IMG/VR virus record: IMGVR_UViG_3300037882_000362
Location: 1 to 42,201 of that record
Source of the DNA: a virus
Strand: one strand, 5' to 3'
DNA: 42,201 nucleotides
Of this stretch, positions 1-42,201 are shown piece after piece; the stretch's first letter is position 1, and each line of letters opens with the position of its first letter. The position numbers were made by a program, and so were the translations under genes. The notes below the pieces were generated by a model, which was given only the letters and a program-made list of their open reading frames with translations, had not been told where the DNA came from and ran no database searches.

Positions 1-51
1 AACTCTTGATAGCGTTGGGTATATTTGTTGAGATGTTCCATGCGTATATTG

Positions 52-57
52 TAAATA
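52..57 (+). promoter_or_regulatory. Late promoter box TAAATA, five bases before ATG 63
   Basis: TAAATA is followed by AGAAT and then ATG at 63. By the T4 late-promoter geometry (box ends at -6) transcription would start on the A of the start codon. The bases before it (1-62) hold no gene I can support; they may be the tail of a gene that begins outside the window. Confidence 0.6.
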
Positions 58-62
58 AGAAT

Positions 63-305
63 ATGAGATTGTCAATAGAAGAAAGCAATAAATTATCACA
101 ACTTTACACTGAAAAGGTTTTGGTAGAGATGGATGTCGATGGAGTGATGGGTGGATCTGAAACTTCTGATGAAGATCTTGAGAATCATGACGACTATGCT
201 CCGGGTGATGACCGCATACCTCACCTAATTGGTAATGTTATAACAAGAAAAGGTGCTACCCCGCTCAAAAAGAAGAAAAAGGCTCGCCGTTCCGGTCCCT
301 TATAA
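63..305 (+). CDS. Small acidic/basic protein with capsid-targeting-like N-terminus
   Basis: 80 aa, function unknown. The frame is open further upstream (possible starts at 6 and 33), but ATG 63 is chosen because it sits exactly five bases after a TAAATA box, as at 14 other genes here. The N-terminus has the pattern LSQLYTEKVLVE, like the LxxLYxE motif in the two proteins at the other end of the window (41691 and 41951) and like T4 capsid-targeting peptides that the prohead protease cuts after (L/I)xE. The middle is acidic (DEDLENHDD); the C-terminus is very basic (KKKKKARR), which would suit DNA contact inside a head. The internal head protein role is an inference; homology was not checked. 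Confidence 0.6.
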   Translation: MRLSIEESNKLSQLYTEKVLVEMDVDGVMGGSETSDEDLENHDDYAPGDDRIPHLIGNVITRKGATPLKKKKKARRSGPL

Positions 306-348
306 GTTATAATCCATAGTTATAACTACCTATAACCAATCGTTATAG
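305..348 (+). repeat. GTTATA inverted/direct repeat cluster
   Basis: Within the 193-base gap between genes (306-498) GTTATA occurs at 306, 319 and 342 and as its complement at 331. Two perfect short hairpins result: AGTTATAA (305-312) with TTATAACT (320-327), and CTATAAC (330-336) with GTTATAG (342-348). GTTATAAC also occurs at 237. It could be an operator array or a weak processing/termination structure. The rest of the gap is AT-rich with no gene seen. Confidence 0.45.
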
Positions 349-487
349 TTGATATAGATTATTATATTCAGTATAGTAATTACTATTGTTCTTAACCCAC
401 CCACCTCCCTATAAGTATATACCATAATATAAGAAGTCAAGGGGGTTTTCGAAAATAATTCAAAAATATTCAGAATTGACAATAAAG

Positions 488-493
488 TAAATA
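488..493 (+). promoter_or_regulatory. Late promoter box TAAATA, five bases before ATG 499
   Basis: TAAATA then CTCCC then ATG. A TTGACAATA sequence (476-484) precedes it, resembling the TTGACAAT elements upstream of 4640, 6443 and 16325, but here it is too close to the start to be an ordinary -35 box for the same transcript. Confidence 0.6.
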
Positions 494-498
494 CTCCC

Positions 499-948
499 AT
501 GACAAAATGGATAGGATTACCAGATGATTACAGTGATATTTTCGGATTTGTATATATAATAAAGAACAATCACCCAGATGTAATAAAAGAAAAGGGTAAA
601 AGATACTACATCGGATGTAAGCAATGTCTAATGAGAGTTAAGAAAAAACCATTAAAAGGTAAAACTCGTAATAGAATACAGTTTAAAGATAACGGAGTCA
701 ATGCATATTGGGGATCTTCTAAAGAGTTATTAGCAGATATTGAGAAGTATGGTATAGAAAATTTCAGTAGAGAAGTAATAGAATTATGTGATTCTAAGTT
801 TCACATGAAATACGCAGAACTTAATTGGCAATTAATGACCAATGCTTTATTAGATCCTTTATACTATAATGGTATTATAAACATCAGATTAATAGGTCCA
901 AAAAACTTTGTTGACAAGCCAAGATCCCTTGATACACTCAAATTATGA
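499..948 (+). CDS. SegE-like GIY-YIG domain protein, putative endonuclease
   Basis: 149 aa. The N-terminal half fits the GIY-YIG fold: FVYIIKN as the first strand (GIY position), then YYIGCKQ as the YIG element, a basic stretch (RVKKKPLKGKTRNR), and YWGSSKELLADIEKYG with NFSREVIE, the pattern I know from SegE-like putative endonucleases of T4-type phages. No separate DNA-binding repeats follow. The likely role is a DNA endonuclease, either homing or host/competitor DNA cleavage. The start is fixed by the late box five bases upstream. The next gene overlaps its end by ATGA, so the two are probably co-translated. The family call rests on motif recognition. Confidence 0.6.
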   Translation: MTKWIGLPDDYSDIFGFVYIIKNNHPDVIKEKGKRYYIGCKQCLMRVKKKPLKGKTRNRIQFKDNGVNAYWGSSKELLADIEKYGIENFSREVIELCDSKFHMKYAELNWQLMTNALLDPLYYNGIINIRLIGPKNFVDKPRSLDTLKL

Positions 949-1445
949 GTATCTTCGTCAAGTATAACATCTACATTTACGATATTGACAACCTTTTTGT
1001 TAAGACCAACAAAATGGTAGCCCAATATCTTATAAACACAGGATTACCTTTAACATTTGATTTTTCCAAGAAAGACAATCAGAAAATATTCAAACATTAT
1101 TTCATAAATTTGTTGTGTGAATTTATAATGGAAAATCCTCATAACTGTAAAATGATCTTTTATAGTAATACACTTACAAAAGATCCATTTCGTAATAAAG
1201 TCATAACCGATATTAAAAAAATATTCGGATTTAAAATTTACGAAGGTGTATGGAGTCACTCAGATTTCTTAAAAGTAATAAAAGGAAACAGTGTTACAGT
1301 GGACGAGTTCGAACTATTTGTCCAAGAAGAATCTAAACCTAAGACATTCAAACACATTAAAAAGTTTCTTGAAAAAGATGGATATAAAGCACTTAACGAT
1401 ACATATTTCAAAGATATCGCAAACAAGATGCTAATAGTCTGCTAA
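945..1445 (+). CDS. Uncharacterised protein coupled to the SegE-like gene
   Basis: 166 aa, not recognised. It begins inside the stop of the previous gene (ATGA overlap at 945), so translation is probably coupled. It starts with a hydrophobic strand and acidic pair (NIYIYDIDNLFV) and has a second strand ending in IFYSNTLTKDP, then a basic helix; this alternation suggests a small alpha/beta fold, perhaps HAD- or Rossmann-like, but key residues are not clear enough to name a family. No signal peptide or membrane helix is visible. Its AT content is higher than that of the structural genes further on. Linkage to an endonuclease gene could mean a partner or regulator; this is speculation. Confidence 0.6.
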   Translation: MSIFVKYNIYIYDIDNLFVKTNKMVAQYLINTGLPLTFDFSKKDNQKIFKHYFINLLCEFIMENPHNCKMIFYSNTLTKDPFRNKVITDIKKIFGFKIYEGVWSHSDFLKVIKGNSVTVDEFELFVQEESKPKTFKHIKKFLEKDGYKALNDTYFKDIANKMLIVC

Positions 1446-1448
1446 ATA
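1443..1448 (+). promoter_or_regulatory. Late promoter box TAAATA, five bases before ATG 1454
   Basis: The box overlaps the stop of the previous gene (TAA 1443-1445). TAGTC and then ATG follow. A promoter inside a stop codon keeps this gene independent of the upstream operon. Confidence 0.6.
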
Positions 1449-1453
1449 TAGTC

Positions 1454-1825
1454 ATGAGTAAGTTTTTGACTTTAATTGAAGAGTTCGACCCAAATTCCCA
1501 AGGTGATCCTAAATGGGAACTAATTGACTTCCTAAAATCTAAGGGAGTTAGTGTTTCTTTGGTTCAAGGAACCGATATGGTTTACATTGATACGGGTTCT
1601 AAAACTATTCCAGTTACAGTTTCAAAACCTGAAGAAGATACTGAGAGCACTGCTATGTTGAATGACATTGCTGCTGATGAAAAGGATAAGTTCCAATCAC
1701 AAGCTGCTCAAACTGTAAAGATGAGACAAAGAATTGCTCCTAAAGTTATTAAGAGTGCTCAAAATCAAATCAAAGAAGTTGAAACCGCTCTTCGCAAACC
1801 AGTCAACACAACTCTAGGATATTAA
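1454..1825 (+). CDS. Small putative head-internal protein with capsid-targeting-like N-terminus
   Basis: 123 aa, function unknown. The N-terminus MSKFLTLIEEF resembles T4 capsid-targeting sequences (short amphipathic helix, hydrophobic-x-E cleavage site). The body has a short beta-rich stretch (VSLVQGTDMVYIDTGSKTIPVTV, about residues 32-55) and then a charged, helical, Gln/Lys-rich C-terminal half (DKFQSQAAQTVKMRQRIAPK). It has its own late promoter box and is followed after one base by the next small gene, with which it probably shares a transcript. A structural or injected protein is likely from context; no enzyme motif is visible. Confidence 0.6.
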   Translation: MSKFLTLIEEFDPNSQGDPKWELIDFLKSKGVSVSLVQGTDMVYIDTGSKTIPVTVSKPEEDTESTAMLNDIAADEKDKFQSQAAQTVKMRQRIAPKVIKSAQNQIKEVETALRKPVNTTLGY

Positions 1826-1826
1826 T

Positions 1827-2198
1827 ATGATTTCAAAAACTTTAAAGCTCATTGATCGCTACATGCTCGTAATTGAGCAAGGTGAAGCACCACCAATGGA
1901 AGATCCTAATCAAGCACAAGGACAGCCACAAGATGTCCAAGACGTTACACAACAGACTCCAGAGGAAACAATGCCTATGTCATCTGCTGGTGAGGATGAG
2001 TATATCCAAAACATGATTGATGCTGCATTATTTGAACCTTCTCCAGAAGAAGCAAATACACTTCTGAATCTTCAGAGTCAAATGCAAATGAAGAAATATA
2101 CAAATGCTCGCGAAGAAATTCTTCCGACTGTTATTTCCATTATCGGTTCTTCCACTCAAGCCAACGGTTTGAAGCAGAACTTGAATAATATCGAGTAA
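1827..2198 (+). CDS. Small Gln/Pro-rich putative virion protein
   Basis: 123 aa, function unknown. It begins with an amphipathic stretch (LKLIDRYMLVIEQGE) with possible prohead-protease sites (VIE), followed by a low-complexity acidic Gln/Pro-rich linker (about residues 23-55) and a helical C-terminal half containing SPEEANTLLNLQSQMQMKKY. It lies one base after the previous stop. AGGA about eight bases before the start is one of the few plausible ribosome binding sites in the window. It is exactly as long as its neighbour, but the sequences are not evidently related. A role in the capsid core is inferred from the N-terminus and context only. Confidence 0.55.
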   Translation: MISKTLKLIDRYMLVIEQGEAPPMEDPNQAQGQPQDVQDVTQQTPEETMPMSSAGEDEYIQNMIDAALFEPSPEEANTLLNLQSQMQMKKYTNAREEILPTVISIIGSSTQANGLKQNLNNIE

Positions 2199-2200
2199 CG

Positions 2201-2208
2201 TATAAATA
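2201..2208 (+). promoter_or_regulatory. Full T4-type late promoter TATAAATA, five bases before ATG 2214
   Basis: An exact match to the T4 late consensus TATAAATA, then GCTGC and ATG. It is one of three full-consensus boxes in the window and helped define the shorter TAAATA core. Confidence 0.7.
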
Positions 2209-2213
2209 GCTGC

Positions 2214-3008
2214 ATGATTTCAGCTATTAGAATTAACAATGGTTTCGCAACAGAACTACCGGGATTTTCTCCGGGTTGTGTTTTTCAATTCACACCAAAG
2301 CTAAATGTTTTGTTTGGTCAGAATGGTTCTGGGAAATCTACAATTCTAAAAATAATAAAATCCTACTGTGGTATTCCCCAAGAAAAGGGAGGATGGACAA
2401 GAGTTAATCATCCATTAGCATTGGGTGCAACTGATAAGAGCCACTTCCCATGGGTTTATAAAGAATTCTCACCGGGACATTGTGAAGCTGATGTTGTTTG
2501 GGATGGAACTCCAACTTTCTTTAATGAAGGTGACACAAAGATTGATAAGTGGGCTTGGTTTACTCATAAAGACATTTCATCTGAGGATGGTATGTCTTCT
2601 GAAGTGGATCACATGAACAATCTGGTTGATAATCCATCATCAGGACAATACAGAATTAAAAAGATGAACAAGTTGTTCAATCTTCTCAAAACTCCCCCAA
2701 ATATTCTGGAATATGAGCAAAATAGTAACTCTCAACAAATCGCAGAGGTAAATTATTTCCGTTCATTACCTAGAACTGGTAGAGTCACCTTACTTTTAGA
2801 TGAACCTGAACGTGCATTATCTGTTCCAAAACAAAGAGATATGTTCAAACTCCTACAAGATATGTCGGAGGATTATCAGATCATCATCGCCACACACTCC
2901 CCATTTGTATTGTTCGGTGTAGAAGGTAATTTCATAAACCTAGAGGAAGGTTACGACCAAAAATGTATCGAAATCTTCAAAGAATGCGTAGAAGGACTAA
3001 AAGTATGA
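2214..3008 (+). CDS. ABC-type/AAA_21-like ATPase
   Basis: 264 aa with a complete ABC-ATPase motif set. Walker A GQNGSGKST is at residues 35-43, a probable signature SSGQ is near the middle, Walker B LLLDEPE is centred on D196-E197, and a switch His (H228) lies in ATHSPF. There is no long coiled coil or nuclease domain, so this is not a full SMC, Rad50 or OLD protein; the core resembles stand-alone AAA_21 ATPases. Such proteins couple ATP-driven dimerisation to DNA or protein remodelling. No membrane partner is present, so transport is unlikely. It has a full-consensus late promoter, unusual for a DNA-metabolism ATPase, and overlaps the next small gene by ATGA. The substrate is unknown. Confidence 0.75.
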   Translation: MISAIRINNGFATELPGFSPGCVFQFTPKLNVLFGQNGSGKSTILKIIKSYCGIPQEKGGWTRVNHPLALGATDKSHFPWVYKEFSPGHCEADVVWDGTPTFFNEGDTKIDKWAWFTHKDISSEDGMSSEVDHMNNLVDNPSSGQYRIKKMNKLFNLLKTPPNILEYEQNSNSQQIAEVNYFRSLPRTGRVTLLLDEPERALSVPKQRDMFKLLQDMSEDYQIIIATHSPFVLFGVEGNFINLEEGYDQKCIEIFKECVEGLKV

Positions 3009-3211
3009 GTGAAGAAATTGTAGATAAATATGCAGCCAAACCAGAAGAACGATTAACATCTTCAGATATTGATAAATTCTGTAGAATGTGGAAGGGAGAT
3101 GAGGATTCTGAAGCTTTAGGAGCAATTTATGAGAGTAAAGTTCCCAAAATCTTATATGATACTGAAATAGCTGTCCGAAGTATGAGATCTAAATATGGTG
3201 TTGATGATTAA
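3005..3211 (+). CDS. Small protein coupled to the ABC-type ATPase
   Basis: 68 aa, not recognised. ATG 3005 overlaps the ATPase stop (ATGA), which is why it is preferred to the longer frame opening at 2963. The sequence is charged and helical (TSSDIDKFCRMWKG; ILYDTEIAVRSMRSKYG) without membrane or metal-binding motifs. The tight coupling makes a partner or regulator of the ATPase plausible, but nothing in the sequence shows it. Confidence 0.6.
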   Translation: MSEEIVDKYAAKPEERLTSSDIDKFCRMWKGDEDSEALGAIYESKVPKILYDTEIAVRSMRSKYGVDD

Positions 3212-3226
3212 TTAATATCCATTTGA

Positions 3227-3232
3227 TAAATA
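3227..3232 (+). promoter_or_regulatory. Late promoter box TAAATA, five bases before ATG 3238
   Basis: TAAATA, ATAGC, then ATG. It decides the start of the following gene at 3238 rather than at an in-frame alternative at 3223. Confidence 0.6.
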
Positions 3233-3237
3233 ATAGC

Positions 3238-3654
3238 ATGAGATTTAGAGATAGAGAAAATTCTTTAATGTGGGAACATTATCAAGACAGTCGTCCAGTT
3301 GTAGGATTCAACCAACAACCTAAGACGCCTACTGTCAAAAACGCGCTCTACACTCCTGAAGAGGAAGCTGAAGTTATGCTTGCTTTTGATGAGCCAGCAG
3401 GACCAGTAGAAGTTGATGACTCCCTTGAATTGGAAAGTCCAGAAGAAGAACTCGATGAAGTTCTACATTCCGATCTTAAGAAATTGGCTGACTATTCACA
3501 AAAACTTCTTACGGTCAAACATAGTGATTTGGACACTTGGATGCTTGCCAAACTAATTAAAGCTTCTGAATATGTTTCAGACGTTTGGCACCGTGTTGAT
3601 GCTAAAGCAGACTTTGCAAATACTGGTGTTGATCAAATCGATCCTTCCCTGTAA
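3238..3654 (+). CDS. Putative small virion protein with conserved helical C-terminal domain
   Basis: 138 aa. The first part is polar (residues 1-40), followed by a Glu/Asp-rich linker (about 41-80) and a helical C-terminal domain: DLKKLADYSQKLL, then DLDTWMLAKLIKASEYVSDV. The pattern of a helix pair with W..AKL.KA.EYVS.V resembles a short domain I know from several T4-like marine phage proteins (W-x-x-x-K-x-x-K-A-A-D-Y), whose function I cannot state. The start is chosen by the late box. It sits among other capsid-targeted-like proteins and is probably packaged or structural. Confidence 0.6.
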   Translation: MRFRDRENSLMWEHYQDSRPVVGFNQQPKTPTVKNALYTPEEEAEVMLAFDEPAGPVEVDDSLELESPEEELDEVLHSDLKKLADYSQKLLTVKHSDLDTWMLAKLIKASEYVSDVWHRVDAKADFANTGVDQIDPSL

Positions 3655-3660
3655 TGCAAC

Positions 3661-4101
3661 ATGGTAACTTTCAAACATTTCTTTGTAGAGAAATCAGTTC
3701 TTGGTTTAGAAGAAACCATTTACATTGATGGTATTGGTCAGTTAAGAGCTAAACTCGATACTGGTAATGGAGCATTTAATGTTCTCCATGGTGAAGATAT
3801 TAAGGAAAGTGGTAAAATAGTTCGTTTCACTACCGAAAACGGAATTGTGATCGAAGCACCTACAACCGATCACATCACAATTAATCTTGGTGCTGGAAAT
3901 AGAGAAGATCGTCCAGTTGTCCTTTTCAACGTCAAAGTTGGAAATAAGGTTTTCAAAGATGTCCCATTCTCAATTGGAAACAGAAGTGAGAACACTCACA
4001 AGGTTCTGATCAGTAAAAGTTTTATCCAAAACGAATTGGATGCATTAATCGACGTTTCTTTAGTTGACGTTGCCCACCGAAACATAGAAGTAAAAGTATG
4101 A
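3661..4101 (+). CDS. Retropepsin-like aspartic protease with capsid-targeting-like N-terminus
   Basis: 146 aa. LRAKLDTGNGAFNVL places the catalytic D-T-G of a clan AA aspartic protease at residues 33-35. The later KVLISKSFIQNELDALIDVS matches the second hydrophobic element of retropepsin-like or 'ATP-dependent zinc protease'-type domains. Only one DTG is present, so activity would need a homodimer. The N-terminus MVTFKHFFVEKS looks like a short capsid-targeting peptide with an FVE cleavage site, suggesting prohead delivery. It follows the previous gene by six bases and overlaps the next by ATGA. Substrates could be internal head proteins or, if injected, host proteins; this is inference. The fold call is fairly good. 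Confidence 0.7.
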   Translation: MVTFKHFFVEKSVLGLEETIYIDGIGQLRAKLDTGNGAFNVLHGEDIKESGKIVRFTTENGIVIEAPTTDHITINLGAGNREDRPVVLFNVKVGNKVFKDVPFSIGNRSENTHKVLISKSFIQNELDALIDVSLVDVAHRNIEVKV

Positions 4102-4607
4102 TCACTCAGAGAGAATTATTAGATGAAGGCTTTTGGGATAAAGTTAAAAAAGGTGTTACAGCTATACCGAAAGCTGCTTCTGGCGTTCTTGGTGCCGCTG
4201 TCAAAGGTGGTGCAAAGGCTTTGGATTATGTAGCCCCAGAAATAACACATCCATTACACAGATTAGAAGCAGGAATTAGAGACATTGGAAGTTCTGCAAG
4301 ATTGGGATACGATGCATTCTCTGGTGGAAGACCAAAAACATATAAAGATATTCTAGCGGATGCTGGATATTTTATGAACGAGAAGGATGGAGTTACCAGA
4401 TCTGGTAAAAACCACGTTGTTTCTGGTTGGAGAATTCTCGGACACAATAAGAAAGGTCAACCCATTCCTGATAAATTAAGTCGAATGCTTACATTTCTTT
4501 TCGACAAAAATAACAATTTTAAAATTGTCGGGACTTCTACTCAAGATGCCTCTACCCTTGTTAGGCAAAAACCAATTAAAATACCGAAACAAAAAACAAG
4601 ACCTTGA
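4098..4607 (+). CDS. Putative head-internal protein with capsid-targeting-like N-terminus
   Basis: 169 aa, function unknown. MITQRELLDEGFWDKVKKG is a strong T4-like capsid-targeting pattern: a short helix ending LLDEG, then a basic amphipathic segment. Residues about 20-45 are Ala/Gly-rich and basic (AIPKAASGVLGAAVKGGAKAL), which may be membrane-active or DNA-contacting. The C-terminal half carries a compact region (YKDILADAGYFMNEKDGVTRSGKNHVVSGWRILG) and ends very basic. It overlaps the protease gene by ATGA. A packaged or injected protein is the best inference; no enzyme motif is seen. Confidence 0.6.
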   Translation: MITQRELLDEGFWDKVKKGVTAIPKAASGVLGAAVKGGAKALDYVAPEITHPLHRLEAGIRDIGSSARLGYDAFSGGRPKTYKDILADAGYFMNEKDGVTRSGKNHVVSGWRILGHNKKGQPIPDKLSRMLTFLFDKNNNFKIVGTSTQDASTLVRQKPIKIPKQKTRP

Positions 4608-4628
4608 CAATTTAATTTGTCATAGTAT
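4604..4628 (+). promoter_or_regulatory. Candidate early promoter TTGACAATT...TAGTAT with overlapping inverted repeat
   Basis: TTGACA (4604-4609) lies 36 bases before ATG 4640, with TAGTAT at 4623-4628. TTGACAATT also lies 35 bases before ATG 16325 with GAGTAT at the same spacing, and TTGACAATA lies 35 bases before ATG 6443. An inverted repeat TGACAA-N6-TTGTCA (4605-4622) overlaps the element and could be an operator. The box spacing (13) is short for sigma70. Confidence 0.4.
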
Positions 4629-4639
4629 CGTCTCCTTGT

Positions 4640-4939
4640 ATGAATATTGAAATAAAAGGAAGTAATGACGAGTTTTTCACCATCCAAACTAAAGAGATGG
4701 GTGAAGTTTGGGTAGCCAGCGACGGTAGAAGATCCGTAATCGCAAAAACCGAACAAGATGCTGTAGAATTTTTTGAATCCCTACCAGCACCAGTTGTCGA
4801 AGTAAAAGAAGAGGTGGTTGAAGAAATTCCCCAACCACCTTATCGCGGACCACTTCCTGCTCCTATTGAGAATCCTAAGTCAAATAACTTTGACCTTTTT
4901 GCAGGAACCTCATGGGCAGGTAAAAGACAGCCACATTAA
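4640..4939 (+). CDS. Small uncharacterised protein with Pro/Glu-rich C-terminus
   Basis: 99 aa, not recognised. Residues 1-50 look like a small beta-alpha domain (IEIKGSNDEFFTIQTKEMGEVWVASDG; TEQDAVEFFESL); the C-terminal half is an acidic, proline-rich tail (EVKEEVVEEIPQPPYRGP) without fixed structure. It is transcribed apart from its neighbours, from a TTGACAATT-type element rather than a late box, so it may be an early protein. Its TAA stop is interlocked with the stop of the opposing endonuclease gene on TTAA (4936-4939). Confidence 0.55.
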   Translation: MNIEIKGSNDEFFTIQTKEMGEVWVASDGRRSVIAKTEQDAVEFFESLPAPVVEVKEEVVEEIPQPPYRGPLPAPIENPKSNNFDLFAGTSWAGKRQPH

Positions 4940-5619
4940 ACTTTTAGAGTTAAATTCAATGCGTCTCTCCTTAGTTTGGATTGACGCATTTTTTCTTTAG
5001 TTTCATCTGAGGCTTTCCTACCTAAGTTAGACTTTCTAACTTTTTCTATATGTTCTCTTGATTTGGCCTTACCTTTATGAAGGTCACTCAATTTCTTTCG
5101 AGTTTCTTCAGAGACAAATTTCCCGGTATTACCTTGTTTAATTTTTTCTTTATGTTCGTTTGTTAGAGTTCGCCCAATATTAATAGTTCTTAATCTTTCC
5201 TTTTCTTTTTCGGAATACTCCCTATTAATAGCCGCTTGTCTCATCTTTTCTTTAGCTTCTTCTGTGTGGGGAACTCCTGTTCTATCATTGGAGTGTTTGC
5301 ATATATTATAACCTTTAGTTGGATCAGTAGAATTTAATAACTCTATATAATAAGACTCCCTCTCAAGGAGATAGGTATTATCCTTGGATTTAGTAAAATC
5401 GGTAAAAATTTCTAAAATCTCTACAGAAAATGAATCCCATCCATATTTTCTTATGGCATTCTGAAAATGACATTTCCCATAGGATTTATTCCCACAATTT
5501 TTATGATAACTAAACCTATCTCTAAAATTTACCGTTTTGCCTACGTAAATTTTACCGGTATCTATACATGTTAATTTATAGATACCGGCACCAGTTGGAT
5601 ATTTAGAATGTCTTCCCAT
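4936..5619 (-). CDS. GIY-YIG homing endonuclease with NUMOD3 repeats
   Basis: 227 aa. The GIY-YIG nuclease domain is complete: GIYKLT (residues 12-17), YVGKT (25-29), the R-x-x-x-H basic element RDRFSYH, and the metal-binding Glu in LLERESYYI. Residues about 120-220 form four to five NUMOD3-type DNA-binding repeats (HTEEAKEKMRQA, SEETRKKLSDLHKGK, SREHIEKVRKSNLGRK, SDETKEKMRQSK). This is the classic free-standing homing endonuclease layout of T4 Seg-type enzymes. The site cut is probably near phoH or in its counterpart in related phages. It lies on the reverse strand after phoH, with its own late-type box five bases before ATG, and its stop is interlocked with the forward gene. Confidence 0.9.
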   Translation of the reverse strand: MGRHSKYPTGAGIYKLTCIDTGKIYVGKTVNFRDRFSYHKNCGNKSYGKCHFQNAIRKYGWDSFSVEILEIFTDFTKSKDNTYLLERESYYIELLNSTDPTKGYNICKHSNDRTGVPHTEEAKEKMRQAAINREYSEKEKERLRTINIGRTLTNEHKEKIKQGNTGKFVSEETRKKLSDLHKGKAKSREHIEKVRKSNLGRKASDETKEKMRQSKLRRDALNLTLKV

Positions 5620-5624
5620 TCATA

Positions 5625-5630
5625 TATTTA
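5625..5630 (-). promoter_or_regulatory. Late promoter box TAAATA (reverse), five bases before the endonuclease ATG
   Basis: On the reverse strand TAAATA is followed by TATGA and then the start codon (5619). This shows that the five-base rule also holds on the minus strand and for a homing endonuclease gene. Confidence 0.6.
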
Positions 5631-5635
5631 GTAAT

Positions 5636-6379
5636 TCAGACACATAATACTTGTGTGATGTGTTTTAGTATTGGAGATCTTACGATATCTGATACATCAA
5701 ATTCTACACAGAAGATATTATTCTTTACAGAGTGTTCAGTGTTGAAGGCGTCAAAGACACCAGTGAAACCTGAATCTCTAATATCGGACTGATTTGCATC
5801 ACCACAGACAATGTATTTGGAATCTCTTCCGAATCTTGTCAAGATGGTGGTGATTTCGCTTTTAGTCATGTTCTGAGTTTCATCCAGAATGACCACACTT
5901 CTGTTAAAGGTCAGACCTCGAACAAAGTTTACCGGAATTGCTTTGATGTAATTATTTTCCATCAAGGATTTAGTAGTTGCTCCATCCACAATTTCATTAA
6001 GTTTATCAACTAATGGCATTGCATACGGACCAAACTTATCATCCAGTTCACCGGGAAGTGCTCCAATAGAGCGAGATGAACTTTCTACAACAGTTCTAAT
6101 ATAGACAATCTGATCTACGTGTCTGTCTCTTAGTAGTTCTAAGGCACTATAGACAGCTAGATATGTCTTCATTGTTCCAGCTACACCATCAACAAACACC
6201 ATATTAGTGTTTTGATTCTGAGTTAGGTAGTAGAATGTTGAATGGTTGGCATTCAACGGGAACTGTTTTTTTAACTTTATATTCGAACAATCAAAGTTCT
6301 TTTTGTATCCTTGTTCGAACTCCGAGGTGATATCTTCCCTTTTGGGAGATCTTTTACGAGCAGTTTTTTTGATTTGCAT
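5636..6379 (-). CDS. phoH: PhoH-like P-loop ATPase
   Basis: 247 aa, full length for phage PhoH. Residues 65-72 form the P-loop GVAGTMKT, in which Met replaces the usual Gly before Lys; phage PhoH proteins often vary at this position. Walker B is VVILDETQN, and sensor-like YIVCGDANQSDI and the RG-LTFNRS segment match the family. PhoH is a predicted ATPase/helicase, found in many marine phages, whose role is not settled (phosphate or RNA metabolism links). A 40-residue basic N-terminal extension precedes the core. It is read divergently from the kinase-like gene at 6443 and followed by the homing endonuclease. Confidence 0.9.
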   Translation of the reverse strand: MQIKKTARKRSPKREDITSEFEQGYKKNFDCSNIKLKKQFPLNANHSTFYYLTQNQNTNMVFVDGVAGTMKTYLAVYSALELLRDRHVDQIVYIRTVVESSSRSIGALPGELDDKFGPYAMPLVDKLNEIVDGATTKSLMENNYIKAIPVNFVRGLTFNRSVVILDETQNMTKSEITTILTRFGRDSKYIVCGDANQSDIRDSGFTGVFDAFNTEHSVKNNIFCVEFDVSDIVRSPILKHITQVLCV

Positions 6380-6386
6380 CGATAAT

Positions 6387-6392
6387 TATTTA
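6387..6392 (-). promoter_or_regulatory. Late-type box TAAATA (reverse), seven bases before the phoH ATG
   Basis: TAAATA on the reverse strand is followed by ATTATCG and ATG. The spacing is seven rather than five, so the transcript would have a leader of about two bases. Confidence 0.45.
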
Positions 6393-6407
6393 ATCTAATA
6401 TCTTCAA

Positions 6408-6434
6408 TTGACAATATAAAAAAATGTGGTAAAT
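6408..6434 (+). promoter_or_regulatory. Candidate early promoter TTGACAATA upstream of the glycan island
   Basis: TTGACA at 6408-6413 lies 35 bases before ATG 6443; TGGTAA lies where TAGTAT/GAGTAT lie in the two similar elements. It would drive the kinase-like gene and the overlapping glycosyltransferase genes behind it. A weaker late-like TAAATT is seven bases before the ATG. Confidence 0.35.
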
Positions 6435-6442
6435 TATTGTAT

Positions 6443-7174
6443 ATGAGAATTGCATTTAGCGGTGCCGCCAATACGGGGAAGACTACATTAATTAACGCTT
6501 TCAAACAAAGATGGCCGATGTTCACATCGCCAACGAAAACCTATAGAGATGTCATCAAGGAAAATAATCTGAGCCACTCATCCAATACAGATGAGGGAAC
6601 GCAGCTTGCGATATTAGACTGGATGATGGCTGAACAAGGTAATTATCCCAAGGGTTCCAAAGTGGTATATGACCGCTGCCCTTGGGATAATCTCGCATAT
6701 ACCCTTCAAGGAAATGCAAATGGTAAGATTTCAGACGAAGTTACTGCCGCATCGATCTCTTTTGTGAAAGAATCCATGAAAGAACTGGATATTATCTTCT
6801 GGTTGAAGTATAATCCAGAGATTAAGATCGTTGATGATGGTCTTCGTGACGCAAAATTGGACTTTATCAAGGAAACTGACCAAGTATTCCAAGGATTATT
6901 CGATCAATATATGGATAATCTCGAATTGGATGTCTTTTATCCGAAGGAAGATTGTCCTGCAATAGTCGCAATTGATGAGTTTTTCTCCACAATTGATGAT
7001 CGTTTGATGTTTATCAGTGAGTTTATTGACTATAAGGGAGATCTTATCGAAGATGAAAACTCAATTCTGGACCCATCTAATGTTGAACTTCTGGAATCCA
7101 TTCTCGGATCTCAGAAGAAAGAGCAAGGAGAAGAGTTGAGATTAAAGGATATAATGAAAGGATTCAAACAATGA
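6443..7174 (+). CDS. P-loop nucleotide kinase-like protein (AAA_28/thymidylate kinase-like)
   Basis: 243 aa. Walker A GAANTGKTT is at the extreme N-terminus, followed by VVYDRCPWDNLAY, the DR-containing LID/substrate element of nucleoside or nucleotide kinases and NadR-like AAA_28 proteins, and by IIFWLKYNPE as the third strand. The C-terminal 60 residues are acidic and helical. It may phosphorylate a nucleotide or other small molecule; the substrate is unknown. ATG 6443 is preferred to the TTG two codons upstream because the P-loop strand MRIAFSG then starts normally. It is the first gene of the forward glycan island and overlaps the next gene by ATGA. Confidence 0.7.
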   Translation: MRIAFSGAANTGKTTLINAFKQRWPMFTSPTKTYRDVIKENNLSHSSNTDEGTQLAILDWMMAEQGNYPKGSKVVYDRCPWDNLAYTLQGNANGKISDEVTAASISFVKESMKELDIIFWLKYNPEIKIVDDGLRDAKLDFIKETDQVFQGLFDQYMDNLELDVFYPKEDCPAIVAIDEFFSTIDDRLMFISEFIDYKGDLIEDENSILDPSNVELLESILGSQKKEQGEELRLKDIMKGFKQ

Positions 7175-8019
7175 TTAATGGAGAAAAAATTGGGGTTGGG
7201 ATCATTACCTACAATAGACCCAAGTTACTTAAGAAGTGTGTGGAAAGTATTCCAACACTTGTGGATACTATTGTGGTAGTCAATGATGGCAAATCTATGG
7301 ATCAACTTCAGTTTACTGAACAAATTGGAAGGTATGATTCTCATGAATGGATAGAGACTGATGGATCTATTGGAGTTGGAAAATCCAAAAATATTGCTTT
7401 CAATTTTCTTATAAATGGATATGAGAGTAATAAATGTGACCATATCTTCATTATTGAAGACGACATATTCATCAAAGATCCAATGGTTTTTGAAAAGTAT
7501 ATCAAAGCTTCGAAAGCATCAGGGATTCAACATTTCAATTTCTCACAGCATGGAATGATGAACAAGACGTTCGATCAATTCAGAACTCCCAACCCAAGAA
7601 CAACAGTAAACTATGGTGAAGAAAGCATTTCTTTATATCCTCATTGTGTTGGAGCATTTTCTTATTATTCTCGTAAGTGTTTGGAAACGGTGGGACTTAT
7701 TGATGAACGCTATTACAACGCTTGTGAACACGTTGATCACACGTATGAAATGATTGAAGCTGGAATGCATCCTCCTTTCTGGTGGTTTGCAGACATTGCT
7801 AACTCATGGGAATATCTTGGTGATGAAGAATGGTCTATTGCGAAATCTACAATCTCTTCAAATCCAAAACATCAACAGATGATGCAAGATGCAGATAAGA
7901 TCTTTGTTGAAAAACACGGACATCTTCCGGGTCAAACTCTCGACAATTCATTCGAATATGTTGGACAAAAATTAAAGCAAATCAAGACCAAATATGGACC
8001 TAACGCTTCTAACCTGTAA
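7171..8019 (+). CDS. GT2-type glycosyltransferase
   Basis: 282 aa, GT-A fold. The nucleotide-sugar strand is VGIITYNRPKLLKKCVESI (residues 8-26), then VDTIVVVNDGKS, and a metal-binding acidic motif IIEDDIFI near residue 95. The middle (EESISLYPHCVGAFSYYSRKCLETVGLIDERYYNACEHVDH) is the acceptor side with a conserved Gly and acidic catalytic region as in GT2 enzymes. No membrane anchor is seen, so it is cytosolic. It overlaps the upstream kinase gene (ATGA) and the next glycosyltransferase by 26 bases, a real overlap in a different frame. The donor and acceptor sugars cannot be told. Confidence 0.75.
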   Translation: MINGEKIGVGIITYNRPKLLKKCVESIPTLVDTIVVVNDGKSMDQLQFTEQIGRYDSHEWIETDGSIGVGKSKNIAFNFLINGYESNKCDHIFIIEDDIFIKDPMVFEKYIKASKASGIQHFNFSQHGMMNKTFDQFRTPNPRTTVNYGEESISLYPHCVGAFSYYSRKCLETVGLIDERYYNACEHVDHTYEMIEAGMHPPFWWFADIANSWEYLGDEEWSIAKSTISSNPKHQQMMQDADKIFVEKHGHLPGQTLDNSFEYVGQKLKQIKTKYGPNASNL

Positions 8020-8680
8020 CTACAACACTCCACATCTGATTCAGAATCTTCTAAAATCCACCGATATATTTTCGATGGATTTTGAGAGTTTTATCATAGA
8101 TACTGGAGATGAGCAGACTTATGCTTTGGCAGATATACATCTTCCAAATTCATCACATGGACAAGGAGTTAATTTTGGATTCATGTCTATCGAAACTGAT
8201 TATGTTCTTCTGGTAGATTCTGATGTTCTTTTCCGAAAAGACATCGCACCTATTTTCGAGAAATTCAAAAAAAGCGGTGCTGCTTTATTAGGAAACGTAT
8301 CAGGTGATCGCGGAGGAAAAAGACTTCATCCGAGAGTAGATCCATGGTTCTGTTTGATCAATCTCAAATTACTGAGAGAACATGGAATCGTATTCTTTGA
8401 TCCATCCAGAACTAAAGATAGTCGCGGAACGTCCATTGTATATGATGTTGGCTCTACCATGTTTGAGGATGTAATGAAGGCTGATCTATCAGTAGTCAAC
8501 TTCAATGGCGAAGATACATACTTCAAACACTACGAAGGAATGTCGTGGAGAGCTGGAAAATACGATCCAAATAAAGGAGATACCGATATTGATTTTGGAG
8601 GAACCCACAACAATAAAGCTTTATATGATTATGGTAAAATGATCGAAAATCAATATATGATTGATACTTTAAATTTATGA
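7994..8680 (+). CDS. GT2-like glycosyltransferase
   Basis: 228 aa. It begins directly with the first strand (LTLLTCNYNTPHLIQNLLKS) and reaches a DxD motif in VLLVDSDVLF near residue 75, where the metal and sugar nucleotide bind. The C-terminal part has a HYEGMSWRAGKY segment and ends soon after, so it is short for a GT2 enzyme (a single catalytic domain). The start lies inside the previous gene (26-base overlap) and its stop overlaps the next gene by ATGA, so it is part of one translational chain. The sugar specificity is unknown. Confidence 0.7.
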   Translation: MDLTLLTCNYNTPHLIQNLLKSTDIFSMDFESFIIDTGDEQTYALADIHLPNSSHGQGVNFGFMSIETDYVLLVDSDVLFRKDIAPIFEKFKKSGAALLGNVSGDRGGKRLHPRVDPWFCLINLKLLREHGIVFFDPSRTKDSRGTSIVYDVGSTMFEDVMKADLSVVNFNGEDTYFKHYEGMSWRAGKYDPNKGDTDIDFGGTHNNKALYDYGKMIENQYMIDTLNL

Positions 8681-9432
8681 GAACTTCTTGCATATTACAC
8701 TATAGATATGATTGTCCCGACAGACTATTTAACATACAAACAATCCTAAGATATATCGATGGATTGTTTGATGAAGTCATTATTATTAATGACGATAAAC
8801 AGATCGATCCAACGATGAAGAGTATCAAGATGAACCAACCCAACGCGAAACTATTGTTTTGTGAGAATGACGGCGAGTTTAGAAAGTCCTACTGTTTCAA
8901 TATGGCTGCTGAAATTGCAACTGGAGACATTCTATGCTTCTATGATGTTGATGTATTAGTTCCTTGGGATCAACTCAAGGATGCATTTAATATTATATCC
9001 AATGGTTGTGCTGATCATGTATATCCTTTCAATGGTATTTTCATCGACGTTAAAAAGAGATTTTTTGATTACTTCATGAGTGAGGAAGGAATCAACATGG
9101 AGGTTCTTCGTAATGAAGTCACCTCAACCAAACTTGGATTCTTTAATGGGAACATAAACGTGATCTCTGATAATTCTCCCGGTGGGTGTAATGTAATATC
9201 TCGCAAAGCTTTTGATAGAATTGGTGGATATGACGACTCGTTTATTGGATGGGGATTTGAAGATACAGATTTTCTAGAGAGATCTAAAAAGAAGAACGCA
9301 GTTACCTATTTAGGTTTCAAAGAAAAGTATCTATTCCACTTGGAACACAGTAGCCATTGTGATCAAGACAGATCAAAGCAACCTCACTATAGAGACAACC
9401 ACAACCGATTTATTCAAAATGCTCAAGGTTAA
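8677..9432 (+). CDS. Glycosyltransferase with GT7-type (galactosyltransferase C-terminal) domain
   Basis: 251 aa. The N-terminal GT-A half has FDEVIIINDDKQ and a metal site ILCFYDVDVLVPW (about residues 85-98). The C-terminal half is diagnostic: GGCNVISRKAFDRIGGYDDSFIGWGFEDTDFLERS, the WGxEDxD motif of beta-1,4-galactosyl/GalNAc transferase and chondroitin-synthase-like enzymes (Glyco_transf_7C). A retaining or inverting choice cannot be read, but galactose or N-acetylgalactosamine transfer is the family norm. The protein is soluble. The following GT10-like gene begins 14 bases before its stop. Confidence 0.8.
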   Translation: MRTSCILHYRYDCPDRLFNIQTILRYIDGLFDEVIIINDDKQIDPTMKSIKMNQPNAKLLFCENDGEFRKSYCFNMAAEIATGDILCFYDVDVLVPWDQLKDAFNIISNGCADHVYPFNGIFIDVKKRFFDYFMSEEGINMEVLRNEVTSTKLGFFNGNINVISDNSPGGCNVISRKAFDRIGGYDDSFIGWGFEDTDFLERSKKKNAVTYLGFKEKYLFHLEHSSHCDQDRSKQPHYRDNHNRFIQNAQG

Positions 9433-10249
9433 TTTATTCGATTCAGCGTTCTCACACACCAAAGAAATGATTGGTGTGATTACGTCCACTTACATCTATC
9501 CACCAAAGGATATTGGATGGGTGGAAAAGAGAATGGTATATTCTGGAATCACGGTCTTCACTGACAGTTTTCTAGTCGATCCTATCGTGGACAAAGTTAA
9601 GTCAACTCTGAAAGTGGCATGGTTAATCGAACCACCAGAGATTCATCCTTGGACATACGAGAAGATTGTAGAGATTGAGGATAAGTTTGATTACATCCTA
9701 ACTTTCCATCCAGAACTTCTGAAACGTGGTCCGAAGTATATCAAATACATTATGGGTCAAAGTAGAGTTCCAGATGATATCACTAATTTCTACGAGAAAT
9801 CCAAACATATTTCCATGATATCATCTGGAAAGGCAATCAGTTCTGGTCATAGATACAGAGGTGAAATAGCAAATGCTTTGGCATCTAAACACAATATCGA
9901 TTTGTGGGGATATGCATTCAAACCATTCCAAGAAAAGACCGAACCTCTTATTGATTACGAATTCAACATTGCAATCATGAATTCAAAATTGGATAACTAT
10001 TTTACAGAAATTCTGGTGGATTGTTTCCGACTTGGGACTATACCTATTTTCTGGGGATGTCCTAATATTGGCGAATATTTTGATGTTTCTGGAATGGAGA
10101 CGTTCGATACGATTGAGGATTTGGATAACGTCTTAATCAATCTGAAACCTTACAAAGAGTATATTAGAGGGGCGAAGGAAAATTTTTACCAAGCTAAGAA
10201 ATACCTCAATACTGACGACTATATTGCCAACATCTTGAAAAAACTTTGA
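9419..10249 (+). CDS. GT10-like fucosyltransferase
   Basis: 276 aa from ATG 9419 (an in-frame start at 9359 would lie deep inside the previous gene). The C-terminal half matches alpha-1,3/1,4-fucosyltransferases (GT10): YEFNIAIMNSKLDNYFTEIL (family pattern F-x-x-x-x-E/M-N-S, then D-Y-x-T-E-K/I), followed by DCFRLGTIPIFWGCPNIGEYF, the GDP-fucose-binding end. The N-terminal half is acceptor-binding and diverged (VAWLIEPPEIHPWTYEKI). It is short for the family but both halves are present. It sits between the GT7-type gene and another GT, so it may cap or branch the glycan with fucose or a related deoxy-sugar. Confidence 0.75.
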   Translation: MLKVNLFDSAFSHTKEMIGVITSTYIYPPKDIGWVEKRMVYSGITVFTDSFLVDPIVDKVKSTLKVAWLIEPPEIHPWTYEKIVEIEDKFDYILTFHPELLKRGPKYIKYIMGQSRVPDDITNFYEKSKHISMISSGKAISSGHRYRGEIANALASKHNIDLWGYAFKPFQEKTEPLIDYEFNIAIMNSKLDNYFTEILVDCFRLGTIPIFWGCPNIGEYFDVSGMETFDTIEDLDNVLINLKPYKEYIRGAKENFYQAKKYLNTDDYIANILKKL

Positions 10250-10250
10250 A

Positions 10251-10262
10251 GTGTTGTAATTA
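10251..10262 (+). promoter_or_regulatory. Candidate promoter GTGTTGTAATTA before ATG 10268
   Basis: GTGTYGTAATTA occurs here and at 15942-15953, four to five bases before a start codon in both cases. The last six bases (TAATTA) differ from the late box TAAATA by one base, so this may be a weaker or differently timed variant. It would permit separate expression of the second half of the glycan island. Confidence 0.35.
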
Positions 10263-10267
10263 ACAGT

Positions 10268-11098
10268 ATGCGAGACGTAAGTTTTATTTTAACGGGACGA
10301 GATGACGGCTACACGGGAGACTTCATTACGAGGTTTGCGGTAGCTCTAAAGAAGAATATAGAGATTCTATACAGACACGAATTGGATTGGGAAATCATTG
10401 TCGTGGACTACAATCCCATTGACGGGAAGTTTCTAAAGGATAATGAACAATTGAAAGATCTTTTGGATGACGAGCGTGTAGTTAATATAATAGTCGATCA
10501 ATCTGTTCTTATTGATGATGGTCTTCCGAAGAACGGATTTTACGAATATTTTGGTAAAAATTGCGCTGCCCTTAAAGCATCGGGTGAATTTCTATTCATG
10601 ACTAATGCTGACATTATCATCTCAAATGAGACTGTTCTGTTCCTCAAAGACAAATTAAGGAAGACCGATTACAAGAAAGCATTTTATCGTTGGAGATTCC
10701 GACAAGATATTTTAGCTGGTGGATCAATCGTCGGAGACACTTTAGACCTATATAACCCAAGAGATCAAGATGGGTTGATTTGTGGTGGATATTCAGGCGA
10801 TGCCACCTTATTTCATAAAGATGTATTCATTGATGTAGCAACCGGATATAATGAAACCGATGAGGGTCATAGAACTCCAAGTGGTCAAGCATCTATGGAT
10901 GGAGAAATCCTCTGGAACCTCAGAAACAAGGGAATTGAAACCAGTATTTTGGATATTGTTTACTATCATGTAACTCATCCAAGACAGCCGAAGGATGACA
11001 GTTATAGTAGAGATTGCTACTGCAATCCCGAAGGATGGGGATATTCAAAATATCCAGTTCGATATGTCAATGAAAACACAATAGAAGTTTACGCATGA
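10268..11098 (+). CDS. GT-A fold glycosyltransferase (GT2-like)
   Basis: 276 aa. It has the strand and helix order of GT-A enzymes: DVSFILTGRDDGYTGDF at the N-terminus, WEIIVVDYNP, then FLFMTNADIIISNE with a NAD motif in place of DxD near residue 113. Residues about 165-225 contain LICGGYSGDATLFHKDVF and DGEILWNLRNKG, the acceptor-side loop and catalytic acid area. The C-terminal segment has several Cys and His residues (YYHVTHPRQP; RDCYCNPEGWG) that could hold a metal. It has a small gap (18 bases) upstream with a promoter-like element and overlaps the epimerase gene by ATGA. Confidence 0.7.
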   Translation: MRDVSFILTGRDDGYTGDFITRFAVALKKNIEILYRHELDWEIIVVDYNPIDGKFLKDNEQLKDLLDDERVVNIIVDQSVLIDDGLPKNGFYEYFGKNCAALKASGEFLFMTNADIIISNETVLFLKDKLRKTDYKKAFYRWRFRQDILAGGSIVGDTLDLYNPRDQDGLICGGYSGDATLFHKDVFIDVATGYNETDEGHRTPSGQASMDGEILWNLRNKGIETSILDIVYYHVTHPRQPKDDSYSRDCYCNPEGWGYSKYPVRYVNENTIEVYA

Positions 11099-11925
11099 AG
11101 ATATTAGTATTAGGATCAGAAGGACAAATTGGAAAAGCAACTTGCGATTATTTAAAAGAGCAAGGACACACTGTAATTCCATTCGATATCAAAAGAAACC
11201 CAGATTTGGAGGATTTATCTGATCCTTACATGAATAACGTCAAGCATAGAGCATTCGAAGATTGCGACTTCGTTTATTACTTTGCTTCGGATGTTGGTGG
11301 AGCAAAGTATTTGGAAGAGAATGAGCACACTTACAAGTTTATCTGCAACAACATGCAAATAATGTGTAATACGTTTGCATTGCTTAGAAGTTACAACAAG
11401 CCATTTATTTTCACATCATCTCAAATGTCTGAGTTAGGATACTCATCGTATGGAATCTTGAAGAAATTGGGAGAGACGATGACAAATGATATTGGCGGTC
11501 TGGTTGTGCGTCTTTGGAATGTATATGGCATTGAACATGAGGAAGAGAAATCTCATGTCATTACTGACTTCTGTAAGATGGCGAAGGCTGGAAAGATCAC
11601 AATGAGAACCGATGGAACGGAATCTCGTCAGTTACTATACGCTGAAGATTGCGCCGAATGCTTCTTGACATTGACAGAACAGTATGATACGCTCGACAAA
11701 AGTAAGAACTATCACATCACCAGTTTCGAGTGGTCAACTGTCTTAGACGTTGCTAATCACTTGGCAGACATCAGTGGTTGTGAAGTGGTTCCCGGTGAGA
11801 AGAAAGACGAGACTCAGAAGAACGCGATGAACGATCCTGATCCTTACATTCTAAATTTCTGGAAACCTAAAACAAGCCTTCGAGTAGGCATCGAGAAAAT
11901 TTTTTATGACACACATCAAGATTGA
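11095..11925 (+). CDS. NAD-dependent epimerase/dehydratase (extended SDR)
   Basis: 276 aa. The Rossmann cofactor loop GSEGQIG (residues 7-13) and IPFDIKRN (adenosine-ribose Asp) bind NAD(P). FTSSQMSELGYSSYGILKK contains the catalytic Ser and Y-x-x-x-K of extended short-chain dehydrogenases. LVVRLWNVYGIEHE and RQLLYAEDCAECFLTL match the sugar-binding end of nucleotide-sugar epimerases. It would make or interconvert a nucleotide sugar for the neighbouring transferases. With two fucosyltransferase-like genes nearby a GDP-sugar is possible, but I cannot separate a GDP-fucose synthase from a UDP-sugar epimerase by eye. Overlaps ATGA upstream and the methyltransferase gene by 20 bases downstream. 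Confidence 0.8.
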   Translation: MKILVLGSEGQIGKATCDYLKEQGHTVIPFDIKRNPDLEDLSDPYMNNVKHRAFEDCDFVYYFASDVGGAKYLEENEHTYKFICNNMQIMCNTFALLRSYNKPFIFTSSQMSELGYSSYGILKKLGETMTNDIGGLVVRLWNVYGIEHEEEKSHVITDFCKMAKAGKITMRTDGTESRQLLYAEDCAECFLTLTEQYDTLDKSKNYHITSFEWSTVLDVANHLADISGCEVVPGEKKDETQKNAMNDPDPYILNFWKPKTSLRVGIEKIFYDTHQD

Positions 11926-12505
11926 TAAAAGTAAAGTTAAGGACATGGATCTTTCCGAATTGGAACCATTGTCTATCGTAGATGGACCAGACTTCTCGGA
12001 AGCTGGAGTTGAAGCATATAAGTTCTATGCGTATCTCAGCACTCTATTCAACAACACCAAGTTTGTTGAAGTCGGAACCCGATATGGTAAGTCTGCATTG
12101 GCATTGGCATACAATCCTACCAACAGAGTCATCACATTTGATATCTTGGAGCAAGGTGCAGCGAGAATCCAAAGAGACAATATTTCATTTGTAATTGGAG
12201 ATTTTACACAAGCTCAAGGAGATTGGTCAAAGGTTGATGTAATCATGATTGATGTTGATCCGCATGATGGAATCAAGGAAAGAGAGTTCATGAAGTTCCT
12301 ATACTCTATCGGTTGGGAAGGTCTTCTAATTCTTGATGACATCCTTCCAAATTGGCCTGCGAACATTCAAGGTGCTGATCCAGTTGAAATGAACAACTGG
12401 TGGAATTCCTTGACGGAAGAGAAGTATGACGTATCTGACGTTGGACATTTCAGCGGAACAGGTATTGTCGTAATGGGCAATAAATTCACAGTCGAAGTAT
12501 GCTAA
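11906..12505 (+). CDS. Class I SAM-dependent methyltransferase
   Basis: 199 aa. SAM-binding motif I is KFVEVGTRYGKSALAL (about residues 52-67) followed by the acidic end of strand 2 (VITFDI) and by VDVIMIDVDPHDG, then GLLILDDI, which matches the small class I methyltransferases used in antibiotic and polysaccharide tailoring (Methyltransf_24 type). The WPANIQGADPV segment near the C-terminus is likely substrate-binding. It lies in the glycan island, overlapping both neighbours, so O-methylation of a sugar is the best guess. Methyl donor binding is well supported; the acceptor is not known. Confidence 0.75.
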   Translation: MTHIKIDKSKVKDMDLSELEPLSIVDGPDFSEAGVEAYKFYAYLSTLFNNTKFVEVGTRYGKSALALAYNPTNRVITFDILEQGAARIQRDNISFVIGDFTQAQGDWSKVDVIMIDVDPHDGIKEREFMKFLYSIGWEGLLILDDILPNWPANIQGADPVEMNNWWNSLTEEKYDVSDVGHFSGTGIVVMGNKFTVEVC

Positions 12506-13104
12506 TAAGTTTTGACATTCTTAAAGACCACGGGATAACTCCAAGAGGGGTTATCCATGTTGGTATGCACAAGGCAGAGGAATACCCAATCTATAAGAGT
12601 AATGGAGTTGAAAATATTATTTTTGTGGAGGCTAATAGAGATCTCGCTCACGCATGGCAAAATGATGATCCTAATTGCTACGTGGTTCATGCTGCTGTGT
12701 CAGATAGAGTTGAGGAAGTTGAGTTTCATATCACCAATAATGGTGAAAGTTCTTCGATCCTAGAATTGGGAGATCACGCCAAGATATATCCACAGATTGT
12801 AAATGTTGAGACTGTTAAAATGAAAACAACAACCTTGGACAAGATCTTGCAAAGAATTGGGATATACCTATTCAACTTCAATGTATTGAACTTAGACATC
12901 CAAGGAGCAGAACTTAAAGCTATGCAAGGTCTATCAGCGTGGGAATCAATTGATGCAGTGTTTACTGAAGTAAACTATCGTGAGATGTATAAAGGCTGCG
13001 CTTTGGAACCAGAAGTATCTGCCTTCTTAGAAGGCTTAGGATTTCGAAAAGTTGAAGAAGTTGACACTGGTTGTGGTTGGGGAGATGCATTATATATCAA
13101 ATGA
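12499..13104 (+). CDS. FkbM-family methyltransferase
   Basis: 201 aa. It follows the FkbM pattern: RGVIHVGMHKAEEYPIY (SAM site I), IIFVEANRDL (acidic end of strand 2), YVVHAAVSDRVEEVEF, SSSILE, TTTLDKIL and FNVLNLDIQGAELKAMQGL, the D-x-Q-G-x-E motif typical of FkbM enzymes. These O-methylate sugars or lipids, often fucose or rhamnose at a glycan end. It overlaps the upstream methyltransferase by seven bases and the fucosyltransferase gene by ATGA, which suggests that a fucosyl residue is then methylated. That sugar assignment is inference. Confidence 0.85.
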   Translation: MLISFDILKDHGITPRGVIHVGMHKAEEYPIYKSNGVENIIFVEANRDLAHAWQNDDPNCYVVHAAVSDRVEEVEFHITNNGESSSILELGDHAKIYPQIVNVETVKMKTTTLDKILQRIGIYLFNFNVLNLDIQGAELKAMQGLSAWESIDAVFTEVNYREMYKGCALEPEVSAFLEGLGFRKVEEVDTGCGWGDALYIK

Positions 13105-13835
13105 GTAATTGTTACGCAAATGTTTGTGGAGGTGTTGGTAATCAACTATTTCAAGTAGCTGCTGCATACACTTATGCCAAGAGATATGGGAAGGATTTCT
13201 TTATTGATTACTCTAAATGGCACGCTTCCCAAGGAACAAACCCTCTACAGTATGAGAATACTATCTTCAAGAATTTCCAATATGGAGTTGGTAAGGAATT
13301 CAATCCAGAATTATTGGAGGAAGGATTTGGTTACAGTCCATTACGTGAGATAGAAGGTGATGTATCTCTAACTGGATACTTTCAATCGTGGAAGTATTTT
13401 GAAGATGACTTCAAAGATTTGATAGTCTTGCCTCAAGTCAGAACAGACTTCATCGAAGAAAAGAATGTGGCATTCCATATTCGCCGTGGAGACTATCTAA
13501 AGTTCCCAGACATTTTTGATATTGGTCAGGAGTATTTCCGAAGACAATTTTTCAACTTTAGTGAATACCAGATCAATGTATTTACAGATTCCCCTGAGAT
13601 TGTTCTCGCAGAATTTGATGGTTACGATTTCAATCTCATTCAAACGTCATCTGAAATTAACGACTTGACATTGATCTCACAGCATGATAACGTCGTCTGT
13701 AGCAACTCGTCCTTTTCATGGTGGGCTTCTTACTTGGGAAAACCAAAGACGAAGATCATAGTTCCTGATAAATGGTTGAAAGGTTCGAATTGCGCTGATG
13801 TTTATAGATCAGATATGACGATTGAACCAACCTAA
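13101..13835 (+). CDS. GT11 alpha-1,2-fucosyltransferase-like protein
   Basis: 244 aa from ATG 13101, which overlaps the FkbM stop (ATGA); the frame opens earlier but only the shorter start gives the usual N-terminus. GGVGNQLFQVAAAY (residues 7-20) and NVAFHIRRGDYLKF (near residue 122) form the GDP-fucose site of GT11, with the family HxRRGDY motif intact. SNSSFSWWASYLG (near 205) is the third conserved motif. The protein is shorter than bacterial FutC-type enzymes (about 290 aa) but has all three motifs. It is the second fucosyltransferase-like gene in the island and differs in fold from the GT10 protein. The next gene overlaps by one base (TAATG). Confidence 0.88.
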   Translation: MSNCYANVCGGVGNQLFQVAAAYTYAKRYGKDFFIDYSKWHASQGTNPLQYENTIFKNFQYGVGKEFNPELLEEGFGYSPLREIEGDVSLTGYFQSWKYFEDDFKDLIVLPQVRTDFIEEKNVAFHIRRGDYLKFPDIFDIGQEYFRRQFFNFSEYQINVFTDSPEIVLAEFDGYDFNLIQTSSEINDLTLISQHDNVVCSNSSFSWWASYLGKPKTKIIVPDKWLKGSNCADVYRSDMTIEPT

Positions 13836-14617
13836 TGAAAGCCTTAGCTGTATGCTCAACCTATGGACGACTACCCTATTTGGGTAGGATGCTGTCCGCA
13901 TTCTCAAATCAGACATATGACGACAAGCATCTAGTCATAGTCAATGATGATAAGAATGTGGAGTTGTGTTGTGACCGCAAAGATGTCACAGTTATAAACT
14001 GTAGGACAAGACTTCCAATCCCATACAAAAGAAACATTGGAATAATGGTTGGGGATCATGATATGATCTTTCCTATGGACGACGACGATGTATTTCTCCC
14101 AAATAGAATGGCAAACCATATCTATAAAATGGGGAAAGATATTGAAGCTTACTGGAACAGAAACAGCTATATCATATATGGTGATGTGTTTAGAGAAAAC
14201 TTTCCCGGTCCACACAACGCAATAACATTTACCAAAAAAGCTTGGTTTAAAGCTCAAGGATATTCGGATCTTCAGGATTTTGAAGATTACGATTTCTTTA
14301 CCAGACTTGAGAAAGTGGTTAAAGTGGTTGAGTCAGATGATGAGAGTGATTTTATCTATCAATTTGGTGGAGTAAACTATCACGCTTCGATAATGAAAAA
14401 AGATTTACCTTCAATTGAAGAGATGGCTTATCGTCAATTGGAGACGATGAAAGTGGTAGGACAGAAATTCTGGATACATCCAGATTTCGAACAGTTTAAC
14501 AATTTTCATCTATTGGCGACAATGTTTAAAAAGAATAAAGAACATCTGATTGTGAAACACATTTCAGACGGAAAAATAGATATATCTGACACCTTGGCCA
14601 AATACAAGAGCCAATAA
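13835..14617 (+). CDS. GT2-type glycosyltransferase
   Basis: 260 aa, GT-A fold. ALAVCSTYGRLPYLGRMLSAFSNQTYDDKHLVIVNDDKN is a textbook GT2 N-terminus, YKRNIGI positions the nucleotide, and MIFPMDDDDVFLPNRM (near residues 80-95) carries the metal-binding aspartates. AQGYSDLQDFEDYDFFTRL is the acceptor-side motif with the likely catalytic acid. It has no membrane helix. This is the last gene of the island, starting one base inside the GT11 stop. A 15-base gap follows, then a change to replication genes, so the island ends here. Confidence 0.8.
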   Translation: MKALAVCSTYGRLPYLGRMLSAFSNQTYDDKHLVIVNDDKNVELCCDRKDVTVINCRTRLPIPYKRNIGIMVGDHDMIFPMDDDDVFLPNRMANHIYKMGKDIEAYWNRNSYIIYGDVFRENFPGPHNAITFTKKAWFKAQGYSDLQDFEDYDFFTRLEKVVKVVESDDESDFIYQFGGVNYHASIMKKDLPSIEEMAYRQLETMKVVGQKFWIHPDFEQFNNFHLLATMFKKNKEHLIVKHISDGKIDISDTLAKYKSQ

Positions 14618-14632
14618 AAACAAACACTTATT

Positions 14633-14989
14633 ATGAGTTTTAAAGCAGTTAATTATTTGTTATTTGAGAAACAGGTTCAAGAACTTGATGCCGAATTACT
14701 GGCAGAGTTCTCTCCGTTTTTGGTCACGAAGTCATTTTCATTTTTGAATGATGGTGTATTCTGTGACTATATAAACGACTCTCTGAATCGATATGGTAAC
14801 ATCTTGAAGAGTAAAGAAGAACAATTTAAGCTCTTCGACAATCTCACAATGAGACAGAAGAAGAAACGTATCAACTATATTAAAAAGCCAAAGGCTACCA
14901 AAGAAAAAGAACCAGTTCCAATCCCAGAATTTTATTCGAAGAGAGAAATTGACTTGTTTGAAACCCTTACTAAATATCCGCATGAGTGA
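14633..14989 (+). CDS. Putative clamp loader small subunit (gp62/Phage_clamp_A-like)
   Basis: 118 aa. The central segment EFSPFLVTKSFSFLNDGVFCDYINDSLNRYG followed by a chain ending QKKKRINYIKK follows the pattern of T4-like clamp loader small subunits (Y-x-PF-hydrophobic-x-N/T-x-x-L/F-S-x-F-x-D, ..., N-x-x-N, ..., KKR-x-x-x-x-K). The small subunit joins gp44-type ATPases to load the sliding clamp. It is shorter than T4 gp62 (187 aa), as in many marine relatives. No gp44, clamp or polymerase gene is in the window, so the context is weak. It overlaps the GroES-like gene by eight bases. Confidence 0.5.
   Translation: MSFKAVNYLLFEKQVQELDAELLAEFSPFLVTKSFSFLNDGVFCDYINDSLNRYGNILKSKEEQFKLFDNLTMRQKKKRINYIKKPKATKEKEPVPIPEFYSKREIDLFETLTKYPHE
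14971..14976 (+). promoter_or_regulatory. Late promoter box TAAATA inside the gp62-like gene, five bases before ATG 14982
   Basis: TAAATA, TCCGC, then ATG. The box lies within coding sequence of the upstream gene, so the five-base spacing is not explained by an intergenic gap. Confidence 0.55.
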
Positions 14990-15404
14990 ACAACCACAAG
15001 CATCAATCGACATCTTAGCACCACAAAAGTCACACATCGACTTGGCAGACAGAGGACTCCCAACCGACTTTGGTTTGGATGAATATACATTAACTAAACT
15101 TATGGACGACGTAATGCTCCTTGAGTTCTGCGATATAGAGAGTGTTGGGGATGGTAATGAATATGTAAAACGTGGAGCAATCCTCATTCCCACAACTCAA
15201 GTCCACAATATGTGGAGAAAGGGTAGAGTTATTCTCAAAGGTCCGCGTGTAAACTTTACTGAAATTGGGGAGATCGTCATGTTCCCAGCTAATATGGGTG
15301 TCCAAATCTCCAATGTTGAAGTTGAAGGATATGGGATCGTCAAGAAAGGTCTGTTCCTAAACGAGCAAAGAATGTTCGGAGTTTGTAAAGAGAATGGTAA
15401 ATAA
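14982..15404 (+). CDS. GroES-like co-chaperonin (T4 gp31-type)
   Basis: 140 aa. The second half has GroES-fold order: GAILIPTTQVHNMWRKGRVILKGP (hydrophobic strand, then G-x-V), FTEIGEIVMFPANMGVQI (I/V-G-E/D-x-V-hydrophobic) and a C-terminal strand GLFLNEQRMFGVC. The mobile loop region (about residues 45-65) lacks the host GroES consensus, as expected for T4 gp31. Such proteins replace GroES so that GroEL can fold the major capsid protein. The N-terminal 30 residues are extra and polar. ATG 14982 is fixed by the late box and the overlap with the previous gene; late expression would suit capsid folding. Confidence 0.65.
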   Translation: MSEQPQASIDILAPQKSHIDLADRGLPTDFGLDEYTLTKLMDDVMLLEFCDIESVGDGNEYVKRGAILIPTTQVHNMWRKGRVILKGPRVNFTEIGEIVMFPANMGVQISNVEVEGYGIVKKGLFLNEQRMFGVCKENGK

Positions 15405-15410
15405 TGATGG

Positions 15411-15929
15411 ATGAACCCTAAACAAAGATATGAAAAGATCGCGATGGATTCCAAGGGGAATCTGAGGGATGCTTGGAATAGATTCAGTAAAGGGTTCCAA
15501 GTCATTGATGACTACAGAACTGAAATTGTCCAATCGGACAGATTAATTCAGAGATCAGAACTATCTACACTGTTACAACATAATGTGTGCGAGATAGTTT
15601 TTGTTCGTAGAAGACCTGAGCGTGCTCCTGATAGACCAGAAATTAGAAGAATGTTGTGTAGCAACTCTCTTTCCCTACTAACCTCACAAAACGGAAAAAT
15701 ATCTCTAAACTTTAGATTTCCAAAAACTCCTAGAAGAATCAATGAAGCAAAGCATAATATTGTTGTGGTGTGGGACGTTTTCATGCAGGACTATAGAAAC
15801 GTCTCAATGGATACCTGTTATCTTAGACAGACTATACCCGACGATGACACATTTTGGAAATACTATAATGACGCACTTCTGAATATGACACCAGCACAGA
15901 AGATGAATTTCATGGACAGCGTTTCTTGA
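15411..15929 (+). CDS. DUF2693/SH3-like protein, putative
   Basis: 172 aa. The C-terminal two thirds match the layout of a small phage family (DUF2693, SH3-like beta barrel): CEIVFVRRRPE with RRMLCSNSLSLL (pattern V-x-F-x-K...R-M-x-C-T/S), then NIVVVWDVFMQDYRNVSMDTC (V-x-V-W-D-x-x-x-x-x-x-R-x-F/V). The N-terminal 45 residues are helical and charged. The role is unknown; a nucleic-acid or RNA polymerase contact has been assumed for SH3-like phage proteins but is not shown here. A TAAATA box lies seven bases upstream of ATG 15411. Confidence 0.55.
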   Translation: MNPKQRYEKIAMDSKGNLRDAWNRFSKGFQVIDDYRTEIVQSDRLIQRSELSTLLQHNVCEIVFVRRRPERAPDRPEIRRMLCSNSLSLLTSQNGKISLNFRFPKTPRRINEAKHNIVVVWDVFMQDYRNVSMDTCYLRQTIPDDDTFWKYYNDALLNMTPAQKMNFMDSVS

Positions 15930-15941
15930 TTTTTGGAGATC

Positions 15942-15953
15942 GTGTCGTAATTA
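15942..15953 (+). promoter_or_regulatory. Candidate promoter GTGTCGTAATTA before ATG 15958
   Basis: It shares GTGTYGTAATTA with the element at 10251-10262 and lies four bases before the start. No Shine-Dalgarno is present. TTGATT at 15926 could be a -35-like element. Confidence 0.35.
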
Positions 15954-15957
15954 GTAT

Positions 15958-16293
15958 ATGATTAAATTGGAGAACCAGTTAAAGGATTTGATTCTAAAGA
16001 ATGTCGAATTCAGACTCGATGAGAAAGTCATCAAACGTGGGAAGATCAAAGTCTTCAACACGAAGCAGTTCTTCATTAAGTTCAAGATTGAAGTTGAAAA
16101 CGATACCAAGGATTATGAACTACCATATCCATATAAAGTCTTGAAGACCGATAATGGGTATATGTTTGATTATTGTCTGTCTGCTTTTTGTCCAAGGACA
16201 GAAGAGGTTTACTGGAAGATGAAAACATTAAATAAAACCGAATCGTCCAAGATACACGAAAATTATTTGTATATTGTCACTCTGCCGTCTTGA
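15958..16293 (+). CDS. Small uncharacterised beta-rich protein
   Basis: 111 aa, not recognised. It reads as a small mixed domain with several basic beta strands (KVIKRGKIKVF; FFIKFKIEVEN; DYELPYPYKVL; YLYIVTLPS), no membrane helix and a net positive charge. It sits between the DUF2693-like gene and the DinG-like helicase, in a block of nucleic-acid genes, so an accessory DNA or RNA binding role is possible. Its stop TGA overlaps the TTGACAATT element of the helicase gene. Confidence 0.5.
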   Translation: MIKLENQLKDLILKNVEFRLDEKVIKRGKIKVFNTKQFFIKFKIEVENDTKDYELPYPYKVLKTDNGYMFDYCLSAFCPRTEEVYWKMKTLNKTESSKIHENYLYIVTLPS

Positions 16294-16314
16294 CAATTGA
16301 ACCTCCCTGAGTAT
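16290..16314 (+). promoter_or_regulatory. Candidate early promoter TTGACAATT...GAGTAT upstream of the helicase
   Basis: TTGACA at 16290-16295 lies 35 bases before ATG 16325 with GAGTAT at 16309-16314; the layout is that of the element at 4604. The half-site TTGTCA also lies upstream at 16274-16279, giving an inverted pair with TGACAA (16291-16296). Confidence 0.4.
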
Positions 16315-16324
16315 CATCGCGTCG

Positions 16325-17941
16325 ATGACAAACCTCTTGCTCAACTTCCCGGAACCATTCAATCCGAATGCTTCTCAAACTGAGATTCTAAAGATTCTCA
16401 ACAAACATATAAATGATGGTGTGAAATTCATCATCGTAAATGCTCCTACTGGAACAGGGAAAAGTTTCATACCAAAGACATTGGCTAATGCAGTCAATGG
16501 TCCTTCTCAAGCATATATCAAATGCGTTGATAACTATTCTATCTTTGGTGAGGATGGCGCAGAACTTGTGGAGAATGAAGATCCGTTTGGTGTCTATGCT
16601 CTGACAATCACTAAATCGCTTCAGGACCAGTATAAGAACACGTTCTTCGACACTGGCATACTCAAGGGTCAAAGCAACTATCAATGCGGCCTAGACGATA
16701 CTCTGAGCGTTGATATCGCACCTTGTATATATGTTCAAGGTTTGAAAAACAAATGCTGGGCTGAAAACAAATGCCCTTACTATAATTCCAGAAATGAAAT
16801 GCTTAAGAGCACATTTTCATCGTTGAATTACAGTATGTTTTTCTCGTTACCAGAACATCTTAAGAAGAGAAGAATCATCGTATGTGATGAGGGATCAGAA
16901 TTGGAAGAACAATTGGTGGGTCAGTTTACATGTGAAGTGGACATCCCTTTCTTGGTTAAAACCGGAACATCGTTGACATCATTTCCAGTCGAGGAAACAA
17001 GTTCTAAGGTCTTGGAATGGTTGAGTAAATTGATTGTTGCCGTTTCCGAAAACGTGGAAGAATATAAAGAGTCACTTAAAAAAGCTGGTAAAGGATCTCC
17101 TGAGTTTTCTAAGAAGTCTGGTGAATACACCAAGCTTATGAATCTTCAGTCGAGTCTTGAAGTCTTGATTGGAACTTACAACGAAAGCCAATACATCATC
17201 GAAAAGATCGACAAGGTAATCAAGTTCGTTCCTCTGAAAGTGGATAAGCTTTCCAAGTATATCTTCAGTCATGCGGAAACAGTCATTATCATGTCTGCCA
17301 CAATCATCGATCCTAAAAACTTCTGTAGGACTTTGGGAATAACAGAATATGAATATGTGGAGGTTGATTCAGGATTCGATCACACCAAAGCACCAATTCA
17401 TGTGATGGCAAAACAAAAGCTTAACTTCGCAAACCTAAAGGAAATGCTTCCTAAGCTTGCAAAACAAGTGAAAGAAATTTTAGAAGAACATGAAGGTGAA
17501 AAGGGAATTATTCATACTCATACACAGTATATCGCAGACTACATTCGAAACAATGTGAAAAGTGATAGGCTTCTATGTAGAGAACCCGGAGTTCGAAACG
17601 AAGAGCTTCTTGAACTTCATGAGAAAAGCAAGAAGGCTACCGTGCTAGTATCTCCAAGTATGACTTATGGTGTTGACTTGAAGGGAGACTTAGCAAGGTT
17701 TCAAATTCTTCTTAAAGCTCCATGGTTGCCTACTAAGGACAAACGAGTGGAAAAATTAATGAAGCTTGACAAAGACTGGTATTCGAATAAAATGCTTTGC
17801 ACTTTGGTTCAAGCTTGTGGTCGCGGAATTCGTTCTGGTGACGATGAGTGTATCACTTACATCTTAGATGGATCAATCTTTGATGTTGTGTTGAGAAATA
17901 AAGCAAAGCTTCCAAAATACTTTATCGAAAGATTTGAATGA
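16325..17941 (+). CDS. DinG/XPD-like superfamily 2 DNA helicase with iron-sulfur cysteines
   Basis: 538 aa. Walker A NAPTGTGKSF is near residues 38-47. Four cysteines at 121, 134, 144 and 150 lie between motifs I and II, the layout of the 4Fe-4S domain of XPD/DinG helicases. Motif II is CDEGSE (DEGx in place of DEAH). Motif III is VIIMSATI, and the C-terminal RecA domain contains HTHTQYIADYI, LVSPSMTYGVDLKG and QACGRGIRS (motif VI with Arg finger). It should unwind DNA 5' to 3' and may remove R-loops or act in recombination. It is not a T4 Dda, UvsW or gp41 homologue. It overlaps the AAA+ gene by ATGA. Confidence 0.88.
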   Translation: MTNLLLNFPEPFNPNASQTEILKILNKHINDGVKFIIVNAPTGTGKSFIPKTLANAVNGPSQAYIKCVDNYSIFGEDGAELVENEDPFGVYALTITKSLQDQYKNTFFDTGILKGQSNYQCGLDDTLSVDIAPCIYVQGLKNKCWAENKCPYYNSRNEMLKSTFSSLNYSMFFSLPEHLKKRRIIVCDEGSELEEQLVGQFTCEVDIPFLVKTGTSLTSFPVEETSSKVLEWLSKLIVAVSENVEEYKESLKKAGKGSPEFSKKSGEYTKLMNLQSSLEVLIGTYNESQYIIEKIDKVIKFVPLKVDKLSKYIFSHAETVIIMSATIIDPKNFCRTLGITEYEYVEVDSGFDHTKAPIHVMAKQKLNFANLKEMLPKLAKQVKEILEEHEGEKGIIHTHTQYIADYIRNNVKSDRLLCREPGVRNEELLELHEKSKKATVLVSPSMTYGVDLKGDLARFQILLKAPWLPTKDKRVEKLMKLDKDWYSNKMLCTLVQACGRGIRSGDDECITYILDGSIFDVVLRNKAKLPKYFIERFE

Positions 17942-19191
17942 TCGGGATGAGTAAAATGTTAAGAGATGTGTTGAAAACTGAATATGGGTTAAATGTTGTA
18001 GTAGATCCAAAAACATTTGAAATCAAATATATTAAAGAAAAAGAACAAACAATGACCAACTTAAAAAAATACTTAAACGCATTCTATTGGTATGATGAAA
18101 CCCCAGAAAGTTTGCTGACCAGAATTCCTCTAATGAAAACTAATCCGGATTACCCGGACACATTTGCATTATATTTTGGGTTGGCACCAACGAGTCATCT
18201 AAAGATTTCTAAGAAATCTCTTCCAGTAGAAAATCGTGGAAAATTTGAGATGTATTTGATGAGTCTTGGGTTTGATATAGTGGATGTCACAGGTTCTTCG
18301 TATAAATTCATTCACCTCACAAAAGGAATAATTATCAACGGTGACTATTCTGTTCCACCATCCAAGGATGACGATGATGACGACGATGAATACAGAGTCA
18401 CCATTAGAAACGGAGACGAGAATGTGTTCATCACAATACTCCCAACCAAATGTAATCGTGACTTCATTGAGGAAGTTATCACCTACATCACGAAGAAATT
18501 TCTAAAATCTTCTTCAGTTGAGATTGACAAGTTCTACATGATTGCACAGAACCAAAGAGGTCTGTTCACTCAGAAGACAAAGTTCAAGTCGATTCCTATC
18601 AAGGATGATCGATTCGATATCTTCTATGGGAAGAATTTCCCACATGAAACTCTGTTGAAGTTCGTCCACGAAGAAACAGATAACCTATTACTTCTTCACG
18701 GTGACCCCGGAACAGGAAAAAGTAATTATATAAAACATATCATAACTAATTCCGCGAAAAAGGTTATATACATTCCACCATCCATGCTTACGGTTATTTC
18801 GTCTCCGGACTTTGTAACATTTGTAATGGAGAATAAGAATAGTATCATCTTGATTGAGGATGCGGAAGAAATTTTGACATCTGACAGAAATGCAGCAACC
18901 AACAATCTCTTGGGATTGACTGATGGATTCCTAAAGGATGCTCTAAATCTTAAGATCATTTGCACATTTAACTGTGATCTTAAGAAAATCGATGACGCTT
19001 TGATGAGAAAGGGTAGAATGTATTTCCAATACAAGTTTGATAAGCTCACCATAGATGAATGCGATGACCTCGCAGACTTTATGGGACTTGATAGGAAAGT
19101 TAAGGAACCTTCTACATTGGCAGAATTCTTCAATATTGAAGACAACTCCATTGAAAACTCCTTCGAGCAAAGAAGAATCGGGTTTGTCTGA
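17938..19191 (+). CDS. BCS1-like AAA+ ATPase
   Basis: 417 aa. The N-terminal half (about residues 1-235) is unrecognised and includes a run of aspartates (DDDDDDDEY) near residue 145. The C-terminal half is a AAA+ module: Walker A GDPGTGKSN (about 255-262), Walker B SIILIEDAEE, sensor 1 IICTFNCD, and DALMRKGRMYFQYKFDKL, the arginine-finger and sensor 2 region of BCS1/AAA proteins. A protein-remodelling role is typical. An in-frame ATG at 18052 gives a shorter form, but ATG 17938 overlaps the helicase stop (ATGA) and is used here. The partner is unknown; the linkage to the helicase suggests shared work on DNA. Confidence 0.8.
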   Translation: MIGMSKMLRDVLKTEYGLNVVVDPKTFEIKYIKEKEQTMTNLKKYLNAFYWYDETPESLLTRIPLMKTNPDYPDTFALYFGLAPTSHLKISKKSLPVENRGKFEMYLMSLGFDIVDVTGSSYKFIHLTKGIIINGDYSVPPSKDDDDDDDEYRVTIRNGDENVFITILPTKCNRDFIEEVITYITKKFLKSSSVEIDKFYMIAQNQRGLFTQKTKFKSIPIKDDRFDIFYGKNFPHETLLKFVHEETDNLLLLHGDPGTGKSNYIKHIITNSAKKVIYIPPSMLTVISSPDFVTFVMENKNSIILIEDAEEILTSDRNAATNNLLGLTDGFLKDALNLKIICTFNCDLKKIDDALMRKGRMYFQYKFDKLTIDECDDLADFMGLDRKVKEPSTLAEFFNIEDNSIENSFEQRRIGFV

Positions 19192-19197
19192 TAAATA
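19192..19197 (+). promoter_or_regulatory. Late promoter box TAAATA, five bases before the GTG start at 19203
   Basis: TAAATA is followed by AATGA and then GTG 19203. An ATG at 19199 is out of frame and gives only a 12-codon frame. The five-base rule points to the GTG, which opens the long frame. Confidence 0.6.
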
Positions 19198-19202
19198 AAT
19201 GA

Positions 19203-20279
19203 GTGGAAAAACACTCATATTTCAGAGAACAGCTTAATGTATTAACTCAGTTTACTGCTGCTTTTGATGATTGTTTCGTGTTCCGATACGACAAAAATTT
19301 CGTAGCTAAAGAGAAGATCAATGTTCGCTATGTCATGGGGCCAAAGAATAGAGTGCTCTATGACATAGTGAATCAAGCTAAAAATCTGACACTTCCGGTC
19401 ATTTCAATGGACCAGAAGAATGTTAAAAGGGATTCAACTAGAATCCAATTCAAGGATCAAAAGATCACAAGTTACAATTCTATTGATCAGAATGTAATCA
19501 AAATACCATCACCAATTCCGGTGACAATGGACGTTGATGTTAGCATCGTTGCTAACTATAAAGAAGATATCGACCAAATTGTGTCGAACTTCATTCCATG
19601 GTGCAACCCATATTTCATAATTACGTGGAAGATTCCAGAAGAATTCGGTCTGGACCACATTGAGGAACTTCGAACTGAAGTTACGTGGAGTGGAAGTGTG
19701 GATTATGAAACACCGATAAATATCGAGAAAACCGATAAGTATAAAATAGTTGGCAACACCACCTTCAATTTGAAAGGTTGGTTATTTCCTGCTGCTGAAA
19801 CCCCATCAGCACCAATTTATGTTGTTCGCACCAATTTTATATCCGTATCTTCAGGAGAAGTTCTACATTCAAGCAACTATCCAAATCTCTCAGCGGGAGA
19901 TTCCACCGATGTAATTCTCGTATCTGCGTATCCAGAAATAACCAATTCTCTCTATAAGGGAATACCAATCCGTGACACCATTGTAATCAGTGGAGCACAA
20001 AGTCATGTATTTACTTTCTATGGAAAGCGTTTTGGTTTCAACAACACTTGGCATTTGAGTGGACAACAAGTAGCATCTCTACAATTGTCTGAGATTGATA
20101 CTGCAAGATTTCCAATTATTTCTGCATATCAACTTCCAGATGACACGGTTATCACATATAGTGATAATATTGTTACTGTAACCCTAGAAACAAATTATTT
20201 ATCTGCTGGGAAATTCACGTTTGTCACAGCCAATAGTGCTGGATGGGTAAGAATGGAAGATGATGTGGTTGTTATTTAA
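19203..20279 (+). CDS. Tail sheath stabiliser/completion protein (gp15-like)
   Basis: 358 aa with a GTG start. The centre matches T4 gp15 features: VDVSIVANYKEDIDQIVSNFIPWCNPYFIITWK (compare gp15 RYEDDMFQIVEQILPYFQPHF) and NTTFNLKGWLFPA (gp15 TFEVNGWMYPP). Gp15 caps the tail sheath and joins it to the neck. It is longer than T4 gp15 (272 aa), with a beta-rich C-terminal extension (about residues 225-358: VVISGAQSHVFTFYGKRFG; YSDNIVTVTLETNYL) that may be an added Ig-like domain. It lies directly before the portal gene. The match is by motif, not alignment. Confidence 0.7.
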   Translation: MEKHSYFREQLNVLTQFTAAFDDCFVFRYDKNFVAKEKINVRYVMGPKNRVLYDIVNQAKNLTLPVISMDQKNVKRDSTRIQFKDQKITSYNSIDQNVIKIPSPIPVTMDVDVSIVANYKEDIDQIVSNFIPWCNPYFIITWKIPEEFGLDHIEELRTEVTWSGSVDYETPINIEKTDKYKIVGNTTFNLKGWLFPAAETPSAPIYVVRTNFISVSSGEVLHSSNYPNLSAGDSTDVILVSAYPEITNSLYKGIPIRDTIVISGAQSHVFTFYGKRFGFNNTWHLSGQQVASLQLSEIDTARFPIISAYQLPDDTVITYSDNIVTVTLETNYLSAGKFTFVTANSAGWVRMEDDVVVI

Positions 20280-20289
20280 TATTTTTGAC

Positions 20290-20295
20290 TAAATA
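20290..20295 (+). promoter_or_regulatory. Late promoter box TAAATA, five bases before the portal ATG
   Basis: TAAATA, TTGAA, then ATG 20301. It lies in a 21-base gap after the gp15-like gene. Confidence 0.65.
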
Positions 20296-20300
20296 TTGAA

Positions 20301-22112
20301 ATGGCAGGTATAGTGAACAATCCGAATAATCGTAGCAACATGGCGCGTGACGGTAAATCGGGGATGTATGATAGGTCAATGAGAACCTATATACAAGGTA
20401 AACAGCCATATAATTACAGTGTATTGGAAACCGATGAGTTAAAAAATACCAAGTATAAGTATTTCCAAAAGGTGGGAATGCGTCGTCCTGAAGCGTTGGC
20501 GAAGAATTCCGTAACTCTCAATAATCCTTACAACAACACTGCGTTCTCTTCAATCGAACAAGATAAGAGTTTCGGTGACGTAATGTATGCATCAGCTTCC
20601 GAGGATAAACCCGGTCGTTTGAGAGATTATAGAACGATGGCAGCTTATTCTGAAATTGCTGACTGTCTTGATGAAATCTGTGACGAAACCATCAACCCAG
20701 ATGAAAACGATGATATCGTTCTTCTGAAGTTTAAGAACACAGAACTGGATTCTGATACCAAACAGGATATCCAAGATGAGTGGAATAAATTCATCGAGTT
20801 CTTTGATCTTCACAACAATGGATGGCAGTATTATCGTCAGTTCATGGTTGAAGGTGAATTGTTCTACGAACTAATTATCCATGAAGATTACACCAATGAA
20901 GGTGTTCTTGGAGTAGTAAACATCCCAGCGGATCTTATTGATCCTGTATATTCTAATGTTCAAAACATGTTGGTTAAAGGATTCCTTTACCAAAAACCAA
21001 TTTTCGATCCTAAAGATCCAAAGAAAGTTGAAAGATACGAACCGATTCCTTTTGAGGAAAATCAGATCGTTTACATCAACAATTCCGCATATAATGAAAC
21101 CAAGGAATTCATTATCCCTTTCATTGAGAATTGCAGACGAGCATATCGTCAGCTATCAATGATGGAAGATGCTATCGTCATTCACAGAATGGTTCACGCT
21201 CCATTGAGATTCGTTTTCAATGTTGACGTTGGAACTCTATCTGTCCCACAATCTGAATCATACTTGAGAAAACTACAATCTCAGTATTGGTCCACAAAAA
21301 CTTTTGACTCTGATCAGAATGATATTGTTAAAAAGTATAGTCCACAATCCACGTTGGATTCGTATTGGTTTGCTAAACGCCAAGGACAAGAAGCCACAAC
21401 AGTTCAAACCATTGGTGGTCAATCAGGTGATGACCAAATGGAAGGTCTATATTTCTTCATCAAGAAACTATACAGATCTTTGAAAGTTCCTACTTCAAGA
21501 CTCGACCCAGAAGACTCATTCCGCGATGGAACTGATATCTTAAGAGAAGAATTGAAGTTCGCTACAATGGTCATGCGCCAACAGAAGAAGTTCGCTGCTG
21601 GTCTGAAGAGAGGATTCATTACGCATCTTAAACTCAAACAGATGTTTGAGGAAAACGATTTAACTGAACAACATATCAATGTTGTTTTCAATGCTCCATC
21701 CAATTTCTATGACCTTAGAAATAACCAAAAGCTTGAGATGAAAATCAACTCATATAACAATCTCATGGGAACTCAAAAGGTTTCTGATACCTATGCTAAG
21801 AAAAAGGTTCTTGGTTGGAAAGATCAAGATATCCTAGCAGATCGTGAACTTCGTCGTAAAGATATGGAGTTGGAATGGGAACTACAGCAGATCATGGCTT
21901 ATGGTCCTAAGTGGAAAGAACAACTTATTGCTCAAGCTAATGCTGGTGCTCCACCTGAAGGTGGTGGTGCTCCGGGTGGTGGTGGAATGCCACCTGCATT
22001 CGGTGGTGGTCCTGCCGCATTAGGTGGGGATATGCCTACACAAGAAGAGCCACCGCCGAATGCTGGGGTAGCTCCTGAAGTTCCTGCTGTTCCTGAAGAA
22101 CAACCTGCTTAA
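20301..22112 (+). CDS. 20: Portal vertex protein (gp20-like)
   Basis: 603 aa. The portal core is clear: RTMAAYSEIADCLDEICDETI near residues 112-132, the T4 portal start motif; GWQYYRQFMVEGELFYEL (wing); NQIVYINNSAY; RMVHAPLRFVFNVDVG with DQNDIVKKYSPQSTLDSYW; and a stem-crown region with the RLDPEDSFRDG motif. It forms the dodecameric gate for DNA packaging at one capsid vertex. It is longer than T4 gp20 (524 aa) because of a Gly/Pro-rich C-terminal tail (about residues 550-603) of low complexity. Its TAA interlocks with the stop of the reverse cupin gene on TTAA. Confidence 0.95.
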   Translation: MAGIVNNPNNRSNMARDGKSGMYDRSMRTYIQGKQPYNYSVLETDELKNTKYKYFQKVGMRRPEALAKNSVTLNNPYNNTAFSSIEQDKSFGDVMYASASEDKPGRLRDYRTMAAYSEIADCLDEICDETINPDENDDIVLLKFKNTELDSDTKQDIQDEWNKFIEFFDLHNNGWQYYRQFMVEGELFYELIIHEDYTNEGVLGVVNIPADLIDPVYSNVQNMLVKGFLYQKPIFDPKDPKKVERYEPIPFEENQIVYINNSAYNETKEFIIPFIENCRRAYRQLSMMEDAIVIHRMVHAPLRFVFNVDVGTLSVPQSESYLRKLQSQYWSTKTFDSDQNDIVKKYSPQSTLDSYWFAKRQGQEATTVQTIGGQSGDDQMEGLYFFIKKLYRSLKVPTSRLDPEDSFRDGTDILREELKFATMVMRQQKKFAAGLKRGFITHLKLKQMFEENDLTEQHINVVFNAPSNFYDLRNNQKLEMKINSYNNLMGTQKVSDTYAKKKVLGWKDQDILADRELRRKDMELEWELQQIMAYGPKWKEQLIAQANAGAPPEGGGAPGGGGMPPAFGGGPAALGGDMPTQEEPPPNAGVAPEVPAVPEEQPA

Positions 22113-22726
22113 TTCTGGTCTTTGAATACCGCACTAATAGATTCCATATTAACTGGACGCTCTGCTGCGGTTTTTAATGGGGGTTTGTGTGTTACAATAG
22201 CAACACAATTATGTAAGTGTGCTCCGTGGAATTCTTGCGGTGGAATATACCAAACATCGCCTCTTCCATAGGTTTTTCCTGTCTTGATGCAGGTTATGGT
22301 TCCACGTATAACTTTAACTTCTTCACATGTAAATTCGTGACAATGCTCTGGAATATGTCCAAACCCTTTACATGTCATCGTTAAGATGGTGGCTTCCTCG
22401 TCGTGTGCCAATACGGTCATTTTAATGTTTTCTAATACCGTTAATGGTTTATTGGGAATCATAGGCACATGCAGGAATTCTCCACTTGGGAACTTGAAGT
22501 CCATAGTGTAGAACTTATCCGGGTCCAAGTCTTCAATCTCACGAAGCATTTGCTTGGTGATGATCTTTTGATATACTTGGTTGTTGGATTCCAATAGGTT
22601 AGCAGTATTTATCTTTGATATTCGAGTGAATAACCAAGTGAACACAGCAAACAAGACCGTTATAATTGCAGCCAATCCCCCAAGGAATTCGCCAACGTCT
22701 TTAACATCCATGAGATAATTAAACAT
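22109..22726 (-). CDS. Membrane-anchored cupin-domain protein
   Basis: 205 aa. A single hydrophobic helix (GLAAIITVLFAVFTWLF, about residues 17-33) follows a short acidic N-terminus; the remainder would face one side of the membrane. The C-terminal half is a cupin: GHIPEHCHEF (metal His pair, G-x-x-x-x-H-x-H), EEVKVIRGTITC, YGRGDVWYIPPQEFHGAHLH (second cupin motif with His). Both motif sets are present, so a bound metal ion is likely. Start ATG 22726 is one base after the stop of the upstream reverse gene, so translation is coupled. Phage membrane cupins are uncommon in my experience; a role in surface modification or exclusion is speculation. Confidence 0.75.
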   Translation of the reverse strand: MFNYLMDVKDVGEFLGGLAAIITVLFAVFTWLFTRISKINTANLLESNNQVYQKIITKQMLREIEDLDPDKFYTMDFKFPSGEFLHVPMIPNKPLTVLENIKMTVLAHDEEATILTMTCKGFGHIPEHCHEFTCEEVKVIRGTITCIKTGKTYGRGDVWYIPPQEFHGAHLHNCVAIVTHKPPLKTAAERPVNMESISAVFKDQN

Positions 22727-22727
22727 A

Positions 22728-23024
22728 TTAATCGCAGAAACTTACGCAGTTAAATGCAGAAGAGTAATAAAAAGCGGTTCCTCTATTAGAAGATAACACC
22801 AAACTCGCACTGGAGGGGACATTACATTCTAAAAAGTAGTATGTAGATCCACGGTTGGCAGATACGTGTATATAGTGTGTTGACTGTCCCCATAGGATAA
22901 AATCATTCGCAGATAATCCATAGTGACCCGTCCCATAATTTCGGACAGAATTTAACCCAATATCAGATGGGATTCCACATGATATGGCATAATATTGGGT
23001 GCCGTAGTTACTCTGTAGTGACAT
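22728..23024 (-). CDS. Small protein with four N-x-G-[ST] beta repeats
   Basis: 98 aa, not recognised. The sequence is built from repeats of about 23-28 residues starting NYGTQYY, NYGTGHY, NRGSTYY and NRGTAFYY, each followed by a short hydrophobic strand and a Cys- or Ser-rich turn (five Cys in total). It is nearly all polar, aromatic and beta-prone with few charged residues, which suggests an extracellular or virion-surface beta structure such as a small fibre or adhesin repeat. No signal peptide is seen. It is co-oriented with, and translationally linked to, the membrane cupin gene, so the two probably act together. Confidence 0.6.
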   Translation of the reverse strand: MSLQSNYGTQYYAISCGIPSDIGLNSVRNYGTGHYGLSANDFILWGQSTHYIHVSANRGSTYYFLECNVPSSASLVLSSNRGTAFYYSSAFNCVSFCD

Positions 23025-23110
23025 TAATTAGCCTTGGTTATTTTTGGTTGAGGTTGATAAGCTTATACTTCTATTTTGTATGGTAAACATGTTAATATTT
23101 ACCCAAGTGA

Positions 23111-23116
23111 TAAATA
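23111..23116 (+). promoter_or_regulatory. Late promoter box TAAATA, five bases before ATG 23122
   Basis: TAAATA, ATTTC, then ATG 23122. It decides the neck protein start against an in-frame start 78 bases upstream (23044), which has no such box. Confidence 0.65.
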
Positions 23117-23121
23117 ATTTC

Positions 23122-24270
23122 ATGTCTGAGCTTTGCACAGTAACTCCAGTGTCGGCATTTATGTCAACAAACCTAAGTTCTAAGATTGAATGCTTTCAAG
23201 AACTTGGCCAAAGAATCTTACGATTATTGGGTCATCCGATGATTAACGTAGAACTTCACCCTGATCAACTCTATGACGCGATATCCATGTCTTGTGAGTT
23301 TTTCACTCAATATGCAGGTTACACCAAGGAATATTTGGTGTTCAGTTCTCTCCTATATGAAACGAATAAGGGGATCAGAATTGACCATTTATACACAGTT
23401 GCTAAAACTGGTTTCGCACTCTCTCAAAAATTAGAAGAGACACCATATCAAAGTCCAGATTTTGAAATTGATTTCCGCGAGAACCTTTACATAACAATGT
23501 CTGCGATTCCATATACATACTTTTTGGGATCATCTGCTCTATCCGCGTCCATTCCTGCCGATGGTATCACAGAAATGCAAATCTTGAATGCTGCCTCATT
23601 CGCTGAACTATCTGCATACGATCCTAATATCGGAGTCTTTTTCAAGATGGCACCAATGAAACCATTTACAATGCAGTGTGAACCAACAACTGCAACCACA
23701 ATCAATAATATGTTCGACTATGATATCATGGATTATCGTAAGGTTATCGACGTTATTGATTTTGAAGAAGGATCAACAAGTGGAATCAGTAGTCTATTCT
23801 CAATGGAACAAACTCTAGCGCAACAAACCTTCTACTCATACGCTATGGGTAACTTTGGGTTTGACTTGCTATCATGGCACTGTGTCAAAGATTGGCAAGA
23901 TACTAGAGAAAAACTATTGGCTTTACGAAGAGATATTCACTTCGACAACAGAACTCAATATCTGAAGTTCTATCCACAACCACGCAGCGGATCTCATTTC
24001 GTTGGTGTATTGGAGTGTTATGTCGAACGACCTCTCAGAGATGTTATTAAAGAAAAATGGGTATTAGAATATGCGGTAGCATTATCCAAAGTTATGTGGG
24101 GAAGAATCTTAACCAGAATCGGAAGTGTTGCACTTCTGGGTGGTGGTATTATAAATGGTGATTTAATCCTACAAGAAGGAAACTCTGACAAAGAAAGGTT
24201 AGAAACTATGTTGATGGAAGGAACTGGTGGGTTTGCCAGTTATGAACCACCAATGATGCTAGTAAGATAA
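23122..24270 (+). CDS. Neck protein (gp13/gp14-like)
   Basis: 382 aa from ATG 23122. NVELHPDQLYDAISMSCEFFTQYAG is the gp13-type head-to-tail connector motif (V-E-L-x-x-x-Q-x-x-D-A-I). The C-terminal part DWQDTREKLLALRRDIHFDNRTQYLKF, then EKWVLEYAVALSKVMWGRILTRIG and ALLGGGIINGDLIL, is the pattern of T4-like neck proteins, which I know mainly from gp14-type sequences. It would join the filled head to the tail. Both segments occur in one protein, so the gp13/gp14 naming is open. It lies after the portal and gp15-like genes, beyond the reverse module. Confidence 0.75.
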   Translation: MSELCTVTPVSAFMSTNLSSKIECFQELGQRILRLLGHPMINVELHPDQLYDAISMSCEFFTQYAGYTKEYLVFSSLLYETNKGIRIDHLYTVAKTGFALSQKLEETPYQSPDFEIDFRENLYITMSAIPYTYFLGSSALSASIPADGITEMQILNAASFAELSAYDPNIGVFFKMAPMKPFTMQCEPTTATTINNMFDYDIMDYRKVIDVIDFEEGSTSGISSLFSMEQTLAQQTFYSYAMGNFGFDLLSWHCVKDWQDTREKLLALRRDIHFDNRTQYLKFYPQPRSGSHFVGVLECYVERPLRDVIKEKWVLEYAVALSKVMWGRILTRIGSVALLGGGIINGDLILQEGNSDKERLETMLMEGTGGFASYEPPMMLVR

Positions 24271-24276
24271 ACACGT

Positions 24277-24795
24277 ATGAAAAGAAGTTTAGTCTCAGTT
24301 CCATCCTTCAATGCAGGGGTCCATTATAATGAGCAATCACCAAAGATTGGTGGTTATAAGTATAGATTTGTAACTTTGGAGGAAGTGGTGATAACCTTTT
24401 GTAAAGATTTGATACCAGAAAACTATAAGATCTTATTTAAAGATAAGTTGGATAGGGTCTGGATGACCATTAATGATAACAAAATTACCATATCCAAAAA
24501 CTACGCTTGGGATGGTTGCACTCCTAAAAAGTGGTGGGGGTTTTGGTGGGGGACTCCAGATTTTAGAGAAACTATTATTGCTTCTCTAGTTCACGATTCT
24601 CTGATACAATTCAATAATTGTGATCATTTCCCGTTCACCCGCGATGAAATAGATCACATATTCAAAAATATATTGTCCCGTGGTAGGTTTACATTCACAC
24701 CAATCTATTATGCTGGAGTTAGGGTGGGAAGTAAGATATATACTAAATCATATAATGATGTGTATTCCGAGTTGATTTTAGAAAAACAGGACTAA
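24277..24795 (+). CDS. DUF1353-family protein
   Basis: 172 aa. ISKNYAWDGCTPK, then GTPDFRETIIASLVHDSLIQF and PFTRDEIDHIF, follow the DUF1353 pattern (W-D-G-x-[ST], ..., G-T-P-D, ..., A-x-x-x-H-D-x-L-Y/I-x-x-F). DUF1353 proteins occur in many tailed phages near tail or lysis genes; their activity is unknown, though the conserved H-D has been taken to suggest an enzyme or metal site. It is six bases after the neck protein, and the fibre gene follows. No membrane helix is seen. Confidence 0.75.
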   Translation: MKRSLVSVPSFNAGVHYNEQSPKIGGYKYRFVTLEEVVITFCKDLIPENYKILFKDKLDRVWMTINDNKITISKNYAWDGCTPKKWWGFWWGTPDFRETIIASLVHDSLIQFNNCDHFPFTRDEIDHIFKNILSRGRFTFTPIYYAGVRVGSKIYTKSYNDVYSELILEKQD

Positions 24796-24798
24796 ATA
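24793..24798 (+). promoter_or_regulatory. Late promoter box TAAATA, six bases before ATG 24805
   Basis: The box starts on the stop codon (TAA) of the DUF1353 gene. Spacing is six, so a one-base leader is expected. Confidence 0.55.
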
Positions 24799-24804
24799 GG
24801 TCGT

Positions 24805-26349
24805 ATGAAGTTGTTTAGCGAAAAGGTGAAGTGTGTTAAAACAGACTCACCAATTAATATAATCCAAGTTGAAAATTTCGAAGAGATTTTCTTTGGAGTG
24901 TATGAAATCGAGATAAATAAAGTCAAATATTTGGCCGAAAAGGTTTCGGAACATAAGGGAAACCCTGTCGTATCGATTCCGGTTTCCACGGGAGATGAGA
25001 GTGTATTTTTCCCATTTGTTCTGACAAAAGGTAAGCAAGAGGTAATTTTTAATGAAAATGATACTCCCCTTATAGGAGAAGATTATATACCACCTATCCT
25101 TAATAAAGATTGTATATTGGAAGAAATAGAATATGCCAAAAAACAAGCCAGAGAAGAGATCGAAACATTAAAACTTCAACAAGAAGAGAATTTCGAATTG
25201 GAAGCTCAGAGAAAAGAAGAAGAACTTCTTTATCTTCTGGATAACGCTAAACGTGAAATATCGGAAGAATTTGTGGATTTATCTACAAAGCTCAAGAGGG
25301 AAATTATAATAGAAAATAGGAATAATTTTTCTAAGATTAAAAATAATCTTATAGAAGAGGTAAAGCAGCTAAAAGCACAAAAACCTATCGAATATATCAT
25401 GGAAGCCAACCCAAAGAAAGCTTCTTCTAAGTCTGATAAAGATTGGCAAAAGGAAATTGATGAAAAGATAGGTAAAACAGAAACAAGATTGAGAAAGTAT
25501 ATTTCTGTCTATTCTGGTGGTGGTTCTGTTGCCATGCAATTTGCCAATGGCGGAACTATGGGAGGAGACTTGATTGTTACTGGTGCTTTGAGTGCTAGTT
25601 CATACTTGGGACTTCCAGCGGGATCTGGTGGATCTGGTGGATCTGACGTATCAGGATTGTCGGGAAATTGGCAGTCCACATATTTGACAGTCAATACATT
25701 ATCATCTGGTTGGGGAATGGGAAGCAGTTCCGATGTATCGGGACTGAGCAGCAATTGGCAATCGACTTATACCACAGTTCGTGCCAACAGCGCCAACTGG
25801 ACTAATGCATATTCATCTTTGAGTGGTAAAGCTAATTTAATTGGCGGAAATTCATTATCAGGAAATCAGACTATAACTGGCAATATCGTTGCCACAGGCA
25901 ATCAATATTGGGGTTCTACAAAAAGATTCTTATTATTGCCAGATTGGAGTGGATTTGGGGAATTGAATGGTGGAACTCTGTTTGGTAGTTATGGAAATAC
26001 TGGTGAATCATTTTCCTTTTTTCCAGCTATAAATGGTGGAATCGCAGGTGCTAAAGTTTCCATAGGTTATGCTAGTTCGGGGGGGACTAATGTGTATAGT
26101 GCCTTAGAAATAGAAAATGTCACCTCTGGATATGGCCTTTTAAAATTGATGAAGAGTGGTGGTAAAGTCCTAATAGGAACTCAAACAGATAACGGTATCA
26201 ACACTCTTCAATTGAGTGGATCTGCGTCCATTACTTCGGATATTGAAATTACTGACTACACCAGAGGTGTAATACTAAGATCACCAAATGGTTCCAGATT
26301 TAGAGTGACAGTTACAGATAGTGGTGCCTTGTCAACCACTTCTATATAA
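24805..26349 (+). CDS. Tail fibre/adhesin subunit with coiled coil and Trp repeats
   Basis: 514 aa. Residues 1-100 form a beta-rich N-terminal head that may attach to the tail (IFFGVYEIEINKVKYLAEKV; NPVVSIPVSTGDE; PFVLTKGKQEVIF). Residues about 105-195 are a long coiled coil (Glu/Lys heptads). From about 278, repeats such as SDVSGLSSNWQSTYTTV and ANSANWTNAYSSL begin; the N/S-x-x-W-x-S-x-Y-x-x-V pattern is common in marine phage fibres. The C-terminal part is Gly/Ser-rich beta structure with short hydrophobic strands (LSGNQTITGNIVATGN). It is probably trimeric. The next gene carries related repeats, so the two may be adjacent segments of one fibre. Confidence 0.75.
   Translation: MKLFSEKVKCVKTDSPINIIQVENFEEIFFGVYEIEINKVKYLAEKVSEHKGNPVVSIPVSTGDESVFFPFVLTKGKQEVIFNENDTPLIGEDYIPPILNKDCILEEIEYAKKQAREEIETLKLQQEENFELEAQRKEEELLYLLDNAKREISEEFVDLSTKLKREIIIENRNNFSKIKNNLIEEVKQLKAQKPIEYIMEANPKKASSKSDKDWQKEIDEKIGKTETRLRKYISVYSGGGSVAMQFANGGTMGGDLIVTGALSASSYLGLPAGSGGSGGSDVSGLSGNWQSTYLTVNTLSSGWGMGSSSDVSGLSSNWQSTYTTVRANSANWTNAYSSLSGKANLIGGNSLSGNQTITGNIVATGNQYWGSTKRFLLLPDWSGFGELNGGTLFGSYGNTGESFSFFPAINGGIAGAKVSIGYASSGGTNVYSALEIENVTSGYGLLKLMKSGGKVLIGTQTDNGINTLQLSGSASITSDIEITDYTRGVILRSPNGSRFRVTVTDSGALSTTSI
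25640..25815 (+). repeat. Trp-containing fibre repeats (first gene)
   Basis: Two tandem units with SDVSGLSxNWQSTY and a following TLSSGW or ANSANW segment are coded here. The same unit appears in the next gene at 26505-26690 with similar DNA, so the repeats are a site where the two fibre genes could recombine. Confidence 0.6.
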
Positions 26350-26372
26350 TTTTAAATTACAACTTAAATATC

Positions 26373-26378
26373 TAAATA
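26373..26378 (+). promoter_or_regulatory. Late promoter box TAAATA, six bases before ATG 26385
   Basis: A second TAAATA is just upstream (26365). The nearer box has ATTTAT between it and the ATG. Confidence 0.55.
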
Positions 26379-26384
26379 ATTTAT

Positions 26385-28328
26385 ATGCCCATACATCTTA
26401 CAGGAACAGGAAATCAAAATATAGAAGGAAAATTGAGCGTTACTTCTGGGGATAGCGACCAGTGGACACTATCATTTACAACGGTCCAAGCGAATAGTGC
26501 AGCTTGGGGAGTTGGATCTGACGTATCAGGATTAAGTTCTAATTGGCAATCAACATATAATACAGTAAGAACATTATCCTCTGGATGGGGAGTTGGGGAG
26601 GGTTCTGATGTCTCGTCACTATCTTCAAACTGGCAATCAACATATACAACAGTTGGATCTAATAGTGCTAATTGGAATAATGCCTACAATAGCATATTTT
26701 CTCTATCTTCTTCTTTAGGTGGAACAGTTCCTCAGAGTCTTGGTGGAACTGGAACCGCAACCGGAAGTATATCTTCAATCGGAAACTGGTCTTTAATCCA
26801 AAACGGTGTCTCTGCGATTTATTCAGATTCGGCCAATTCAGTTAATACTACCATCAGAATAGCTGCTGGTAATGTTAGGGTGGGAAAGGCTGGATTATCA
26901 GCAGGACCACCCAATCATCCATTCGAATCCAGACATGATACATCTGCAATGGCAACAACCGGGGAATTTTATATTGACACCAACGGAGTAGTAAGGGTGG
27001 GTCGTTTATCTCCAACATCGGGGGAAACATCAGGTCGTTTGATAGTGCAAGACAGATTGGGTGGGGTGGTCTTTGAAATGAACGCGGCTCTTTCCACCGG
27101 AACATTTAACGCGGCTGTCACCACCAACCAAGCATTTACAATAAGTAATCCTACCGAATCTTCCTCAATTGGAACAGGATCATTAAAAGTGTCAGGTGGT
27201 GCTGGTATTGTTAAAAATTTGTATGTGGGTGGAAACGGAAGTTTTGTTGGATCACTTTCAAGTGCTTCCCTTTCTACCAGATCTATAGATTGCTCTTCGA
27301 TTAAAGTAATTGGTGGAATTGCATCAACAGGCGCATTAATATTGTCGGCAGGCGGAACGAACAATGGCATTTCTTTGGTTCCAACAGGAACAGGTGGATT
27401 TACGTGGAATACTGGAGTAAATACAATTCGATTAGATACTCTTTTTGCAACCTATCCCGGAATATGGTTTGGAACAAATGCAGCCGCCCACACGGTTTCT
27501 AACTATGCATTCTTGTATGATAATGGAACTGTTCTCAATAGTCCATTTGGGACAACATTACAATACCGAATCCATAATTCTAATGTTCTCACAGCATCAG
27601 CATCAGCAACATCCATCTTACAAACCACTGAGAGTTTCAATATATCTTCTGGGTCATTAAGAGTTTATGGTGGTGTGGGAATACTTAAAAATTTAAATGT
27701 GGGTGGGTCGGGAAGTTTCACTGGAACAATTTCTGCAATAAATCTATCTGGAATTAATACTGGAAACGACGCACCCAACTCTCTTTATTCATCATTGGTT
27801 TCCAATGCGACACATACTGGAGATGCTATAGGATCTACCAGTTTGACAGTAATTGGACTAAACGGAACAACTCTCGCTTCATTATCGACGGGTTTAATTA
27901 AGAATACAAATGGGTCAGGGGTTCCATTAATTGCAGTTTCGGGGACAGATTATGTGTCCCCGTCTGGATCTGAATTTTTAACTAATAAAAAAATTCCTCT
28001 AGTAACCAAAGTAACCAACACCAACTATACTATTGGGACCACAGATCCGGTAGAATGTTACGGTGGTGTTATCTATGTTACCGGAGCAGCAACCATTACA
28101 ATTCCCGCAGTTGTTTCCGGTATGTCATTTACCGTGATAACTATAGGAAACATAGCGGTGAGTGTAGATCCCAACGCGGCAGATTTAATATATTTGGATG
28201 GTGTCGCCCTTGCCGATGGTAATAAGATAACGAACACAAGCTCGACAGGAGATTCAGTAGTATTTACATATTTCGATTCTACTGGTTGGTATGCCACAAG
28301 TAACAATTGGACAGATGGGGGAGCATAA
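26385..28328 (+). CDS. Tail fibre protein with Trp repeats and duplicated beta module
   Basis: 647 aa. Residues about 25-105 hold four W-type units (SSNWQSTYNTV, TLSSGWGVG, SSNWQSTYTTV, SNSANWNNAYNSI). The rest is Gly/Ser/Thr-rich beta structure typical of fibre shafts, with an internal duplication: TGSLKVSGGAGIVKNLYVGG (about 264-283) and SGSLRVYGGVGILKNLNVGG (about 422-441). The C-terminal 110 residues (DYVSPSGSEFLTNKKIP; AATITIPAVVSGMSF; GVALADGNKITN) resemble the small beta-sandwich tip found at the ends of phage fibres, probably the receptor-binding tip. The start is fixed by the late box. Confidence 0.8.
   Translation: MPIHLTGTGNQNIEGKLSVTSGDSDQWTLSFTTVQANSAAWGVGSDVSGLSSNWQSTYNTVRTLSSGWGVGEGSDVSSLSSNWQSTYTTVGSNSANWNNAYNSIFSLSSSLGGTVPQSLGGTGTATGSISSIGNWSLIQNGVSAIYSDSANSVNTTIRIAAGNVRVGKAGLSAGPPNHPFESRHDTSAMATTGEFYIDTNGVVRVGRLSPTSGETSGRLIVQDRLGGVVFEMNAALSTGTFNAAVTTNQAFTISNPTESSSIGTGSLKVSGGAGIVKNLYVGGNGSFVGSLSSASLSTRSIDCSSIKVIGGIASTGALILSAGGTNNGISLVPTGTGGFTWNTGVNTIRLDTLFATYPGIWFGTNAAAHTVSNYAFLYDNGTVLNSPFGTTLQYRIHNSNVLTASASATSILQTTESFNISSGSLRVYGGVGILKNLNVGGSGSFTGTISAINLSGINTGNDAPNSLYSSLVSNATHTGDAIGSTSLTVIGLNGTTLASLSTGLIKNTNGSGVPLIAVSGTDYVSPSGSEFLTNKKIPLVTKVTNTNYTIGTTDPVECYGGVIYVTGAATITIPAVVSGMSFTVITIGNIAVSVDPNAADLIYLDGVALADGNKITNTSSTGDSVVFTYFDSTGWYATSNNWTDGGA
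26505..26690 (+). repeat. Trp-containing fibre repeats (second gene)
   Basis: Tandem units parallel to those at 25640-25815: SDVSGLSSNWQSTY and SDVSSLSSNWQSTY each followed by a T/N-x-x-x-x-W segment. Confidence 0.6.
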
Positions 28329-28339
28329 TACATAAATTT

Positions 28340-29497
28340 ATGAGTTTGCAACTTATTTTAGCTATCCTATCTAAGAATAGGACTCCATCCCCTCCCCTAT
28401 CCGGGGATCAGGTTGGATTCAGATTTTCTGGAACTGATGAGAGTGATTTAGAATTGGGTTTCAGATTCGAATCGTCTACTCTTAGCGCCACAGGACCGTG
28501 GACTATTATGGGGTCTATAGAAGCGTTATCTGGAACGGGACAGACATATAGTGAAGATGTGTATGGATTTGAGTATAACACACATTATTGGTTGAGGTCT
28601 ATCTCTTACAATGCTAGTGGGGACTCGACCAATTACACGGTATTGGAGAGAAATACAAGACCAGAGTTTTCTCCAACAGGATTATCCGCAACTGCCATCA
28701 ATTATTCAGATATAGTATTAACGTGGAACCTACCCTCAGAACTTCCATTAGGAGGATACTACATAGAAAAATCATCTGCGGGGCCATTTGAAGAAGTAAC
28801 AACTGTATCAAATACTGTCTCAACATATTCGGTTCTGGGATTATTCGACAATACCGAATATAATTTTAGGATATATTCATATAATAATAATGGAATAGAT
28901 GGTAGAGCTATTGCACCCACCCCATCTAATACTTCTTCAGCTACAACTGAGGAAGCCCCACCTGTTATTGAGGATAATTTCGACAGGGCTGATGGAGGTC
29001 TTGGCTCTAATTGGACTATTAGAATGGGAGATAATATGGCTATCGAAGATGGTGAAGTCGTAACCAATGGAGTTGATGCGGAAGATCAGATGGCTGTGTG
29101 GAATGCTGATGTGTTAGGGAATGACCAGTTTTCTCGCTGGACAGTAAGATCATCACAACATGGAAACCTGTATCCGGGATTGATAGTTAGGGGAAATATG
29201 TCTGGAAACTTGAATTGTTATTTCTACAACTCCTCCATGAATGGAAACAACGGAATAGCTAAGTTTGTTGATAATGATTATTCGAGATTGGGTGACGAAC
29301 TCTTTACAACATGGAATAACGAAGATATCATGGAACTTAGAGCCGTTGGGAATGTCGTATCTATTTGGAAAAACGGGGTAATGGTTGCATCGAGAGAGGA
29401 TTCAACATTCGCTAGCGGAGCACCCGGAATAGCCCAAAATGCTTTAGGATCGGAACACACATTAAAATGTGATAGCTGGGTTGGGGGAGAATTATAA
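28340..29497 (+). CDS. Fibronectin type III adhesin with lectin-like C-terminal domain
   Basis: 385 aa from ATG 28340; the frame opens at 28307 but that start lies inside the previous gene. A first degenerate FN3-like repeat spans about residues 22-105. A clearer FN3 domain follows (about 107-205: SPTGLSATAINYSDIVLTWNLPS, YYIEKSSAGPFEEV, TEYNFRIYSYNNNG). Residues about 212-385 (DNFDRADGGLGSNWTI, WTVRSSQHGN, LELRAVGNVVSIWKNG-like) have the look of a concanavalin-like jelly-roll domain that binds carbohydrate. It is part of the fibre cassette and probably a host-binding accessory. No late box is placed at five bases, so it may be co-transcribed with the fibre gene. Confidence 0.75.
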   Translation: MSLQLILAILSKNRTPSPPLSGDQVGFRFSGTDESDLELGFRFESSTLSATGPWTIMGSIEALSGTGQTYSEDVYGFEYNTHYWLRSISYNASGDSTNYTVLERNTRPEFSPTGLSATAINYSDIVLTWNLPSELPLGGYYIEKSSAGPFEEVTTVSNTVSTYSVLGLFDNTEYNFRIYSYNNNGIDGRAIAPTPSNTSSATTEEAPPVIEDNFDRADGGLGSNWTIRMGDNMAIEDGEVVTNGVDAEDQMAVWNADVLGNDQFSRWTVRSSQHGNLYPGLIVRGNMSGNLNCYFYNSSMNGNNGIAKFVDNDYSRLGDELFTTWNNEDIMELRAVGNVVSIWKNGVMVASREDSTFASGAPGIAQNALGSEHTLKCDSWVGGEL

Positions 29498-29500
29498 ATA
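29493..29500 (+). promoter_or_regulatory. Full late promoter TATAAATA, six bases before ATG 29507
   Basis: Full T4 consensus, then TTACAT and ATG. The box overlaps the stop of the FN3 gene. Confidence 0.6.
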
Positions 29501-29506
29501 TTACAT

Positions 29507-31222
29507 ATGGCAACTACAACAAATCAATTTGGAATAACTTGGACATGGACCGAAGATAGAACTATTGGCCAATTCGCCAATGGTGACTGGTGGGTGGTTG
29601 GACCAATCACTTTAACCAGTGTCACTAGGCCAAATGGTAATGCTAGATGGGACGGTTCTATGATTGGACCCACAGATTTAAATACGTGGGGGATTAACGC
29701 ATTCGATGCTAGAATGGATAATTATGTTGGTTATGCAGAGGGAATTGAATATTTTGGAATTCCCGGTTCTGACATTACGAGTGGGAATGGTGGGGGAGGT
29801 TATTGTGTAAATTTAAATATTGCCAACTTTCTCCCATATTCCGTTCCAAATGGCAGTTCTATAATTTCGACCATTAGTAAGACGCAGTATCACGGAGATG
29901 CCGCTCCGCAAGAGTTCAGACATCAAAATCAACTTCAAGACCAAGCGATTCTAACTGTATTGGCTTCTGCCCCAGCATCGGGAAGTTTTAGACCACCATA
30001 TGCAGGAACAAATAAAACTATAAATTGGAATAAGAGTGATATAGATTATACTAAATTTCAAAATTTAGCTCATATAGGAACACCCCCATCCTTATCCTCA
30101 ACAGCAGCCGATTTTGCAAGACCTTTAATCGCTTTAGGAAACTCGTATTGCTCTGCTCAATATTTTGGAGCATCAAACAACGCACCCAATGGCAGTTCAC
30201 AATATGGAAGAGATTTGGCACCATATACGGGAAATGCTGCTCTATTGTTAAATCTTAATTTCACAGATGAAGAAAAGGAACCTCTGGCTATTAACTTTAT
30301 ACAGTATGGAATAGATATGTATGGTGTTGTTCAGGCTGGCGGGGCATTTCCGTCAGCGGGGGGTCATACAATTGGTAGAAAAATAGCTTTAGTTGTTGCT
30401 GGTATTGCACTGAGTTCAACCGAAATTCTTTCATATGCGGGTGGCATGAACAGGTGGGCGGAAAACGGATCTTTCTTTTATATAAATCAGAGGGTGGTTG
30501 ATGAACCTAGACATGGTTCAACCCTTGACCCACCTAGAACACCCGAAGAAGAGTATTGGCAAGAACCCTATCCTTCTGGATCTATTGGTCTTTGTGATTG
30601 GGGTGGAGAAGGAAATGGTAGAACAGATAAAGCTGGTTACAATTGGGGTCTAAAATATCGAGATGTTGCCTGTCAGGGAATGGTTGGTTCGGCTCTAGCT
30701 GTTCACATAATGGATATAAGAGATGAATGGGCTAATAACTACGTTCCCTATGGTGCTTATGGAGGTATTCACACAGACGATAATGATGCTGGTGCTTTCA
30801 TGGAACATTATTTCCTAACTCAGAGAAATGGATTTACTAGTTATGTTAATATCGATAGAAATGCCAACCCCGGAGGTTTAGGAACTTGGATCATGGCCAT
30901 GTGGGACGCTTATAGTGGAGTTATCCCACCTTCACCAGTTGATACTCCAGTAATAACGCCAGCAAGCGGAAGCTATGAGCTTGGCCGTTCAGCGACGATA
31001 ACTTGTGAAGTGGGAGCTTCTATCCATTATACTATGGATGGGACCACACCAGATAATACAGACACCACATATTCAACAGCAATTCCGTTATTATCTTCCA
31101 TAGCTTTGAAAGCTGTGGGATATATAGATCCAGATTTAAGCAATGTTGCCACAAAAAATTACACAATAGATTCAAGTGGAAAGCCTGCTCCTCCGTCGAA
31201 CATAAGTATAATTGCATTATAA
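29507..31222 (+). CDS. Putative polysaccharide-active tail protein with CHB_HEX-type C-terminal domain
   Basis: 571 aa. Residues about 1-470 form an unrecognised module with beta-rich first part (WTWTEDRTIGQFANGDWWVV) and then a helical region (ALLLNLNFTDEEKEPLAINFIQYGIDMYG; GGHTIGRKIALVVAGIAL) that suggests an alpha/alpha toroid as in polysaccharide lyases and some glycosidases; no catalytic residues can be named. Residues about 478-556 match the chitobiase/hexosaminidase C-terminal-type domain: VITPASGSYELG, ASIHYTMDGTTPD, ALKAVGY. That domain binds carbohydrate. It closes the fibre cassette, so a depolymerase or receptor-destroying role is plausible but unproved. Confidence 0.65.
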   Translation: MATTTNQFGITWTWTEDRTIGQFANGDWWVVGPITLTSVTRPNGNARWDGSMIGPTDLNTWGINAFDARMDNYVGYAEGIEYFGIPGSDITSGNGGGGYCVNLNIANFLPYSVPNGSSIISTISKTQYHGDAAPQEFRHQNQLQDQAILTVLASAPASGSFRPPYAGTNKTINWNKSDIDYTKFQNLAHIGTPPSLSSTAADFARPLIALGNSYCSAQYFGASNNAPNGSSQYGRDLAPYTGNAALLLNLNFTDEEKEPLAINFIQYGIDMYGVVQAGGAFPSAGGHTIGRKIALVVAGIALSSTEILSYAGGMNRWAENGSFFYINQRVVDEPRHGSTLDPPRTPEEEYWQEPYPSGSIGLCDWGGEGNGRTDKAGYNWGLKYRDVACQGMVGSALAVHIMDIRDEWANNYVPYGAYGGIHTDDNDAGAFMEHYFLTQRNGFTSYVNIDRNANPGGLGTWIMAMWDAYSGVIPPSPVDTPVITPASGSYELGRSATITCEVGASIHYTMDGTTPDNTDTTYSTAIPLLSSIALKAVGYIDPDLSNVATKNYTIDSSGKPAPPSNISIIAL

Positions 31223-31223
31223 T

Positions 31224-31709
31224 ATGAGTTTAGGGTTAAAAAGGGATAATAGATTTCACCAAGGTTTTTACAAACCTAAATTTCCAGATAAGTATTCGGG
31301 AAAGGAACCACCAATCTATCGTTCTGGGATAGAATTGAAATTTTTTAAATTTTGTGATGACAACGCGAATGTGGTTAAATGGTCATCAGAACCATTCCCA
31401 ATTCCATATTTTGATACGGTAACTAATAAGTGGAGGAAATATTACATTGATAATTTTGTTGAGATACTTGAGGGTAACGTAGTTAAGAAGTATCTTATCG
31501 AAATTAAAGATCTCAAAGAAGCCAATGCTCCAATTAAGAAAAAGGGTAAGAGAAAGACAACGATGTTGTTCGAACACACTAGGTATCAGACTAATATGTG
31601 TAAGTGGTCCTTCGCAAATAAGTTCTGTAAAGAGCATAGAATGCAGTTTCTACTACTTGGATATTCAAAAAAGAATGGATTTGAGCAAGTTGTGTTGAAT
31701 TTGGGATAA
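31224..31709 (+). CDS. 4: Head completion nuclease (gp4-like)
   Basis: 161 aa from ATG 31224, preferred to the TTG four codons upstream. IYRSGIELKFFKFCDDNANVVKWSSEPFPIPYF closely follows the T4 gp4 layout (YRSxxExxFxxxxDxNxxVxxWxSExxxIPYF), then KWRKYYIDNFVEI and YLIEIK. E37, D76 and E93-x-K95 form a PD-(D/E)xK-type nuclease site. Gp4 completes the filled head before tail joining, probably by trimming or protecting the DNA end. T4 gp4 is about 150 aa, so length fits. It follows the fibre enzyme by one base and precedes the prohead protease, whose late box lies between them. Confidence 0.85.
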   Translation: MSLGLKRDNRFHQGFYKPKFPDKYSGKEPPIYRSGIELKFFKFCDDNANVVKWSSEPFPIPYFDTVTNKWRKYYIDNFVEILEGNVVKKYLIEIKDLKEANAPIKKKGKRKTTMLFEHTRYQTNMCKWSFANKFCKEHRMQFLLLGYSKKNGFEQVVLNLG

Positions 31710-31713
31710 ATAT

Positions 31714-31721
31714 TATAAATA
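31714..31721 (+). promoter_or_regulatory. Full late promoter TATAAATA, five bases before the prohead protease ATG
   Basis: A full consensus box, then ACTAT and ATG 31727. A second TAAATA is just upstream at 31707. Confidence 0.7.
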
Positions 31722-31726
31722 ACTAT

Positions 31727-32392
31727 ATGTTGAAACTTAAACTAATGGCCGAGAATCCAGATGTGTTCGATAACTTCGAAATTCTGGAAGAGCAAAACAA
31801 CTTAAAAGGGCAGTCCACCTTGTATGTCAAAGGTCCGTTCATTGGATGTAACCAAGTCAACAAGAATAAAAGATTGTATGGTCTGGATGATACCCGCAAG
31901 GATGTTCAACGATATATTAATGAGATGGTGTTGCCGGGTAGAGCAATGGGAGAATTAAATCACCCAGCTTCCGCAGATGTTAATCTCGAAAGAGCATGCC
32001 ACCTTGTAACTGAACTTGTTGAAGAAGGTGATTCATTCTTCGGAAAGGCTAAAGTATTATCTTCTCCATGTGGCCAAATTCTTAGATCTCTGATCAATGA
32101 TGGTGTTAAAGTTGGTATGTCAACGAGAGCTTTAGGTTCCTTACAAGAAGGAAAAGGATACAACGAAGTTAAAAACATGTATCTTGTTGCTGTCGATGCT
32201 GTTGCTGACCCATCTTATCCAAAAGCATTTGTTAATGGAATTCTTGAAAGTAAGAGTTTCGTTGTTGATGACGAGGGAAGATTTGAAGAAACCTATGATA
32301 ATTTCGAAAAGAATATTGCGAAATTGCCTAAAAAGGACGTAGATAACTATTTACGTGAACAAATTGTGAAGTTTATACAATCACTTGGGTAA
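31727..32392 (+). CDS. 21: Prohead core protease (gp21-like)
   Basis: 221 aa, close to T4 gp21 (212 aa). GELNHPAS holds catalytic His79 and GMSTRALGS holds the nucleophile Ser132, the serine protease pattern of T4-like prohead proteases; the late DAVADPSYPKAF segment is also conserved. The enzyme matures the prohead by cutting core, scaffold and capsid proteins after (L/I)xE-type sites. Its own N-terminus MLKLKLMAEN contains such a site. The gene is followed by the core and scaffold genes. Several small genes elsewhere in the window have N-termini that could be its substrates. Confidence 0.92.
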   Translation: MLKLKLMAENPDVFDNFEILEEQNNLKGQSTLYVKGPFIGCNQVNKNKRLYGLDDTRKDVQRYINEMVLPGRAMGELNHPASADVNLERACHLVTELVEEGDSFFGKAKVLSSPCGQILRSLINDGVKVGMSTRALGSLQEGKGYNEVKNMYLVAVDAVADPSYPKAFVNGILESKSFVVDDEGRFEETYDNFEKNIAKLPKKDVDNYLREQIVKFIQSLG

Positions 32393-32395
32393 ATA
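32390..32395 (+). promoter_or_regulatory. Late promoter box TAAATA, five bases before ATG 32401
   Basis: The box overlaps the protease stop codon (TAA 32390-32392). ATATC and then ATG follow. Confidence 0.65.
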
Positions 32396-32400
32396 ATATC

Positions 32401-32799
32401 ATGCCAGCTAAAACTGATAAACAGAAAAAAATCTTCGATGCCAAGAAAGGTAAATCTGGCAAAGACAAGAAAACCGTCGAAAAAGTCGAGGGTGAAGAAG
32501 ATGAACAATCAGTCTCAAAACAATTGAAGGCTAAAGGCAAAGCTGAATTTAAAGGTCCAAGTGTTAAGAAGCGTGAAAAATTCGCACCAGCTACTAAGGT
32601 AGAGAAGCCGAAAAAAGGTGCAGGTTCTTATGATCGAAAAGATGAGAAAAAGCCTGTAAATGAAAATGCAGACATTATTAAGTTTATTGAGTGTATAATC
32701 ACAAAAAATTATGCTTCAGCGAATAAATATTTAAATAACGCGGTTGAGTTGAAGATTCAACAAAAAATTGAATCCGAAATCGAAACACCACTATTCTAA
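32401..32799 (+). CDS. Prohead core protein (gp67/gp68-like)
   Basis: 132 aa. The N-terminal 85 residues are a highly charged Lys/Glu low-complexity stretch (KQKKIFDAKKGKSGKDKK; VEKVEGEEDEQS), and the last 40 are helical: IIKFIECIITKNYASANKYLNNAVELKIQQKIESEIETPLF, like the C-terminal helix shared by T4-like prohead core proteins. Gp67 and gp68 fill the prohead with scaffold protein and affect capsid length. In T4 the order is 20-67-68-21-22-23; here the likely core gene lies between 21 and 22. The naming within the family is not certain. Confidence 0.7.
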   Translation: MPAKTDKQKKIFDAKKGKSGKDKKTVEKVEGEEDEQSVSKQLKAKGKAEFKGPSVKKREKFAPATKVEKPKKGAGSYDRKDEKKPVNENADIIKFIECIITKNYASANKYLNNAVELKIQQKIESEIETPLF

Positions 32800-32803
32800 T
32801 AAT

Positions 32804-33682
32804 ATGAAGAAAAATCTCAAAAATTTATTTACAGAAGACGTTCAGGCTATACTGACTGACGAAACTCTTACCGCTATTGAAGAAGCCTTCAATGCCAAAG
32901 TGGAATCTGCTGTCGAAGCTGCGCTCTTAGAACAAGACGAACTTTATGCTACCAAACTACAAACCTTCTATACTGCGATTGATAAAGATCACTCCAAGAA
33001 AATGAAGAGAGTTGTTGAATCAGTTGATAAATCAAATGCTTCCAAGCTTGTTAAAATTGTTAAACTGTATGAAAGAGATCACTCAATGGACGCTACTAAG
33101 TTCAAAAAGAGTCTTGTTGAATCCATCAGTGAATACCTAGAAGAATATCTTGTCGAAACTGTTGGTGCGAAAGATCTTGCTCAAGCTGTTAAAAACAAAA
33201 CTGCTTACAATGTCCTTGAAAACATGCGTAAAGTTCTATCAATCGATTCTGTCATGATGAAGGAATCAGTTCAAGAAGCTGTTATTGATGGTAAGAATCA
33301 AATCACTGAACTTCAAAAGGAAAACGCTGAACTTAAGAAACAGTTTAAAGCACTTTATGAACAAAACAAAAAGACTGAAGTTACTTCTCTTCTCGAAGCT
33401 AAAGTGTCCAAGTTCCCAGAAGCTAAAAAGAATTTCATCAAGAAAGCATTAGAAGATAAATCACTTGAATTTATTAATGAAAACTTTGACTATGCTGTTC
33501 GTCTATTTGACAAACAAGAAAAAACAAAACTAACAACTCTCAAAGAAGAAGCTTTGAAAAAACGAGTTGTTAAACCAGATGTCGTTCCTTTCCAAAAAAC
33601 TGAAAAAGTTATCGAGGAAAAGGTAAATAAAGACATGGGTGGATACCTCCACGCTCTTTCTAAAGGAAAGGGTTTAAAATAA
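32804..33682 (+). CDS. 22: Prohead scaffold protein (gp22-like)
   Basis: 292 aa from ATG 32804 (a TTG at 32768 lies inside the previous gene). The N-terminus MKKNLKNLFTEDVQ is capsid-targeting-like with an LFTE cleavage site. The rest is almost wholly helical and coiled coil, with abundant Glu, Lys and Ala, as expected for a scaffold that is later digested by gp21. Other conserved-looking stretches are LVKIVKLYERDHSMDATKF and KFPEAKKNFIKKALEDKSLEF. T4 gp22 is 269 aa. It lies directly upstream of the major capsid gene, as in T4, and contains a late box near its 3' end. Confidence 0.88.
   Translation: MKKNLKNLFTEDVQAILTDETLTAIEEAFNAKVESAVEAALLEQDELYATKLQTFYTAIDKDHSKKMKRVVESVDKSNASKLVKIVKLYERDHSMDATKFKKSLVESISEYLEEYLVETVGAKDLAQAVKNKTAYNVLENMRKVLSIDSVMMKESVQEAVIDGKNQITELQKENAELKKQFKALYEQNKKTEVTSLLEAKVSKFPEAKKNFIKKALEDKSLEFINENFDYAVRLFDKQEKTKLTTLKEEALKKRVVKPDVVPFQKTEKVIEEKVNKDMGGYLHALSKGKGLK
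33624..33629 (+). promoter_or_regulatory. Late promoter box TAAATA inside gene 22, probable promoter of gene 23
   Basis: TAAATA is followed by AAGAC and then an in-frame ATG (33635) 15 codons from the end of the scaffold gene. It could start a transcript 105 bases before the capsid ATG at 33740, where no closer box exists. Confidence 0.5.
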
Positions 33683-33739
33683 TTTCACCAAGAACTATGA
33701 AGCGAAAGCTTGAATCAAAAATAGAAAGAAAACTATCAT

Positions 33740-35227
33740 ATGAAAATTCCTCAAAGTATTGACCCAAAGAATGTAAATGCGATTGTCGCTAAATGGAAAG
33801 ACATTTTGGACTACAGCTCGAAAGACGTTGCAGAAATCCAAAACGAACACGTTTACCGCACAACTGCTATTCTGTTGGAAAACCAAGAGAGATGGTGTGT
33901 TGAAGAATCAAATGCTGCTGCCTCTGGTGGTGTATTTGGTGCTGGAACAAGCATCGGAGCTTCTGGACCAAATGTTTCTCCTAACGGAGACAACTATGCG
34001 GCTGGAGATTCTCGCCTTCCAAAAATCCTCATCCCAATGATTAGACGCACTTTCCCCGAACTCATCTCTAACGAGATCTGCGGTGTTCAACCAATGGGCG
34101 GTCCTGTTGGTCTTGCTTTCGCTCTGCGTTATCATTACCAAAATGCTGAACTTCTGAATACTGCCGACCATGTTGGTAGAGCTGCTGTCGGAACTGGTGG
34201 TCCTACATGGAACCCAAATACTCCTACCTATAGTGGTAATGGCCCAACGGCTACTGCTGCTTTATCTACGGAACTTGGTTATCAACTGTTGGATACTCGT
34301 TTCACTGGTGTCTCATCTCAACATCTTGTTGGATTAGCTGGTGTGTGGGACTTCCAAGCACAAGATCGTGGTGTTGCAGCACTCCTGCAAGACTATGAAA
34401 ACACTGGACGTATCCCTCAGATCGAAATGAAGTTCGAAAAAACCTCTGTTGAAGCTGGGACTCGTCGCCTTGCAACTCGTTGGTCTATCGAATTGGAACA
34501 AGATATTAAAAATATGCAAGGCATCGACATCGATGGCGAGCTTACTAATGCAATGTCTTACGAAATCCAAGCCGAAATCGACCGTGAAGTTGTAATGAGA
34601 ATGATCCAAGCTGCATTCAATGCAGGTTATGGTGCAGGATACTCCTTCTGGAGTCCTGTTAGTGCTGATGGTCGTTGGACTGCTGAACGTAATCTTACTT
34701 TCTACCAAAAACTTATTATCGAAGCTGGTCGTATGGCCGCTCGTAACCGTAGAGGTGCTGCCAATTTCATTATTGCTACCCCTCGCGTTTGCAGTATCCT
34801 TGAGATGCTTCCTGATTTTAAAGTTTACGAAATCAATGGCACAGTTTCGACTGCTGGTGTTGGTATCGCAAAGGTAGGAACAGTTGGATCTCGTTTCACT
34901 GTCTATCGTGACACAAGAACTGAAGTTCAGAATTCCGCTTATTATAATCCAAACTATTATGCAGCACCTTACACCGATCCGGTTGAGTATGCATTGATGG
35001 GTTATAAGGGATCTGAATACTATGACACTGGTATTATCTACTGTCCATATATCCCGATCATGGTGCAACGCGCTATCGATCCTGTTAATTTCACGCCTCG
35101 CGTTGGTCTAATGACCCGTTACGGTATTGTTAATAACATATTTGGTGCAAATCTTTATTACCATTTAATTATTGTAAAAGGTCTTGGTGTGGCATTTACT
35201 CCGGGTTCAGTTTCAGTTTATCTGTAA
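33740..35227 (+). CDS. 23: Major capsid protein (gp23-like)
   Basis: 495 aa (T4 gp23 is 521). Features of the T4-like HK97-fold capsid protein are clear: LPKILIPMIRRTFPELISNEICGVQPMGGPVGLAFALRYHYQ, KFEKTSVEAGTRRLATRWSIELEQDI, and the C-terminal GIIYCPYIPIMVQRAIDP with RYGIVNN. The N-terminal 60 or so residues (IPQSIDPKNVNAIVAKWKDIL) form the delta domain that T4 gp21 removes. The codons are richer in C and G than those of the neighbours (for example CGC and CTC), as in highly expressed genes. The leader between gp22 and gp23 has no late box; expression probably starts inside gene 22. A strong terminator follows. Confidence 0.96.
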   Translation: MKIPQSIDPKNVNAIVAKWKDILDYSSKDVAEIQNEHVYRTTAILLENQERWCVEESNAAASGGVFGAGTSIGASGPNVSPNGDNYAAGDSRLPKILIPMIRRTFPELISNEICGVQPMGGPVGLAFALRYHYQNAELLNTADHVGRAAVGTGGPTWNPNTPTYSGNGPTATAALSTELGYQLLDTRFTGVSSQHLVGLAGVWDFQAQDRGVAALLQDYENTGRIPQIEMKFEKTSVEAGTRRLATRWSIELEQDIKNMQGIDIDGELTNAMSYEIQAEIDREVVMRMIQAAFNAGYGAGYSFWSPVSADGRWTAERNLTFYQKLIIEAGRMAARNRRGAANFIIATPRVCSILEMLPDFKVYEINGTVSTAGVGIAKVGTVGSRFTVYRDTRTEVQNSAYYNPNYYAAPYTDPVEYALMGYKGSEYYDTGIIYCPYIPIMVQRAIDPVNFTPRVGLMTRYGIVNNIFGANLYYHLIIVKGLGVAFTPGSVSVYL

Positions 35228-35262
35228 TTGTCCTAGTTTAAATCTACTAAGTAAATCAAACG

Positions 35263-35296
35263 AAACCGGAGGAACCGAAGATCCTCCGGTTTTTTC
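35263..35296 (+). terminator. Intrinsic terminator after the major capsid gene
   Basis: A perfect 11-base-pair stem (35263-35273 with 35282-35292), GC-rich (CCGGAGG), an eight-base loop, and a T run at its end. It limits read-through from gene 23 into the next gene. Confidence 0.9.
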
Positions 35297-35329
35297 GTGC
35301 CTATATTTAAAATGTATCTATAAAATAAC

Positions 35330-35335
35330 TAAATA
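35330..35335 (+). promoter_or_regulatory. Late promoter box TAAATA, five bases before ATG 35341
   Basis: TAAATA, ATAAC, then ATG. It lies between the capsid terminator and the 149-aa gene, so that gene has a dedicated promoter. Confidence 0.65.
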
Positions 35336-35340
35336 ATAAC

Positions 35341-35790
35341 ATGGCTTACACATTCGCAACCGACCTTCTTTCTGCTGTAAAGACTGGAACTCCCAACTTA
35401 CTTGGATGCTCTCTTTCTGGTGCTGGAGTAACATTCCTATCCGGAAACAACGTAGTAATTGGAACACAACAAGTTGTTGTAGTTTTTCTTTCTGCTTCTG
35501 ATGTAGGTATTTCATTCAACCCAATTCAGGTTACAGTTCCTACTCAATCTCTGTCTACCTTTTCAGTAGCTTCATATCCACTTTCAACCGTTAGTGTTCT
35601 AGGTTCTGTCTTCAGAATTCCTTCACTTCTAAATGGTCAAACATTTGCAATCACAGAAACTGGTGTTGGTGGATATACTGTATTCGAATGGCTATCAACT
35701 ACTGTTGTTAATTCACTGTCTGTTTCAACAACTAATAATGTCGTCTCTCGCAACAGATCCAGAAAACGCCTACTAGGTTATCCAGCCTAA
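35341..35790 (+). CDS. Isolated 149-aa protein, possible head decoration or structural protein
   Basis: 149 aa, not recognised. It is rich in Ser, Thr, Val and Leu with short beta strands (QQVVVVFLSASDVGISF; SFSVASYPLSTVSVLG), no Cys-rich or enzyme motifs, and a basic tail (RNRSRKRLLGYPA). It is the only gene in the window bounded by strong terminators on both sides with its own late box in between, so it should be expressed as a single, possibly abundant, mRNA right after the major capsid gene. A small capsid decoration protein would suit that arrangement; the sequence does not prove it. Confidence 0.65.
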   Translation: MAYTFATDLLSAVKTGTPNLLGCSLSGAGVTFLSGNNVVIGTQQVVVVFLSASDVGISFNPIQVTVPTQSLSTFSVASYPLSTVSVLGSVFRIPSLLNGQTFAITETGVGGYTVFEWLSTTVVNSLSVSTTNNVVSRNRSRKRLLGYPA

Positions 35791-35803
35791 TATAAACAAT
35801 CTT

Positions 35804-35836
35804 AAAGCCCAAGGAGTAATTTCCTTGGGCTTTTTT
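35804..35836 (+). terminator. Intrinsic terminator after the 149-aa gene
   Basis: A perfect 12-base-pair stem (35804-35815 with 35822-35833), a six-base loop and a T run to 35836. The TTGACAATT element follows at once (35838). Confidence 0.9.
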
Positions 35837-35858
35837 ATTGACAATTGGTGAGTAGTAT

Positions 35859-35864
35859 TAAATA
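35859..35864 (+). promoter_or_regulatory. Late promoter box TAAATA, seven bases before ATG 35872
   Basis: ATTACAC separates the box and the ATG. TTGACAATT at 35838-35846, 34 bases before ATG, gives a second possible promoter element of the early type. Confidence 0.5.
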
Positions 35865-35871
35865 ATTACAC

Positions 35872-36609
35872 ATGTTTGTAAGAGGTTCTGGTTCTGGTTC
35901 TGAGTATAAAAGAAATGACAGTGGATTTTATCGCGGAATCGTTGTTAAGAATGATGATCCTGCGAGAATGGATCGCGTTAAGGTGTATATCCCTGAGCTA
36001 TCCAATCAACCATTTGATGATTGGTTTGATAAATTCAATACATTCGTTCTAAAGTCTCCCGGTATAAATTCCAATCCAAAAACTGAGAAGGAAAAAGAGA
36101 TTGTAGGAGATTGGGAAGATACCAAAATTTTTGATAGTATCATTGAAACGATACCATGGGCAGAACCATGCTATCCAATTCTAGGTGAAACTGGAAACTT
36201 CAGATATCATAAAGGTGATGTAGATATCTCTTTTATATCAGACTGCAATTACGAGGAAGGCTTCCGAGTAAATGATAACACAACCCCAACTCTTAGTGGG
36301 GGATCATTCTCACCAGCATTCCTATATGAAAACGTAGGAACTGTTTTAGGAGATGCATTCTCCAACCCATTAACCAACTTTACAGTTAAATGTAATCCAT
36401 ATTCATTCTCCTACAGACCATCCAAACACGTAAACAAAGCTAAGGGTGTATTTGGTATTCCAGAAGTGGGTGCTAAACTATGGGTGTATCATTACGAAGG
36501 TGATTCCAACTTCCCAATCTATTTTGGTAGCTATAGAGACTACCGTGAATTATCTCTAATAAATGACACTGACAACGATGAGAAGATCAGTGCTAAATAC
36601 CCCGATTAA
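35872..36609 (+). CDS. Baseplate hub protein, gp5 OB-fold part
   Basis: 245 aa. FYRGIVVKNDDPARMDRVKVYIPELS (about residues 19-44) is the OB-fold start of gp5/VgrG-like hub proteins (G-x-V-x-x-x-x-D-P-x-x-x-x-R-V-x-V-x-I-P). GVFGIPEVGAKLWVYHYEGDSNFPIYFGS (near 190-218) is its closing strand pair. There is no lysozyme domain, although T4 gp5 has one in the middle, and no beta-helix, which appears to be in the next gene. It forms the trimeric hub at the tail end above the spike. A terminator precedes it and the next gene follows after eight bases. Confidence 0.75.
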   Translation: MFVRGSGSGSEYKRNDSGFYRGIVVKNDDPARMDRVKVYIPELSNQPFDDWFDKFNTFVLKSPGINSNPKTEKEKEIVGDWEDTKIFDSIIETIPWAEPCYPILGETGNFRYHKGDVDISFISDCNYEEGFRVNDNTTPTLSGGSFSPAFLYENVGTVLGDAFSNPLTNFTVKCNPYSFSYRPSKHVNKAKGVFGIPEVGAKLWVYHYEGDSNFPIYFGSYRDYRELSLINDTDNDEKISAKYPD

Positions 36610-36612
36610 ATA
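36607..36612 (+). promoter_or_regulatory. Late promoter box TAAATA, five bases before ATG 36618
   Basis: The box overlaps the stop of the hub gene (TAA 36607-36609); AAACC and ATG follow. Confidence 0.65.
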
Positions 36613-36617
36613 AAACC

Positions 36618-38210
36618 ATGGGATTAGTTTATAAAAACAGAATGATTATTAATCAGCGTGGAGGTTCCATAGATATTGATAATACTACAGAGCAAGAAAA
36701 AATTAAATTATCACATAGAAGTGGTTCTAATTTTTCTATGACAAATGTTGTCAATGCTGAACTTGCTACTAACAATAAACAAATTAATGTAGTAAATGAT
36801 TCATTTGAAACCGTGGGAAATGATAAAAGTGTTTTCGTTGCAGGTAATCACACTGTAAGAACGGGTGGAAGTTCATTCCATTTGAAAGGATTCATAGATC
36901 AACCACAACTCGATGCATTCAGCAATTGGAAAGATGCCTATGAAGGTATAGCCAAGATCAACTCAGAGTTCAAGATCATGCGTGGAGGTGATAGTTATCC
37001 AAATGGAACTTCCACTTCCCAAGGTGGTAGTAGAGCATCTAATCCAGTTCTAGGATCTATTGTCTATACTGTAAACAATACCTTCAATGGATACAGTGGA
37101 GTCCCATTGCGTAGAAGTGATCAGGATGATGTTGCAACATATATTAAAGTTCCTGACGCTGGAAACACTCAAGCTGCCGCAGCTTTTGAAATAGTAGCAG
37201 ACAATATTACTCTTGCAGCAGGATCACAAGGATCTAGTGCTCCGGGTGTATTGGAATTTGGTGTTGATTTAAGTGCAGCTACCGAAGGTGGTTCTTGGTC
37301 TGCAAACACTCAAGCACAGTCAATCAATAATCTCATTCTTGGAATACAACCAATCCTAAACCCTATTGAACAACAGATGGGTGAAGGGGGAGATGAAACA
37401 TACTTCACCAAACGAAACAAGTTTGAACAAGTTGGTGCTGTATTCAATGATTATCCATCAATTAGGATTGATCACAAAGGTAGAAGTCAACCTCTGGAAG
37501 TTCTAGTCACTTCTCCGGGTGTATTCAAGAACCACGATTATATTCCACACGTAGAAGATGTAGATAACACATCCAACTTCCCATGTGGAAATGATGATGG
37601 TGTCGTTGGGAATAGACTGAGTAGGATCGTAGGTAGTGGTGGTATTCAATTGAAATCCACTGGACCATTTGAATTTGGTGGTTCTACAATGAAAGTAGGA
37701 TTCAAACGTATCAATATCAATGCATCACACGGCATTCAAATCGCGTCTGAAGAATCTGTAGAGATTCAATCTCTAAAAACAATCACTCTAAGAACGAACA
37801 GACAGGTTTACGTTGAGTCTGCTCTAGGAGTTAAAGGAAACCTAATTGTGGGTGGTGGTGCCTACGTTGAGGGTGAGTTATACTGCCAACACATAACTGC
37901 GCCACTGGAAGTTCATCAAACACAAGATACTACTGTGTTTGGAAAATTTTCTACTGAAAGTAGTAGATCTCTCTTAATAGGAGAGGCTGAAATTGGTGGT
38001 CAATATTATCCGGTGTATGCGCTACCCACTGACAATTTACTTGTCACTTATCCCCACAGCCATCACCACAATGGAATACCAATGCGTCTTACTAAGCGCA
38101 ACAAAGACGTTCGTGACTTTGCAGCACTTGAAGGAATCAACACACATAATAATGTTGCTCAATCCTTGCCGCAAAATCACGAACGCAAAGAAGCTCAGTT
38201 TATCGATTAA
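36618..38210 (+). CDS. Baseplate spike protein (gp5 C-terminal beta-helix-like)
   Basis: 530 aa. Short repeated strands typical of gp5-type spikes appear early (SIDIDNTTEQEKIKLSHRSGSNFSM; VGNDKSVFVAGNHTVRTG, residues about 60-85) and late (GIQIASEESVEIQSLKTITLRTNRQVYVESALGVKGNL, about 373-410). In between is an unrecognised insert with an acidic and Gln-rich stretch. YPHSHHHNG (about 476-484) may bind a metal, as the HxH motif at spike tips of P2 gpV-like proteins does; here it lies about 50 residues before the end. It would be the trimeric membrane-piercing spike. The split from the hub gene differs from T4, where one gp5 chain has both. Confidence 0.75.
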   Translation: MGLVYKNRMIINQRGGSIDIDNTTEQEKIKLSHRSGSNFSMTNVVNAELATNNKQINVVNDSFETVGNDKSVFVAGNHTVRTGGSSFHLKGFIDQPQLDAFSNWKDAYEGIAKINSEFKIMRGGDSYPNGTSTSQGGSRASNPVLGSIVYTVNNTFNGYSGVPLRRSDQDDVATYIKVPDAGNTQAAAAFEIVADNITLAAGSQGSSAPGVLEFGVDLSAATEGGSWSANTQAQSINNLILGIQPILNPIEQQMGEGGDETYFTKRNKFEQVGAVFNDYPSIRIDHKGRSQPLEVLVTSPGVFKNHDYIPHVEDVDNTSNFPCGNDDGVVGNRLSRIVGSGGIQLKSTGPFEFGGSTMKVGFKRININASHGIQIASEESVEIQSLKTITLRTNRQVYVESALGVKGNLIVGGGAYVEGELYCQHITAPLEVHQTQDTTVFGKFSTESSRSLLIGEAEIGGQYYPVYALPTDNLLVTYPHSHHHNGIPMRLTKRNKDVRDFAALEGINTHNNVAQSLPQNHERKEAQFID

Positions 38211-38839
38211 ACAATCTCATCGATAAATCCATAGAGAAGACATTCTTCTGCACTCAAGAACAAGTCTCTCTTCAGAAGTTCATCCAATCTCTTCATTGGG
38301 ATCTTTGTATATTCTTTGTAGAAAGTCTTAATGAACTTCATCATGTTTGTAGCATTTTCCATGCTATCTTCCATCTCGGAATACTTACCAACCATTCCAC
38401 CAGATAACTGATGAATTAAGAGGATGGCATGTTTTCCCATCAGTCTCTTCTTACCAATGACAGTGAGCATCGTTCCAGCGGAAGCGACACACCCATCAAT
38501 GTAAGTGTAGATTTTTGATTTCAAAGTTGGGATAAGATCAACTGCTGCTAATACAGCGTGTAGATCTCCACCATTACTTTTAACTCGTAGATGGATAATT
38601 GGGTCGAATCCTTCACCCAGAATATTTTTCGTATTCTGTAGTTTGGTATCAACTTCAACTAATAGTCGATTCAATTCCAAAATGGATTCATTAGTAATGT
38701 CTTCGTAGAAGAAGATTTTATTTTCCAGAACCCTAATAGACATACCACCACCCATAATTTGGATGGGGGATACTTGAGGTTCGTCTTCTTCCTCTTCTCC
38801 GAGAGACATTCTATACTTGTTGTTGTTTTTCCAATTCAT
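38207..38839 (-). CDS. ClpP-like serine protease
   Basis: 210 aa. It matches the ClpP core: LRVKSNGGDLHAVLAAVDLI, IYTYIDGCVASAGTML with nucleophile Ser120, ILLIHQLSGG with His143, and the helical handle after it; the C-terminal LLYGFIDEIV is also ClpP-like. The third residue (Asp) cannot be fixed by eye. Residues 1-35 are an acidic extension (GEEEEDEPQ). Phage ClpP-like proteins can be prohead proteases or general proteases; here gp21 already exists, so a different role such as host or phage protein turnover is likely. It lies 14 bases after nrdA, and its stop interlocks with the spike gene on TTAA. Confidence 0.85.
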   Translation of the reverse strand: MNWKNNNKYRMSLGEEEEDEPQVSPIQIMGGGMSIRVLENKIFFYEDITNESILELNRLLVEVDTKLQNTKNILGEGFDPIIHLRVKSNGGDLHAVLAAVDLIPTLKSKIYTYIDGCVASAGTMLTVIGKKRLMGKHAILLIHQLSGGMVGKYSEMEDSMENATNMMKFIKTFYKEYTKIPMKRLDELLKRDLFLSAEECLLYGFIDEIV

Positions 38840-38853
38840 ATGGTTGTTTAAAT

Positions 38854-40539
38854 TTAGTCAGCGCAGGATTCACATGTGTCCCATTTTTCACCCTGTTTCT
38901 CCAAAGCTGCGTGAGCTTGTGGATAGAAGTAATATACAGTCTTTAGGTTCTTTGTAAAGAAGGCATACTTGTGAATTTCGTAGATATCTTTTTTCGTGTA
39001 GTTCGGTCGATTCCAAAGATTGATGCTTTGCGCCATGTCAATAAATGGTTGTCTTTCGTCAGCGAGATCAATGATATCCTTTGGTGAGATCTCTGATGCA
39101 GTCTTAACAACTGCTCTTTCTTCTTTAGTGAGGAAATCCAAGTGTTGTGCTGATCCTAGATTGTTTAGGACAGATTCCCAAACTTCGGGAGTATTTTTTC
39201 CATGTCTTTCCAAATAGAAAGTGAGACGCTTGTTCTTCTTGGTGGATTGAATCCCAGCAAGAGACTTGACGAAATAGTTACTGGTGCTTGGTTCAACACC
39301 AAGATCAGTGTCGCATAAGAATGAAGTGGACTTATTAGGAGCAACCATCATCTGAGAAACATTGCGCCAAGGAATTCCAGCGTCAACACACATCTTAGGA
39401 CTGCCAAGTTTAGCACCAATCTCAACATTGTATTCATCAGCATATTTGCGAATGGTTGAGAAGATTTCAATGTTGATTATTCTGCTACCAATATCACCGA
39501 ATGCACAATCTTTGGATTGAACATATTCGTGGAATCCAAGTAGTCCAAGACCAACGTCACGCTTCTCAATTGCAGAACGACGAGCTTTCTCCATGAAAGC
39601 AACACCTTCAGTAAGGCGAATGAATTCAGATACGTTAATGTCCAAGAACATATAAGCATCCTTAATGATTTGTGGATTAGCTTTGATCTCATCCCAATGG
39701 ACAGCATTTAATGATGCGATAACACAAACAAAGCTTTTATCGTCATACTTAGGAGTAAGGACTTCTGTGCAAATGTTGGTTGAACAAACTTCATGTCCAA
39801 GTGCTTTATAGACTGGACTTTGATTCTTGTTGCAGTTCTCAATATCCACAAGGTAAAGCTTACCAGTGGACTCACGAACGCTCAAGCATTTGAGGAATCG
39901 TTTCTGTGCTTCCTTATCACCATCAAGAACTCTTTGTTTGAAACCAATTGGAAGAGTGATTCCTACGTTATTAGAAACGAGAGGATCTTCTTTATTTGGA
40001 TTGTTCTTACTGCAACGCTCTAAGAGATCGTAGAACTCAACATCATCAATAGAAATAAACGGCACGGAATAACCGCGACGTTGAGATCCTTGTGAAACCT
40101 TTTGACTTGCTCCAACAAGATCCTCAATCCAATCAAGTTTTGAGTTGGTATGAAATCCTTCTTCCACGAAAGTTCCTTTATCTGCAATATTGGAGAAGTC
40201 AGCACCAACACCACCACCTAACTTAGACATCATAGCAGTTTCACCCATTGCATAGTAAATGCCTTGGATGCTATTAGTAGGCGCAGTGATGTAACAAGAA
40301 ACAGGTAAAGGAGATGATCCTTTAGCGTTCTCTCTTCCAAGGTTTGCCCATTGTGGTGTTGAAGGACTCAATACTCTACGATGAATGTAATCAGAAATTC
40401 TATCTGCCAATCCTTCTGAGTATTGAGATTCATATCTCGCTACAACGTCACGAATCTCTTTAATTCGTCCGTCTAAATCTTTTCCGTTCAGGTAATTCTT
40501 CTTACGCATGAACTCCAATTGTTCTGTTCCAAATATCAT
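38854..40539 (-). CDS. nrdA: Ribonucleoside-diphosphate reductase large subunit (class I)
   Basis: 561 aa, shorter than bacterial NrdA (about 760) because the N-terminal ATP cone is missing, so dATP inhibition at that site is not expected. Catalytic residues are present: C82 in SCYIT, N255-x-C257-x-E259 in STNICTEV, C272 in CVIASLN, the Tyr pair in TVYYFYPQ, and the C-terminal C556-x-x-C559 for thioredoxin/glutaredoxin transfer. It reduces NDPs to dNDPs for phage DNA synthesis. The order nrdB-nrdA-clpP is a reverse-strand operon; nrdA starts five bases after the nrdB stop. Confidence 0.95.
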   Translation of the reverse strand: MIFGTEQLEFMRKKNYLNGKDLDGRIKEIRDVVARYESQYSEGLADRISDYIHRRVLSPSTPQWANLGRENAKGSSPLPVSCYITAPTNSIQGIYYAMGETAMMSKLGGGVGADFSNIADKGTFVEEGFHTNSKLDWIEDLVGASQKVSQGSQRRGYSVPFISIDDVEFYDLLERCSKNNPNKEDPLVSNNVGITLPIGFKQRVLDGDKEAQKRFLKCLSVRESTGKLYLVDIENCNKNQSPVYKALGHEVCSTNICTEVLTPKYDDKSFVCVIASLNAVHWDEIKANPQIIKDAYMFLDINVSEFIRLTEGVAFMEKARRSAIEKRDVGLGLLGFHEYVQSKDCAFGDIGSRIINIEIFSTIRKYADEYNVEIGAKLGSPKMCVDAGIPWRNVSQMMVAPNKSTSFLCDTDLGVEPSTSNYFVKSLAGIQSTKKNKRLTFYLERHGKNTPEVWESVLNNLGSAQHLDFLTKEERAVVKTASEISPKDIIDLADERQPFIDMAQSINLWNRPNYTKKDIYEIHKYAFFTKNLKTVYYFYPQAHAALEKQGEKWDTCESCAD

Positions 40540-40544
40540 AATTT

Positions 40545-41531
40545 TTAAAATGTAAAGTCGTCTAGGTCGATGTCCTCTTCAACAGAAGCATAACCTCCTG
40601 CTGGACAATCAAAGAAGTCAGGTTCTCCTGCTGTAGAGATTTTCTCCATGAACCATTTGTTCTTTTTCTCATATAAGTCCTTGTCGTATTCAAATGTGAT
40701 ATCAAGTTTCAAATCTCTTGAAACGATATTCAAATTATAGTATAGGACATTTAGGACTTCTTCTCTAGTAAGGTGATCTGGCATTCCTTTTTCAAAGATC
40801 CAATCAATAATGTTTACTTCCGCATCCCTAGAGTCATTAAGGTTCTCTCCAACAAGCTCAACAAGATACTCATCCCACAATTGGGGAGATTCACTCTTGA
40901 TCTTATTTATTACGTCGATGCCAAAAGAATAGTGGACAATTTCTTCAGTTGCAGTTGTTTGTTGCAAAGCTGAAATTGTTTTGAGTCCTTTATTAGCTTT
41001 CGCGTAGGACATGAGAATATAGAATTGTGTGAATAGACTCACTCGTTCAACTAGAGAAGTAAAAAGAACCAGTTTTTTGAGGACTCTCTTCTTACCAATG
41101 ATTTTAGGATCTTTCTCCAAGTATTTCGAAAGGTATTCCATTCTGCCTTTAGTTGCAGGATGGCTATGAATTTCTTGGGGATCAATCTTTAGGTTTTCAG
41201 CTAAAGCATGGTAAGATCGTCTATGTGTTGTTTCAGACATACCAAACAGTGCTCCAACGTCGCTTATGACGGTCTGTGGGAGGTCGTGATGTAGAGAGGG
41301 CCAATAAGCCTTAATCTTATCTTCAACCATCGCTACAGCGAGGATACAGCGTTTGATAGCTTCACGATCAATAACACCCATCTCATTAAAGTAATAAGGA
41401 ACATCCTGCTCCTTAATTAATTTTTCGTATTTTGCAGGTGTCCAGAACCCTCTATACATAATACCCACGTATTTATCCAGAAATTGATACTCTGGATCTA
41501 AATACCTTCCCGCTTCAAAAATGTTACTCAT
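40545..41531 (-). CDS. nrdB: Ribonucleoside-diphosphate reductase small subunit (class I)
   Basis: 328 aa. The di-iron site is E70 (in AMVEDK, at the usual Asp position), E100-x-x-H103 (SETTHRRSY), E162, and E197-x-x-H200 (TEEIVH). Radical Tyr107 follows in HRRSYHAL, as at Y122 in E. coli, so a standard tyrosyl-radical enzyme is expected. The C-terminal tail EDIDLDDFTF binds NrdA. The subunit makes the stable radical used by NrdA. A 20-codon frame ends three bases before its start and may control translation. Confidence 0.95.
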   Translation of the reverse strand: MSNIFEAGRYLDPEYQFLDKYVGIMYRGFWTPAKYEKLIKEQDVPYYFNEMGVIDREAIKRCILAVAMVEDKIKAYWPSLHHDLPQTVISDVGALFGMSETTHRRSYHALAENLKIDPQEIHSHPATKGRMEYLSKYLEKDPKIIGKKRVLKKLVLFTSLVERVSLFTQFYILMSYAKANKGLKTISALQQTTATEEIVHYSFGIDVINKIKSESPQLWDEYLVELVGENLNDSRDAEVNIIDWIFEKGMPDHLTREEVLNVLYYNLNIVSRDLKLDITFEYDKDLYEKKNKWFMEKISTAGEPDFFDCPAGGYASVEEDIDLDDFTF

Positions 41532-41534
41532 AAT

Positions 41535-41597
41535 TTATTCTAAAATTGTCTTGTCTGATGCGCCAAGTAAACCACGAAAATCACCAAAGTCAATCAT
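41535..41597 (-). CDS. Possible 20-codon leader ORF of nrdB
   Basis: A start at 41597 gives MIDFGDFRGLLGASDKTILE and a TAA, ending three bases before the nrdB ATG. A TAAATA box lies 11 bases upstream of its ATG, so this would be the first frame on the nrd transcript. It may couple translation to nrdB or be regulatory. At 20 codons chance cannot be excluded. Confidence 0.4.
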   Translation of the reverse strand: MIDFGDFRGLLGASDKTILE

Positions 41598-41608
41598 TTT
41601 CGTTCGAT

Positions 41609-41614
41609 TATTTA
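41609..41614 (-). promoter_or_regulatory. Late-type box TAAATA (reverse) upstream of nrdB
   Basis: TAAATA on the reverse strand lies 11 bases before the leader-ORF start (41597). With the T4 geometry the transcript would begin about five bases before that ATG. It is the only box seen for the nrd operon. Confidence 0.4.
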
Positions 41615-41679
41615 GCCTGTGAAATCCGATTTTCGAAGGCTCATTAAGATCATTCTCCAAGACTAAATACCGTTATTGG

Positions 41680-41685
41680 TAAATA
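41680..41685 (+). promoter_or_regulatory. Late promoter box TAAATA, five bases before ATG 41691
   Basis: TAAATA, ATAAT, then ATG. A further TAAATA at 41664 lies upstream. It selects ATG 41691 over the TTG at 41676. Confidence 0.6.
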
Positions 41686-41690
41686 ATAAT

Positions 41691-41954
41691 ATGTGGCAAA
41701 AACAATTAGGAGAACTCTACGCAGAGTCTTGGGGACCATCATCTCCAAACACTCCACCTAATATAAAAGGTGTTAAACCAGCGATAGAAACTAAAGATAG
41801 TTTACGCATGAAAGGTCTGTTTGGTGCTGGTGATTCTCCTGCCAATATGGCATCCATAAGTGGTGCTAGTGGACAAAATCCTTTTGAACAAGAAGAAGAA
41901 CCATCTCTTATGGATAGATTCGAACAATGGTGGTCACAACAAGAAGAACAATGA
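41691..41954 (+). CDS. Small protein with capsid-targeting-like N-terminus
   Basis: 87 aa, unknown. MWQKQLGELYAESWGP has the LxxLYxE motif shared with the gene at 63 and the next gene; LYAE is a fair prohead protease site. The rest is Pro/Gly/Ser-rich and polar with an acidic C-terminus (EQEEEPSLMDRFEQWWSQQEE), containing a pair of tryptophans. It is probably packaged or structural. The start is fixed by the late box. It overlaps the next gene by ATGA. Confidence 0.6.
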   Translation: MWQKQLGELYAESWGPSSPNTPPNIKGVKPAIETKDSLRMKGLFGAGDSPANMASISGASGQNPFEQEEEPSLMDRFEQWWSQQEEQ

Positions 41955-42201
41955 AACCTACATTACAAGAACTTTACGAAAAGACTTTAATAACCGAAGT
42001 CGCTGGTGCTCAAAACTATTGGATCTATCCCGATGGAGATCTAAGAAAGGTTGATAATCATATTCAATATGCTCTATACCAATTTAATCTACCATTCAGC
42101 ATAAATCAAGACGATCACATGCCAATCACAGATGAAGGCACTATTCCAGAAGAGGATGAAGTGTATGATGCTGCCTATAAAAAAGGATTTATTAGAGTTG
42201 T
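41951..42201 (+). CDS. Protein with capsid-targeting-like N-terminus, cut by the window end
   Basis: At least 83 codons, open at the window edge. MKPTLQELYEKTLITEVAG shows the same LxxLYxK/E motif and a good LITE cleavage site. The next segment (NYWIYPDGDLRKVDNHIQYALYQFNL) resembles a small domain with an aromatic and acidic core, not recognised. Start ATG 41951 overlaps the previous stop (ATGA). It probably belongs to the same group of packaged proteins as the genes at 63 and 41691. Confidence 0.6.
   Translation, partial: MKPTLQELYEKTLITEVAGAQNYWIYPDGDLRKVDNHIQYALYQFNLPFSINQDDHMPITDEGTIPEEDEVYDAAYKKGFIRV

What the first reader, a model, noticed from the sequence alone, without database searches (positions are those of the whole stretch)
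3661..4101. Retropepsin-like protease that may be packaged in the head
A single-DTG aspartic protease domain follows a capsid-targeting-like N-terminus. The phage already has gp21 and a ClpP-like protease, so this would be a third protease, with a chance of being injected with the DNA to act on host proteins.
Basis: inference. Interest (0 to 1): 0.6.

Follow-up and report, generated by a model that had tools for sequence, protein, structure and literature searches.

The report
Head-packaged phage protease resembling RimB
A small phage gene encodes a bacterial-type relative of the HIV-family proteases, and it starts with the same ten-residue address tag that phage T4 uses to load proteins into its head, so this protease is probably carried in the virus particle and delivered into the host cell together with the DNA.

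Summary
The ORF at 3661-4101 (+, 146 aa) encodes a single-DTG protein that matches Pfam PF05618 above its cut-off. Its predicted fold matches the solved RloA peptidases and then HIV protease. D33 and G35 are invariant in 67 distinct relatives, as are the residues aligned with the RloA poly-glutamate-binding residues, apart from one gapped sequence.

The capsid-targeting idea passes independent tests. A matrix built only from this family's N-termini, applied to T4, places ipIII and ipII 2nd and 3rd and ipI 9th of 271 ORFs. In cultured Pelagibacter phage Mosig it places a RimK-retropepsin fusion 1st of 191. The residues that matter in the T4 tag (4, 7, 8, 10; PMC9026906) are the conserved ones here: F4, F/Y7, F8, E10. 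The same tag occurs on ADP-ribosyltransferase-, NUDIX- and nucleotidyltransferase-like proteins of related phages.

Best reading: a RimB/RloA-type protease packaged as a T4-type internal head protein, trimmed by gp21 after E10 and injected with the DNA. Fold and tag are well supported by computation. Injection, cleavage at E10 and substrate are inferred. The absence of Shine-Dalgarno sites in this phage clade suggests Bacteroidota hosts, so ribosomal protein bS6 is an attractive but untested target.

The parts
3661..4101 (+). Retropepsin-like aspartic peptidase gene (RimB/RloA-like, PF05618), 146 aa
3661..3690 (+). Capsid-targeting-like N-terminus MVTFKHFFVE (codons 1-10); predicted gp21 cut after E10
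   Evidence: F4, F/Y7 and E9/10 in 65 of 67 distinct relatives; motif recurs on unrelated proteins and ranks T4 internal proteins near the top; residues 1-9 have pLDDT below 50
3757..3765 (+). Catalytic motif D33-T34-G35
   Evidence: D33 and G35 67/67; residue 34 is T or S
3751..3753 (+). K31, equivalent of RloA K46 (poly-glutamate contact)
   Evidence: 67/67; mapping
3910..3912 (+). R84, equivalent of RloA R114 (poly-glutamate contact)
   Evidence: 66 of 67, the other gapped; mapping
3982..3984 (+). R108, equivalent of RloA R137 (poly-glutamate contact)
   Evidence: 66 of 67, the other gapped; mapping
3223..3654 (+). Upstream neighbour with a variable acidic middle and a conserved WM.AK...DY domain; possible partner or alternative substrate
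   Evidence: found upstream in 42 of 84 relatives by a crude pattern, within 30 nt in 38
4098..4607 (+). Downstream neighbour starting MITQRELLDEGFW, overlapping the protease stop codon; conserved neighbour, function unknown
1454..1825 (+). Conserved neighbour starting MSKFLTLIEEFDP, possible head-associated small protein
1827..2198 (+). Conserved neighbour starting MISKTLKLIDRY
31727..32392 (+). gp21 prohead protease (Peptidase_S77), the predicted trimming enzyme
   Evidence: PF03420 E 7.8e-32
32804..33682 (+). gp22-like scaffold/core protein; N-terminus MKKNLKNLFTE resembles the tag
   Evidence: position between gp21 and gp23; PSSM p about 8e-4; no Pfam match
33740..35227 (+). gp23 major capsid protein; conserved hydrophobic-x-E site at the end of the pro-region
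38207..38839 (-). ClpP-like protease
   Evidence: PF00574 E 5.1e-27

Best explanation
The protein is a small homodimeric aspartic peptidase of the bacterial RimB/RloA (PF05618) kind, used by this T4-related phage as an internal head protein. Its first ten residues (MVTFKHFFVE) act as a T4-type capsid-targeting sequence that carries it into the prohead core. gp21 then removes the tag after E10, and the roughly 136-residue mature enzyme stays in the head with the DNA and enters the host at infection. There it probably hydrolyses poly-glutamate chains on host proteins (or acts on the host RimK system), with ribosomal protein bS6 the leading candidate. Supported here by computation: family, fold, catalytic and poly-Glu-binding residues, and statistical identity of the N-terminus with the T4 tag. 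Inferred: dimerisation, packaging, cleavage at E10, injection, activity and substrate.
For: PF05618 above cut-off; profile hits to 9g58 and 2pma; fold matches to RloA, RloA2, Lpg0085, then HIV protease. K31, D33, G35 are 67/67 and R84, R108 are 66/67 with one gap. These align with RloA K46, D48, R114, R137: K46, R114 and R137 contact poly-glutamate in the published model, and mutating D48, R114 or R137 impairs the enzyme (PMC12239564). Tag: F4, F/Y7, E9/10 in 65/67, the positions that matter in T4 IPIII (4, 7 targeting; 8, 10 processing; PMC9026906). A PSSM from these N-termini finds 8 non-protease genes in six related genomes at p<=1e-4 where about 0.15 is expected and exceeds both shuffle controls; some tagged proteins are ART-PolyVal, NUDIX and DUF5661 proteins. 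In T4 it ranks ipIII and ipII 2-3 and ipI 9 of 271; in Mosig a RimK-retropepsin fusion is 1 of 191, so the tag does not depend on the protease fold. A homologous fusion in phage YerA41 is annotated 'structural protein', and that phage's virions were analysed by LC-MS/MS (PMC7354516). gp22 and gp23 of this clade show similar hydrophobic-x-E sites.
Against: No virion proteome exists for this clade. The YerA41 annotation could not be traced to the supplementary peptide table, and YerA41_066 shows no such tag. NCBIfam RimB/RloA scores are far below equivalog cut-offs, so substrate specificity may differ. E10 also lies where some cellular RloA proteins have an E, so E10 alone is weak evidence. No RimK was found in 12 relatives, so any RimK link must be through the host. 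The host is unknown.
Confidence: 0.62

Rival explanations
1. The protease is packaged through the tag but works inside the prohead, helping gp21 to clear acidic core or scaffold proteins such as the acidic protein encoded just upstream. It is then a head-maturation protease rather than an injected effector.
For: Head-type tag; conserved adjacency to a protein with a variable acidic middle; gp21, gp22 and gp23 present.
Against: RloA needs about 8 consecutive Glu and leaves a mixed Asp/Glu tract uncut (PMC12239564). No E-run longer than 5 was found in six phage gene sets. gp21 already does this job in T4. The tag recurs on enzymes that resemble injected effectors.
Confidence: 0.17
2. The protein is a cytoplasmic protease made late in infection, and the N-terminal resemblance to the T4 tag is structural coincidence or ancestry of the fold.
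For: E10-K11 also occurs in cellular RloA. There is no direct packaging data.
Against: Position-specific conservation of F4, F/Y7, F8 outside the fold; occurrence of the motif on unrelated proteins and on the ATP-grasp end of the Mosig fusion; recovery of T4 internal proteins.
Confidence: 0.15
3. The packaged protein is not catalytic and serves as a poly-Glu-binding or RimK-stimulating factor.
For: RimB also stimulates RimK (PMC11957791).
Against: The catalytic Asp and Gly are invariant in 67 sequences.
Confidence: 0.06

Closest known systems
RimB (retropepsin-like endopeptidase of Pseudomonas; NCBIfam NF052261)
   Same: Single-DTG PF05618 fold, catalytic Asp, conserved Lys/Arg for poly-Glu; cytosolic type without a signal peptide.
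   Different: Scores 29.7 bits against an equivalog cut-off of 200; phage-borne, with an N-terminal capsid tag and no rimK neighbour; GNGAFNVLHG after the Asp-Thr/Ser in place of the cellular GA-type motif.
RloA/RloA2/RloA3 periplasmic retropepsins (9g58, 9g59)
   Same: Best fold matches and the same poly-Glu contact residues.
   Different: RloA proteins are secreted and act in osmotic stress; this one carries a head-targeting tag in place of a signal peptide. RloA3 scores 35.4 bits against a cut-off of 210.
T4 internal head proteins IPI-III and the capsid-targeting sequence
   Same: Same tag length and the same key positions 4, 7, 8, 10.
   Different: IPs are small non-protease proteins; IPI inhibits a restriction enzyme. 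No retropepsin-like cargo was found described.
T4 Alt, injected ADP-ribosyltransferase
   Same: Enzyme packaged in the head, trimmed by gp21 and injected to modify host proteins.
   Different: Different fold, chemistry and propeptide (MELITELFDE, PSSM rank 24 of 271).
Pelagibacter phage Mosig RimK-retropepsin fusion (Mosig_00005) and Yersinia phage YerA41_066
   Same: Retropepsin domain related to this one; the Mosig protein also starts with a tag-like peptide.
   Different: Fused behind a RimK-like ATP-grasp ligase; the window phage has the protease alone.
Bacterial RimBK hybrid (PMC11957791)
   Same: Same two activities in one pathway.
   Different: RimB lies at the N-terminus of RimK there; the phage fusions have the reverse order, and the window has no RimK domain.

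Membership tests
PF05618 / retropepsin-like bacterial peptidases (RimB/RloA superfamily) | Profile match above the curated cut-off | tested here: met
   35.1 bits against 27
PF05618 / retropepsin-like bacterial peptidases (RimB/RloA superfamily) | Single catalytic D[T/S]G per chain, conserved | tested here: met
   D33 and G35 67/67, residue 34 T or S
PF05618 / retropepsin-like bacterial peptidases (RimB/RloA superfamily) | Retropepsin fold | tested here: met
   Foldseek to 9g58, 9g59, 2pma, HIV protease
PF05618 / retropepsin-like bacterial peptidases (RimB/RloA superfamily) | Homodimer with the Asp dyad at the interface | not testable with these tools
   Only monomer prediction is offered
RimB or RloA equivalog | NCBIfam equivalog score | tested here: not met
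   RimB 29.7 against 200, RloA3 35.4 against 210, RloA 22.1 against 280
RimB system | rimK in the same genome | tested here: not met
   No PF08443 in 12 related records; the records may be incomplete and a host RimK is possible
RimB/RloA specificity | Conserved poly-Glu contact residues K/R | tested here: met
   K31 67/67, R84 and R108 66/67 with one gap, mapped to RloA K46, R114, R137
RimB/RloA specificity | Cleavage of at least 8 consecutive Glu | not testable with these tools
   Needs enzyme assay
T4-type CTS-bearing internal head proteins | 10-residue N-terminal tag with aromatic 4 and 7, hydrophobic 8, Glu 10 | tested here: met
   65/67 with F4, F/Y7, E9/10; T4 positive control
T4-type CTS-bearing internal head proteins | gp21-type prohead protease in the same phage | tested here: met
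   PF03420 at 31727-32392
T4-type CTS-bearing internal head proteins | Presence in the virion, trimmed at the tag | not testable with these tools
   No proteome for this clade; indirect: YerA41_066 annotated as structural protein

The most novel reading that the evidence does not exclude
Aquatic T4-like phages load Rim-pathway enzymes (RimB-like protease here, RimK-retropepsin fusion in Mosig, RimK-like ligase in Melnitz) into the head as tagged cargo and inject them to reset glutamylation of ribosomal protein bS6. In the Bacteroidota-like hosts suggested by the lack of Shine-Dalgarno sites, bS6 helps to form the pocket that hides the anti-Shine-Dalgarno tail, so the protease would retune host translation at the first moment of infection.
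Probability: 0.2. Interest if true: 0.86.

Novelty: new variant of a known kind. Interest (0 to 1): 0.64.

Why it matters
T4-type head cargo is known for restriction inhibition (IPI) and ADP-ribosylation (Alt). A conserved retropepsin-like protease as head cargo would add proteolysis, and possibly ribosome modification, to the functions that phages deliver before any phage gene is expressed. It also gives a testable tag model: one short motif, learned from one protein family, recovers known and candidate head cargo in T4, Mosig and uncultured phages, which could turn many proteins of unknown function into candidate injected proteins.

Tried and rejected
RimK-like ligase in the same clade: none in 12 records. 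Phage-encoded poly-Glu substrate: no E-run above 5 in six gene sets. Cellular relatives of the exact family: none found in bacterial and archaeal genomes. Host by RNR similarity: no hit. Phage-encoded bS21: none in 12 records. A looser tag pattern was barely enriched, 59 seen against about 50 expected, and was dropped for the position-specific matrix. TATAAATA late-promoter count in the window is at chance. PHROGs gave no family. A prior description of the family in phages was not found in the papers searched.

Full report
Observation. The reported ORF is at 3661-4101 on the plus strand, 146 aa, with DTG at residues 33-35. Relatives at 53-79% identity exist in 43 viral loci from a single-sequence scan, and a profile scan confirmed 436 relatives. 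A scan of bacterial and archaeal genomes with the family's conserved peptides found none, so this exact family appears to be viral. The window is an IMG/VR virus fragment. Its gp23 is only about 33% identical to that of cyanophages, so the phage belongs to a distant T4-like clade.

Fold and family. Pfam PF05618 ('Putative ATP-dependent zinc protease') matches at 35.1 bits against a cut-off of 27. That name is misleading: studied members, RimB and RloA, are retropepsin-like aspartic peptidases that cleave poly-glutamate (PMC11957791; PMC12239564). A profile of 30 relatives finds 9g58 at 4.5e-9 and 2pma at 8.7e-5. The AlphaFold2 model (pLDDT 76, pTM 0.71) matches 2pma, 9g58, 9g59 and then HIV-1 protease. 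NCBIfam scores to RimB, RloA and RloA3 lie far below the equivalog cut-offs, so it belongs to the superfamily but not to those equivalogs.

Active site. In 67 distinct relatives K31, D33, G35, N36 and G37 are invariant; R84 and R108 are present in 66, with a gap in the other. By the alignment and identical residue spacing, K31, D33, R84 and R108 correspond to RloA K46, D48, R114 and R137. K46, R114 and R137 contact the poly-glutamate substrate in the published model, and alanine at R114 or R137 had the strongest effects on activity among the substrate contacts. Catalysis and poly-Glu preference are therefore likely but unproven.

The N-terminus is a T4-type capsid-targeting sequence. Residues 1-9 are outside the confident model, yet F4, F/Y7 and E at 9 or 10 are kept in 65 of 67 relatives, and the other two are the same motif shifted by one residue. 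In T4 IPIII, residues 4 and 7 drive targeting and residues 8 and 10 drive processing (PMC9026906). A matrix trained only on this family's N-termini was applied to six genomes of the clade: 13 N-termini reach p<=1e-4 where 0.15 is expected, and 8 of these are not the protease. Shuffles within N-termini and column permutations do not reproduce this. The tagged proteins of related phages include an ART-PolyVal ADP-ribosyltransferase, a NUDIX protein and a DUF5661 protein, nucleotidyltransferase-like proteins (my reading of the sequence), and, more weakly, the gp22-like scaffold.

Positive control. The same matrix, which has never seen T4, puts ipIII and ipII at ranks 2 and 3 and ipI at rank 9 of 271 T4 ORFs; rank 1 is gp61.1. 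In Pelagibacter phage Mosig the top hit of 191 is Mosig_00005, a RimK-like ATP-grasp ligase followed by a retropepsin domain. There the tag is on the ligase end, so it cannot be a by-product of the retropepsin fold. The RimK-like protein of Methylophilales phage Melnitz-3 starts MTQKFSQFITEE and scores as high. A homologous RimK-retropepsin fusion in Yersinia phage YerA41 is annotated 'structural protein'. The YerA41 study identified 63 virion-associated proteins by LC-MS/MS, but I could not check the peptide table.

Processing. gp21 is present. In this clade the gp23 pro-region ends in a conserved hydrophobic-x-E site, and gp22 begins with F-[ST]-E, in line with F8-V9-E10 as a gp21 site in the protease. 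E10 alone is weak evidence because cellular RloA can carry an E at the same place.

Substrate. RloA cuts runs of 8 or more Glu but not 6 or fewer. No E-run longer than 5 exists in six phage gene sets of this clade, which argues against a phage-encoded substrate if specificity is kept. No RimK (PF08443) is found in 12 relatives. In genes of this clade the Shine-Dalgarno core frequency is 5.7%, equal to shuffles (5.8%), against 58% in T4 and 49% in Mosig. Bacteroidia ribosomes do not use Shine-Dalgarno sites, because the 16S tail is held in a pocket of bS21, bS18 and bS6 (PMC9976891), and RimBK hybrids are mostly in Flavobacteriales and Rhodobacterales (PMC11957791). A Bacteroidota host and bS6 (RpsF, the RimB substrate) as target follow as an attractive but untested inference.

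Probabilities. Retropepsin-like peptidase fold, 0.97. N-terminus acts as a capsid-targeting sequence, 0.85. Enters the host with DNA, 0.65. Cleaves poly-Glu, 0.5. bS6 as the target, 0.2.

Noticed in passing
window and loci L046-L068, L122-L154: Genes of this T4-like clade show no Shine-Dalgarno enrichment (5.7% against 5.8% shuffled; T4 58%), with A-rich positions -10 to -8, T at -7 and A at -6; this suggests Bacteroidota hosts.
   Followed up: partly
L045:7029-8414 (Mosig_00005); L161:82-1131 (Melnitz-3): RimK-like ligases of two cultured marine T4-like phages carry capsid-targeting-like N-termini; the Mosig one is fused to a retropepsin domain at the C-terminus.
   Followed up: partly
G001:C1:127251-128063; G004:C1:132373-133209; G001:C1:19425-20489; G002:C1:183056-184543: Tagged candidate head cargo in relatives: ART-PolyVal, NUDIX and DUF5661 proteins and a tRNA-nucleotidyltransferase-like protein.
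   Followed up: partly
L163:18966-19130 (T4 gp61.1): T4 gp61.1 (MKTFKEFIKED...) is the top T4 hit of the tag matrix and is a candidate unrecognised internal head protein.
   Followed up: no
L008:6447-7202: A GIY-YIG endonuclease-like ORF directly after the protease gene ends in a copy of the protease C-terminus (TTELDALIDVSLLNVADKNLEVSV), as if a homing endonuclease had inserted into the 3' end of the gene.
   Followed up: no
window 3223-3654: Neighbour with a hypervariable acidic middle and a conserved C-terminal domain (WM.AK...DYVSD.W), often directly upstream of the protease; no Pfam match.
   Followed up: partly
window 2201-2208, 29493-29500, 31714-31721: All three TATAAATA sites of the window lie on the plus strand 5-6 nt before a start codon (one is gp21); in T4 the spacing is 13 nt or more. 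The count itself is at chance.
   Followed up: partly
L155:2761-3417; L156:2827-3342: Retropepsin-like proteins in uncultured phages of about 635 kb, with the usual cellular DSGA/DTGA motif and no such tag.
   Followed up: no
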